Below, in pieces: positions 1 to 64,000 of a DNA stretch of 64,000 nt. Position 1 is the stretch's first letter, and each line of letters opens with the position of its first letter. The DNA is from Isoetes taiwanensis. Its lineage: Eukaryota > Streptophyta > Lycopodiopsida > Isoetales > Isoetaceae. The position numbers and the translations under genes are program-made. Location: NCBI GenBank assembly GCA_021234155.1, contig JAJEKV010000038.1:9099458-9163457 (forward strand). Reading direction: 5' to 3'. The notes beneath the pieces were generated by a model. It was given only the letters and a program-made list of their open reading frames with translations, did not search any database and had not been told where the DNA came from.

Positions 1-1680
1 TAATGCTCAACACATAGACTTAATGATTCATTTGCCGTGATAGCCGTGTCTAAGGCAAAAATATTCTAGATTGGTAGAGAACTTGCAAATTTAAGGATGG
101 AGCTTAAGTTGAAATTATGATCCAAATTATTTTAAATTGGTAATAGGGGTCTTAGAAATATTTTTTAAACTTGCATTCCTATTCTTTGACAGCAAATGCC
201 ATGTGAGGTGAATTGTGCTCCGTAAATATGCGACATTAATGTGAGGACAAGGTTAATGAAAACGAAAGTAGATGAGCTAAGCTGGGTATAGAGGTTGAGA
301 AAGGCACTATTGTTAAGAAGAGAAACGAATGTGCCTAATAGTTGCTAAATGCCAATGATTGTTCCCCATTGGTGATGCCAATAAGCCTCCAAACCACATC
401 AAAAAATTTTGAATAAGCACCAATAAGCCTTGTTGCAAAAGACACGACATTCAGAGCCTGCATGATTCGAAAAGGTTAGGAACCCAGAATCAATTTGCCA
501 TAAAAATAAATGTTCCATATTTAATGTAAAACAACAAGCTTGAAAAAACACATACTTGAAACTGAAGGAACTGATGCATGCCAATACATTGCCACTATAC
601 AAAAATGGGTCATGCTTTTCTCCGTAGAATGCTGAGTTTTTCCTCTAGATCGTAGGGACCAAGTTACTATTGCCTTTCTTGAACCTCTTACTTAGGAGTC
701 TAGCAAACATTTTTCTAGGGAGCATTTTGCGGAGCTAACATAACAAGATTAGAATAATTATCAGCTGAATATAGAACGAATTGCAATCTAGGCTTTAATT
801 ATCAAATATTATTCTTAATTCAAGATATGCATAAATACATTTTAGTAAGTTTTTAAAGCAGGTGCTAAATTACTCCAATATTGGTTTTATATTCTTGAAG
901 GCTTGAAAATACGACCGAGTTGCCCCCACTTTGCTTGGGGTTACCAGGTGCCCCTTTTGCCGTTTTTAATTTTTAGTGCTTTGTATTTTGTTCCTAATGG
1001 TTCTTATAGTTTCTTTTGTGTGTTTATTGCTTTTGTAGGGTCTGGGCCTTTGTTTAGATTTGCCATGCTCTGCAGTTCATTTGTGCATTCTTCTTGAATC
1101 TTTTAGCCATTTTTTTAATTAGTTTCGCCTCTTATGGGCAACCCTATGTGCTTACTCATTCCTATTCACTCCAACACCTTGTTATTGCAAATTCATAATC
1201 CTGAAGTTGGTCTAGAGGATGTCTTGGACTATGAAAATCTGCTCTTTTTTTTTAAAAGAAACTAGCACATTAGTATCGTTAGTATATTTGATCCTAACTC
1301 GTTATACGTTATTATACATTAGGCATTAGCTAACTCCGAACTATATAACCAAGGCAGGCATAGCCATTGCCGAAGCCATTGCAGTGAGGGGCAAATTAAA
1401 GGATCGTATTCTTTTGCTCTAGTCTATTTGCCCTTATCTAGTAGAAACATGTACCTAGTGCGATCACGATAAACATCCATAACTTCAATATACCTATATA
1501 ATTGGCACTAAGAAGACATTGGAGCTCCCAAAGTTTGACATGGTAGATGGCATCTTGTTGGTTGAAACCTCTAAAAGTTGGCCGCCATAATCGCAGCCAG
1601 CTGTGATACTGGCAACAATGCCCCAATCTGAAAAAGTTCTAATTTCTGAATGAATGGATCCCAAGTCTTGCATAGTTCTA
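1..1680. other. AT-rich stretch, includes probable kinase 3' UTR
   Basis: No coding region is supported here. The part next to 1680 must hold the 3' UTR of the SnRK2 terminal exon, which is read leftwards. Overlapping reading frames on the minus strand at 1438-1751 are shadows or non-coding. No repeat family shared with the rest of the window was seen. Confidence 0.4.
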
Positions 1681-1959
1681 TCATAAGGCACAAACAAATT
1701 CGCCATTGCTATCAACATCAACATCTGCATCGTTTTCCAGATCCATATCATCTAAATCCAGACCAACATCACCAACATAATGGCCAAGTCCGGATTTGCA
1801 GGAGGTAGCTTCTTGAATAATGCGCATTATCGCTTCTAAGTTCTGGGGTGGATGGTTGGGATCATCAAGCTCATTAGCCATATCAGCACCTTCCAGGAGA
1901 CCAGCCGGCAAGTTCTTCAAAAACCATTCATGGTTCATAATATCTGGAATGGTAAATTG
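1681..1959 (-). CDS. SnRK2-type protein kinase, C-terminal exon
   Basis: This exon encodes the C-terminal regulatory tail of a plant SnRK2 kinase (OST1/SAPK group), a Ser/Thr kinase of ABA and osmotic-stress signalling. It reads TIPDIMNHEWFLKNLPAGL, matching the conserved TIPEI-x-HPWFLKNLP end of the kinase domain. The SnRK2 box follows (PPQNLEAIMRIIQEAT), then the acidic ABA-box-like LDLDDMDLENDADVDVDS, and it ends GEFVCAL-stop where the family usually ends GEIVYAM. An acceptor AG precedes position 1959. The stop is TGA at 1681-1683. The kinase-domain exons were not found in the 2.4 kb upstream. They may lie beyond a long intron, possibly on the far side of the 4395-15943 transposon or outside the window, or this may be an orphan exon. 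Identity is secure for the subfamily and the exact member is unknown. Confidence 0.85.
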   Translation of the reverse strand, partial: QFTIPDIMNHEWFLKNLPAGLLEGADMANELDDPNHPPQNLEAIMRIIQEATSCKSGLGHYVGDVGLDLDDMDLENDADVDVDSNGEFVCAL

Positions 1960-4394
1960 CTACGAATAAACAGCAGAGGTTGGTTTACAAGAGTACTTTG
2001 CAAGAGCAAATGCTTACTCTTTTGCTGGGTTTGCAACAAAAATGTATGAAAGAAGATTTTATCCTTCAACAAATATCTGTATGTTGTCTGGAACAACATA
2101 TTGCACATTCAATATTCTCTACATTGCAAGAACATTGATATTTAAAATCAGAAAAATATCACTGATTAATCAAAGTTGACAGTATTGCTTTTCGTACTGC
2201 AATAGTTTTACAAATATTACTTGGCCCAAGGACAAATAGAAACTGCCATAGGATATGTGCCTTGAAAAATGCCAGTATGTGATACAATCGAACATCTCTT
2301 CAAAATGCAGGAATGAAAATTGACTATCTTTAAATCAGTGGAAGAGAAGCATATAATGCTAGTCATAGACAAACAATAAAGAAGAACTTATAGAGAACTT
2401 GGCAACACACTCTGTTATTGGTTACTATACTGGTGGATTTTTAGATTACAATAGGCTATCTCGATGGCTTCCTTGATACATTTCTCGCATCGGGCTACCT
2501 GCATTCGAGTCTTTGAAGGAATTAGGCAAGGACTTCTTGTAATAGTGCTGAGGCAGTAGAGAAATTGGTCATTCGAGGTGTGGATCCTTTGGATACTGTT
2601 TATATCCTCTATTATTAACAATGATTAATTTTGGCTTCTTTATGTCTTCCATTGGGGTCATCCTTTTCCTAAAATCGCCCTAAGTCCCCATCCTACTATG
2701 AGCCATTCTTTCCAAAATAATAGGTTACACTTTCTAAGCAAATCCTCCCCTACATTATAATTACCATTGTGAGAATTGTGCATGCATTTGTAAAGCCTAA
2801 AACTTGGACATAATGTAGTTTTTATCAATCCATACTGGCACATGATGTCACATCATATAGCCATCAGGCATATCATTTTCGTTTTCTAGAAGAAAAAGCA
2901 TTGAATGCATTATTACCACTATGGAAATTATACAATACTTTAAAGAAAAAAAAGAAGGGGCGAGGGGGGGAAGAGAGGGAAAAGAATTTGTTGAGTTCTA
3001 TATCTATTGAAATTTCCTTGCCGAAGGACTTTAAATATGGCAAAACAAAATGCTCACCAAACTAGTTACAACTTGAAACATACAACTTGAAACAACCTTT
3101 CAACAAGAACATAGATGCAACAAAACAAATAAATGATAAACAAGTCTTGCTGTGGAAACATAACGAATAATTATTTTGGGTAGGAACCCCACACAGCTGC
3201 AGCCAGCCTCTGTTTAGCCCCCACTGCAATAGCCAAATCTAAAGAATGAAAATAAAAAATTCTTGCCGTGGAACCAATAACAAATGGTCATTTTGGTTAG
3301 GAAGCTCACACTGCAACCACCACCCTCTGTTCAATCCCCACTACAACAACCACATATTTTTTCTGCATTATCAAGAAAATCATCTATCAAACAGTAAGAT
3401 CATATATAAGAAATAACATAGCAAGGTTATAAAGCATATAGTGAAAATATCTCGAGCATGCAAAATATCAAATGCATGCCTTATAACATCATATTGTGGA
3501 AGCAAGGTTGACTTTTTTAGGATACCAATTACAGATTAAAGCAATGTTGCAAAAAAATGCACAAAAAAAAGCCTTGTTATTTCTGGTCCAGATTAGAGCA
3601 TTTTGATTATATTTCAGTACCAGTGTTATGTCTTCTGTATATTTTATGTTTACAATGAGGGAGGTGATTATAGACAAGAGCTAACCCGCAAGGAACATTC
3701 GCCACTTCGAGGGGTGGTCGACCGATGCAAGGCAAGCTATGGGTCTTCCAATCGGCAAACACCGGGTCACGATGTGGTACAATGCATTGTTGTAATCCCT
3801 TGGGGTGCTGCTACTAAAGTTGTTGTAACTCCTTCTGTCGGATTCGTTGCTACTACTACTGCTGCCTCAGGAGCTGATGTCATTCCTACTGCTCCTGCTC
3901 CTAAACATGTCACCTTTGTCCACGTTGCTCCTAATACCGCTCTTGCTTTGCCATTGCAAGTCTTGCTCCCACTGCTCAACCTCCTTTTGCTCCTACGCCA
4001 TATATTGTCCCCCTGCTGCTACCATGAACCCATGGGAGTCTACATGTGCCATCCACAAATAGGAACTGTACTTATTTATGGCCTCCTGGAACTCTAGGGG
4101 CTTCCCCTGGCAGAAATGAGGTTGTCTCAACTCCATCGTCGCGGGTATGGATAGAACATTAAATTTGACCCCATGGCAGATGCGTTATAGCTCCGCCCTA
4201 CATAGATGGCTTGGCCATGGGCATCAGATGACAGGACCCACACGGTCATGCACTACAGCAAGGTGTTGCTTATATTGTGCAACATTTTTAACTTGGTCAT
4301 TTTAGCATAGTGGCCATCCTTTGGCAGCTACACTTGCAGTCAGGAGAACCAGTGGGGTGGCTCTTATGTGGTGGATTACGTGCTGGTGGCTAAG
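1960..4394. other. Intron or intergenic DNA upstream of the SnRK2 exon
   Basis: No kinase exon or other gene could be recognised. The stretch contains a purine-rich tract near 2945-2995 and an imperfect tandem duplication at about 3140-3355. An open frame at 3603-4097 (+) is rich in low-complexity Ala/Thr/Leu and matches no family I recognise. Confidence 0.35.
3140..3355 (+). repeat. Imperfect tandem duplication, about 115 bp
   Basis: Two adjacent segments share the order 'cttgc.gtggaa', 'ataa.aaat..t.attttgg', 'taggaa', 'cacac..c', 'cctctgtt', 'cccccactgcaa' / 'ccccactacaac'. The copies are visibly diverged. No function is apparent. Confidence 0.6.
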
Positions 4395-4425
4395 AACCAT
4401 CATTCATTTAAATTGGATTTATGTC
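4395..4425 (+). repeat. Left terminal inverted repeat of the 11.5-kb element
   Basis: This 31-bp terminus begins AACCATCATTC and is preceded by TAAG at 4391-4394. It is identical, as reverse complement, to 15913-15943. Confidence 0.85.
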
Positions 4426-7400
4426 TGTTCCAAAAGCATGCCACTTTTGCATACCCTTTTCTCAATATAGTGTTTTGTTGTGTGACATGCTGTTTTGCAT
4501 TGTTGCAAATTTTTGCATTGTAGTACTGGGAGGTTTAACATTTTCTTGTTTTAGTGAGAAGAATGTGGTGTTTGATTAGCATTTGTAGATAACAACACAT
4601 CAATATACAGAGAACACTTTTTACATTGTATTCACTTGATATGAAGATTACATCATGTAGGGACTAGTCCTTTCTTTGTCAAATAACTCTCAAGATAGGG
4701 ATCCATCTCCTTAGTCCGGATCTAGTTTCGATGCTTTTGACAACATCTCATAACGCTTTTACCGTAAGCCAAACCACTCATGATGGACATGAATAGTACT
4801 AGAAACTCATCCGTTGAGTAATCTTGTGGAGTATAAGTTGGTGGATTTAGAGCCCGACCTTGATTATAAAAGCACTTAAGAGCATCATCATCTACTATTA
4901 TGATGTCCTCTTTCTTTTGAATGCCAAGTCGATCCATCATAGTACCAAGATGTTTCCACGAAGACCGATTTGCCATCCGGATCTCTTGGATGTGGAAACT
5001 TTTATACACTTACTTTGGTCCCAAATCGTCACAAAGTCTCGATTCATGCCCGGTAACACCCTAAGTACTTCATCAACATTTCTCGCGTTCCATTGAGGAC
5101 CGATGGCAACTAAAACAATCAACACCTCATTCATCATATCTTCTAAGTGTGGACGAGGATAGATCCACTTAGTATTCGATTCTAGAGGGACTTGCTCGAA
5201 GTCATCACCGTTAATAAGCTTCTTAGGAAACGCTTTTACACAAAGACACCATTGGATCGAAGACAATGATTTTGTCACAAGCAGGTGGAGCCCCGAACCA
5301 TGGAAAACAAAGAGTTAGCTATGCAAAAGTGTTCGCAATACACGCCAAGCGTTTTTATCCTTCATAACAAAGCTACATATCGCGTCGGGCGTGAATTACC
5401 TTTCATCGCCGCCATCCACGCTAGCCTTAGCTGCCTACTTCACTCAGGATGCTTTACCGCCAAGCATGAACGCCACCTGTTAAGTTCGGACACGTTCTCT
5501 TCTATGAAAGCTACTGTGGGTTTGATTCCTAACCTCGCTGGTTGCACCGAGCTTGCATGATCTTCCCGGGTTGGTATCGAACCGCCGCGACTCGCACTCC
5601 CTTCAACCCGGACATTAGGACTGGAATGTTATCAAGCATGGACTTCAAATTTTTCTCCATGCTCTCAACGCCCCGTTCTAGCATTTCGCGCCTTCTCCTG
5701 GGGTTGCATTGCTTTTGAACATTCCGAGTTGCACTCTGAGGCTTTTGTGAACTAGTATTTCGCCGCCTTCGCAAGGTACCAAAGCCAACCAATTTTTTAT
5801 CTTTGACAGACCCCAATCAGCCGTGGCTAGTACCTTTTCGAAAAAAACACTTCAAGGAAATCCCCGGATCGTCATCGTTGTTAAACTTAAACATCTTCTT
5901 GATGTCTTCGTGGCCTCTCTACCAATATACCCTCCAACATGCAATTCCAACAAAGTGGTATCAAGTGGTGCAAATGCCTCAACAAGATAGCTTGCCGCGA
6001 TTGATTGCAAACCCATGTTTATTCAAGGGTCCCTTTTCTTTTTATCAGCAATTCCAGAGTGATGTCTTTGGCGGTAGAGATTAGGAACATCAAATTCTCG
6101 TGATTCATTTTCTTCATCCTCATCATCTTTGTAGAAGACATTTTTCAAGTTGGGTTCATCCAAGAAAACACCGCCATGCACCTTTATCCGATGCCCCTTT
6201 GCTCTTAGCTACCCTCATAGTCGCCTATCCGCACAAGGGATATCATTATGAAGATTATACAAGCTTTTATACTGCATCCTCAAATCAAGATCCTTTGTCT
6301 CAAAGAGAAGAGAGCCTCCCTAACGACCTTTAGGCATTGTAAGTCGTATGAAGCCATCAAAGCATGCATATGAGGCTCTCATGGGGGGGGCATATGATGA
6401 CAATAGTAAAGAGTTTCTCGAAGTTGTTAAGTTTATGCAGCTACTAAAAAAACCATTGTACTCGTTGAGTCATCCTTCTCTCCTTTTGCAAGCCCCGCTT
6501 ATCCAATACAAACAGAGAAATATTACGAGGGCTTATTGTTGTATCGGTAGGAGACCTTTATAGCCCGAGAGACCCAGGTATTGAGTGTGCAAGTCACCAC
6601 CAACATCTTTCGTGATCGGCATTAACCTTTCTTCCGGCTCAGCCATCACCTTATCGATAGCTTTGAGGTGTGTCGTTGGTTCTTTGATTTCCTCGCTTTG
6701 CAGAAATTCCTTCGACCAAAAGACGATTTCTTGATGTCACAGACACACGCCATACTTGTCTAGCAGGTCGACTTCGCATAATGTTACATCACCGGAGTTT
6801 TCTGAAGTTCTTCACCAACCGCTACCTTCATAACTCGCGATGTTCTTTATATGAGTGCAACAATCAATGAAGGACATTTTGTCCTTAATGAAGAAGCCTT
6901 CTTGTACGTAACTTCTTTGTTTATGCATTGATTTAACAACCAAATGATTTCATCATCTTGGAGGCCCTCGTACTTTCCTCATCTCGGTAGTCTTGAGATC
7001 AAATATTGAAGTATCTTGAGGAGGCACTTTCGTCCCATTGGGTCCGGTAGTCGCTTCGAAAGATAAGCATCCGAACTCGCTCCACTTCGCCCGTGACTTC
7101 CTCGCCTCTTAGCTTAAGACCATCTTGTAGGCATCCAGGACCTCCGGAAGCTGCTTCAGACGTCTCCCGCTCTTCCCGCTTTTTTCCCCGCTTTTTGGCT
7201 CTTGGTTTCCTATCTTGGATGATAGTCCGGGAGCCAAGGTCTTTTCCAATGCCTTAAACTCCTCGTGACTTCGCTCCTCCCCGCTTTATTTGCGGGGTCT
7301 TCCATATTCTATCCATTGTCAAGGCGGGCATGACGGAGTTGTTCCACGAAGGGCTGCGTGTAAAGGAAAGCATGTCAGCCAATATGAGCGGGACATACAA

Positions 7401-7439
7401 AAGTTAACCGCTTTTAGATCAAGCAAAACAGATAATCGT

Positions 7440-7790
7440 GAAACGCCAAAGTGACGCTATTGTTAATTGGTGCGGGGCGGTATTCATCCCGACATTTATG
7501 GACGGTATCACACGCCAGCGCCGAATTGGCAAGATGAAGACGCCAGCGCCAATTACCGGTGTATTCGTCCGAATAGGCAAAGATGAATACACGCCGCCGA
7601 ATTGGCAAGCCATCGCGATTCGCACCGGGCGTATTCGGGTCCACCGATGAAAATGCAGGTTCATTGGCAATTGGCTGGCGTATTCATGGTGACAATTACG
7701 GACGAATATACCCCGTGCGCGAATTGGCAAAGATGAATTCACGCCAAGCGAATTGGGACGCTTTGACAAACGGACGGACCTACTATACTG
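7440..7790. repeat. GC-richer short repeats inside the 11.5-kb element
   Basis: The motifs 'gaattggcaa(a)gatgaa', '(t)acacgcc' and 'gtattc(a/g)tcc' recur at least five times in varying order over 350 bp. Open frames on both strands here are by-products of the repeat. It could be a captured repeat or a subterminal-type binding array. Confidence 0.5.
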
Positions 7791-9639
7791 TTATTATTAC
7801 TTGATATATCCTGACTCTATTCCACCAAATATACTAACCTTTATAAAGAAAGACCTACCATTTCGCTCAATGTTGCACTAATCTCTGCCGTGTCCTCTCT
7901 GCAGGGGTATGGGGGCTTAGAAACCGACACCTCCTGTGGTTGTAATGTAGCAGATACATTGTTTGTCCGGTTTGCTTAGCCTGGTTGGATAGGGATCGTT
8001 GTGCCTCAATAGAATGCTGTCCGTCAATAATAAGGAAGCATACATTAGGGTTCTCCACGGTTAGCTCTTTCTAGTGTTGTCCATCGAGTGGAGCATCCTT
8101 TTTCTTATCCCAAGGAAGCACGCCCGCTGGCATAGGAACTTGGCCTCGATTCCTCACCATCGCCTCAATATTTTTCTTGCATGCTCGTGGTCATACCTCC
8201 CGCTAACAAGACTTGACTTATGTGATCTCACCGGGGACGGCCAACATGGATGGATGATGTAAAAGATTGGCCAAGTGGGTAGTTGTCTGCATACTTGACT
8301 AGCCTACTCATTGCCTCCACCTGCAATTTCTTTTCGAGTCATTTTCCGCCAAAATGCCATCAATCAAGGCGTACGGGGATGTCCTTTCCTAAGTCCAAAG
8401 AATCTTCGTGACATCCCTCGATATCATTTTGATGCTTCATCTCCTCTGTAGTAATCTTGAGAAGGTCCTCGCAAAGCTCTCCTCACTGCAGACACCCTTC
8501 ACTAATAGAACCTGGATTGAGGACGGTATTTTGAGGCCATCCGTGATACTTGAAACATGACTCAAAGACTCACGCCCTTCTTCATCGGACCATCTTTGAA
8601 AGCGATTTGCCCGGCGCATGTAAACTGGCGAGATCTTTCTTGTGGTTCTTCACAACCTCCACTAGGAGTTGACAACGATGTCATCCCGCTCCTCACAAGT
8701 GATAAGAATACCTTGTTTCTTCATAAGATCGGTCTCTTTCTTTTTCCGAGTGTAACACAAGATCCACCTTACCATTTGTTTTGCCTACATCAACATACCG
8801 GGTGACCGCTCATCCATCTTCTCCTCGAGGCATGGAGGATCTGCATGGTTCGCCCGGATAATGGATCCGAGGATGCAAGGTCCTCATTGGGCTTTCCCTT
8901 CTTCTCGGAGCTGGGAGTCATTTGGAGTATCTTCCGAGCCTCTTGCTTTCTTAGGAGGAGGTGTAGGAACGATCATTCGGTTTTGTCTCTTTCCCTCGCG
9001 AAACGACGGTGCAATACACGCTTTTAGCGCGATTTGGTGGTCATCAATTCGCCAGCAAAAAGCAACCAATGGCATACAGCCCCCGCCACGCATTATGCAC
9101 TCATAAGGCGTTGCAATACACGTAAAGATGCCGACCACACAAATTAAGGCAGCCAACTAAACACGGGGCCATACTACTTTTACAAATTATAGACGTAAAC
9201 GCTTAATCACGAGTAGGACAATTTAACATGTGAAGGACATTTATTATGCGATGCAAATACAAGTCACACAGAAAATGAGCAGCTAAAGAAATGATAGACG
9301 TGGAGTGTCAAAGAACTATAGAAATTTAAGTCACCGCTACGTAAATAATAGACAGGAGCATAGGCGTAAGATACGTGAGCAAATACAAGAAATACAGAAG
9401 TTAATCAACAATGAATGAATAACACACAAAATGATGACAATACCGACCTTCAAAGATCTTTCTGGCCCGGCCCGAGTTTGAGCAAAGACGACCTTTGGGC
9501 GGCATCTTCACGATGATCTTGAGCGCTGGAGTTCTTGAGTTCCCCGAGCCTAGGAGTTCTTTTTGAGCCGCCTCTGAGCAAGTTCACAATCAAAAGCAAG
9601 AAATGGAATTCAAAAACTTATATAGATTTGCATAAGGCG

Positions 9640-9815
9640 ATTAGGGTCGGCTTTAGATCGACGAAGTTTCATTCTGATCGACTTTTCATCGACGGTCCGA
9701 TAAAAGCGAAGCGGTTATTAAAATATCATGGATCGACTTCTAATCGACGGGTCCGATAGAAGGAGCGGATATTTAAATTTCAAGGATCGACTTTTCATCG
9801 ACGGTTAGCAAACTT
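9640..9815 (+). repeat. About 60-bp tandem repeat with GATCGACTTTTCATCGACGG core
   Basis: The core occurs near 9678, 9733 (diverged) and 9785, each followed by 'tccgata' or a variant and an AT-rich spacer containing 'ttattaaaat' / 'atttaaattt'. A degenerate copy lies near 9652. The core carries inverted TCGA/TCGA elements. It lies within the minus-strand gene region of the 11.5-kb element. Confidence 0.6.
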
Positions 9816-10884
9816 AACGATTGGGTCTAATGGATTTGACACATCGCATGACGAAAGCGCTTAATGGCTCTACGATGACCGCATTGTCAAATCCCATAAT
9901 TAGATTTCACTCACGGGCTAGAAAAGCAAGACAATTAACGGATAATTTGAAACTACCACCTTAATCTTGCCGCCACTGTTTTCTTGTCATTCAACTCGAA
10001 AAGAACTTGGAAGAACAGAAGAACTCGAAGAACTCGGAAGAACCGAAGAAGTCATACCGAAGCGATGTCGAGCTTCATGTAAGTTCATCTACTCTTCCGC
10101 ATCCCAAGCTCCAAATTAATCCCACGGCCTTTGGCGACATTGAACGTGGGGAAGAATGCTACATGCCGATTTAATTTAATTTGAAGAGGAGGGTGGGAAA
10201 TTGCAAGATAGAATCACGATCCGAAGCAACCGCCATGGAGTTCCTCTTGGAAATGATCATGTGAAGATTCTAGTAACCGATTGCCATTTCAACGATTTAA
10301 GCATTACCCGAAGGCATCCCGATGGAGACACAAAGGTGAAAGCATCTAACCTTTGTTGCATGGGCTGATTTCGCTTAAAGAAGGTGAGTTTCATTTTCTT
10401 GGAAGACATAGAGGAAGATTGAGTGCTCATACTAAAATGCACAAACTGATTCTGTCATATGTATGAAATTAAAAGGCTTGCATGCCAGACCATTCTTTCA
10501 AAATTGCAAAAATATAAGGCCTCGCACTGAGCATTCAGAATTCAAAAAACACCGCTTTTACATGGATGGGATATTCTTTACATGGATGGCATTCTTTACA
10601 TTGTTTTAATTACATCGCAGGTGTTATTTATCTAGGTGTTATTAACTGCGGTATTGTTCCTCAAGATTCGGCAAATAAAATAGTGCGCCTTCGTGGGTCC
10701 GCAACTCTAATTATCAGCTTAGCATTTTCCAATTCAAGCCCCTCCATAGCACGGCCATGAGCTAATACCATTCAGTTGTAACTTAAATGCCATGCGCGTA
10801 TCCTGTATTGTACTTTAAAGCAAAGATCGTAATTTCTCAAGTCGTACCATCATTTTAAACCGAGGAGAGCTGAAGTGAAATCCG

Positions 10885-11035
10885 GTGAAATATGTTTGTG
10901 TGCATTCATGTTTACATTGTGCGGGTCCAATACACGCCGTGATTGGCGCATAAAGCTAATATCGTGTGTAATTCACGCCAGCGTGTATTGACCGCTTGAC
11001 AATTTAAACATTTTGTACACAAACATATTTCGGCA
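10885..11035. repeat. Palindromic unit, copy 1
   Basis: The unit begins AAATATGTTTGTGTGCA and ends with a near reverse complement (TGTACACAAACATATTT). The inner parts 'tccaatacacg' and 'cgtgtattg' also pair, giving a long hairpin of roughly 150 bp. A second copy follows about 265 bp downstream. It resembles a foldback MITE, or part of one, duplicated in tandem. Confidence 0.6.
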
Positions 11036-11156
11036 CCTGATCTCACCTCAACTCTTCAAAATTAAGAATGAAAGATCGAATTAGATAGATCGCGAGCATG
11101 GTGCCGCTTACTAATTCAGGGTCTAATCTGTTCATAGAAGTGAAATGCCAGCGCCG

Positions 11157-11307
11157 AATATATGTTTGTGTGCAAAATGTTTACATTGTGCAGTCCAATA
11201 CACGGGCGTGAACCGCATAAAGCTAATTATCGTGGTGTAATTCACGCCCAGCGTATTGGATCGCTTGACAATTTAAACATTTTGTACATAAACATATTTC
11301 TCGCCGG
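11157..11307. repeat. Palindromic unit, copy 2
   Basis: Same hairpin-forming unit as at 10885, with the flanking 'gatctcac.tca..tctc' and 'aaaattaagaa' also repeated. The duplication therefore extends past the palindrome into a unit of about 265 bp. Confidence 0.6.
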
Positions 11308-11749
11308 CGTGATCTCACTTCAGCTCTCTCAAAATTAAGAATTAAAGAGCCAGAATTCAAAACAGTTTCTGAAGAAATTACAGTTATGCCTTCAAGTTAG
11401 AGTTGACACTAAAGAAATATATTGCAGTCATTAATCCTTGTATTGCCATTGAACATTTTTACATAAGGCCTTTTATTTGAGTTGCCGAATTCCAAAAAAT
11501 GCCTTTCCAGAAATTACGATTCTACTTTCAAGTTAGAGTAAAACTAAAGAAACATATTGCAACAAGAAATCCTTGTATTGCCATTGAAAAAGTTTACATA
11601 AGGCCTTTTATTAGAGTTGCCCAGCTCTGTGTTACAAAATTACAGAAGTTCTAGGCAGTTTAAGGAGATGCCCACCATTGTTACAAAATTACGTAAGTTC
11701 TAGGCGGCTTAAGGAGATGCCTAGCTCATTTTTTTCCGATCCAAAACTA

Positions 11750-11960
11750 AATAAAAAAAAAAAAAAATCAGCCCTCTACCTCCTCCTTCTTCCTCCTCCT
11801 CTTCTTCCTCTCGAAGCTTTCATCCGCCATCCTCGCCGATGTCTTCGGCAACATCTTCATCATCTGGAGGAGGAGAGGGCCCATAATCAGGCTTTTTTCT
11901 TCCTCTAATTCTTCGCCATTCTTCATCCTGGGCTTCCTCCATTTCTTCTTCTTTCTCAAT
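11750..11960. repeat. A-run followed by CT-rich low-complexity tract
   Basis: A run of about 16 A at 11751-11767 is followed by CTC/CTT triplets. On the minus strand the triplets encode Glu-rich stretches of the decayed second gene. It is either a coding triplet expansion or a simple repeat. Confidence 0.5.
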
Positions 11961-12113
11961 CTCGTTCTCCATCTCCTCACCTGAATCAAGGGGAGTATGG
12001 GGACTTGGGGTCGGCCAGGCCGGTGCCGGTGTCGATAATCTTTTCCCTAAGCTTGCCCCTCGAAGAAATAACTCCTCGCGAATTATCCGGATCAGGAAAG
12101 TGAGAGCAAACAC

Positions 12114-12840
12114 AGCCGCATCCGCAGGGAGGGGGGAATGGATTTCTTTATCAATTTTTTTACCTGCCTCTTTGCCTCTCGGAGGCGAGTCCGGCGGGAT
12201 GGAGCGGGACGAGGCCGGCGGGATGGAGCGGGACGAGGCCGGGCAGCATGGCTCACCATGGTAGAAGGAAGAAAGGATTGGCGCTAGAAGGAAGAAAGGA
12301 TTGGCGGTTGAAAGAATGGAGGGTTTCTTATAGGCGCGGTTGTAATTATGATTCCATCACATCATACAAGATTTATATCATATACGAATTACCTATCATT
12401 ACTTCTATTGAATTAATTACGCCCTAGGTTATCATAATTTCTATAGAATTACCCACATGTCGCCTATACTTAAAACCTATGTTTTCATTAATTTTGTATA
12501 ATTACCTAGACCCCAAATATACTTACAACCAACTTTGGCCCATCTAGATTCAATGACCTATACTTACCTCATTAGTACTACTAGCATACACCCTATGTTA
12601 CCATTAATTTTGCAATAATTACCTACGCCTGAGCTATACTTACAACATATTTTTGGCTGCACTTACAACATATATTTGTCCATTTAATGGTTTTCTTGGC
12701 ATTTCTTAGAGTTCCCTTTAATCGGTTCTCAAAATTACTTTGTCCTTTTTTTCGACTAATATTAAGACATTTCACTTTATATAGGTGAAGCGTGTGGATC
12801 CTAAAAGGGTAAAATGTAATGCCTATCCCCCCAACATGTT
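12114..12840. promoter_or_regulatory. Divergent intergenic region of the 11.5-kb element
   Basis: This interval separates the leftward and rightward decayed genes. It contains a duplicated 24-bp GC-rich unit (about 12190-12240), a duplicated 'agaaggaagaaaggattggcg' block (12262-12306; shown to 20 it begins AGAAGGAAGAAAGG), and two copies of a CATTAATTTTG..ATAATTACCTA segment near 12488 and 12603. A promoter role is inferred from position only. Confidence 0.3.
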
Positions 12841-15765
12841 TCAAGATTGTTACCACATGTTCTTATCACATTGTTACCCCATTGTAAACATTGTTCTTGT
12901 AGGTCAATGCTGTGGACCTCCCAAAGGGTGTTGAGGCTGAGACTACTAAGCAAATTGTCCTCTACAAGAGGGTTGGATTGGAAGAATAAGAAGGTGAAAG
13001 TGAAGCACCAATGCAATAAGGAGCTAGTAGGTGAAGGAACTATCATACTAGCTGATCCTATCCAGTCGCCAATGATGAAAGGTTAGGAGAGGATAAAGTG
13101 GGTGTGGCCATAACAAGTTTAGAGGAAAAATGGAAGGAAAAAGGATCAAATCACCGTGATTGCAACCGCTTGTATTAAACAATTGAGGTTCCATGCGTCA
13201 TGCCATGGCCTATAGCCCGCATTGAGTTTATAGGAGAATTCTTTTTTACGAGCCGAGGTTGTGGATGACATCGATTTTCTTAATGCACCTCCAATAGCCG
13301 CCAGACCACATTTTCGTGAGAAGAGGGCACACTCAAGCTGGTGAAACATTATCCTAGCAAGAGGTCCAAGTCAAGTAGTGATTGTTCACGGAAGCTCGAC
13401 TAAGGTAAGGGAATGGAATGTTGTTGGGCTAATTGTGTTCAGAAGTTTGAAATTGATGAATTGGTGGAAGCAAGAGCCACCTTCCAAGAGTATACTTGTG
13501 ATGAGAGGAGGACTTACTTGTACTCCATTCATGAGCTTGCACTTCAAGATGAACAATTTCCAAAGAAAAAAAAAAAATACCCAACGCTAGGGATATGGAT
13601 ATGTAAAGTTGCATGGATACATATTCATGGCATTCCAATTTCAACTTGGCAAAATTGGCAAGCAAGTCATGCAAAGGGGAGTAAAATTGCATTACATGGA
13701 AATAATGGCATGTTGAGGCCAACTTCTAGGATCCCGGGCTGCTAGGGAGGTTTTGAAAAATATGTTGAATTCAATGCTGAGAATATGCCACATAAAAGTA
13801 GGAAAGATCAACAGGAAAAAAAATAGTTGTCGAGAAGAGATTGCCATCCCATTGTACCCCAGAAGAGCATATTGAGGAAGTCAATGCTTTGCTTCGAGAA
13901 CTACTGTGCACCGCAATATCTCAACCCGCCTCAAGAGACTATGGAGCAAGCACTTCAAGCATGTCACTATAGACACTTCAACAACTTTTGCAAAGTGCAA
14001 CTTGTGTGCTAAGTTGAAAGAGATTCTTGATAAGACCAAGCAACCAAGCCAAAGGGCTAAGATAAGGGAGCAAATGAAAGATCACATGACGTAATTCAAC
14101 TATCATGTAGATCCACTTATTGGATGTGGAGAACATTATCATGTTTGGAACCCAATAACTATGTTTGTATTATACATGACAAGATGGATCAATCAAAGAC
14201 TTGTTTGCCACAAGATAGTTACATACCCAAGCAAATCAATAGAGCTTATCCTTTGCAAGTCTCTCCTCGACTGTGTGCAATAGTGCATGGCGTGGTGCCA
14301 ATTTATTATGGCCATTTTAGTTTGCAATTGTGGAGTGATGGTCCTGATTTTCATATTGGAAGTGTGATGAGGTGCTTGAGGAACTATGAGAGTGGTTATT
14401 CGGTGACCTCCACAACCTCGAGGTGGTAGCCAACCACTCTTCAAAGTGCATTGTTGGATAGAAAGCCTAATAATTTAGAGAAGTTTACTAAGGCAAGGTT
14501 TAGGAGTCGGGTGCTCTGAACATGTTGGAGCCTCAAGTTCACGCCCCCAACCCTCGAGATCTACCACCAAGGTTCCTCCTCCAACTTGACAATTGGCCGA
14601 CGAGAATAAAAACAGTATATGTTCTCATTCCTATCTTATTTAACAGCCGCGGGGTGTCTTTGAAAGAGTGAATTTAGGGTTCTTAATGCCCGGACATACT
14701 CATGAGGATGTGGATGCATTGTTTGGGAAGTATAGTCGCAGATTGAAATCTCAAACCGTGACCAATCTTCCTAGACTAATGGAAGTTCTTAGTGAATGCA
14801 TTTCACCTTCTCCTATAGGGTTGATCATACAAGAGGTGCCTCGATTGGAAGAATTTTATCAAGGTTATGCTTTTGATATGGAAGGTCAATCTAGACCTCT
14901 TCATTACACTTTCTCGGGTCATGGGAAATAAGCCAATCATGCAATGGAAGATGAGACCTTCAGGATGACAAATGGAGGCCGATGAGGGAGTACCTATATG
15001 GCACTAAGATGAAAATGGTAAACCCTAAGATTCCAAGGGGTCAACCAAAAGCTCTTAAGCCTTTTCCAGGAGGTGGATTCATTGCAAAGCACATTGGATC
15101 GGCATTTGAATACATCAAGTATTGGAAAATAACCCCGATAATACCAACCTTGCATTGATAGATTATTGGACACAGTACATGGATTATTGGGACAAGTAGA
15201 CACATCCTCCGATGAACTCAAAGATGGATGGCTACCTAAGACTAGGTGGAGAGACTTGATATTACCCGAGGAAGCCGATGATGTGGTTAGTAGTATTCGG
15301 CAAGTCCATGGCTCCTCCAAACAAAAACACTATGTTGGTCCTAGGGAAAGGAAGGCCTAAATATCTCCGGGCTGGAGGATTATGATCCGAAAGATGACTT
15401 GCTTTGCCATCAATTTGCACTTATAGTACCAAAGCAAAGAGATATACCTCTCGGTGGGTGGATGGGTTACACCATCTCGTGAGGTTTGCAAAGAAGTAGG
15501 TGACCGCAATGTGAACAAAGTTCGGTGGGAGTGGTGGTGTCCAGCACCGCTTAAATGCAAAGGGCGAGAGGAAGAAAGGTATAGAGACTGTTGGACAAAG
15601 AAATGGAAGAGAAACCCTATTGAAGGTGATGATTGGGTTGAGTTAGATACTATTTTGTTTTCATGGACCCCAAAGGTCATCCCAGGCAAGACTGCTAGGG
15701 TTACAATACCTGTGGAAGTGAGGAAGAAAGCTATGATATCTCTAGGGGTCAATTCCGAGAAGTAA
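12840..15765 (+). pseudogene. Decayed DUF7869-like (GHTHEDVD) gene, candidate transposase
   Basis: Coding islands occur in the order expected of the large uncharacterised family I know as DUF7869 proteins. 13413-13745 has RRTYLYSIHELAL, then KVAWIHIHGI and IALHGNNG. 13906-14094 has the zinc-ligand-like AKCNLCAKLKEIL and QMKDHM. 14124-14429 has DQSKTCLP and a strand-rich segment. 14580-14931 has a 'LPPRFLLQLDN'-like stretch broken by frameshifts, then VFERVNLGFLMPGHTHEDVD and ALFGKYSRRL. 15000-15765 holds the C-terminal part, with WLPKTRWRDLILPEEADDV, ending in a stop at 15763-15765. Several stops and frameshifts show it is dead. The stop lies about 150 bp from the right TIR. The family name is from memory. 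That it is the transposase is inferred from conserved acidic residues and its position in the element. Confidence 0.65.
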
Positions 15766-15912
15766 TTGGCAATATGTAACTCGACATGCATATGTGAAAT
15801 ATTTTTAATTTTTAATGCAATCATGTTGTGCTGTTATAAAAAAAAGTCACATTCTCGATGCAAATTTACTAACCCGGGAAAAAGTTGCAGTGCCAAAATG
15901 GTCCAAAATCCT

Positions 15913-15943
15913 GACATAAATCCAATTTAAATGAATGATGGTT
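15913..15943 (-). repeat. Right terminal inverted repeat of the 11.5-kb element
   Basis: Exact 31-bp reverse complement of 4395-4425, followed by TAAG at 15944-15947. Confidence 0.85.
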
Positions 15944-16444
15944 TAAGCATGATCTGCACTTGTATAATTGAAAGCAATAGTATTTCTATAACAACAGGTT
16001 TTTGTAAATGTATTATTCCATTATTTGCCATGTTTTGACTTTTATAGTTCCTTTTCACTTGTATTGAAAGACGAATAATGGATAAACTATATCAGTTGTT
16101 TATCGTCCTGACATTCTAACTACACAATTGACTAGAAATTGTGAAATCTTATTTCTTCAATCCATCTCGATACAATCCCTCATACAAATGGAAAATGTAT
16201 GTAATGTCGTTCATTGACACCCAGCTACCCATGAAGAAGCGCAGACTTATAGCTTCCATTCGCACGGGGGCACATCGCCTCCGCATTGAAACAGGGCGTT
16301 GGGCCAGGGAAGCACGAGAGCAAAGGCTTTGCCGATGTTGTTGCCACCGTGGCGATTGAGGATGAATGTCATGCCCTCCGTGACCGCCAAAGATTTGCCC
16401 ATATCCAGAGCCATATGTTCGATTACTAGTGTCGGCCACCGTTG
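15944..16444. other. Flank right of the 11.5-kb element, no gene recognised
   Basis: A minus-strand frame at 16447-16247 (GMTFILNRHGGNNIGKAFA) looks protein-like but matches no family I can name. The remainder is AT-rich and featureless to my eye. Confidence 0.3.
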
Positions 16445-16736
16445 CATCAGTTATTGACTCACGGCGTCGGGCTGGGTTTGTTGGGGTCGCACCTCTGTGA
16501 GGTTATGGATGCATCGGCTCGTTTGTGTCCCACGGGACGGTATTGAAATGTCCTATGCAATTGTACAGTGTGCCAGCATGCTTATTACTGCTAAGGTTTT
16601 TCCCTCGAAAACCCTTCGGGGCGGGGGTTTTTTTAATCCTGTCAGTAATATGCTTGCTGCTCTCTTTTTGTTTGGGTCCCATAGGCCAATTGGTCTCCGT
16701 GGACGCTAAAAACCTATTCTATTCTATTCATTGACA
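16445..16736 (+). mobile_element. Structured SINE-like element, copy 1
   Basis: The 5' part has tRNA-promoter-like spacing. 'ggcgtcgggctggg' can stand for an A box, and the following GGGGTCGCACC for a B box (consensus GGTTCGANNCC). The core contains GGTTTTTCCCTCGAAAACCC and then 'ttcggggcggggg' with a T run, bracketed by the complementary arms TTACTG and CAGTAA. The conserved 3' part reads TGGTCTCCGTGGACGCTAAA and ends in a (TATTC)n tail at 16718-16735. A variable start plus a short-repeat tail is typical of LINE-mobilised SINEs. Four further copies are listed below. Confidence 0.6.
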
Positions 16737-17779
16737 TTGATAGTATTATTAAGTTCCTTGCACATAGACTTCACGATATACATTCACATCTTAAAGCATA
16801 CATCAACATGGGAAAGTTACCAAAATACCCTTATTGTTTGCTAAAATTTCCAAAATACCCCTCAACCAGGGTCATTTCGTTGACTTTTTTCTGCTAATCT
16901 AAATACAAATGTGACCTTCAAATGAATTGTAGAGAACAAGAGAGCTTTCCAACAAGTGTACTATCTGCTGGTTTTAAGATTGCATCATTAATTTATTCAA
17001 GACATGTCATTTATACCCCCTCTTTACTACATTATTGCAAAGATTTTTACAACAAACAACTTTATTCTTTCCAGAGCATGGGTGATGCCGCTAAACACGA
17101 CTCATATAAGGCATAATAGGGCATGAAGATTGACATGGTTCTTGCCATGTATTTTATTAATGACATTTGTTGTGTTGTGTTGTGTTGTGTTGGTTGTGTG
17201 TTCTAGATGGCACTATTCCCATCGAGCATGTAGCCAAGAGGCAACACTCTACCAGTTAAGCTGGCGCCTTTCGCTTCATATTTGATTCACCACCAAGGTG
17301 CCCTTTACGCCTCATCATTTCGTATAACACTCGCGCCCTCTGTCTTGTATTGGGACGATATTATTACCTCACGTGGAGTAGAGGAGTAGAAAGTGAAGAA
17401 GATGAACAAGGTCAGAGTGTTGAATATAGAAAGAAACCCAAATCCATTGTATCTTTTCCTCCTTAGAATTTATGTCAAGATGACATCTCTCTAGACTTAG
17501 ATGGCCACATCCTTGCTTGAAATTACTTTCTTAGCTTTTACAGTAAGAGACCACGAATACAGTTCATCTCCACATAGAAGATACGCCTTTTTTCAAAAAG
17601 ATGCATGTGAGGATCTTGCATGCAAAGAGAATTCCTCTAGTATGTCAAAACTATTGATCTATGTAATTTGCAAATCATGAATTATACTCATAATGTGTTT
17701 GGTCATTTCCTTTTGCATCAAAACAAAAGCCAACACATGCAAGAGAAACGGAGTCTCTATCTCCATGTGCACATCAGTT
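16737..17779. other. No gene recognised; short TGTTG microsatellite
   Basis: A (TGTTG)n run lies at about 17167-17195. A polypyrimidine/polypurine mixture and short frames around it have no recognisable content. Confidence 0.4.
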
Positions 17780-18967
17780 TCTTCAAATTCAATATGTAGC
17801 AAAATCATAGGGGTTCCAGAGGGATTTGATACGGATGTAAAAAATAACAATTCCTGAAACCATAGTCCATATATCCCTAAAACAATTGAATGGGTTATAA
17901 AAAAAACATAGATTCAAGATAAAAAATAATCACATTAGCTCACTGGATATATCGGTTAAAGTAGTTTTATTTGGACATTGAGTTATTTTGGTAGAGGTTC
18001 GAGCCCCCGTATTTCATATTCTAAAATTTTAAGTAAAGCCCAGAATCGCACTCTGAACTGTTGGGTGTCAAAGCCCACAGACGCAATGTAAAGTGGTTGG
18101 GGGCAGGGCCCAACCAAGCAATGTAGTGTGGTGTGTGGTCACATGTCCAGTTGGATGCTGCCTAGTGGTGTGACGTTAAAATACTATCTATCTATCTCAA
18201 AACCTTAGGCGAAATCGTATTTCATATTTCAAAATCATAGGCGCCTCCAATCATAAATGACTATAAGTGAAACGAAAGATGCTCACAGGCCCCAACATAT
18301 GATCTAGGTCGTAGGATCGACAAATCCGATGACTGTGATAGTCCAGGGTGCACCTCGTTTATAATATATAGCAAAATAACAAGGGATTCCAGAGGGATTT
18401 GATATGGATGTAAAAAATAACAATTCCTGAAACCATAGTCCATATATCCCTAAAACAATTGAATGGGTTGTTATAAAAAAAAATAGATTCAAGATAAAAA
18501 GAAATCACATTAGCTCGCTAGATATATTGGTTAAAGTAGTTTTATTAGGACATTGAGTTATTTTGATAGAGGTTCGAGCCCCCGTATTTCATATTCTAAA
18601 ATCTTAGGCAAAGCCGTATAGAGGTTCGATATTCTCTCAAAACCTTAGGCGAAGTCGTATTTCATATTTCAAAATCATAGGCGCCTCCAATCATAAATGA
18701 CTATACGCGAAACGAGAGATGCTCACAGGCCCCAACATACGATCTAGGTCGTAGGATCGACGAGTCCGACGACTGTGATAGTCTAGGTTTACCTCGTTTA
18801 AAATATGTAGCAAAATAACAGGGGGTTCTAGAGGGATTTGATATGGATCTAAAAAATAACAATTCCTGAAACCATAGTCCATATATCCCTAAAACAATTG
18901 AATGGGTTGTTATAAAAAAAAAAACATAGATTCAAGATAAAAAATAATCACATTAGCTCACTGGATA
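17780..18967 (+). repeat. Tandem array of tRNA-like units, left part
   Basis: Repeating units of about 440-575 bp each contain a tRNA-like head with an A box and a B box. A boxes are TAGCTCACTGG at 17936-17946, TAGCTCGCTAG at 18511-18521 and TAGCTCACTGG at 18954-18964. B boxes are GGTTCGAGCCC at 17996-18006 and 18571-18581. Bodies share 'aaaataacaattcctgaaac', 'cataggcgcctccaatcata' and 'gatctaggtcgtaggatcga'. The first unit has an extra segment (about 18040-18200) missing from the others. The third unit is cut at 18967 by the Helitron and resumes at 23209. This is consistent with a SINE that became tandem. Confidence 0.75.
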
Positions 18968-20282
18968 TCCTATCTTTTAAATTTGGTTTTTCCGGTTATG
19001 TAGAAAACTTTTTGGAATTTTTGATAAGCTATTTTCCTAAGGTTTTTAAGGTTTTTAAATACCGGAAAAACTTCCCGACATCCAGAAATTAAAAAAAAAA
19101 CCTCCCCATAGTTATTTGGGTCGTGCATATCCAGATGCTCTTCGCGGCCTCTTTTGGTAAGATCCGAGACTGTTGTCTTTGGAGGTTGCATGCCCACCGA
19201 GGCTAGATTAGATTAGTATGGGCCCGGGGGTTTCGGCTTCATTTCGATTTCGGATAGTGTTTGGTCATTCCTAGGGCCGCCATGATTCCTCGCATAACCG
19301 AAGTTAGGGCTTGCCTTCTTCGAAGGATGAACCGTGAGTAAGGATTTATGAAGAATAGAAGTCGAAATTATGGAAACCCGTGGAAGAAGCTTCATTCGTT
19401 AAGGTTTGGTTATTTCGTCTGCCTCATCTCCAATATTAATCACATCAAATTCATCTTAAGCTAGAAGTGCATGACTCCTACCACCGTGGCCTCGAGTTAT
19501 CCACAGTTCACTGGACATCCTATTCCTTCGTAAAAGAAAAGGTGAAGATTGTCCTCCTTCTGTTCACTAGGACTTCGATGCGTAAGTCTTCAAATGGGGC
19601 TCTTGCACCGTGATCTATCTCTCAGAATTTTCAAGTCCAAATTATTCTTGAGACCTACATTCTGTTATGTATATTAGTGTTCAGTATTTGTCTTCATGCT
19701 TGACTTTGGCAACCTCATAACACCAACTCACGGGGGGCTCGCGTCAGACGGGGAACACATTTCATAGACAAACATAATTACCGCTCGTTCTCGAGATCTC
19801 CGGTTCTTTCTACATGCCATGTCGAGAATTCCTCATCCGAGCTCATGCTTGCTATGGAAGGAGCTCTTTTGTTACCCATATCCGGATCATTATTTCTTAT
19901 AAAAGCACGATGTACTTTTCAAGAAAGCACATTGTTCTTTTTCAATTATCAAGTATTGTGGCATTCAACAAGTTTTTCCGCACCACATCGGGGCTTGCTT
20001 GCATTCGGAGTTATATTTCATCTTTATGCGCGGTTTGTAAACGGACATGTATTTGTTTCATAGTGATTTCAAATTTGTTCTATTTTTACATGTGTTGCGT
20101 GTGGCGATGGATGGAACCATGCATATTGCCACAACATGGAAGGCGGGTAGATAGTAACCTAGGTTAGTGCTTTGTCAATGCGTGCAATAAATGTGTTGAA
20201 GCGGTTTGGGTAGATGCATGCATTCGGATTATGGGAAACCATATTTTGTGATTGTATTTGAAGGCATGTAAGTCCGGGCTTT

Positions 20283-20760
20283 TGTAAAACGTATCATCTT
20301 TTATTTTGGTTTGCCAAGGATACTCTTTTCTACACTTGACTGTTCGCATTTGTGTCAGATGCGCAGACATTAAAAACATCCGCTATCTATGTCCTTAAGC
20401 TATCTAAGTGCATTATTTGATGACTTGGACAGAATTATATTGTGGGACACGAATGTAGAAGCTGCTATTGGTGGCCTTTTGCCCTTTTACTTGCCAAGTA
20501 AGTCCAAGTACTTTTCATACACTCTACTTCCTGTTTGTAAAATTTGTCATTATCTTTCGCTTTGCTTTCAATAAGGATACTCTTTTTTGCTTTTGAGTGT
20601 TCACATTTGTGCAGCATGCAGACATAAAAACATCCATTATCTATGCACTTAAAATTTAATGCCCCATTTGATGACTTTGACAGAATTATATGGTATTGCA
20701 AGGTGGCCTTTATCCTATTTACTTGCCAATGGTATTTCACGTTCATTAACCTACATTCAC
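20283..20760 (+). repeat. Tandem duplication of about 255 bp inside the Helitron
   Basis: Shared landmarks are AAGGATACTCTTTT at about 20317 and 20573, and GACAGAATTATAT with 'gatgacttgg' / 'gatgactttg' near 20428 and 20681. Both copies carry a 'ttgcc' followed by the AAGGATACTC block. No reading frame is kept between copies. Confidence 0.6.
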
Positions 20761-22049
20761 ATCCAAAATGTGGCTACTGTTTTGGAAGGACCAAACCCAC
20801 ATTCTTGCATGCATAATGGAAAATCAAACAGGTAGAGCTCTCTCTGTTTTACAAATTTGGTTGATTCAAAACAAGTGTACTTGCTTCCCGAGGCAAGATG
20901 TATGATTGTTCAAGCAAAAAGTTGTAATCGGGCAAGGGCTTGTATTGTTTGGTCTCAACATCTGCTGATTATATGCACAACCGCAAAGGTTGCTACAAGA
21001 AAAGTAGACACCAAGATTCTACATGATTGTCCATAAGGTACATTTGTGATGTGTCTATCCTATGTTTAGGCTACTCCGATTCCTCATTTCGAACCGGAAA
21101 TGCTTTTCATTGGTTGTTCATTGGCTTTTATAAATTATTCTCTTTGTTCATTCACATCTTTGAAACGTTGAACTTATAGGTCTTGCATGATGGCCGGGAT
21201 GCAAAATTGATAAGGCGTTGATATCTAGCGGTGGAAAGACATGTTGGCAAAGGTAGCGTAAGAGAAGAAGAGGATTTTGAGGCTCATTGGGACAAGATAT
21301 GTTTTCTAAGTTGCGCCCACAACATTGGCAAGTCGGATTAAATTGCTAGATTGACTCAGCTTTGTGATCGGTCTTTTTGCCGCTTTTATTTGCTCCGCAT
21401 CATCTTTGTCAATTTACTTGAGCATTTGGTTGCCCCTCTACATTTGGTCCGGTCTTGGGTTTCCAGAGCCATTAAGCGTTTCTTCTATGGAGAACTACAT
21501 TTTGGTATCCCTTAGATTCCAAGTCCTTGATGCATTTTTCTATTTTCTATTTGAAGTTCTGCCGATGATTGAAGAATCTATTACATCTTTGTCCCTCAAA
21601 TTGCAAGTCCATGCATCTGCCTTCTATTTTTTAATTGGAATAATTGCCCCATCTATTAACAACTACATCTACAATTCCACTAATATTTATTAATTGCCAA
21701 TATTAGTTGTGTATAGCTAAGATAAAAATGCCAGTGACCAAATATGGAGGAGAAGAGCATCCTTTCACATCCTTTTACCAAGACTCTATAATGCACTATA
21801 ACCGTTGACAGATTGTAAATTTTTCCTATTTGTAGTGCTCAAGACCACAACATCCCTTTTGCGTGTATCCAATCAAATCACATGATGGCTCACAACCCCA
21901 TGCCAACAGCCCTCATGTTGGGGTTGTTACTCTTCAAGGTACCTTTTGCATATATTTTAACACCCTAATAGTCGCTTATGTTACTTGGATCCTATATATA
22001 ATTTAACAAGCGATTTAAATGTTGGACTTGAGGCATCTGCCTTTATTCA

Positions 22050-22175
22050 TATCAACAAATGGGATAATATTCCACTATCAGGAGGGCCATAATGTTAAAT
22101 GGACTTGAGGCGTCTAACAAATGGTATAATATTCCACTATTCATATTCAACAAATGGTATAATATTCCACTAAGA
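22050..22175 (+). repeat. Three short direct repeats inside the Helitron
   Basis: The string CAACAAATGG(G/T)ATAATATTCC or its close variant occurs three times, near 22052, 22110 and 22148, with 'cttgaggc(a/g)tct' preceding two of them. Confidence 0.6.
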
Positions 22176-23208
22176 AATATATTAGGGAGGGTCATTTTGA
22201 GATGGCATGTAAAGTCAAGAGTATTTACAATACTAAATCCTCAAAGCTTTGTTTGACATTGTGTTTGATATCCGCAAAGTTTACTCATCACATTGTTCAT
22301 AGTGTAGGTGTAGGGAATTAATTCTTGATTTCGTCCACATGTAGAAACATGTATAAATACTTACAATTGTATTTTCCCAAAGTTTTGTTTCACATGCGGG
22401 AACTTTTTTCCAAAGTTTTGTTTTGACATGTGGGAAGTTTACTCATTATAACATTGTACGTGATGTAGATGTAGAGAACAAATGCATGATGTTGTCTCAA
22501 GTGTAAAGACGCATATATAAGTGCACAGTTCATTGTTTTAACAAACTGCATTAATGCAGGCTCATGGGTGCAATGATCAATAAGAACAAGGGTCATCCTT
22601 GCACATGGAGTGCACTATTATTACTTCAATTCTCTCGATGATTTATTAGCCGGCCATTACACCGGTTGAATGAATAAAAGCCATTGATAATTGCACATTT
22701 ATATGATATTGTATATTTATATGATGTACATTTATTATTCCCGTGGACGTAAAAAATCCCTTTTTATTTTACCAAATTAGTAACCATAGTTAATTTGCAA
22801 TATGCATTTCCATCACGAAGCTATTAATGCATATAAAATATGGATTGCACGTGCCAAGCAACTTTCAGTTCTACATCCGTAACATGCTCCAACATGATAA
22901 CTTTTGCAAAATGCAAGTAATGTTAACTACCAAATTCAAACTAAGTTGAATGTCTAGATACCAATAGAAACAATCAGTTTATCCCAAAGTTAAAGCATCT
23001 CCTTTCGTTTCTAGATAAGAACATTTTATATATTAATATATTTTATTATCCACTCCTATGTCTATGTAACTCAAATTGAGAAATCCATAAAAGATCCAGA
23101 TCCAACTAATTATTGAAAAGCAACATCATCTACAAATGAAAGGAATCAGGTTCCATTCTCAAAACAGAAACATATTTATGCCCGGCAACGCCGGGCACCC
23201 ATTACTAG

Positions 23209-24270
23209 TATCGGTTAAAATAGTTTTATTAGAACATTGAGTTATTTTGATATAGGTTCGAGCCCCCGTATTTCATATTCTAAAATTTTAACAGAGGTTC
23301 TTCTCTCAAAACCTTAGGTGAAATCGTATTTCATATTTCAAAATCATAGGCGCCTCCAATCATAAATGACTATAAATGAAACGAAAGATCCCCAACATAC
23401 GATCTAGGTCGTAAGATCGACAAATCCGACGACTGTAATAGTCCAGGGTGCACCTCGTTTAGAATATGTAGCAAAATAACAGGGGGTTCCAGAGGGATTT
23501 GATATGGATCTAAAAAATAACAATTCCTGAAACCATAGTCCATATATCCCTAAAACAATTGAATGAGTTGTTATAAAAAAAAACATAGATTCAAGATAAA
23601 AAATAATCACATTAGCTCATTGGATATATCGGTTAAAGTAGTCTTATTAGGATATTGAGTTATTTTGGTAGAGGTTCGAGCCTCCATATTTCATATTCTA
23701 AAATCTTAGGCAAAGCCGTATAGAGGTTCGATATTCTCTCAAAATCTTAGGCGAAGTCGTATTTCAAAATCATAGGCGCCTCCAATCATAAATGACTATA
23801 AGCGAAACGAGAGATGCTCACAGGCCCCAACATACGATCTAGGTCATAGGATCGACGAATTCGACGACTGTGATAGTCCAGGGTGCACCTCGTTTAGAAT
23901 ATGTAGCAACAACTTCCCACAAAGAAGCAATGAATTAGTATTTAATAAAAATGAACACAAGTATACCACATACAATCAAGAAATTACCAAAGAATGTGGT
24001 ATCTAAATCCAAAGTGATGTAATTTTAAATGGGAGAAATATCCGGCCACAGCCCCAACATACGACATCTAGGTCAGAGGATCGGATTTAACCGACGAATC
24101 GATATAGTCCAGGGTGCACCTCGTTTAGAATATGTAGCAACAACTTCCCACAAAGAAGCAATGAATTAGTATTTAATAAAAATGAACACAATAAGTATAC
24201 CACATACAATCAAGAAATTACCAAAGAATGTGGTATCTAAATCCAAAGTGATGTAATTTTAAATGGGAGA
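23209..24270 (+). repeat. Tandem array of tRNA-like units, right part
   Basis: This continues the unit cut at 18967: the B box GGTTCGAGCCC lies at 23255-23265. A further unit has A box TAGCTCATTGG at 23613-23623 and B box GGTTCGAGCCT at 23673-23683. The array then fuses to another repeat. The junction 'gcacctcgtttagaatatgtag' (begins GCACCTCGTTTAGAATATG) plus 'caacaacttcccacaaagaa' occurs at about 23885 and again at about 24116, making a tandem duplication of about 230 bp that ends near 24270. Confidence 0.7.
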
Positions 24271-26087
24271 ATATCTGGATTTTGAGGAGGAATAGATTCA
24301 GGGTTTTCTTCTCTATATCCTCATCTTGAGCATCTTCTTCTCTTTCTGATCCCTTAAACTCTTCTAGCTTACGTGAGACATTAGCATCGTCCCAATATCC
24401 GATGGGAACCCTATTAGCTTGAAGGCTATACATAAATACAATAGACGCCTTTGCTAGACGCGTGGCAAGGCTCTAGAGCTAGTCTCCATATTGCTTCTAC
24501 CCTCTCATGTCTTATATGTGAATTATTTAGAGGCAACACTTATGTACTAGAGACAACATTGTTCTGGACATGGAAGACGACTATGGCATAAGATGAAATG
24601 CCTTCCCATATCTATATAAAGCATTTTTGCCTCTCCATTTGATTAGATGTCATCCCTTTTTAAGATGGTAGTAAAAGTGATGTTTGCCGGGGTCTTTTAG
24701 ACAGCACCCTACCATTTGTTCTAAGCAATGAGGCGAGTATTTTTTTTATCCCTTATGCAGTCTGCCCAACTTCTTTTGGTCGAAATACCAAAAACCATGC
24801 GCTACCCTATTTGTGAAACGCCTTCTCTGCGGCAGGAAGTGAAAATCAGAAGATTAAAAGCGGATTTAATGGGACATTTGGATGCTGCTTGTGTCAAACC
24901 AAGGCAAGAGGAAGATCCATAATATAATGGGCTGCAATGGACTTCTATATCCCGGCTATGCATAACCATATTCAACTGCTCTATGAAAGCCAAGTTCTAA
25001 AGTCTAATTGGTGCTTAGTTTTATTAATGCTATGCGCTAGGTGCCAAGAGTCCTAAGATTTGTAGCAACCAAAACGATAACAGCATCATGTAAGTATTAG
25101 TAGTTATGAAATTCATGTTATTAAAATGAAGAAGATTTTAAGCTTTGAAAAGTATATAAAAGCGCCACCCTCTATAAATTCTATTACAACATCCATCTAT
25201 TCTATTACAGAAGCCTGGACCCATCTACGTTTTTTGGTGAATCACACTAAACTAGAACAAAAATTTATGTCTTAAAAGTTTCAATAATATCGTTACAGAG
25301 TGGTTAAACATGTTTTCGCTTGTAACTCAATCCCCTTGAACCACTTTTTGATTTTGAGTATTCTATGATGTTCCTTTAAAAATTCTACATTTGTTTTCAA
25401 AGTTGAAAGTTCAAACGTCGATTGTTTTTATTCCCAATTTTAGACCAAGTTCCTAAAAGTTCCGGTTCGGAGTAACTATGATGAAGTCACCACTGACAGC
25501 CCTGCACCCACAAGATGCAGAGCCTAAAATGGCATTGAATTAGTAAAATGTCACAAATATATAGCTCTAAAAGAATCTCAGATCTAAAAAAGACAAACGG
25601 ACACGAGGAAACCCAAACAATAGAATGACACATACCGTTATAAAAAATCACTCTTCCTTAAAAGCATTGGGCAACCTTATTGCAATTCTAGTGCATTCAA
25701 TCCAAAATTGAGATATTTCTTCCAACAAATTGCCACCTCTACCTTCAATTCCAAAAATCACCCTTCCAATCTACAAAAGGCTCCTCGATGGGCAATCCGA
25801 ACATCCTTAACAAAATAGGTGAGTACTCCTTGACGGGTAATTTGGGGATAAATTATTACACGTATCCCATGAAAGCTTATCGTCTTCAGGCATGAATTGT
25901 GGTATCCCCATGGTGCTTATCATCTAAAATACCCTATCATAAACATTTCGAGCTATTTAGTCATTGCCATGTGAAACAAGAACCCCACATTGTTCAGGGT
26001 ATTAGGTGAGTTCCCATAGATAAAGGAAGCATTTGAATCTTCAAATATCAGTCTTGTCATGACACTTGATTTAACATGTCATCTCCA
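24271..26087. other. Intergenic, includes aminotransferase 3' UTR
   Basis: No gene was recognised. A minus-strand frame at 24433-24218 (GYWDDANVSRKLEEF, then acidic) looks exon-like but could not be assigned. The right end must contain the 3' UTR of the aminotransferase gene. Confidence 0.35.
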
Positions 26088-29000
26088 CTACTGATTCCCA
26101 ACTTTTGAAAGTGCAGCCATTAGTTTCTCGGTATGCTCAGGTTTACCCACCGATATCCTAATGAAACCCCTCAATTCTGAATTATCATAGTGGCGTACCA
26201 TAACACCCTCTTTGGCCAATGCAGCCTAAAACGAGCATAAAATTCAGACCAATAAGAAAGAAAGTACAAATGCTAACAAATTACCTTCACTTCTTTGGCT
26301 GTCAGGCGGCCATTGACCCCACATAGAATAAAATTTGAATGGCTTGGATACGGCTTAAGGAATGCAACATCTTTCAACATACAAAAAACCCGATCCCTCT
26401 CACTAATAATGGCTTCCTTTACCGTCTGCAGCAAAATGCTTTTCGTTATGCAAACCAGCCTAACCTAAGAAGCTGCTTATACATGGCTTTAAATTGAGAC
26501 ATATGAGCCTTACCTCCAAGTAAGATCTATTTTTCAAAGCAGCACATGCAGCGACTTCAGCTGCAACAGAAACATTATAGGGTTGTTTGGCTCTCCAGAG
26601 ATATTGTGCAATGCTTAGTGGAAAAGCGCCATAGCCAATCCGTAATCCTGCTAAACCTGTGCCCCATAAACTCATGATAAGATTGACCAGATGCACTAAA
26701 AGACCGTTTGTATCTTAAATTATAATGCCTTGAACAAGAATAAGATATTGTAGAAACCCAATAAAACATATCAACCCTGTGCATTCCAATCACATGTTGC
26801 ATTCGCAGCAGCAATTGGCAGCTAAAATTAAGTTCAGGGTTTTCTACGTTGCATCTGGCCAGATTTCCTTAAAAACAATGTCAGCTGCACAGTCCAAGAG
26901 TCCAAGGCTGTTGTCATAAAACTCATCCGATCACCTGTGCAGGTCCCATTTTTTAAGAACTGGATCACACTACCTCCAATCATACCTTCCTGGACATTGT
27001 TCAAAATGTCATTGTAGTGCCACAAAGCAGATATTCATCAGTCTTTCCAAATTTGGGCTAGAGATAACAAATGCTGTATATATTGCATATGCACATTAAT
27101 TTACACTGCAACATGTCTAAGTGGCCTTGCTTTCTCATTATCCAGATTATGCTTAATATTATCCAGATTACCTCCAGTTGTGGGAAATATTCTCTATTCT
27201 GAAAGCGTTCACTCAGCAAATTACCCTAAAATAGCTTTATGATCGCCAAACCAAATCAAAGGTCAGGCAAAAGTGCCTTATAGCACTTCAGTAAATATTT
27301 TATTCTGCAGGCAACCCAATGCAAGACTTTCAAAACCTCATTCGCGGTTTACGGGCTACAAGTACTTGGATAACTGGATATGAAGTCTTTGGTATGCTGG
27401 ATCTAAGGAGGTAGACCCATCATACTAACATTTTTAACATGTGAAAATATCCCAGTTATAGTGTTCAAAGTACTAAATTAACTAGTTTTCTCGTCTTACC
27501 TGCACGTTTGCTAAAGGTGCGTAGAACAATAAGATTCTCATGCTTCTTCACCCATGGCATACGCGAGGTCTCTTTTGAGAACTCTATATATGCCTCATCA
27601 AGAACCACTAATACTGGCAAGGCTAAAATAGTTTGCAGCTCCTCGTTGCATATTAAGCTGTAAAGAAGATAGTAAACAACTATTTTATGTGCACCTAACA
27701 ATGGATCTGTGCATGTACCTTCCATCAGGATTATTGGGAGAAGTCAAGAAAACCACTTTGGGTGAATGTACTTGAACTGCCCTCTCTATCTCTGGAATAT
27801 TTAATTTGAAGTCCTGCAACCTAGGAACTGCCAAAGTTATCACCAGATTTGTCACCAAATGGAATGGAATGAACATACTTATAAACATTCAAAAGGATAA
27901 AACATATATCTTGAATTCATAACTTGTCTCTGTAGATATAGAAACTTAGCAAGCTTATATCAAGTACCTTTAATGACAATAGCACCATTAACAGCTGCAT
28001 CAAAAGCATACATGGTGAATGTAGGAGGACAGTCTAAGATTTTATCCCCCACATCTAGAGTGCACCTGTTGAAATATGAATCAGTGAGCATTGAGATGCA
28101 GCAAACATAAATTAATCTGAGGTTCATTCATCTACTTTTACCTCATGATAAGATCAATTAGCTCATCTGCACCACATCCTGCTAATAAATAGTCCATTTC
28201 AATACCTGAATCCTCTGCCAGTGCCGCTCGCAGTCTACGACTTTCTGGGTCAGGGTAGATATTTGGGAACTGGAGGTTTCCAAGTGCCTCCATTACCTAC
28301 GGCAATAAAAGTGCATTATCAGTGTTGAGAAATGGAGTTGTTTCGGCTCTCCTTAAATAGCTCAGAAGGTGGCAATTGGTGTCACTTACAGCAAAGGCTC
28401 ATATTCTTTACGATCAACAATCAATAGTTTATTTATTAAGTCTTATTTCCTTGATCAGATTGGACGAATTGCTCATTCAAAAATTTCTGAAATTTTTGAA
28501 TATAAATTGTATTTAGAACCTTCTATATTCGAGTATGAAGTAAGTTCGGAGCAGGGGTTAAATAGAAATATATTCTAATAAGATAAGAAAAACTCATAAT
28601 AAATCGATCAAACCATTAAGACGCTAGACAGAAACGTGTGATGACATATTATCAATTGATTTTTTCTTTTATTTGAAATTACAACTACAAGCAGATAAGA
28701 ATGCCATATAGTTTTCTCTAAACCCTATATCTTGACTAAAGGGTCAACACTGTACAGATGCTGTGAGGTTTGTTTGTCTTCCCAACTACACTAAAAAATT
28801 TACAACAAATGGAAAACGTATGATACAAGTTTTCCTTTTGCTACCCAAGGAAGGCGTGGATGATGTTACAAAAGATATCACAAAATCTGGAAGCGATCAA
28901 CAAGATTCTTCATCCCCACATGCAAGTTAAGAAGAAACACCCGTCACTGTAAAAATTTTATCATTTCCTACATTCTCCGGCCAAAGTTGTTGTACCTCTG

Positions 29001-29319
29001 GAGGTGGTCCATACAAGTTTTCATTGGCATCAAGCTTAACAATGTCCTTTGGCAGTCTTCCAAGTCTTTTGGAAAGGATCTACGTAAAGAATCAGAATGA
29101 GATAAGAGACGAATAACTGGAGTGTGAGAATAAAGAGAGTACCTCGAAGGGTTCGATGGGGGTATAAGGTGCTAGCTCTAACAGGTGGGGTCTAATGAAA
29201 GAGGCACCTGCTAACTTAGCAGCGGGTATGGTGGAGCTAGCTGCACGACGTTGGGTAAGGGGTGCAGTCTGCTGGTCGAAGAAGGAAGGGAGGCAACCCC
29301 TGGCCGACGCCGTCACCAT
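26088..29319 (-). CDS. HISN6: Histidinol-phosphate aminotransferase, plastidial, nine exons
   Basis: This PLP enzyme (class I/II fold) transfers the amino group between L-histidinol phosphate and 2-oxoglutarate in histidine synthesis, in the plastid. Exons on the minus strand are 29319-29143, 29079-28996, 28296-28142, 28065-27968, 27827-27719, 27657-27500, 26656-26514, 26425-26285 and 26225-26088. All have GT-AG borders and consistent phase, giving 1203 nt and 400 residues. Start: ATG at 29319 has an ACCATGG context; an in-frame ATG at 29358 would add 13 residues. Residues 1 to about 40 are Ser/Ala/Arg-rich, as in a transit peptide. Key motifs are LDANEN (75-80), [32 protein letters not shown] (200-207), DEAYIEF (228-234), RTFSKRAG with PLP Lys258, and [10 protein letters not shown]. 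The family's ANENPYGP reads ANENLYGP here (Leu81). The gene appears intact. The symbol follows Arabidopsis usage. Confidence 0.95.
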
Positions 29320-32300
29320 GGTTTCTTCGCTGCTCAAAAATGACCCTGGTCTGCTCATGTCCTAAGGTCACCAGGTGGTCACCATATGGACGTTTCCATA
29401 ACCTAGTAAATACATTTCATAAGGAGACCTAGCAATGGTCCGGACACACGTCAACCACGCAGCACCACTGTTTTGGGATGACTTGCCCCGACATAAGAAA
29501 CCCTTGTTTAGGGGCTGTGAATATATTATTTTACAAAAAAAATTCCATCTCATCCTCCATCTGACCTAAAATTCCGCATCATCTCTCCATTGACCTAAAA
29601 TGATTTTAAACTAAGATTTGTTTGGTTTGTAGCTTGATATTTCTAGTCTTTTGCCTTGTCCAATACTGGTTTTACCTATTCATCGGGTATAGCAGGTCGT
29701 CATCGGTATATGGATGTTTCCATACCTTTTCGATGGTCTTTATTGCCAGGACACGAGAAATTGTTGGCCAGGTTTATACAATGGTTGGCCGTAGATCAAG
29801 ATTTTAAGCACAATATATATATATATATTCCTATAATAATCTTATTATTTCTTGGATGTCAATCCAAGATTTCTATTTACAACTTCATGTTTAAGGGGTT
29901 TCGCTAGGTTAGATAGTTTGATAAAGCTCACTATGTTGTTGCAAGGATGGGAAAAAGGGGTTGCCCTTAATTCTGTTACATGTGCCATGATTATTTAAGG
30001 GTTATATTAGAGTACCAAGAAAGAAGAAGAGCCAAATATTTTGATATGATAAGCAAGCATCCTCTGGGATGGGGAGCAATGTTATGGACATAGCAGGGCA
30101 TGGGATAAAACCTTGGAGAGGCTAGGGCCCAATAAGGATCCACCCTTTTGGCTTGCCGGTTGGCACTAGAGGTACTAGTGCTTAACATCCGTGCTAAGCA
30201 TTCCATGGATTTTGCAAACCTAATGCTTGTTATCTGCAACATTTGTTGTTGCAATACATTTATAGTAATGACATCTGATCTTCATTGCATTCTATTGATT
30301 TTGTTGTGTTTGTCAATTTTCACATAATTCTTGTTTTTCTTACAAATGGACTTAGGATGGCGTGGGAGCCCAATATTAATAAAGCCCATCCACTGGCCAC
30401 CATGGCAACATGTGTGACGGTCCTTCGCCCGACACCGGTTAATACTTAATTACATAACACAAATACCTTAGGATCCACGGGTGCAGAACCTGCATATCAA
30501 CCCAAAACCCAAAATAGCATGTTGTGGCATCCCTAAGCTACTGGTCTCTAGCTCATGAGGCGATCTTCATTTAGGTGCAACTTGACATGACCAATGTCAA
30601 GTCCTCACTAGCGAGCTTCATCAGTGCCCACTCGCTAGTGTCGAGTGACTAGCACTCACGGCCTCGGTTTCTGCTTAGTCTCCCCGGAGAGCTGTGGGCA
30701 GACCAAGGTGCAACTAGGCTGGTAACATGATGGAAGTTCAATTCCATATAACTGCCAAGTTTGAACATTTTTACTTGTTCTATATATTGCCCTTCTAACA
30801 TTCCTGTATCTATAAGCAACTCAAGGACACTCTAACTTGTAAGGATTGCCATAATTATAACCCATACAAACTATAAGTAAATATCAAAGACTTTGAAAAT
30901 GCTAAGATGCCACGAACCATAGATAAAAATATCAAGGCTTTGAAAAAGGTAAGATACCACGAACCATAGACAATCTTAAAAAAAACTCTTGATTTTGCTC
31001 GGGCTTGAAGACAAAGCCCTTAATCACTAAACCAGAACTACTTTTGTTTTCATCAAAAAAAACTCATTTATCCTTTAATTTGTATTAAAATGGAATAACA
31101 CAAATATCTTGCTTCCTTTTCTAATTTCGGCGAACCCTAAAGGGCGGATACATAGCAACCGAACACTTTAAGCGGCCGAGCACTAAAGGCTATGAATAGA
31201 TCCATAAGGCTTTGTTTTTTTATTTCTATTTTCTTCCTTTCTTGTCTGTCGTTATTAAAGATAGAAACATCGTGGCATAGATCCTTATATCTGATTATGC
31301 AAATATCATTGGCAAGAATTGGAAGAGCGGATTTGAGATAAGGTTATCAAAATCAAGGACAAGCGAATCAGATACTCTTGAATAAGAGGCTGCCGGAATC
31401 AGGTTTGCCAACCCAGAAGCTCTTAGAATCCAAGATTGAGATGGAAATATTCTTCAGCATGTTTCTGAAACAGATTGATTCTTTCCTTCTCTTCTATATT
31501 TCGTATCAGGAGGATAATTTTCTTTAAAACATCAGATATTGTCTTACCTCTAAATCGCTTCTTCAAATCCTTAATTACTAGATCTTATACTCTGTTGTCT
31601 CTTCTCTCCTTCCCCTTTCTTACGTTCTAGTTTTCCATTCTAACTTCTCTTCAGGCCCCATCAGGCCTTGCATGAGCTACTGAGCACGGCCTCTGTAGGC
31701 TTGTTGGGATCGTACCTCCAGGAGGTAATGGATACGCGGACTCAGTTATGCCCCCCTGTCCGACATTAACCTCAGCTGTACTTGTGATTATGTATATAAC
31801 TGTGCAGTATGTCAGCATCCTTATTGCTACTAAGGTTTTTCCCCCGAAAACCCTTCGGGGCGGGGTTTTTTTAATCCTGGTAGTAATACGCCTGCTGCTC
31901 TCTCTTTGTACTTAGGTCCCATAGGCCAGTTGGTCTCCGTGGACGATAAAATCATTCTTTGAATCATCATTTTGCCATGTCATCATTATGCCATGTCATT
32001 TATTCTCTATTATTTAACTATCTAAAGAACTTATAGAAATATCTTAAAGGCGCAATATAATTCACATCACATTCTTATCCCCTTTAAGATTCGACGTCCT
32101 CGTCGAATATAATTCACATCACATTCGCATTATTGCAAGTAATACTCCTTCACAACTTCATGTATTGTTTATACTTAACAAGTTTGATACATCTTTTAGA
32201 CAACCTTATGCCATGATATGCAATAGATTGAAAAAGATTTGGAAAATCCTTCGCATATTTTGCTTCGGCCTCATTTAACTCCATCCAAGTTGCATCTTCT

Positions 32301-32667
32301 ATAGGATTCTGGAGTTTTTTTAATTTCCCCAACCGTAGATGCCGAAAATAAAAGATCCAATGGACAGGATTTTTTTGGCTTACGTGGAGGACACGTGGCA
32401 TAGCTAGAATTGCAGGAAAGTGTGCACCTCGGGTTAGGCAACCATGCTAAAAATTTTAACCTCGTAAACTATTGTTTTTGAGTATTGTAGACTTTTCTTC
32501 TCTGATGAGGAGAAAAGACCATATATTTTGTTTTACACTTTAAAATAAAGCATGTGAAGTGAATATTAAGTTCTTTAATTTCAAGGTATAGATCGGTTTG
32601 GTGCGTGTGTCGATTCTCACTCTCATTTCTCTTAAATAATTATTAGTTGGAATTTATAAAACGCATT
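29320..32667. other. Intergenic; one SINE-like copy, otherwise no gene
   Basis: The left edge holds the aminotransferase 5' UTR and promoter. Frames at 29622-29907 (+) and 30254-29991 (-) are unrecognised. A segment at 30400-30700 with several CG-containing short direct repeats ('actcgctagtgtcgagtgac') looks TE-derived but has no diagnostic end. The SINE-like copy at 31660-31960 is listed separately. Confidence 0.35.
31660..31960 (+). mobile_element. Structured SINE-like element, copy 2
   Basis: Same order as copy 1. 'cggcctctgtaggc' is followed by GGATCGTACC as the B-box-like block. The core has GGTTTTTCCCCCGAAAACCC and 'cttcggggcggggtttttttaatcc'. The arms TTATTGCTACTA and TGGTAGTAATA differ from copy 1 but still pair with each other. 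The conserved TGGTCTCCGTGGACGATAAA follows, then an 'atcattctttgaatcat' tail. Confidence 0.6.
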
Positions 32668-32739
32668 GGAGGTATAGCTCAGTGGTAGAGCAATCGGCTG
32701 CAGTCCGATAGGTCACCGGTTCAAGCCCGGTTGCCTCCT
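32668..32739 (+). tRNA. trnC-GCA: tRNA-Cys (GCA)
   Basis: A complete 72-nt cloverleaf can be drawn. The acceptor stem GGAGGTA/TGCCTCC has one T:G pair. The D arm is GCTCAGTGGTAGAGC. The anticodon stem ATCGG/CCGAT encloses the loop CTGCAGT (anticodon GCA). The variable loop is AGGTC, and the T arm CCGG-TTCAAGC-CCGG is intact. Discriminator base 73 is T, the known identity base of tRNA-Cys. There is no intron and no encoded CCA. A and B boxes are intact, and a TTTTT terminator follows 13 bases downstream. The sequence fits a nuclear gene rather than a plastid copy. Confidence 0.95.
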
Positions 32740-32752
32740 ACTTGTTCCATTG

Positions 32753-32757
32753 TTTTT
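32753..32757 (+). terminator. Pol III T-run terminator of tRNA-Cys
   Basis: Five T residues lie 13 bases after the discriminator base, the normal Pol III stop signal. Confidence 0.75.
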
Positions 32758-33146
32758 CCCTCAATTTTTATTCCTATTCTCGCCGGATTTGATATGCATG
32801 TTTTTTAGTTGCGTCCCGTCTTTGGCTCAATAAAAGTTTCTTTAGGATGGAAGTTTCCTAGTTCTAGTAATTGTGGATTCACTTTTACATATTTCAAGTA
32901 TGGACACACTTGCTGTGTCCTGTATTGGGCCTTCAAGGGATTCTTAATAATTCTATAAGCTTGGTTATCCATCTGCCCAATCTATTATCTAAACCTTGTT
33001 CGGATTCAAACAGCTCAGACGAAAGCAATTTGAAACTCCCTAAATGAAATTAAAGGAGAAAAATCTTTTGATTTGACAAATTCTATTAAGAAATTAAATC
33101 TCCCAGAAAATAAAACGAGCCACAACAGAGCACTGGGCAAGGGGCT
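32758..33146. other. Promoter/5' UTR region of the plastid membrane protein gene
   Basis: AT-rich sequence without a recognisable gene. The last part upstream of 33147 should contain the promoter and 5' leader, but no defined TATA element was assigned. Confidence 0.35.
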
Positions 33147-33653
33147 ATGGCGATAACGATGGCACTGCCCGGCTTAACAACTGTGGCAGCAACACATTTC
33201 CTATCTTCTTCAGCAAATTCGCGCATATTTCTACCCAATTGTTCAAATCCTTCAAAACGCCCTCGCAAATTCGCAGTAGTAGCTGCAGAAAGCCAGGAAG
33301 GCGGAATTACAGAATACGGAGCCATAGCTGGGGGGCTTGTATCCATCCCGGTGGTATGCTGGTCTCTTTTCACATTAAAAACAACAGGCTGCGGGCTTCC
33401 GCCAGGTCCAGGAGGATCAGTCGGAGCTTTGGAAGGGGTAAGCTACTTGGTTGTGCTTGGATTAATTGGCTGGTCTGTCGTTACCAAGGTAAAGACTGGG
33501 TCTGGCCTTCCTTCTGGTCCATTTGGTTTATTAGGAGCTGTTGAAGGGCTGTCATATCTTGCCTTGCTTGCCATTTTACTTGTCTTTGGCTTGCAGTATT
33601 TGGACTTTGGTTATATTCCAGGACCTCTTCCTGCAGACAAATGTTTTGGTTGA
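33147..33653 (+). CDS. Conserved plastid-targeted three-helix membrane protein
   Basis: This intronless frame encodes 168 residues. Residues 1 to about 48 are Ser/Thr/Arg-rich and nearly free of acidic residues, like a chloroplast transit peptide, with a likely cleavage near FAVVAA-ESQ. The mature part has three hydrophobic helices: GAIAGGLVSIPVVCWSLF, GVSYLVVLGLIGWSVV and GLSYLALLAILLVFGLQYL. The last two belong to an internal duplication. Each is preceded by a GCGLPPGP or GSGLPSGP loop and a 'GA(L/V)EG(V/L)SYL' start. The C-terminus is GYIPGPLPADKCFG. I recognise this as a conserved plant protein of unknown function, probably in the thylakoid or envelope. The first ATG after an in-frame leader was chosen. 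A second ATG four codons later is possible. Confidence 0.85.
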   Translation: MAITMALPGLTTVAATHFLSSSANSRIFLPNCSNPSKRPRKFAVVAAESQEGGITEYGAIAGGLVSIPVVCWSLFTLKTTGCGLPPGPGGSVGALEGVSYLVVLGLIGWSVVTKVKTGSGLPSGPFGLLGAVEGLSYLALLAILLVFGLQYLDFGYIPGPLPADKCFG

Positions 33654-36328
33654 TGAACACTGCTTGCTCATTTAATGGGATCATGGTTGCATTTGAACAT
33701 TATATTTTTTCTTTACTGTTTATTAAAGTCTGAGTAGCTTAAGGTTATAATATTTGAAGATTTCCATCCATTCCAAAATTACAAAGATCTATACAGAAAA
33801 TAACCCCTTCGAGTAAGATTTCTACGGAAGCATCACTCACTTCCCATTGTATTATGGGATCATGACTGCATCTTGACAAGCTACTTGCACGTCGGAATTA
33901 TAATTTCTCAAGGCAGCATATCCTGGCAGCCATACGAAAATAAGTCTCCCAACACGATTTTCATCTTCTTTTTTACACTTCTTTGCCTGATCATACATTC
34001 GATGTGCTAGACAATAACATTGCTTCAGGATTGCTATCAGAATGACAGTGAAATCAACATTGTTTACACCAGCTATATGTTCGATGGTAATCCTAGCATC
34101 TTATACTTATTTTATGGTGCTTCAAACCTGCACATAAAAGTTGCATATTCTACACCAATGCCATTGACTAAGATTGCAGATGAATGGCAGTAAAATTAAC
34201 AAACTTTACGACAGTTACATGCTTGATAATTACAAAGAATTCTTACTGACAAAGATCAGATAAAAATATTACGCAGATAATATGTTTTCCCTCTCTTTAC
34301 CTAACTTATTCTATTGCCAGCATTGGATTACATGGCTTATATGCAATAACAAGAAAGCAGGATACAAAAATGCTTCAGATGTTGTGCGTCCTATAATTAA
34401 GAGAAAAAATAATGCTACATTCAGCTATTTTGTAGGAAATAACTGTATGTAAAGGGTTACTTGCAAACATAACCATATACTGGGGTGCCAGAAAGTAGAC
34501 AGGGGCCTAGATGATGAAAACACCAAAGGACTGCTCCATAAACACCCTATCTCAAACTTCCTCTTATCAATTCAAGGAAGTTGCTGGCGTGCTCATGAAA
34601 TGTAGCTCTCGTTAAGCCTAATGGCAAGATCTGTACATAATCTCAATTGTTTCATTTTCAGGGTGCATCATCAGTATGAGGACAGAAGTGCACTTTGCAC
34701 AATCCATAATCTGAAGCCAATCTGTGACTGCCAATATTGATGATAACTGAAGTGCCAGCAAAGAGCATAAAAACCTGCTTTGAAAAGTATTAACAAAAAA
34801 CCTGTATTTTACATCATACATGTAGCATATCTATAATTCTACCTACAACACAAATGAAGCATGATAAAAGCAAAAGCTTGCTTACCATGTCTTCAAATAC
34901 TTGGTTCCCATACTTGCTCACTTCTTTTGTTTGGGAAAAGAGAAATTTTTATGCTGCTCCAGATCCAGAGATTATCCCGGCTCCAAGAGAGGTTTTATTC
35001 TGCTTTGATTAATTGTAGGCCGGAGCCAAAGGCCAGCCTTCCAGAAATTCTCCCGGCTCCCGTGAGGAAGCCAAGGAGGGGGTTTGGAAATAGTTTTCAA
35101 CCAGCAATTGACGCGTCTCGGATAAACCTCACTAACTGCGTCATTGCCCCAAGCGCAAAGATAAGCTCCAACGCTTTGAACTTCTGTTTATATAATACAA
35201 TATTGTTCCAAATCTGGCCTCCTGGCCTGTGGGATAAATGCTTCATCCCTCCCCCAACAACCGCCCTGTTTCAATAGAGAAAAACTTGCTCAGAAAATTG
35301 CCCGAACCTCTGCCGTAGCTGCAAATATCATACGTATCATGGATTGGAGCATTATGATATTTGCAAATGAATCTGAAGCACGTCATAGTGTCCAGAATAC
35401 AGTCCCTTCTGGTTGGACGTACTAACTTCTGGCTATTTCGTTGCACGTAATTTTCTTAACCTACGAATGAGAGATGGTTACTTTCAAAAGTTGACTAAGC
35501 TATCGGAAGGTTCGTCTACTAGTTCCGAATCGGGCCTTAAATTTTATGCACTTCGTGTTTTTCTTCTTGTAGTTCACCGTATGCGAACAAATATTATTTG
35601 GTCTGTCTAAATGTTCTGATATTGAGAATATTGGCTGTTTTTGAGAAAGGAGAAGTTTATTCTAATGAAATTACACAGGGAAAATGGTAATTCTGCTCGA
35701 TGTGGTAATGAAAGTGCTAAGACCACCGAGGCGGTGGAAAGGCAAGAAGCAAATTGAGAGCACTACGTTGAGTTTGATATGAGGTTTCAACCAAGCATAA
35801 TGACAACGATTTATTGCTTCACCACCGTCTAGAATAACATCACTCTGGAAAGACATGTTTTCCAGCATATTTACATGTCTTAATAAAAAAAATTTTGTTG
35901 CCATGCACACACATAGAACCGTTTTATTGGCTATGCCTTAGAAGGGATCCTTCACCATAAGCCGTCAAAATTCTTGAAAGGATCCAAGGCCACTTTAAGA
36001 GAGCAACAAACAGAGAAGATGAAAATAAGAGAAGCCGTTTTATTAGGTTGCATGTATGAAGGATCCCTAAACTTTAAGCCTGTGATTATTCACAGTATTC
36101 CACACACAAATAAAACCATTTATTGGTGCGTGTTCAAATCCTTAAAAAAGATCCAAGTTCACTTTAAGCCCTGTGATTATGCAAACTATAAAGGCAACAA
36201 ACAGAATAAAAGGAAATAAGACAAGAAAAATAAGATAAGTCATCTTTCATGTTAATGCACAAGTTCATATCAGCGCCAATAAATCTGGCCTCTTGACAGG
36301 AATATCATGAGATTTCATATCAATAGAT
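33654..36328. other. Intergenic, 3' UTRs of two convergent genes, no further gene
   Basis: The plastid protein gene (+) and the cyclophilin gene (-) converge on this interval. A frame at 34861-35277 (+) contains ALINCRPEPKASLPEILPAP but matches nothing I know. Two related segments near 35920-36000 and 36080-36160 ('accgttttattgg', 'ggatcc.tca', 'ctttaag') suggest a short diverged duplication. Confidence 0.35.
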
Positions 36329-37682
36329 TTACAACGCTAAGGGATTTGCATGGATAGTGACCCTGTTTAATCTTATTTCAGCAAGTGGCCTGTCTCCCGC
36401 CCCTGTTGGAGTCTGAATATACCAAAAGAACATCCACATTAGTGCTCCAATGAAAATCAGCAGAAGAAAAGGAAGAAAGGATGAATATTAGTAATCTAAT
36501 GCTAGAGATTCTGTGAGACACAAAGTACATCAGCTTCTTTATCATCTAGGAGTAGCCTCCTAGCTTTGAGAGGCACTTAGCAAGCTAGCAAGAAAGAACA
36601 CAGTTGAATAAGAAAAGGTTAACTTTAATAGTTTGTGCCGGTGCTAGCAAGAAAGAAAAAAGAGAATGAAGCTGGAGACCGGCATAATTGTGTATTACAC
36701 GTTATAAAAGAAGACCTTCACATGACAGGACACCCTCTACTTACTTGTATTTATATTTCATAACACACCTTGTAAAGCTAGAATCTGACTCTATTCTTAA
36801 TGCAGGTTTTAAAATCAAGAACTATACAGCTTCCTTGAAAAAAGTTAGTAGCCTACACTTGCCAAAAGAATTAAAAGTATACATAGCAGACCTTTTCCAT
36901 CACGTCAAGAACTTCAAAGCCATGTATCACCCTTCCAAAAATGGTATACAGGCCATTTAAGTGAGGCTGCTTCGCATATGCAATAAAAAACTGGCTCCCA
37001 TTTGTGTTAGGCCCGCTGTTTGCCATTGACAAGATTCCTCTTGCATTATGCTGCACCAGCAGTACCAAGTTAGGGTCTTCCATATATGTCATCTATCTAT
37101 GTCAATTTACACGTACCTTAAGAGACTCTCGAATTTCATCATTAAATTTACGACCCCATATACTTGTTCCCCCGCGCCCTGTGCCAGTTGGATCCCCTCC
37201 TTGAATCATAAACCCCTTGATGTTTCTATGAAAAATTGTTGCATCATAATATCCACTTGCACAAAGGGCCAGGAAGTTCTGCAAACATGAGGGAAACATT
37301 CAATATTTTATACCTGCGGCACCAAAGGTCCTCATTCTTTTTCTTTTTATTGCTTTCTGCGCAACGCCAAGTAAAACCTAACAAATAGTTTGCTTAAAAT
37401 TCTGTAAGATGTCTCGCTTTCGAATTAAAGGGTGTATGAGGTTTGTACCCAATCCCAGATTCTACTTGAATAGGCAGTTTTCAAATGCAGGACAAGCTCA
37501 GAAAAAAAGAAAGGTTAGAACTATACCTCTGCTGTCTTAGGAACCTCATCACAAAAAATCTCGCACTTGATATCTCCCAGGTTTGTATGCAAGGTAACAG
37601 ACTGAAGAAAATACAAACGAAATATCAACCTTCGCAGGCGAAAAGACAGCATATCAAATGCGAGTAGAGCTGAGAATACCAT
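36329..37682 (-). CDS. CYP18-1: CYP18-1 / PPIL3-type cyclophilin, five exons
   Basis: This is a peptidyl-prolyl cis-trans isomerase of the spliceosome-associated PPIL3 group, 160 residues, the family's usual length. Exons on the minus strand are 37682-37680 (the ATG only), 37601-37527, 37278-37117, 37050-36892 and 36412-36329. All have GT-AG borders and the joined frame is open to TAA at 36329-36331. It begins [17 protein letters not shown]. The active-site string is [14 protein letters not shown] (Arg44, Phe49, Gln52), followed by [14 protein letters not shown] and [12 protein letters not shown]. The cyclosporin-contact Trp of cyclophilin A aligns with His110 in [12 protein letters not shown], as is usual in PPIL3 proteins. 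The single-codon first exon is inferred from CAG before TCTGTTACC and ATG directly before GTATTC. Confidence 0.92.
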
Positions 37683-39419
37683 GTTTTGAGCTGCGGACGA
37701 AGATCAGTGTCTTGGAATGCCCCGAAGCAGAAGCCCGGCGACCATTTTGCTTCCTACGGTTTGTTTCCATTTTGTTAGGGCAAATAAAAGGTTTCATGTA
37801 ACTCTTTTTCAAAAACATGAGTCATGACATTACGTTTGAGTTTGGTACGGTTGGGCTAAGATTTCTGTGGCGTATTGTATAAAAAATCGTATATCTTGCT
37901 ATGTTTAAGGTGCTTAATGTCATTTAGAGGTGATGTTGCTTTTTTGGGTTTTTATATGACTTTTATTTCGAAATGTTAGGACGTCGTGAGACAGTTCGGT
38001 TTCTATCTACCGTGGTGAAGAAAGAGAATTGCCGGAGGAATAAATTTTTTTTGGAGGCCATTTTTCTGGGGCGTGGATAGAAACGGATGCTCCCTTCTTT
38101 TTTTGGCTGGGGTAGCGGAGCAGAGGCGGAAGCACAGAGGTAGGGAGGTATCGGGATGAAGAGAGGTATCACGATGAAGCCCACAGATGCTTTGGCGGTT
38201 GAAGCCATCGGCTATGGCGGCGCTAGGCTTTGCTGCTGTTTGCTTGTAGCTTTGTAGCTTTGCTGCTGTTTGCATGTCGGCTTTGCTACTGTTTGTTGTT
38301 TGCATGTCAGCTTTGTTTGCTGTTGCTTGCTTGCTTTTTTGCTTTGCAGGAGAGTAGAAGGGTTCTGGTGAGGCCGACATGGCCCGGAGGTTCGAATCCT
38401 CCAGCCCTGGTGTAAACCGCCATTGCAAGATTGATTTTGGCAACAGGATTGATTCAAGCATTTCGAAATTTTGGATTGACTGCAGGATTGATTGGGGGAG
38501 CAGTGCAGGGTCGATTGGGGCAGTTTGGCTTAGCAGAGAGACCATGGTTTTGTAGAAATTGTTAATGCTATGGTTTATTCTGCAAATGCTATTTTCAATC
38601 GAGACCATAGGGAATGGCATGGTGAATTTTTGGGAAATTATTAATAGCCATGGATCTGGCACAATACTAAGAATATGCCGCCAATCAATGGCTCCCAATC
38701 AACGTTGAATAAAAAACCCACAATACTTGAAAATAGAGAAATGAGTCATGACATTTAAATAAAGGGTTAATTGGTTTACTATAGATAGATTGCCCCAATG
38801 CCATTGCGAGAGTGTGGTAACGTAATGAACATTTGCTTCAAATTACTGTCAAATTACGTCTATTTTATAAGGCGAAATATTGTGCCCGCTATCTATAGCG
38901 GCGCCACTGTGTGGAGTTTTTTTTTAGTAGGGTAGATGGATGTGTTTCAAACCCAGCATTATGGAACTCTGCTCTTTTACCCAAAGCAATCATTTGCCAT
39001 AGTTAAAAGCTCCAGAACGCCTGAAAAGACCCCGTTCTGGTAGAAGGTAAACAAAATCGACTGTTTTTTAAAGTGTCTTGTTTCTATAGATGCTATCCTT
39101 AGAAGATTTTAGTTGCTAGGAAACATTGGGCTGAGTCATTCAGTTTTCCTGTTCCTAATTTAGAAGCAAAATTCCCCCGTGGACTGAGAATTATAATTCA
39201 GAAGCAAATTCTCGAAAACTAGCTACAAATACGTTACCAGACGCTAACCTTACCTCTGACAGGAATGTGCTGCGGGATCAGTTTTCTATTCTTTAGTTGA
39301 AACGCCTGGCATTTGATGCAGAATGTGGAGCAATGCCCACAAGGCTCGTAACTCGTTTCGCCATCGCTGCCAAAGAAAATTATGCTATGCTATAAAATAG
39401 GTCAATCTCTTGGTCTGAG
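37683..39419. other. Intergenic; low-complexity and a tRNA T-arm remnant
   Basis: Upstream region of the cyclophilin gene. A 231-codon minus-strand frame (38698-38003) overlaps imperfect 'gctttgctgctgtttgcatg' repeats at about 38228-38345 and is probably not a gene. At 38386-38402 GGAGG-TTCGAAT-CCTCC forms a perfect tRNA T arm without the rest of a tRNA. Confidence 0.4.
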
Positions 39420-39695
39420 AAAGCATTTGTGCATGTGATGTTAGACATGGCTTCAGTGGGGTTACTGGGATCATACCTTCAGGAAGTGATAGATATGTGC
39501 ACTCACTATATCCGTAAATACTACATTGAGATGTATCATCATACATTTTATTAGCGTGCTTATGACTGCGAAGGTTTTTCCCTCGAAAACCCTTCGAAGC
39601 GGGGCTTTTTTAATCCCAATAGTAATAAGTTTGCTGTACTCTTTGATTGGGTCCCAAAAACCTATTTGTCTTTGGTGGACGATAAAAAAAACCAT
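39420..39695 (+). mobile_element. Structured SINE-like element, copy 3
   Basis: This copy has the clearest A box (TGGCTTCAGTGG at about 39448) and a B-box-like GGGATCATACC. The core is GGTTTTTCCCTCGAAAACCC with 'cttcgaagcggggc', flanked by CTTATGACT and AGTAATAAG, which still pair. The 3' block is diverged (TGTCTTTGGTGGACGATAAA) and ends in an A-rich tail. Confidence 0.6.
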
Positions 39696-39829
39696 TTAAT
39701 TTAGTTCCAATTTTATTAATCACTAGAAAAACGAAACCAACATTGTTGGACTAAGGCTAGAAACCTGTCAATCCACTCAGTGAATTCAATCGAGCTACGT
39801 AAGTTGTCTCCCCAGTTGTTAACATATTA

Positions 39830-41045
39830 TCTATCTATCTATCTATCTAACATATATATGTTCTTATGTTTGTCGTGCTTATCCGACCGTTGATCCGAGA
39901 TCCTACGGTTCAAGTGGCTTTGGGACGTGTCCTACGGCCCAGATGGCTTGGGAGTTTCTATATAGATTCTATATAGACGATCCTATGGTCCAGGCTGATT
40001 TGATCCTGATCGTCGGTCCGAGATCCTACGGCTCACATTGCTTTGGGACATATCCTACGGTGCACATGGCTTTGGGAATTATATGTAATAGATCCTACGG
40101 TCCAGGTTGTTCTTGATTCTGATCGTTGATCCAGGATCCGTCCCTTAAGAAGAGGCTTTTAAAATTTTTATGTTGTGTGGGGTATTTGAACCCTAGTCAT
40201 TAACCCCCAAGTCCCATATTCTAACCACTAAACCAAGCATTAATTCAATAAATAATATGTTTCAAATATACTTAAGGGTAATGATTTAATTAAGATAAAG
40301 TAGAGCATAACATTCTAGATGGTTCAAGAAAGTTCTAGAATATTGAGAAAGTTCCAGAATTCTTAGAAGTTTTGCAATATAAGAGAATCTAGGGGAAATC
40401 TAAGAGAATCCTTCCAAAAAGTCCCAAATTGTTCTAATAAGTTCAGAACGTCCTATAATGTAGGGGAATTTTCGGGAATGTAAGGAAATAGGGAAATACT
40501 TCCAGAAAGCTCTAGAATGTTCTAGAAAGTTCTAGAATGTAAAGGAATCCAGGAGAATTTAAGGGAATCTAAGGAAATCCCATAAAATTAAGAGAATCTA
40601 GGAAAATATTTACAAGTCTAAGGGAATCTCCTAAAATCTAGGGGAATCTTCATAATCTTGATGCAATCTTAGAATATTTAGGGGAATCTTTATAGAATCT
40701 CTTTGAATCTCATATAATGTAAGGGAACCTAGGGAAATCTCATAAAAGCTAAATGGATCTAAGGGAATCTTCATAGAATCTTGGAGAATCTAGGAAAATC
40801 TAATGGAATTTAGACAGGATCTTCATAGAATGCAAGGAACCTTATAAAATTTAAGGGAATCTAATGAAATCTTATAAAATTTAGAGGTATCTTCATGAAA
40901 CCTCAAAGAGAACCTTGATAGAATCTTAGAGAATTTATAAATTTAGAGTATTCTCAAGAGATTCTTTTAGAATGTAGGGCAGACAGGAACTTGCACCATA
41001 GGAACATGCTAAAACTGGAACAATACGACGAAGGACGTAGTAAAT
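39830..41045 (+). repeat. 1.2-kb tandem repeat, copy 1, with reversed tRNA-like head
   Basis: The copy starts with a (CTAT)n tract. Next come diverged units around 'atcctacggtccacatggct' (39890-40130). A tRNA-like segment on the minus strand (40240-40177) follows, with A box TGGTTTAGTGG and B box GGGTTCAAATACCCC. A long AT-rich part of degenerate 'agaatctaggggaatctt' repeats completes it. It ends with 'aacatgctaaaac..gaacaat.cg' and a second (CTAT)n tract starting copy 2. The tRNA-like head suggests a SINE on the minus strand embedded in the repeat. Confidence 0.65.
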
Positions 41046-41051
41046 TTCTTG

Positions 41052-41087
<36 letters not shown>

Positions 41088-42180
41088 CCTACTTCTCTAT
41101 ATACGTTCTTATGTTTGTCGCGCTTATCCGACGTATCCTACGGCCCAGATGGCCTGGGAGTTTACATATAATATGTGTACCGCGGTCCTACGGTCAGTGA
41201 TTGATTCGATCCCCGACCGCCGGTCCGAGAGATCAAACGGCTCACGTGGCTTGGGGACACATCCTACGGTCCACGTGGCTTTGGGAATTATATGTAATAG
41301 ATCCTACGGCTCATATTGCTTTTATATGGTGAGATCTTGATCGTTGATCGAGTCTAAGATCCTAAGGCTCATATTGAATGCTCTTCCTTAAGGAAAGGCT
41401 TTTAAAATTTTTTATGTTATTGGGGGGATTCGAACCCTGGTCCTTGACCCCCCAAACCCCCCACTCTAACCACTAGACCAAGCATTAATTCTATAGATAA
41501 TTTATGTTTCAAATATACTTAAGGGTAATGTTCTAATTAAGATAAAATAGACTATAATATTCTAGGATGTTTTGAAAGTTTCAAACTGTTCCAGAAAGTT
41601 CTAAAATGTTCTAGAAATTTCTAGAATGTAAGGGAACCCAGGAGAATTAAAGGGAATATAAGGAAATCTCATAAATTGTAAGAGAATCTAGGAAAATATA
41701 CAAGTCTAACGGAATCTTCATAATATCTAAGGGAATCTAAGAAAATCTTGATGAAATCTTAGAGTTTTTTTAAGATTTTGCAAAAAGCGACAATAGAATG
41801 TTCTAAAATGTTTCATAATAAAGGTATACAATATAAATCTTGAAAAAAAAATATTCTAGATGCTGAGTGGCAAAGCCTCAGTCTAGGAATAAAAAATGTT
41901 TTAAAAATATTGCACAGATCCAAAATAGATTATTTTGGAAGATTTTAAATGCTCATGGGTAAGCACCTTAATCAAAATAGAAAATTCTAAGAGAATCTAG
42001 GGGAATCTTCATGAATGCTAAATGTAATACATAGAATGTTGAAGAATGTAGAGGAATCACAAGAGAATCTCAGTAGAATCATTGGTTATCTAGAGCACTA
42101 CAGGGCCTTACACCGTAAGAACATGCTAAAACTAAAACAATGCGCCGTAGGACGTATTAATTTTCTTGTATAAGTATATT
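41046..42180 (+). repeat. 1.2-kb tandem repeat, copy 2, with reversed tRNA-like head
   Basis: Same order of parts as copy 1: (CTAT)n at 41050-41095, 'tcctacgg' units at 41130-41370, tRNA-like head on the minus strand (41486-41424; A box TGGTCTAGTGG, B box GGGTTCGAATCCCC), then AT-rich degenerate repeats. It ends at 'aacatgctaaaactaaaaca'. This B box is closer to consensus than that of copy 1. Confidence 0.65.
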
Positions 42181-42399
42181 CATTTCATGTATATGTTTAT
42201 GTAGTGTATATATTCATGTAATGTGTATCCCTCGGTTATATATGCTTTCCTTCAGCTATGCATTGTTTTTCCTACTTCAACTTAGTCATGTTTATGTTTG
42301 CAACATAAGGAACACGAGAAATCAACTTGGAAATGTCTTGAAGGCTTTCCAACTTACATCATTTAATGCATAATTCATCCATAGTACGATGATTATGCT

Positions 42400-42835
42400 A
42401 ATATGTAGCATAATAACAGGGGGTGTTCCAGGGGGATTTGTTATATGAATGTAAAAATAACAATTCCTGAAACTATAGACCATATCCCTAAAACAATTGA
42501 ATGTGTTGTTAGAAAAAATATAGATTTAAGATAAAAAAAATAATCATGTTAGCTCGCTGGTTATATTGACACAAGTAGTCTTATTAGGACATTGAGTTGT
42601 TTTGGTAGGAGTTCGAGCCCCCGTATTTCATATTCCAAAACCTTAGGCGAAGCCGTATAGAGGCTCAATATTCTATCAAAATCTTAGGCGAACTATATTT
42701 CACATTTCAAAATCATAGGTGCCCCCAATCATAAATGACTGTAAGTGAAACGAGAGGTGCTCAAAGGCTCCAACATACGGTCTGGGCCATAGAATCAGCG
42801 ACTATGGTAGTCCAGGGTGCGCCTCGTTTTGTAAC
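42400..42835 (+). repeat. Dispersed copy of the tRNA-like array unit
   Basis: A single unit related to the 17780-24270 array, with A box TAGCTCGCTGG at 42550-42560 and a B box with one change (AGTTCGAGCCC, 42610-42620). The shared body segments 'cataggtgcccccaatcata' and 'tagtccagggtgcgcctcgt' follow. It shows that the unit also occurs alone, as expected of a SINE. Confidence 0.65.
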
Positions 42836-43079
42836 AAATTAATTATATTGCTCAGTCTTTGCCATGAGCTGATTAGCTATTGCAAGTTTTAGGTAGTCTC
42901 TAAGTTGTTTCTTTAATCGATAGTGACCGTAAATATCCTGGATACCAATAATAATGCTAGTAGCAGAAGTTGCTAGCCACGACGCGCTGGCAATATCCTG
43001 TGAATCCATCAACGCAAATAATACAATGACATGCTAGTCAACATGCGATGGTCAGAGCTTGATTACAATGCCATAGTGT

Positions 43080-43520
43080 ATGGTCTATAGAGGACAAACT
43101 GTTTTTGAGAAGGAAGGTGCAACATTGCAAAGTGAATGCATTCAATTTAGAGATTGCTCTAATGTGGATACCAATTTTCAATACATCTTCAATGTATATG
43201 CCATTGCTACATATTGTCTCTCATACATTACAAGCCATGAATTGGATATATCTACAACTTTAGCATAGATATCCATTCTACATATAAAAAATGGGAGAGA
43301 AGAAGTACAAGAAATTATGGTCTTAGTTCCCACAAAGAAAAAGAGATTTAAGATGTACTCCACAATGTTCACAAAAACTATATGGAAAAGAGAATAAAAG
43401 TAGGGGAAAAACTCCATGAAGAAGATCTCTTTCTCAATTAAAGAAATTAGCGCATAAGCCACCATATGAGATCAGTATGAAGATGCCAATCTGAGTCTTT
43501 CGAACTGACCAGAAAACCTG
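43080..43520 (+). pseudogene. Helitron helicase-like relic
   Basis: The frame at 43080-43268 contains DTNFQYIFNVYAIATYCLSY, resembling the 'NMDIQFVLDVYACAMYI-SYI-K' stretch found in plant Helitron helicase proteins. About 170 bp on, interrupted frames give KEISA and PPYEISMKMPI, resembling the following 'REVSAQEA-Y-LL-LPM' segment. Stops and frameshifts break the region. The identification rests on remembered consensus strings and is moderate. Any element boundaries are lost. Confidence 0.45.
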
Positions 43521-44262
43521 CCATTAATACATGATAGAGCAAAGAACCACAGAAAGATCAGGAGCAAGCAAGAGACAAAAATGATGGGAAAGGGGGCTAG
43601 CAAGGGAGGAAAAAAAAGATGGATTCATATGGGAGGATTAGAATTTGGATCAGAAGTTGAGGAATGGAAGGCATAAGTATTATCCAGAAAGTGTAAGGAA
43701 GGGAGAGTCAATTGAGAAACAAAGTTTTCATTGGTCCAACCACACTTCTCAATTACGAATATCAGATCATTCCTTGCAAATAAAATCATCAAGGTGCCAT
43801 AGGCATTTGCAAGCCCTTTATTGACATAGTATAGGTCCCTTATTCTTTCAAACTGCCCGATAGTGAGCCTGTTATGTCATCTGACCAGAACGTAGAAGAA
43901 ACAGTTAACTTGATAAACCTTCTCACAAACTGAACTTGCCCAACAAATTTCTTTTGCAGTTGGATTTCACTGCTAAGTTTGACTGCAACTTCCAAATCTA
44001 CTTCTTCCAGTTTTTTTCCCAAAGTAAGCTCATACTTTTGGAAAAAAGATCTCATTATTGTAATTGTTTTGTTTACCATCCCTTTGCTTTTACAACACTC
44101 CAGGTAATCTATCAGAAAAGAAATTAGCATTAGGATCAGCTCGAAATAAGTTCAGCTTAAATAATTGAAATGAACCTTCAAAAATACCATACTGTTGTCA
44201 CCAACTTCTTGCTTGTGAGTTGTTGCCAATAATTCAATATTAAATATAAAGTGCAATTTAAT
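43521..44262. other. No gene recognised, probably LINE or Helitron flank
   Basis: AT-rich sequence with short frames. A minus-strand frame (44130-43840) is unassigned and could be the LINE 3' flank or other TE debris. Confidence 0.3.
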
Positions 44263-44802
44263 CTAAATAATAGAGAAGTTCTTGCTGCCATATAAAACCC
44301 TATTTATGTTTTTCCATATATTCCATATAGCTACAAACATAATAGTACTTTTAAAAGGATCATCATTTTGAATGTTGTCCAGAATAGAATTCCCATGAGT
44401 AAGATTGAATTCAGAGTTAATCCATTGCCAAAAAGGAGCCAATTTGGTATAGAGAAAAATATGCTCCGTGGTTTCTATCTGGATAGTGGAATTCCTCTTA
44501 TTAAGAGAGCAGAGACTTGGAATACTATGATTACCCATAATCCACATCCACAATAGGAATTCCAAAGAGAATAATCTATGTATATTTTCAACAAAGAGGT
44601 TCCATTTTGAAGCCCTTTTTTTGTTGAGGAAATTATAGATTTTTTTCACCACGTAACAACTTTTACTATTTATTTTCCAATCTAGAACAGCTGGAGAAGC
44701 AGACTTAGGGACAATATTTTGAATAATGCTCTTGATGTGAAGAAAGATGGCCTTATCAGAAGAAGTTCCAAAAATCAATCTTCTTATGGCAGTCCAAGGC
44801 AA
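44263..44802 (-). pseudogene. LINE ORF2 C-terminal (zf-RVT) relic
   Basis: This 179-codon frame resembles the C-terminal zinc-binding region of plant LINE reverse transcriptases: the HSIPSLCSLNKR segment, then IETTEHIFLYTKLAPFWQWI, then IWNIWKNINRVLY. The usual C-x2-C and terminal Cys are replaced (Asn and Thr), so the zinc site is broken. No reverse transcriptase palm motif was found next to it. 45357-44854 on the same strand is unassigned. Confidence 0.7.
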
Positions 44803-47024
44803 CTACCTACCATTTTCCCATAGGTCTTCAATAACAAAGATGCCCTAAGAAACCTATTTTTTTATAAATCTTGGGATGCCTGATGGCAAGACAATGACAA
44901 TGATGATCCTTGAGTAGATTGGCATATTTGGGTGGAGATCAGCTATGGAGGCGAAGTCAAAGATAAAATAAATTTCTGCCAAATGGGGCTTGATGAGAAG
45001 GTGGCTGATATTCTGGATTGTCAACCACGGGAGTAACAATCTCATTGAGTTGAAGTTCTCCCACATGATAGACATTAATAGGATCCTAAACTGATGGAGA
45101 AGGATGATGTTCATTGAACGTGAATTGAACCAAAGGAAACATGTGGATAGTCCATGGCATGGTGCGGAGGGAATAGTTGAGAATGATGTGGAGATTGTAG
45201 GGGCAAAATATTGATGTAGGTACGTTTGAAAGTTTGAAAGTATTAAAGCCATTGATGAGGAGAAACATGAGTCAGAAGGGAAGGGGGTTGAGAGCCACCA
45301 GGGCAAAATCATAGTGGTGATTGTGGACGAGAAAGAATGAGGAGTAAAAAGTGCCAATTGGGTGGGGGAGCGAGGGCGATCTCTTTCAATATCTTAATCA
45401 CCCAAAGATGAGTTGCGGCCAGCATCCTTGTGTTGCTGGTATTCAAGTCGAATTGCAGCTTGTTGAAGGAGATCCTTTTTAATGAAATTGCAGTAAGATA
45501 TGATGATCCGAAGTAGAATAAGCTAAGACTCTACAGCGACGACAATGTTTGGGGTCTGGGTTGGGGTTTGGATAGCTTGCAAGCCAACCCTTTGTGAGGA
45601 CCCTTAAATACAAGAGACTAATCCGAAGTATAGAGTCATACGGAATTTTGCAAAAGAATCAAGAAAACGGAGAAGAAAAAGAAAATAAAGAGATACATCA
45701 ATGATAGAATGAGAATCCCTGGTTTATATGAGCCAAAACAACAAGGATCTCATCGAATGAAAATATGTGAAACAGGAGAATTCTTAAGTCTTATCTAGCT
45801 TCTAAGTCTAATCTTATGGTATATATAGTACACTGGCCTTGGGCCCATAATGGAAAAACTGTTGGTAGTTGAAGCAACAACGGACTCCTGGAATATCTGC
45901 TGAAGAATCTGGGCGATCAACCTAACTATAGTGGTTGGGAGGTCCTTTGAATATGATCATGCAGATAAGGACGTGGTTGCATGACACGACTGACCAAAAT
46001 GGACATAATGCAAGTCATGGCCAATCAAAATAAAATGATCATGCATCTGAGGTCATGACTTTTGAGATTTGAGATATCACACCTTGAAGGAGTGCGGACT
46101 CACGCCCAAAGGGGTTGTGACATCCTCACGCTGAGTTGTCCCTTGTCCTTCCATGTTCTTGGGCAACTTTGAAGAGGAAGGAAGGAAGGAAGGTAAGAAG
46201 GATATTTTAATGGATTCTGCTATCTGCTTGTCACGCTGCTCCTTCCCATATCTCAGAAATGCCATGTGTTTTTGGTCATAGGACTAATATACATGTTCAT
46301 CATGTTGAACATCTAAATTCATTTGACAATGAGTTGACCCGCCATTTATGTCTCGTCCCCTCATCATTGCCACCATTCAATACCCCATCAAATACAGAAG
46401 CTTGTTTTCATAGTAACAAGTTTTATATTTCCATCTACAGGTCCATCTGCTTACATTTGACATATTTTCTTCATCTGCAACCATTCGTTGGCCAATTTCT
46501 CCATCATAACTTCTGCTACATTGCCATTTTATCATTTTCTTACTATGTTAGCCATTCTTTTCTATACCAGTAAAAACATTTGCTGAGGAAACCAGCCAAT
46601 TATTTTCTTTCGGGCATCATGTTGCCAAGATTAGGCAATATTTAAAGCGTTTTCATTCTACAGGATCATTCATCACTGAGTCACATTTAAGGTTGCAGCA
46701 CATTCACAAACGATTGAGAGGAAACATCACCTAAGCAGCTTGTACAAGTCAAATTGAAGTTTGCAAGATTTGCAAGCTTTGGTAACACTAAAACTTTGTT
46801 AATGCGCGAATGATGCCTTAATTCTATGCCACTTAATCTATTTTTTCATCATCTTATGATGATTTTTCATCTTGCCTTCAAATCCATTTTTAAGCCTTCA
46901 TTTGCTTCATATCCATTTGCTACATACCAAATTTGATTATTCTTAAATGTCTATTCTATTCTATTCTTGCCAGGTTCCAAGCATTCTTCTAGTTGGCTAA
47001 AATTTAAAAAAAAAAAGAAAAAGA
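44803..47024. other. No gene recognised
   Basis: Open frames on both strands at 44854-45357 and 46259-46573 have skewed compositions and no known motif. A (GGAA)n run lies near 46176-46195. No shared repeat with the rest of the window was seen. Confidence 0.35.
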
Positions 47025-47745
47025 AACCAGCCCGAACTAGTAGAAACTAGACCAGACATCTGTCTTCGTCAATCCCTTGGCAGTATTATCTTCTCATTAC
47101 TAGAATGAGCACTTCTAGCATGGTACCCCATCCACATCAAATAAACATTAATCAGCTTTAGCAGTAGAGTATGTTCCCTTGAAATCCCAAGGAGATGTTT
47201 TAAGCCAAAGATGCCATATAGTTATACCAATTGCCCTTATAAACACTATTATATCTTTAGGTTTCCTTTTTTTTGTTTATCTCGCATAACTGTGTATCAA
47301 GTCTATCAAATAAAGACATTTTTTCATCTATGGTAGGCATGTATTCTACCATTAGCCACTGCTCCAACTAGCCTTTGCATCGTAATGTTAAGACATTCTC
47401 TCAACTAGACTGCATTAAAGTGTAAACAATGTTTTATCCGCAAGTCTAGCATACTAGATAAGACTTGTGCATGTCTAATAAGATTAATGTCTCCTCTAGA
47501 TTCTATAATTTTAATATTTAGCAGTCTACGTATCATATTGTATATGTACAATAAATGCTTATTATGTCATAAATCTCCTTCTCCTTTTCAGTGAATATGA
47601 ACATAGAAAATAGCTTATCATATTAAGTGTTTTTGACTAGAAGGCTTAATTAAAAGCCATCATGGAAACGTTGTTTTCAGAAATTTATGCACTCATTATG
47701 TGCTTCAAAACATAGACATGAATCTTCTTGCAACCAATTAGAAAC
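47025..47745 (+). repeat. Dispersed repeat A, uninterrupted copy
   Basis: About 720 bp closely match 59830-60073 joined to 62289-62772. Landmarks are 'caatcccttggcagtattat', 'gagcacttctagcatggtac', 'aatcccaaggagatgtttta' and 'catagacatgaatcttcttg'. It represents the empty site for the LINE at 60074-62288. The repeat itself encodes nothing recognisable. Confidence 0.85.
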
Positions 47746-47842
47746 AAGGTGCTGCGCACGAGGGGTTGCCCTTCGGTGACGCGAAAGTGTGTTTTTATGG
47801 TTTCTGTTTTTGCATTCGTTTTCATGTTTTTTATTTGATTGT

Positions 47843-47950
47843 CCTTTAATCCTGTCAGTAATAGGCTTGCTGCTCTCTTTTTGGTTTGGGTCCCATAGGT
47901 CAATTGGTCTCCGTGGACGCTAAAAATCTATTCTTATTCTTATTCTTCTT
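47843..47950 (+). mobile_element. Structured SINE-like element, copy 4, 5' truncated
   Basis: Begins within the core at 'tttaatcctgtcagtaatag' and keeps the 3' block TTGGTCTCCGTGGACGCTAA with a (TATTC/TTATTC)n tail at about 47930-47950. It is nearly identical to copy 1 over this part. 5' truncation is typical of target-primed retrotransposition. Confidence 0.65.
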
Positions 47951-50280
47951 TAAGATCGAACTTGAATGCTGATTTGTTTTTTTCATCTGGTTTATCTCTT
48001 TCGATCGCTTATGTATTGTAAGGGAGCAAGAAATAAGGGTATAAGAATTGGAATTTGGACATTCTTCTTTCCTTTGTTTTGTTTGCAATGTACATGGTGA
48101 AAGAACTTTGCTTTAGTAAGACATCATTGGCTTCATTGGAGTCAGTGTTATCGGAAAAATGGTAAGGAGAGTGTTGACAATGCGATTCTTGGCATACTTA
48201 TCAGGCAACAACCCTCTCAAAATTGAAGCAAAGTTAAAACAAAAAAATCTCTACATATATAGTTACGATGTTGAATACACGATGCCGCCATAGAGAGAAC
48301 AACATTTTGGGGTTGTAACTGGGATGCTTATCAACCAAAGACGGCAAAAAGAAAATCATACATGCATGGATCACTGTGGCATGCAAATAAAATCTACACT
48401 AGTGATGCATGTATTAGCCTGGAATGTGAACAGAGCTTCGTATAGAAAGACCCTTGAGTTTCTAGACAACCGGCATACTGGTTCCACAACCGTTGGATAC
48501 CTGGAATACTATCTGGCCATTTAGATACAGTAGCCATAAAGACGTCTAGCCCACCTTTACAGTCTCCAAGGCTAGATTTCATTTGAGCGTAAAACAAGCA
48601 CCCGTTCGGATATATAGGATACAAAGTGAGTAGATCGCGAGGCTAATGATAAAGCATGTTGTGGTCCATCCACCGGCACAAGATTGAACATAATTATTTG
48701 TAAGGACTTGGTTTGCTCTTGAGCTATAAAACTCCAATGCGAGGTTGATGGGACTCAAAAGGAAGGCAGTAGGAGTCCCCACAGATGTTGCAGTATTCAA
48801 CAACTTCATAGGACCAACATCCAAATGAATTGGTTCATGATCCCACTTCAAGTCAAAAGTAAGCAGCCACGCTTGCAACCAAATCTCTCAACAATGTTAT
48901 GAAGGCATTATTATAAGCAAGATAAGCACAAGAAACCCAAAAATGCATAGCTCGAGAATCCTTCAAGTATTTGAGGGAAGCTCAAAGTACTTGCTCTTGT
49001 GTTTTCTACCCCATGGGTTGAAGCAGTTCGCATCAAATCCTTTATCCAGTCCAGATAAAGTTCTGTGTGTACAGGCTCAAATAAGCTACCCATAGCTTAA
49101 CAGATGAAGGATGATCCCGCAGAGCCCGTGATAGAACGAATAGTGCCTATAATTGGTGCGATTGAACATTAATGTAATGATATCTATAATCATGTCAAGC
49201 TCATGCTATAACAAGCTAATGGGACATAAATTAGTATCCATAAAATGACCTCTGATAGGGAAAAGAGCTGAATTATCCATATAGGAGCAACTGGACAGCC
49301 GATACACTTGCTTAGTATGTTCCACTATCTGGATAGGTTCAAGCTGTAGAAGAACGACAAAACATAGAAGGCCTAACATTTCTAACCTTTTTATGACAAG
49401 CAGTACCAGAACATGAAATGCAATGCAAGTTGATGTTGCAAAGCAAATTCAAATTTCGTATTGAATGCAAAGCTTTGTTATGGCGCCAGTTTACCAGCTC
49501 CACGATCACAAGAAAATATCAGAGAAACTATCAAGATTGCATCACTTAAGACCTCTCCAAACGAAATTAGAGCAACATTCAACTTTATAAGAATTATCAA
49601 CAAAATGGCATAGACAAAGGAAGACATGAACACAGGAAGCGGATAGGCAAGGATATACAGAGCCGTTGCTTCATCCCCATAGAAAGCAAAGAAGAATGAT
49701 GAAATACTCGTGGAAATTGCGCACAAAAGAAAACATTAGCCACTTGAGAAATTCAACGATAAAAAAAAGCCCTGAAAATATCAAAAAGAAAGTGATACCC
49801 ATGTTGAGATTCTTCACTACGGCCCATGCTGAGATACCTTGTGCAGAAAACCATGGGTGTTCATTACAGTAACTAAGCACAATGAAGAGCGGTCAGAGCT
49901 CAAACTTAGACTACCGGACTCACTAGATGATCAAACTAGAGCCTTCTCTGATAAGAACTGACTTCTCCGGAGAAGACAGAAATTCGAAACCCTAAACCGC
50001 CTATCCACGGGAGCAAGAAGAATGATCGATTACAAGCCTAGGGCAAAGCGTACGATGGATCCATAGCCAGGATGCTCCACAGTCACACATCGTGCATAAT
50101 AGAGAAATTAGGGCATCTAGAGCTTCATCTTTTCAATAAACAGGGGGTATATTTAGATCAAACTGAGCAGAGCTTAGCCATCGCTCGAAAATGAATTAAA
50201 TTTAGTTACCTAAAACATTTATTTACCTGCTGCTGTGCATCTTACCATGCCTGCATACGAAACATATAACAAGAATAGGG
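47951..50280. other. No secure gene; possible decayed HAT/TPR-type exons on minus strand
   Basis: Minus-strand frames at 48878-48579 and 48624-48394 read ALEFYSSRANQVLTNNYVQS and then DVFMATVSKWPDSIPGIQRL-WNQYAG, which resembles half-a-TPR repeats of RNA-processing proteins. No full motif set is present. Hydrophobic frames at 49880-49478 (-) are unassigned. Confidence 0.25.
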
Positions 50281-50289
50281 TAGCAAATG

Positions 50290-50810
50290 GCGATTCTTGA
50301 GTCCAAGAACCCCCTGCACAGTAAATCTCATATGGATGCTTTGGAAGACCCCAACAGCAACCCTATTTCGTTTGTTATTCCTGGGGGATAAAGGCAGCGA
50401 TCAAGGCAGTCTGTCCATAGTGGCCTGTGATACGGATAGATTGGAGTATGAAGATGTTATATGGGTAGATAAAGACTCGGTAGGCATCAATGCCACTGTG
50501 CAACTTGAAAGTGATGGGAATTTAGTACTTACAAATGAGTTAAATCTGACTATCTGGTCTACTAACACATCTAATCAAGGAGTAAAGAGAATACGACTTA
50601 CTGAATATGGAGCCTTGCTTCTTCTTAACAGTACCAATCACACCGTATGGAGCAGTTTTCAATGCCCAGCAAACAAGCTTGTATGCGGCCAAGTTCTGCA
50701 GCCTGGCATGGAGCTCAATGGAGATTACCATCTCCGAGCAGAGCAAAATGGAGCTGCTCTCTACTTCCATCAGCATCAATATCAAGAATGGAATTGGAAT
50801 ATTTCATATT
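50290..50810 (+). pseudogene. B-lectin (EP1/S-domain-like) pseudogene fragment
   Basis: The protein shows the mannose-binding B-lectin pattern: ATVQLESDGNLVLTNELNL, TIWSTNTSNQGV, LTEYGALLLLNSTNHTVW, then QVLQPGMELNGDYHLRAEQ and GAALYFHQHQ. An upstream frame starts MAILESKNPLHS near 50288 and gives DALEDPNSNPISFVIPGG, the usual start of such domains, but shifts frame near 50390. The frame then runs into the foldback element at 50810, whose sequence supplies the last residues up to 50998. No PAN, S-locus or kinase part follows. Extracellular glycoproteins and S-receptor kinases share this domain, so the original class is open. Confidence 0.75.
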
Positions 50811-51218
50811 TAAACCCCCTTTGGTTTGGGTGCTTATTCACACGGGGGGTGACTCCGGGCAACGAGAGCTGTTGGATAGGCATATTCAACCCTTATTCCT
50901 TAATCTACACCGTACGTAAAGTTCCTCGTTTGTGGGGTATGCAAGTACACAAATTGGTATACCGTATAAGAAGATATGCAACATACTATAAGATTTGAAG
51001 CAAAATACTATATGGTGTTGATTTTGTACCTGGGAAATATAATTATAACAGCTCTCGCTGCCCTACGTCACCCAGGTGTGAATAAGCACCCAAACCAAAG
51101 GGGTTTAAGGGGATTTTAATTTAAATATGTTGGACCCAATGGTTGTGTTAATTAATGTTAAAGGTACTTATGTATTAGTTGTTATACAAAAAAAATTTTG
51201 GGCCCTTCGGCCCCTAAA
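50810..51218 (+). mobile_element. Foldback element, copy 1
   Basis: Long inverted arms at 50810-50872 and 51048-51110 pair over about 60 bp. The left arm starts TTAAACCCCCTTTGGTTTGG and contains GGCAACGAGAGCTGT; the right arm is its near complement. About 175 bp lie between. Past the right arm both copies share a further 100 bp ending in an A run and a GGGCC-CTTC-GGCCC hairpin at about 51200-51213. No transposase is present. The class (MITE, or retroelement with hairpin end) is unresolved. Confidence 0.7.
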
Positions 51219-54200
51219 AAGCCATTTAGGCCTCATTGTAATATGTTGAACTAATATGTAATATTTACAATTTAAAAAAAAAAAAGAATCGTTAATAATC
51301 CCCTTTGGTAATAACTAGTAATTTTAACAATAACCAAGCAATAACAACAGTAATACGAGTAATAATATGAATATGTAATATGGTAGATATTGTGAGGAAG
51401 GGTTCCATTTTAATTTTCCAAGGTTGAAGGATTTTGAACAAAAATAGATAAGGAAACAATGTTTTTTACCAACTTTTGGAATTAGGGCAGCATTAGGTTT
51501 CAACATTCGACATGGCAGCTGCTAGGGTTTCAACATTCGAAATGGCAGCTGCATGCTTCAGACTAGGGTTTCAACATTGAGGAGATGGCAACCGCATGCT
51601 TGGTGACATGGTTCGAGGTGCGGATTTGACTGCGGTGTTGGCAGAGCATGGGGTAGAGACGATTCTATAGCAGATCCAAACTGGTGGATCGATTTTTGAA
51701 GCCACAAAGTGAATGTACATAATAACAATACGTCTCTGATAGCATTGGAATGCATTGGATGCAAGCTCGGAAGGTTTATTTCAAAGATATTTGTGCCACT
51801 TTGTTCCAACTTGCCTAATTTTGATTCTTTGCTACATGTATTCAACAAAGCTTGAGATCTTGCAAATGCCCATATAATCGTGATACGTTCTTTTTGTTTC
51901 CACATGGACTTTCTATAGAATACTGGTCATGCAAACATCTGATCCCATCTGATCTCATGGTACACTGCTGCTTATGTCCACCATTCAATTTGAGGCTTTT
52001 TCTACAAGGATGTTGATATCCTCTCTTCCACAGTGACCTCCCTAATGCCGCATGTAAACTGTTTTTTATACAAGGACATGAAAATATAATGTGCATGGAG
52101 AGCGGTGTGTAGGATTTGGCATGGCTAGAATGCAAGGTAGTGGAGGAAATTCTATTAGCGGAAGGGATTCCATTAACATGCCTACAAAAGGGTTCATATA
52201 CAAAGACAAAAGGATGAGAAGGTTCATGCCAATGAAGAGGCTATGGCATAGGCTGTATGAATACTTTGCTCGAATTCAAACTAGATGGAAAACGAGAGCA
52301 ACACATACACCGCAAGTAGAAGGAAAGACCAATATCTTTGCCGATTTTGGGTCGTAAAAGTTTTTCGAAAACTACTTAACCGGCAGTTCTTTCGATCGTC
52401 GCTTTGTCACTTCCATACTTGCAGACTCAACTCTTCTACGGTACAGTGCTCCAACAAAACCCTCATAAAAACCGTTGGCCATACCCATGAGCTCTGCTCG
52501 CGCGCTGGCTTCTGTGTAAGCACAAAGGAGGCAAGGCAAGTTTTCTAGCTGCAATGAACTGTGGCGGAAAAATTGAGATTGCCCTGTATTCAAGTCTGTG
52601 CATTCAAACAACAAAATAAAACTCTAAAATATGTGACTCAAACTTTGCATGCCAAAAAAAAAAAAAAAACGGGTAAAATTAAAAAAAGAAAAAAAAAACT
52701 CTGCCCCTAAAATAAAAAGAGGGCTTTTGTTGTGAGCCCTTGGATGTTGGACCTTTGTGAAACATGAAATCTTAGGCAAACCTTTGTGAAAAGCGTACAA
52801 AAACACAAAAAAAAACCCCCTGTTATTATGCTACATATTTAAAGGTCACTACATTTGTTGTTCTCTGTTGTGATGCATTTTATGCAAAACTTCAGCTAAG
52901 ATATCATACAAGAAACATCTCTGATGCCGGATATTATGAGCAACAATATAAGTGTGGATTCATGTGTTTTGGTTGGGCCCCTAAGCTGGTAAATTTTGTC
53001 CAATCTGTGTATGAAATTTCAGGCCCTCTTTGATGCATTTTCTAGGATGTTGATGTATAGATCTCTCTGCACTCACCTTGTCATTGGAAAATTGTCCACA
53101 TATCCTTCAATCCGGACTGACAACAAAAAATGCAAAACATGTGCCAATTTTTGCCATAATCCTTAAAGAATGTCTCAAATTGGCAAATTCACAATAAGGT
53201 GAAAATCAACTCTAACTCGGGAATGAGCATCACAAACCAAGAACCATATTACCTGTACAAATCTTGCTGGTTTACATCAATCCAGTTGTGCGCTCCTCTC
53301 CAACCATCATAGTTGCTTTAATTAATATTCATCAGGGTAAAAGCATGCTACGGTGTACCACTTTTGGAACCCTCAAAAGTACCTACACTGGGTACTTTTA
53401 AAACTGGTACTTTCTGTTTTTTCTTTCCATTAAAATCAATTGAAAATTTTTGAATTGAAGGTCAATAACATGTCAATCTATAGTATTAGAGGATAACAAT
53501 ACTATTAGAGACTAATATAAATGGATTAACTCTCAAACTTATTATTTATTGCAGCATTTATGCAAGTTCCCAGTACCCAGTGCTAGGTACTTTTCTGGGT
53601 AGTTTTGCACTCCCTAAAAAGTACTTTAGATGGTACACCCTAGCATGCTTTCACCCATCACGAATGCCTGGCGTGACAGAAACAAATCCAAAAATTTGTC
53701 ATCTCTGCTTTTGGTGCCCTTTGCTCTCTGTTTTCTTATCTCGTTCAAGAATCGTATCCCAAAATGCATTCTGGCTTCCTTTCAGCTTCTTAAATCAGCT
53801 TCTTAAACTCTGCACCTTTCCCATCCAATCAATCCCTTTTAAGTATCTCACAAACTCTCGAATAAAGAAGCCAACAATTCTGTTAAGACTGCTTCTTTTT
53901 AATGTCCATCATCTTGGCCATATCTTTTACTAAACACCATCATGGTTATGTTAAAAACTCATGTCAGAAATCAAGCTTCTGAGCTGAACACCTTGCTAGC
54001 CGCCTGAGCATTTCTCAGCTTTCATCGTAAAAGAAAGTGACAATATTTTGGCTGTTACATGCTATACGATGATGCTATATGATAGCAATGATGTTATATG
54101 TATTCATATGCTGCTTTACATAATGCAGCATGAATATCATCAAGTCAAACCATAGTGAAAGATGTTATCATATACATAGAGTAGCATGGACTACATGGAA

Positions 54201-54290
54201 AGTACTAAAAATTTTCATCTATGGAAATTACAAAAAAATTTCATCCATCAATTAAGATGTAAATCAAATTCTGGAAGCCAATCAATATGA
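51219..54290. other. No gene recognised
   Basis: AT-rich, with A-runs at 51271-51283 and 52656-52700. Frames at 52091-52357 (+) and 52135-51558 (-) are not recognised. A short segment near 52795-52850 ('gcgtacaaaaacac.aaaaa', 'ccctgttat.atgct') resembles 57155-57195. Confidence 0.35.
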
Positions 54291-54294
54291 TGAT

Positions 54295-54740
54295 AACCAG
54301 AAACACCAGGTTTGTTAGTCACCGAATCTGCAAGTAACCATTATCCCATGCCGAGAATACTGACTGTAAATTCGTGGTTGACACTGGATTACAAAGATGT
54401 GGATCATTTAGAAGCATTGCACCAAAAGCTCAATAACCTTCTAAATCTGCTGCCGTTGTTTGTTGACCGAAAATTAAAAATAGGTAAGAATAATGAGGCC
54501 GGAAAAGCACTGCAAATTTTAACACATTAATTACCAGATATAAATCAACTTATGTGGCTATAGCCGAAATGATAGAGAAGCATCAGCTTTGTATATCATC
54601 GGATCTGCAAAGAACCATTCTTCGATGCCGAGAATAGTGTGAACCTGGGATTGCCAGCGGATTACAAAGCCGTGAATAACTTCAAAGCATTCTGCCAAAA
54701 GATCGATACTGCTTCTAAGGTATGTGAACCTACTGTTTAC
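54295..54740. repeat. Tandem duplication, about 300-bp spacing
   Basis: A segment of about 140 bp at 54310-54450 recurs diverged at 54600-54740. Landmarks are 'atctgcaa(g/a)(t/g)aaccatt', 'atgccgagaata', 'ggattacaaag' and 'gcattctgccaaaagatcga' or 'gcattgcaccaaaagctcaa'. The minus-strand reading of copy 2 is open (HGFVIRWQSQVHTILGIEEW) while copy 1 has stops. Confidence 0.55.
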
Positions 54741-54924
54741 AGTGAAATTCAACACCGGGTAAGGAATATAATGAGTTCCATGCGCATAAGCTCAACATGT
54801 TTCTCAACATGCGTGGATATGGCAAGCTCAATTTGCGGTTAGAAGGTTTGCACAAATGACCACTCAACAACGAGGCGGGCCACGGTTTTACGGTGATAGG
54901 GGAGTTTTGAGCAGTTTCCATCAT

Positions 54925-55280
54925 AGTGCATATTCACACCGGGGGTTACTCCAGGCAACGAGAGCTGTCAGATTGGCATATTTGCCCTTTATTCCTTGAT
55001 CTGGACCATAGATAGTGATCCTCGTTTATGGGGTATGCCTGTACAAGTTTTTGTATACTGTATATTCAAGTTTGTAAAATACTATAAGGTTTGTCGGATT
55101 GGGCTCTCGCTGCCCTACGTAACCCCCTGTGTGAATATGCACCCAAACCAAAGGGGGTTTCAGGGGGATTTTAATTTAAAATTGTTAGATGTAATGGTTT
55201 ATATTAATTAATGTTATAATGGTAGTTATGTGTTAGTTGTTATCTTAAAAAAAAAAAAATTTGGGCCCTTCAGGCCCTAA
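54925..55280 (+). mobile_element. Foldback element, copy 2 (left arm shortened)
   Basis: Closely related to the element at 50810. The left arm begins only at GTGCATATTCACACC and so lacks the first 20 or so bases. The right arm (about 55101-55165) is complete. The shared tail ends in an A run and GGGCC-CTTCA-GGCCC at about 55264-55278. The stem is kept while the loop differs from copy 1. Confidence 0.7.
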
Positions 55281-57269
55281 CAAACGGAAACATAAATAGA
55301 GTTTAAGTTCCTAATATTAACAACACATGCGTCAAAAAACAATATTGTGAAAGTGTACATGTTGGGCATGTCTATTGTGATTTAAAGCACAAGATATGGG
55401 ATCACACAAACCATTAATCTCTACACTTAAAACAATCTATGTGTATTGCCTATGGAATCACGCAGACATTATCCTCTCCACTTGAAACAATCTTCCTTCA
55501 ATGCTATATCCTATCTTGATGTATTAAGAAATTGGGCTTATTCATGCACTAGGAAATGCCAATGTAAGTTGAGAAATGAACACAACAAAAGCAATTGCAG
55601 TGATAAAATTATGTTGATTTACTAGTTCAGCAGTGAAGCAGATCCAACCCAAACCTCATATATTATGGCTTTGTACCATGTTTGTAAATGCTACATGCAA
55701 CCGTAAGTGAACTTCCCACATTGTCGGAATTTCCCTTCAGTTTTCCTCCCTCCATAAATCTCTTCCAATGCTGCTAGTTCAAAATGCTTTGCAAGCTAAA
55801 TCAGAGGCATCACTATACCAATGTTGTAATGGTTGCAGAGCTCCTTTTTAAAGCATCAGGGCCCCTTCCACAAAGCTCCTTACAAGCCCCTGTCTTCTTT
55901 TATAGAACGGAAAAAAAGCATAGTGTCCATCATTGTCTATCATTCAGCACCTGCAGTATCAGTATAAACAAAATTTAAAATGTCAACTTTGATTTCAAAT
56001 AACAACTATGACAATGCCTATTTTAAAGTACCTACAACAAGTGTGATATGACAAAATGACTTACAATATCAATCTGATTTAACGAACTCATACCATAATC
56101 GAGCCTTACATTGGTCCATTAATTAATTCGCCGCAGACAAAAATGCCATGAACACATCATGAAAAGGGCTTGAAGCATCAAAGAAACCATAGAAGAAAAG
56201 CAGACTTTCAAGCCCCGAAAAGTACAACAACCTGCATTCAATATCATTGTTGAAGTTAATAGCAAATAAAAACAAGCTATTCACATCTCCGAATGTGCCA
56301 TTCCTGCAGGAATCAAGCTCCTCACATCCAAGAACATGCCATCAAACAAGACACCCTCACCTGTGCAGAAGACCTCTGGATATGGCAATGCGGAAGAACA
56401 AAATAGAGAAACAAGATATCTGCGATGGACAGAATAAGATAGAGCTCTATTTCCGGCTCCTGCAATTTGGCCTGCATTTGCCCTTCCTTCTTTGATTAAT
56501 TTGCATCTACCCTACCCACATCTGCCCTCATGATGGCAGAACATGTCACATGCAAACCCTGTTTGAATTGTTGCTACGAGTACTGAAACAATGGAACTGG
56601 AAAATCCATCATTGTTTACCATGCAACACCTGCAGTATCAGTACAAACAAAATTTCAAAATGTGAACTTTGATTCCAAATACGAACCCTCCATTCTTTAA
56701 CTGCTACAGAATTCAATCCGGCCATGTTCCTTTAGGCAACAAAATAATTCCCAGTTCCTCTGTTTTGCTGCAACAAAAGCACCATTCTCGCCCCAAAAAA
56801 ATTCCTCAGACGTGCAACCTTGCAAACTTCATGAATGAACCTCTGCCAATTGGTAGCTCCAGATGCCGTCCCAAAAGCCCAAAGGCCGCAGTCGGCCTCC
56901 TCTGTACCCAAATCCGGTGAAAGCCTAACTGGCCGAAAACCCTAAAGGTCGAAAACCCTAAAAACCCTAAACATCCTAAAACATAGGCCATAAATGGTTT
57001 CATGCATTGTTTCAAATTTAAAAAATCTAGCAACCGGTAGATTGTTTAACCTAATCTAGATCAACGCTCCAAAAAGAACGCACTCTAGAAATACTTTTTA
57101 GTATGCCCCAACGAATACAGCACTAAAATCATAGAAAAACCATGGCAAAAAGCGTATAAAATTACAAAAAAAACCCCTGTTATAATGCTAGATATTCCAG
57201 GTATATACTTGCATATACCAAAAATATGCCAAAAACCCACGTAAACAAGGGATTGCCCCCCTATGGGCA
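55281..57269. other. No gene recognised; short dispersed duplications
   Basis: A segment of about 80 bp at 55930-56005 recurs at 56612-56690 ('cacctgcagtatcagta.aaa', 'aacttt.gatt.caaat'). A cluster of CCCTAAA-like heptamers lies at 56938-56985. No coding region was recognised. Confidence 0.4.
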
Positions 57270-57790
57270 ACCCAAAAATGCTTAAAGCTTGCCATAGACA
57301 TTAGAACAAAGTAATACCTTTCAAAGTGTTTTTACCACCATTTCAGAACTAGAAATCTCACAATATGCAATTAGACCATAGTGTATCTTGTCAAAAATCT
57401 AGAGTTGCACAAACACTTCAAGTAGCAGATCTTTGGCAGGTTTCTCTTCGTAGCATCCATCATCCTTCAAGCAAGAGCAAACTTTGAGAGCATAAGATAC
57501 ATTGAGAGGAGAATCCCGTACCTGCAGCCAACCAAGTTAACATTGGCATGAAAATGGTAATGTAACAGGGGCCAAAAGGTACATTGGTTTTTCTCGGCTC
57601 ATCGCCCTTCATCCAATGTAGCCTTATACCCTTAGTTAGTTCTAGTATCAAAGATGAAAATGGAATTCATAAGAACAGGAACTACTAGACATATATCTGA
57701 GTTATCCATTTGTAGAAACTTGTAGTTTAATGTATGCTTCATGTTTACCACAATGCATTAAGATGTAACTGTAAAACATAACCTGATACT
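57270..57790 (+). repeat. Dispersed repeat B, uninterrupted copy
   Basis: About 520 bp match 62776-63139 joined to 63794-63915, sharing 'tcacaatatgcaattagacc', 'ggcaggtttctcttc' and 'gaactactagacatatat'. It is the empty site for the insertion at 63140-63784, and it contains the terminal exon at 57399-57521. Confidence 0.85.
57399..57521 (-). CDS. Terminal exon of an unrecognised gene, copy 1
   Basis: After an acceptor (TGCAG) the exon encodes 40 residues starting VRDSPLNVSYALKVCSCLKD and ending LLLEVFVQL-TAG. I do not recognise the protein. The second copy at 62871-62993 differs at three positions in this exon, all silent, which supports real coding function at the time of duplication. A possible earlier exon of the same gene lies at about 58332-58146 (PPKFILNGSTNVPEYAMHLS, then EPISTCILEELWPRQ), ending in TGA-G just before a GT. 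Linking the two is tentative. Confidence 0.55.
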   Translation of the reverse strand, partial: VRDSPLNVSYALKVCSCLKDDGCYEEKPAKDLLLEVFVQL

Positions 57791-59829
57791 ACCCTTCAAG
57801 TAATGTATCAGCAAACCATAATATCCAATAGAACAAATACCTTACGCAGGAAGCATTAACACGCATATATATACTGTCATTTTGACTTCATTGGCCAGAG
57901 GCCTTGCTAAATAGGATACCAAAAGCATTGAAGAAAATATATATTTTCGGACCTGAATATGGGTCACTTGCTTCTTAGAGGTCAAATATCATTGTATCAG
58001 AGTACTGTGATTGAGAGCATTTCCTCTTGCTTGTAAGTCCGAAGCATAAACGATTCAATTGTTACCATGTAACCGGTATTCCCTAAGCAAATTAAAGATC
58101 TGCTAGGTTTAACTCCATCTTTTCTTGAAGCACAGATAGTACCTCAGGTTATCGGATCCACTTGCCTAGGCCACAATTCTTCAAGAATGCAGGTCGAAAT
58201 TGGCTCTACCCTGCTTTTTTGGAAGCCAAATGCGTTCACGGCTTCATCCACGAGACGTGCACTAAGATGCATAGCATATTCTGGAACATTAGTACTGCCA
58301 TTTAGAATAAATTTAGGAGGCCTAGCCTGCTTCAAAAAATATCTCATTGATTGTGAGCTCTAGAGCTGGATATTCTCGGTCCAAAGACAATTCCCAAAGA
58401 GTTTTAGTCCTTGGCCCATTAAGACAAATTTAAAGGTAGACCTGTTTATGCTTTAAATACCATTTTAAGCAAATATAAGTGATATTTCAGAGCAACTTGG
58501 TCTATATCACTATATAGCCATATTGGCAAATAGTGCAACTCGCACTTACTTTCAAATGCCTTAAGCTCAAATTACAAATCTATGTATAAAGCATTGAGTA
58601 TACAAAAGACACCCAAATAGCATATGTCATTTCACATGCCAACCAGCAGTTAGATTTACCTTGCCAAATAATTAATCGGCATTAGCATAATGTGAAAAAT
58701 GTCATAGAAGCCACATGGAATTGAATAAAGTTCTCTAGATAGAGATCCATTTTTTTTCTGCATGTAACATTAACCCAACTTACATCATGTCATGCTAAGA
58801 AGATCCAATATCAATTTTATCATGCTTTAAGCATAACCTTAATAAAAAAAAACCCTACCACCTACCGTGAGATATGGGCATAACACCAATTTGGTTAACT
58901 GTAGACATGGGGATGGCTAGCCCACATTGCCACAGTAGGGGTTACGCCACATCCCATATTAGCATACCTGTTTAAAATGAATTTAAGGTAATTAGATTGT
59001 ACCTTATATGATCGTACGTTATATGACATTGTGTTATGATATTGTAGACTGTTATTTACTTGATCCAGTATTTTAATTGGAATTTGCTTCTAGCACTTGG
59101 ATCTTGCAAATCCATCTGAAATATAAATTCCTGATTCTAGGGAAGTGGACAGTCAAATAGTGAACTAGTGGAAATCCATGATTCCAAAACATGGATAGTG
59201 TACAACCAACTGGCAGCCAATTGGCAATGGAATCTTGTCAGGCCTACTGGCCCAACATTTTCCTAGTTGTATATAGTGTATAACCAACTGGCAAGGGAAT
59301 TGTGTCAGGCCTATTGGCCAAACATTTTCCTTTTGTACATCTCCTTTCTGCAGTAACCCTGCTTATGACAATCATCAATGGGGCATGCGGCAACACTGGT
59401 ATAAAAAGATATGGCTCCATAATTAGGGGTACAAAGCCAATTGGCTGTTTAATTTATCAGGCCGAGTGCCATCATAAAGCATAATCTTCTTAAATATATT
59501 TGTTCAATCAGAACACAATGTACCTCATAGGACGTTTTATTTTGCATCTGCAACATCTTAGAATATACAGATCCCTATTTGAAATGCTCATGAGTCTATG
59601 TTTTTCCTGGAATCTTGAGTATGCTCAAGGACATTATTAGCACATAGCCACACTAATACTTCAAAAGCTTCATGCACACATACTGTCATTATAGTCATAA
59701 TCTAATATAGTTAAATCAAGAAATCAAACAATATAGTGCATGTAAAAATGCATCAAAGAGTAAAACGCTCATAGACACAAATGGAACAATCAGAAAGAGG
59801 CTATCACTAGTGAGAAGAAGTATCTAAAA
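57791..59829. other. Mostly unassigned; possible exon and a short tandem repeat
   Basis: Holds the possible upstream exon at 58146-58332 (-). Otherwise AT-rich sequence without recognisable genes. A tandem repeat at 59190-59330 is listed separately. Confidence 0.35.
59190..59330 (+). repeat. Tandem repeat, about 79-bp period, two copies
   Basis: The string ATAGTGTA(C/T)AACCAACTGGCA occurs near 59195 and 59274, each followed by 'gtcaggcctattggcc.aaca' or a close variant and 'ttttcc'. A degenerate 'agccaattggctg' with 'atcaggccgag' near 59435 may be a third copy. Confidence 0.6.
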
Positions 59830-60073
59830 AAAAAACCCAGCCTGACCTAGTAAAAACTAGATGAGACAGATCTGCCTTGGTCAATCCCTTGGCAGTATTA
59901 TCTTCCCACTATTAGAATGAGCACTTCTAGCATGGTACCCCATCCACGTCAAATAAACATTAGTCAGCTTCAGCAATAGAGTATGTTCCCTTAAAATCCC
60001 AAGGAGATGTTTTAAGCCAAAGATGCTATATAGTTATGCCAATTGCCCTTAGAAACATATATCTTTAGGTTTC
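59830..60073 (+). repeat. Dispersed repeat A, interrupted copy, left part
   Basis: Matches the left third of 47025-47745 up to 'atatctttaggtttc', where the LINE poly(T) begins. The right part resumes at 62289. Confidence 0.85.
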
Positions 60074-62288
60074 TTTTTTTTTTTTTTTTTTTTTGAGAGA
60101 TAAAAAATAGACTTTATTTACTTTAAAGGAATGGTACAAAGCCACTTGGCAGGGGTGTACTCATCTGCAAATCTGAGATGAGGATAGCTACATGGCTCCT
60201 TCTTGCACTATTCCCTTGTACTTCCTAGTGTAAGCTTAGGTAGGTTCCCCATATTTCGACCTTGACTTCTTCACCCTCGAAGGCTAGCCTGAATTTTTTC
60301 AGCCTTTTAAGTACTATATGTAGAAGCTGCTGTGGTGATATGTCTTCTTGATTTTCATCGAAGACCAAGGCGTTTCTCCTTTTCCATATTGACCAGATTG
60401 TCCAGGCCCTAGCTATATGAAAGGCCACCTTCTTCATGGAGCACCATTCTAGGGGAAGGATTCCCAGCAACAGTTCCTTGGTACCTAACGGGTATTCAAA
60501 GCTATCCAGACTCCATGCCCATACTACTTGTAGCTTCTCACATTCCACCAGACAATGTTCTATGGATTCCTGTTCGGCCTCGCACAAGGGGCATACAGGG
60601 CTGACGTTATTGTCCCATTTTGAGACTAGTTGATTGACCCTTGGAACCCTGTGTATCACTTGCCAGAGGAAAGCATTTATCCGAGGGGGAGATACTCGCC
60701 ACGCATCTCTCGGATGTTTTTAAGGTTTTCCTCCGTGATTATTAGTTCCCATTTGTTGGTATTGGAAGTAAACCTTAGTCCTCAAGCATCTCAGAACTTG
60801 ATTTCACAAACTTGTTTGGCAAAATCGTGGTGCGTAACCCATGGATTTTGATCTCTGTGGATTTTTTAGTGTTTGGAAATACTTTTGGGCCACACATTCC
60901 CATATTATTTTGTCCGCATCCTTTAAGGCAAAACGTTTGAAATTCTGCCCAACCCGACTAATTACTCTCCCTTGTACCATTGAGCACAAGAATCTATTCC
61001 ACAATTTTTTCCACCTCTTTACGATCCTTGCATCGACCACCATACCTAAGGGGCCATGTTTGTTGTGCGTAGAACCACCGGTACCCACCATGGAGGGGGA
61101 AGTCTCCGCCGAATTTGTTGATGTCAAGCGATATGATTTTAAGCCAAAAATTAATCCCTTCGTAAATGGAGAAGCTTCTCTACATGGCTTAAGATAAAAA
61201 AAGTGACCATGGGGAGGAGACTTTGACGAGGAGGGCTTACTATGCTTACATGACGCTAATAAGAGCCCGATTGATGAGGTGCATACCTGGAGACTTCACC
61301 TCTTTACGTAGGATCTTCCATATGAATTTAGCTATTAATACTTTGCTCAGAATGATAGCCAATCGACCATTCAATTCCTCCTTACGCCTTATCTCTCTTG
61401 CATTTTCACCAAGTGATTTTTGACCAACGCCCCTTCTTCATTCCCTCCCGGACAAAGTTGCGGATTAGCCCTTCTAATTCTTGTGCCTTCTCTTTGGGGG
61501 CTAGTAAAATTGATGGCGTGTATACATGAGTATTGCTTAACACATGTTTTGCCACTTTAATCCGACCTACAAGTGATAGCTTTGCCACCTTCCACCAATT
61601 TAAAGTGTTTACGAGGCCTAGTAGTATTTAGGTCCCATATTTGTGTGTTAGCGATATATTGATGCCCACCGAACACTAATAGGTTGGAATGCTCACCCTC
61701 TGGAATTATTTTCCATGGTAGGATTGTCAAGCATGTGGGATGTGGTTCTTCCAAAGGCCATCATTGTTGTGCATTTATTCCAATTTATGAGACATCCCAA
61801 GCTATTGAGAAGGAGGCTAGTAATTTACTGCATAGCCGAGGTTTTCTTCCTCTTCCTCTATGAATAGAAATGTGTCGTCTGCATATTGGTTACATATTTG
61901 TTGAGAGCCATCTAACATTTCTAGTCCCTGAATCATACCGTCTGCCGAGGCTTGCACAAATAATTGTGAAAGTGCTTCTGCTGCAATATTGAAGAGGAAT
62001 GGGGCTAAGGGGCACCCTTGCGTGATGCCTCTTTTTATGTCAAATATTGGGGAGGGTTCACCTTGGAATAGGACTGGAGCTCGAGCAGATCGCAGAAGTT
62101 TCATGACCCCTTCTGTAAAGATTTTTCCACAACCTAGCTTGAGCATCATTTTATGCAGAAAACTCCATCTGATACTGTCATAAGCTTTGGTAAAGTCTAG
62201 CTTTAGGTAGGCCACCTTTTATCTTGTTTTTCTAGCCCAGTGCAAACCTTCGAATGCTGCTGCGACATTGCTCAGGATACTCCTGCTC
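60074..62288 (-). mobile_element. 5'-truncated L1-type LINE, decayed
   Basis: The insertion is read on the minus strand. The 3' poly(A) appears as 21 T at 60074-60094. AGGTTTC at 60067-60073 and 62289-62295 is the target duplication. 62215-61817 carries reverse transcriptase blocks LKLDFTKAYDSIRWSFL, GITQGCPLAPFLF and QYADDTFLF. After stops and frameshifts, 61588-61406 has the LSLVGRIKVAKHVLSN stretch typical of the region after the palm. 60659-60225 is an intact zf-RVT region: PVCPLCEAEQESIEHCLVEC with complete C-x2-C, H and C ligands. The element is 2.2 kb long and lacks ORF1, the endonuclease and the RT fingers. Confidence 0.92.
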
Positions 62289-62772
62289 AGGTTTCCTTTT
62301 TTATGCTTATCTCGCACAACTATGTATCAAGTCTATCAAATAAAGACATTTTTCTCATCTATGGTATGCATGTATTCTACCATTATGCACTACTCCAATT
62401 GGTCTTTGCATGGTAATGTTAAGACATTCTCTTAACTAGACTACATTAAAGTGTAAACAATGTTTTATCCACAAGTTTAGCATACTAGATAAGACACGTG
62501 CATATCGAATAAGATTAATGTCTCCTCTAGATTCTATAATCTTAATATTCAGCAGTCTACGTATCATATTGTATGTGTACAATAAATGCTCATTATGTCA
62601 TAAATCTCCTTCTCCTTTTCAGTGAATATGAACATAGAAAATAGTTATCATATTAAGTATTTTGGACTAGAAGCTTAATTAAAAGCCATCATGGAAGCGC
62701 TGTTATTAGAAATTTATGCACTCATTATGTGCTTCAAAACATAGACATGAATCTTCTTGCAACCAATTAGAA
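62289..62772 (+). repeat. Dispersed repeat A, interrupted copy, right part
   Basis: Matches 47259-47745 closely, ending at 'cttcttgcaaccaattagaa', where repeat B follows immediately. At 47745 the flank differs, which sets the right edge of repeat A. Confidence 0.85.
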
Positions 62773-62775
62773 AAA

Positions 62776-63139
62776 ATGCTTAAAGCTTGCCATTGACATA
62801 TTTTTACCACCATTTTACAACTAGAAATCTCACAATATGCAATTAGACCAGAGTGTATCTTGTCAAAAATCTAGAGTTGCACAAACACTTCAAGTAACAG
62901 ATCTTTGGCAGGTTTCTCTTCATAGCATCCATCATCCTTCAAGCAAGAGCAAACTTTGAGAGCATAAGACACATTGAGAGGAGAATCCCGTACCTGCAGC
63001 CAACCGAGTTAACATTAGCATGAAAATGGTAATGTAACATGGGCCAAACGTACATTGGTTTTTCTCGACTCATCGCCCTTCATCCAATGTAGCCTTATGC
63101 CCTTAGTTAATTTTAGTATCAAATATGAAAATGGAATTC
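62776..63139 (+). repeat. Dispersed repeat B, interrupted copy, left part
   Basis: Matches 57273-57668, minus a deletion of about 30 bp near 62805. It contains the second copy of the terminal exon and ends with ATGGAATTC at 63131-63139, the target duplication of the inserted element. Confidence 0.85.
62871..62993 (-). pseudogene. Terminal exon of an unrecognised gene, copy 2
   Basis: Identical at protein level to 57399-57521 (40 residues, VRDSPLNVSY...EVFVQL), with the acceptor TGCAG also kept. The three nucleotide differences fall in Val, Tyr and Leu codons at silent positions. The flanking intron is interrupted by the insertion at 63140, and no upstream exon lies within the window, so its status as gene or pseudogene is undecided. 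Confidence 0.5.
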
Positions 63140-63784
63140 TAGAATGGGACTCGCATGAAACCAACAAACCACCCGACTTAGACTTGCTTCTCATTCATCT
63201 CAGCAGATTTTCTACAATGGTGGATAGTGGGTAGCCGCACACATGCGAACTACCCATAAAAAATAAAGGGAAAATCCAATTATATCATTTGGACCCCAAC
63301 AAAATACAATGCTAATACAGATCGGGCTAGTGTACCTAACAAAGCTTATCACCGGATTAAAAACCCGCCCTTTTCGGGTTTTCGAGGAAAAACCCTAGTG
63401 ATAAGCCTTCGCAAGGGCTTTGACAAACGAAGGCATAAAAATCGCCCCAAAACCCACGAATGGAAAAGTCCGAAACAGATGCCGCCGCTAACCGGGTACT
63501 CCGCACATCACCACCAAAACAACAAGACAAAACAAACCTCCCAGAGTGGAGGGGCTTATTACGCGCGTGCCACGCGATAAAAATACAATAACAAAGAAGG
63601 GGGGGAGGGTGGGTTCAAAGAGAATAAGGTACTGCTGAGAGAAGAGAAAGCGCCGATGAGATGTTGATGCAGAAACGCGCCTAAAATAGTGAACTCCCAA
63701 CTAGAATGGGCATGCGCCGCCCGCATGCATGCAAAACATGCATGCTCGTCCCATTCTAGAATGGCGATCCGATGTCTCGGATCG
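63140..63784. mobile_element. 645-bp insertion with 9-bp target duplication (MULE-like)
   Basis: Flanked by ATGGAATTC (63131-63139) and ATGGGATTC (63785-63793). The empty site in repeat B at 57660-57668 carries a single ATGGAATTC. The left end TAGAATGGGAC(TC)GCATG recurs inverted at 63741-63760. Beyond that inverted copy, the last 24 bases hold a perfect CGATCCGA-TGTC-TCGGATCG hairpin. A 9-bp duplication points to Mutator-like elements. No transposase is present. A diverged member of the structured SINE-like family appears to lie inside, on the minus strand. Confidence 0.75.
63240..63480 (-). mobile_element. Structured SINE-like core, copy 5, diverged
   Basis: Read on the minus strand, GGTTTTTCCTCGAAAACCCG is followed by 'aaaagggcgggtttttaatcc'. 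The whole is bracketed by GCTTATCAC and GTGATAAGC, and the order and pairing are as in copies 1-3. 'ttgttggggtcc' lies where the other copies have 'tttgggtccc'. The usual 3' GGTCTCCGTGGACG block is missing or unrecognisable, so this is a distant relative or a captured core. Confidence 0.5.
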
Positions 63785-63793
63785 ATGGGATTC

Positions 63794-63915
63794 ATAAGAA
63801 ACAGGAACTACTAGACATATATCAGGCTTGAGTTATCCATTTGTGGAAACTTGTAGTTTAGCATATGCTTCATGTTTACCACAATGCAAAAGATGTAATT
63901 GTAAAACATAACAAA
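63794..63915 (+). repeat. Dispersed repeat B, interrupted copy, right part
   Basis: Matches 57669-57785 ('gaactactagacatatatc', 'gaaacttgtagttta', 'catgtttaccacaatgca'). Sequence after 63915 does not match the 57785 flank. Confidence 0.85.
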
Positions 63916-64000
63916 CTTTCTGTTTATGCTAATAATATATGTGTTTGAGGGCTCGGAAAAAGCATTTTGCTTCCTTCTCTTGAAGAGTATGAAGGGACAA

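Follow-up and report, generated by a model that had tools for sequence, protein, structure and literature searches.

The 11,549-bp unit at positions 4395..15943 of the Isoetes taiwanensis window (the whole stretch of 64,000 nucleotides analysed here) is, in the most probable reading, a cut-and-paste transposon of the DDE/D type, perhaps related to Sola, with an unusual phosphatase-like partner. We assign a probability of roughly 0.8 to the reading that it is a decayed element with terminal inverted repeats (TIRs), in which the right gene, a member of the DUF7869 family, would encode an RNase H-fold DDE/D transposase and the left gene a conserved NIF-type partner.

The termini of the unit form an exact inverted repeat of 31 bp and are bordered on both outer sides by the same four nucleotides:

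4391..4394, no strand: TAAG, left copy of the target duplication, 4 bp (sequence read)
4395..4425, plus strand: left 31-bp TIR, exact inverted match to the right arm
15913..15943, minus strand: right 31-bp TIR, exact inverted match to the left arm
15944..15947, no strand: TAAG, right copy of the target duplication, 4 bp (sequence read)

Allowing up to three mismatches, the window contained no match to the 31-bp arm beyond these two, and 100 shuffles gave 0 matches. The two genes point outward, and both are disrupted by stops and frameshifts. The right gene terminates 178 bp inward of the right end (stop codon at 15763-15765) and the left gene, on the minus strand, some 264-327 bp inward of the left end, according to the frame followed. 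The initial annotation had delimited the unit by its exact termini and by two decayed, divergent genes ending just inside them, and both statements held when the coordinates were checked.

The 31-bp end was searched for in the window's own assembly (1,658,258,908 bases, 1110 contigs). With up to three mismatches it occurred 1332 times in forward and 1351 times in reverse orientation, and the reversed pattern, used as a control, gave 0 + 0 matches. Pairing was analysed among the first 100 ends listed, every one of them exact. Nineteen pairs of neighbouring ends lay less than 20 kb apart; 18 of these were in +/- order with spans of 9115 to 15849 bp, one was +/+ and none was -/+. The other ends among these 100 were without an exact partner within 20 kb. 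Together with two of the longer +/- pairs listed, of 23 and 25 kb, and the window's unit, the 18 +/- pairs made up a sample of 21 end pairs. TIRs bound many copies, as is characteristic of a cut-and-paste element.

The target duplication was exactly 4 bp in 20 of the 21 end pairs and 5 bp in none, L025/L026 being the sole pair without a 4-bp duplication. Mispairing of the ends as a control produced a 4-bp match in 8/420 cases, all between copies sharing a word by chance. As the 20 duplications comprise 17 distinct words, there is no fixed target word. TAAG, reported correctly in the initial annotation on both sides of the unit, is a property of the window's insertion and not, as had been supposed, of the element family. 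Three copies on contig C19 (L009-L014) have duplicated flanks, about 84-98% identical, and probably arose by local duplication; because of these common flanks they can be counted as a single site, which leaves the 4-bp duplication at 18 of 19 sites.

Both genes were present in all 21 copies and directed outward in every one. Since the gene queries were taken from the window, 20 of the 21 copies are independent. One copy aligned over only 78 residues of the left query, and another over 467/750 of the right query. A tblastn search by parts, with coverages from 30% upward and queries each derived from one of the 21 copies, detected the N-terminal, middle and NIF parts of the left gene in 21/21 copies and its DGQH region in 19/21. 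For the right gene, the N-terminal part was found in 20/21 copies and the middle and C-terminal parts in 21/21. The earlier expectation of many loci with the same termini, 4-bp duplications and the same gene pair was borne out. The opposite possibility, a short repeat scattered without the interior genes, was rejected in view of the two genes in all 21 copies and of the +/- order of 18 of the 19 neighbouring ends.

An empty site, which had also been predicted, was found when the flanks of the copies were compared with the fetched loci and with the window. This comparison yielded one site, located in the window itself:

60266..60560, minus strand: empty target site for copy L017/L018, an element-free repeat copy (259/295 identical, no gaps)

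The joined flanks of L017/L018, minus one duplication, align to window positions 60560-60266, where a single ATAG is present. A duplication of constant length combined with an empty site is expected of a cut-and-paste TIR transposon, and we infer this mode of movement rather than a replicative one. The repeat copy that contains the empty site extends over window positions 60080-60807, and the one frame translated from it is rich in stops.

The right gene scored 67.1 bits against PF25273 (DUF7869), above the cut-off of 26, in agreement with its initial description as a DUF7869-like member of an uncharacterised family; Pfam gives the function of this domain as unknown. Read through its interruptions, the gene returned 32 homologues. 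Its features are the following:

11915..12424, plus strand: candidate leader or upstream exon of the right gene, uncertain; resembles an open reading frame of copy L011/L012 (tblastn)
12903..15765, plus strand: right gene, DUF7869 protein, putative transposase, with stops and frameshifts (PF25273 match, homologues, tblastn)
14178..14180, plus strand: first conserved Asp, candidate catalytic residue (IIHDKMDQ), corresponding to D222 of P0007
14588..14590, plus strand: second conserved Asp, candidate catalytic residue (LQLDN), corresponding to D389 of P0007
14692..14715, plus strand: GHTHEDVD motif, with the probable third catalytic acid, E or D

The codons of both Asp residues and of the motif were confirmed in the window. 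The DUF7869 relatives keep the pattern D...D...GHTHEDxD. In their alignment, D222 is Asp in 68/68 ungapped rows and D389 in 69/69 rows, and the acids of the GHTHEDVD motif are conserved in 65/69 (E428), 69/69 (D429) and 68/69 (D431). The confident structure model of the relative P0007 displays an RNase H-like core. Fold comparison of this model gave DDE transposases as the best rows, Mariner/Mos1 among them. D222 lies in the first core strand, D389 follows directly after a core strand, and GHTHEDVD opens a core helix. By this model, DUF7869 has the RNase H-like fold of a DDE/D transposase, and the conserved acids are candidates for its catalytic residues. The C-terminal part of the P0007 model (residues 657-761) resembles SH3-like, Tudor and BAH domains and is possibly a chromatin-binding module. 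At the sequence level, the DUF7869 piece of the window had no match to PDB sequences at E <=1.

According to their source names, DUF7869 proteins occur in plants and animals, and the Branchiostoma proteins P0015 and P0017 also bear a Ulp1-type C48 protease domain. The domain is abundant in the I. taiwanensis genome: 9903 first-look candidates were obtained, and the 150 scored were all above the cut-off and included several long open frames. For another DUF7869 family, the one 3' region read contained no definable terminus. A scan of viral contigs with the DUF7869 alignment gave 18 matching stretches, none of them confirmed, and the plasmid collection gave no match. In genome contigs, 3 of 47 matching stretches were confirmed, on contigs of 4.3-6.4 kb in bacterial bins; these three loci are presumably eukaryotic contamination. 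The literature search returned no mention of DUF7869 by name.

The left gene, to which the initial annotation had given no identity, carries a NIF-type phosphatase domain and can be divided into four parts:

4659..5345, minus strand: C-terminal part, NIF/FCP1-type HAD phosphatase domain, frameshifted (PF03031, tblastn)
5446..7056, minus strand: middle part, no known domain (tblastn; 550-aa open frame in copy L043/L044)
7820..8414, minus strand: DGQH-motif region, weakly DGQHR-like (tblastn)
8367..9021, minus strand: N-terminal part (tblastn)

Against PF03031 (NIF, cut-off 21.8), the read-through from the window scored 28.5 bits and an open copy elsewhere 56.5 bits; a single window piece on its own stayed below the cut-off at 16.3 bits. 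The gene shares this C-terminal domain with the NIF/FCP1-type HAD phosphatases and differs from them in that the domain here terminates a large transposon-borne gene. The 550-aa frame of the middle part had no Pfam match at E <=1, and the DGQH region had none either. Compared with the NCBIfam family DGQHR (cut-off 58.85), the DGQH region of two of three copies gave E values of 0.063 and 0.11 (13.0 and 12.2 bits) and that of the third copy no match, so that none of the three scored as a member. The NIF read-through found no homologue among 15 candidates. In PDB sequences, the open NIF copy matched UBLCP1 at E 0.0085, the left-gene piece of the window matched two designed proteins only (E 0.19 and 0.92), and the DGQH region gave four rows with a best E of 0.82. 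The left protein had no PADLOC match. A literature search for NLI interacting factor together with transposable element or transposase revealed no relevant link.

The NIF domain is not confined to the window's family. A search of the genome with the NIF protein gave 6802 first-look candidates, of which 150 were scored and 152 matches reported. Among the matches listed were 18 copies of about 62% identity that constitute a second family; 16 of the 18 were free of stops inside the match. Termini were read in five of these copies: four were identical over 31 bp and one had a single change, with different flanks following each. The second-family terminus differs from that of the window at 4 of 31 positions. 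It occurred 1450 + 1481 times in the genome with up to two mismatches (control 0), a count that may overlap that of the first family. One end pair of 4.3 kb has an AATT duplication, and one of 27 kb has none. The other end of this family was not found, a degenerate pattern having returned the same ends (332 + 332). Furthermore, the Pfam NIF search of the genome reported 151 matches, the strongest at 195.8 bits. The strong matches up to this score are presumably host genes. A long run at about 61-85 bits consists of dispersed NIF-type domains that are mostly stop-free inside the match.

Among the best 150 DUF7869 matches listed, one lay within 30 kb of 1 of 93 members compared from this NIF run, and none within that distance of the 18 second-family NIF copies. 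The pairing of NIF and DUF7869 is established for the window's family only. Its scarcity elsewhere is weak evidence, since both lists hold the best matches only.

This scarcity, and the finding that no DUF7869 protein among the homologues listed bears a NIF domain, would fit a left protein that is captured cargo of the window's branch, with the element moving by DUF7869 alone. We consider this somewhat unlikely, because the N-terminal, middle and NIF parts were kept in all 21 copies and the DGQH region in nearly all, and because the second-family NIF copies are largely free of stops. The reverse arrangement, in which DUF7869 is the passenger and the left protein or the transposase of a related element does the moving, draws on the middle part of the left protein, which is without a known domain, and on the fact that catalysis by DUF7869 is itself deduced. 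It is very improbable in view of the conserved acids and the RNase H-like model of DUF7869, its presence in every copy examined and its occurrence in both plants and animals. We favour a DUF7869 transposase accompanied by a conserved NIF-type partner. In such an element, the DUF7869 protein would bind the 31-bp ends and excise the element, and insertion with a 4-bp stagger would generate the 4-bp target duplications. The left protein, with its C-terminal NIF-type HAD phosphatase-like domain, might be an accessory factor; as a guess, it could dephosphorylate a host or transposon protein, or help to target the complex.

The target duplications also bear on the superfamily to which the element belongs. 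piggyBac and Kolobok elements duplicate TTAA, and both are ruled out by the 17 words among 20 duplications, none of which is TTAA. Mariner/Mos1 and other DDE/D transposases share the RNase H-like core seen in the P0007 model. In PMC10741241, Tc1/Mariner elements are assigned TA duplications of 2 bp and Mutator elements duplications of 7-12 bp; the 4-bp duplication observed here differs from both and rules out membership in either group. For Sola, two reviews (PMC10741241, PMC9033089) describe a transposase of the DDD type and duplications of 4 bp; the TIRs measure 11-1124 bp, most elements are 2-9 kb long and some exceed 15 kb, and one example is from Physcomitrella. Dictyostelid Sola2 elements are likewise described with 4-bp duplications (PMC3627910).

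There is almost an even chance that the unit is a plain Sola member, perhaps Sola1, and that DUF7869 is the Pfam name of the Sola-type transposase, only the phosphatase-like partner being new. The 4-bp duplication listed for Sola in PMC10741241 is found in 20 of the 21 end pairs, and the 31-bp TIRs, the large size of 11.5 kb and the three conserved acidic sites also fit the review passages. The host here is a seedless plant, as it is for Sola1 of Physcomitrella, and the DUF7869 homologue P0085 is named from Physcomitrium patens. However, these common traits are not unique to Sola, and a phosphatase-like partner is absent from the Sola passages of PMC10741241 and PMC9033089. Sola is described with a DDD transposase, and the third acid of the DUF7869 family may be E or D. 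As the likeness is one of description, and the defining trait of Sola is the transposase sequence, the unit was not filed under Sola. The initial annotation had suggested that the unit defines or extends a superfamily. A two-gene TIR transposon with DUF7869 stands; the superfamily claim goes beyond these data, the same traits being given for Sola in these passages. It is unlikely that a hitherto unrecognised superfamily of plant and animal DNA transposons with 4-bp duplications has DUF7869 proteins as its transposases and that, in addition, a lycophyte branch has evolved an obligate two-protein machine, in which the large NIF-type (perhaps also DGQHR-like) protein would regulate or target transposition.

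With the DDE/D cut-and-paste reading, a domain of unknown function gains a concrete probable role as transposase, anchored by ends, a duplication of fixed length and an empty site. Moreover, a phosphatase-like gene becomes tied to a DNA transposon, and the reason for its presence there becomes a testable question. Should DUF7869 turn out to be Sola, the novelty left would be the layout with two genes and the phosphatase-like nature of the partner. For the I. taiwanensis genome as a whole, the transposable element figure given in the genome paper is 37.08% of the assembly (PMC8566536). Outside the unit, the window contains three further features:

32668-32739, plus strand: tRNA gene (67.8 bits)
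35025-35162, minus strand: U4 spliceosomal RNA gene (106.8 bits)
50279-50998, plus strand: open reading frame encoding a D-mannose binding lectin domain (40.6 bits to PF01453)
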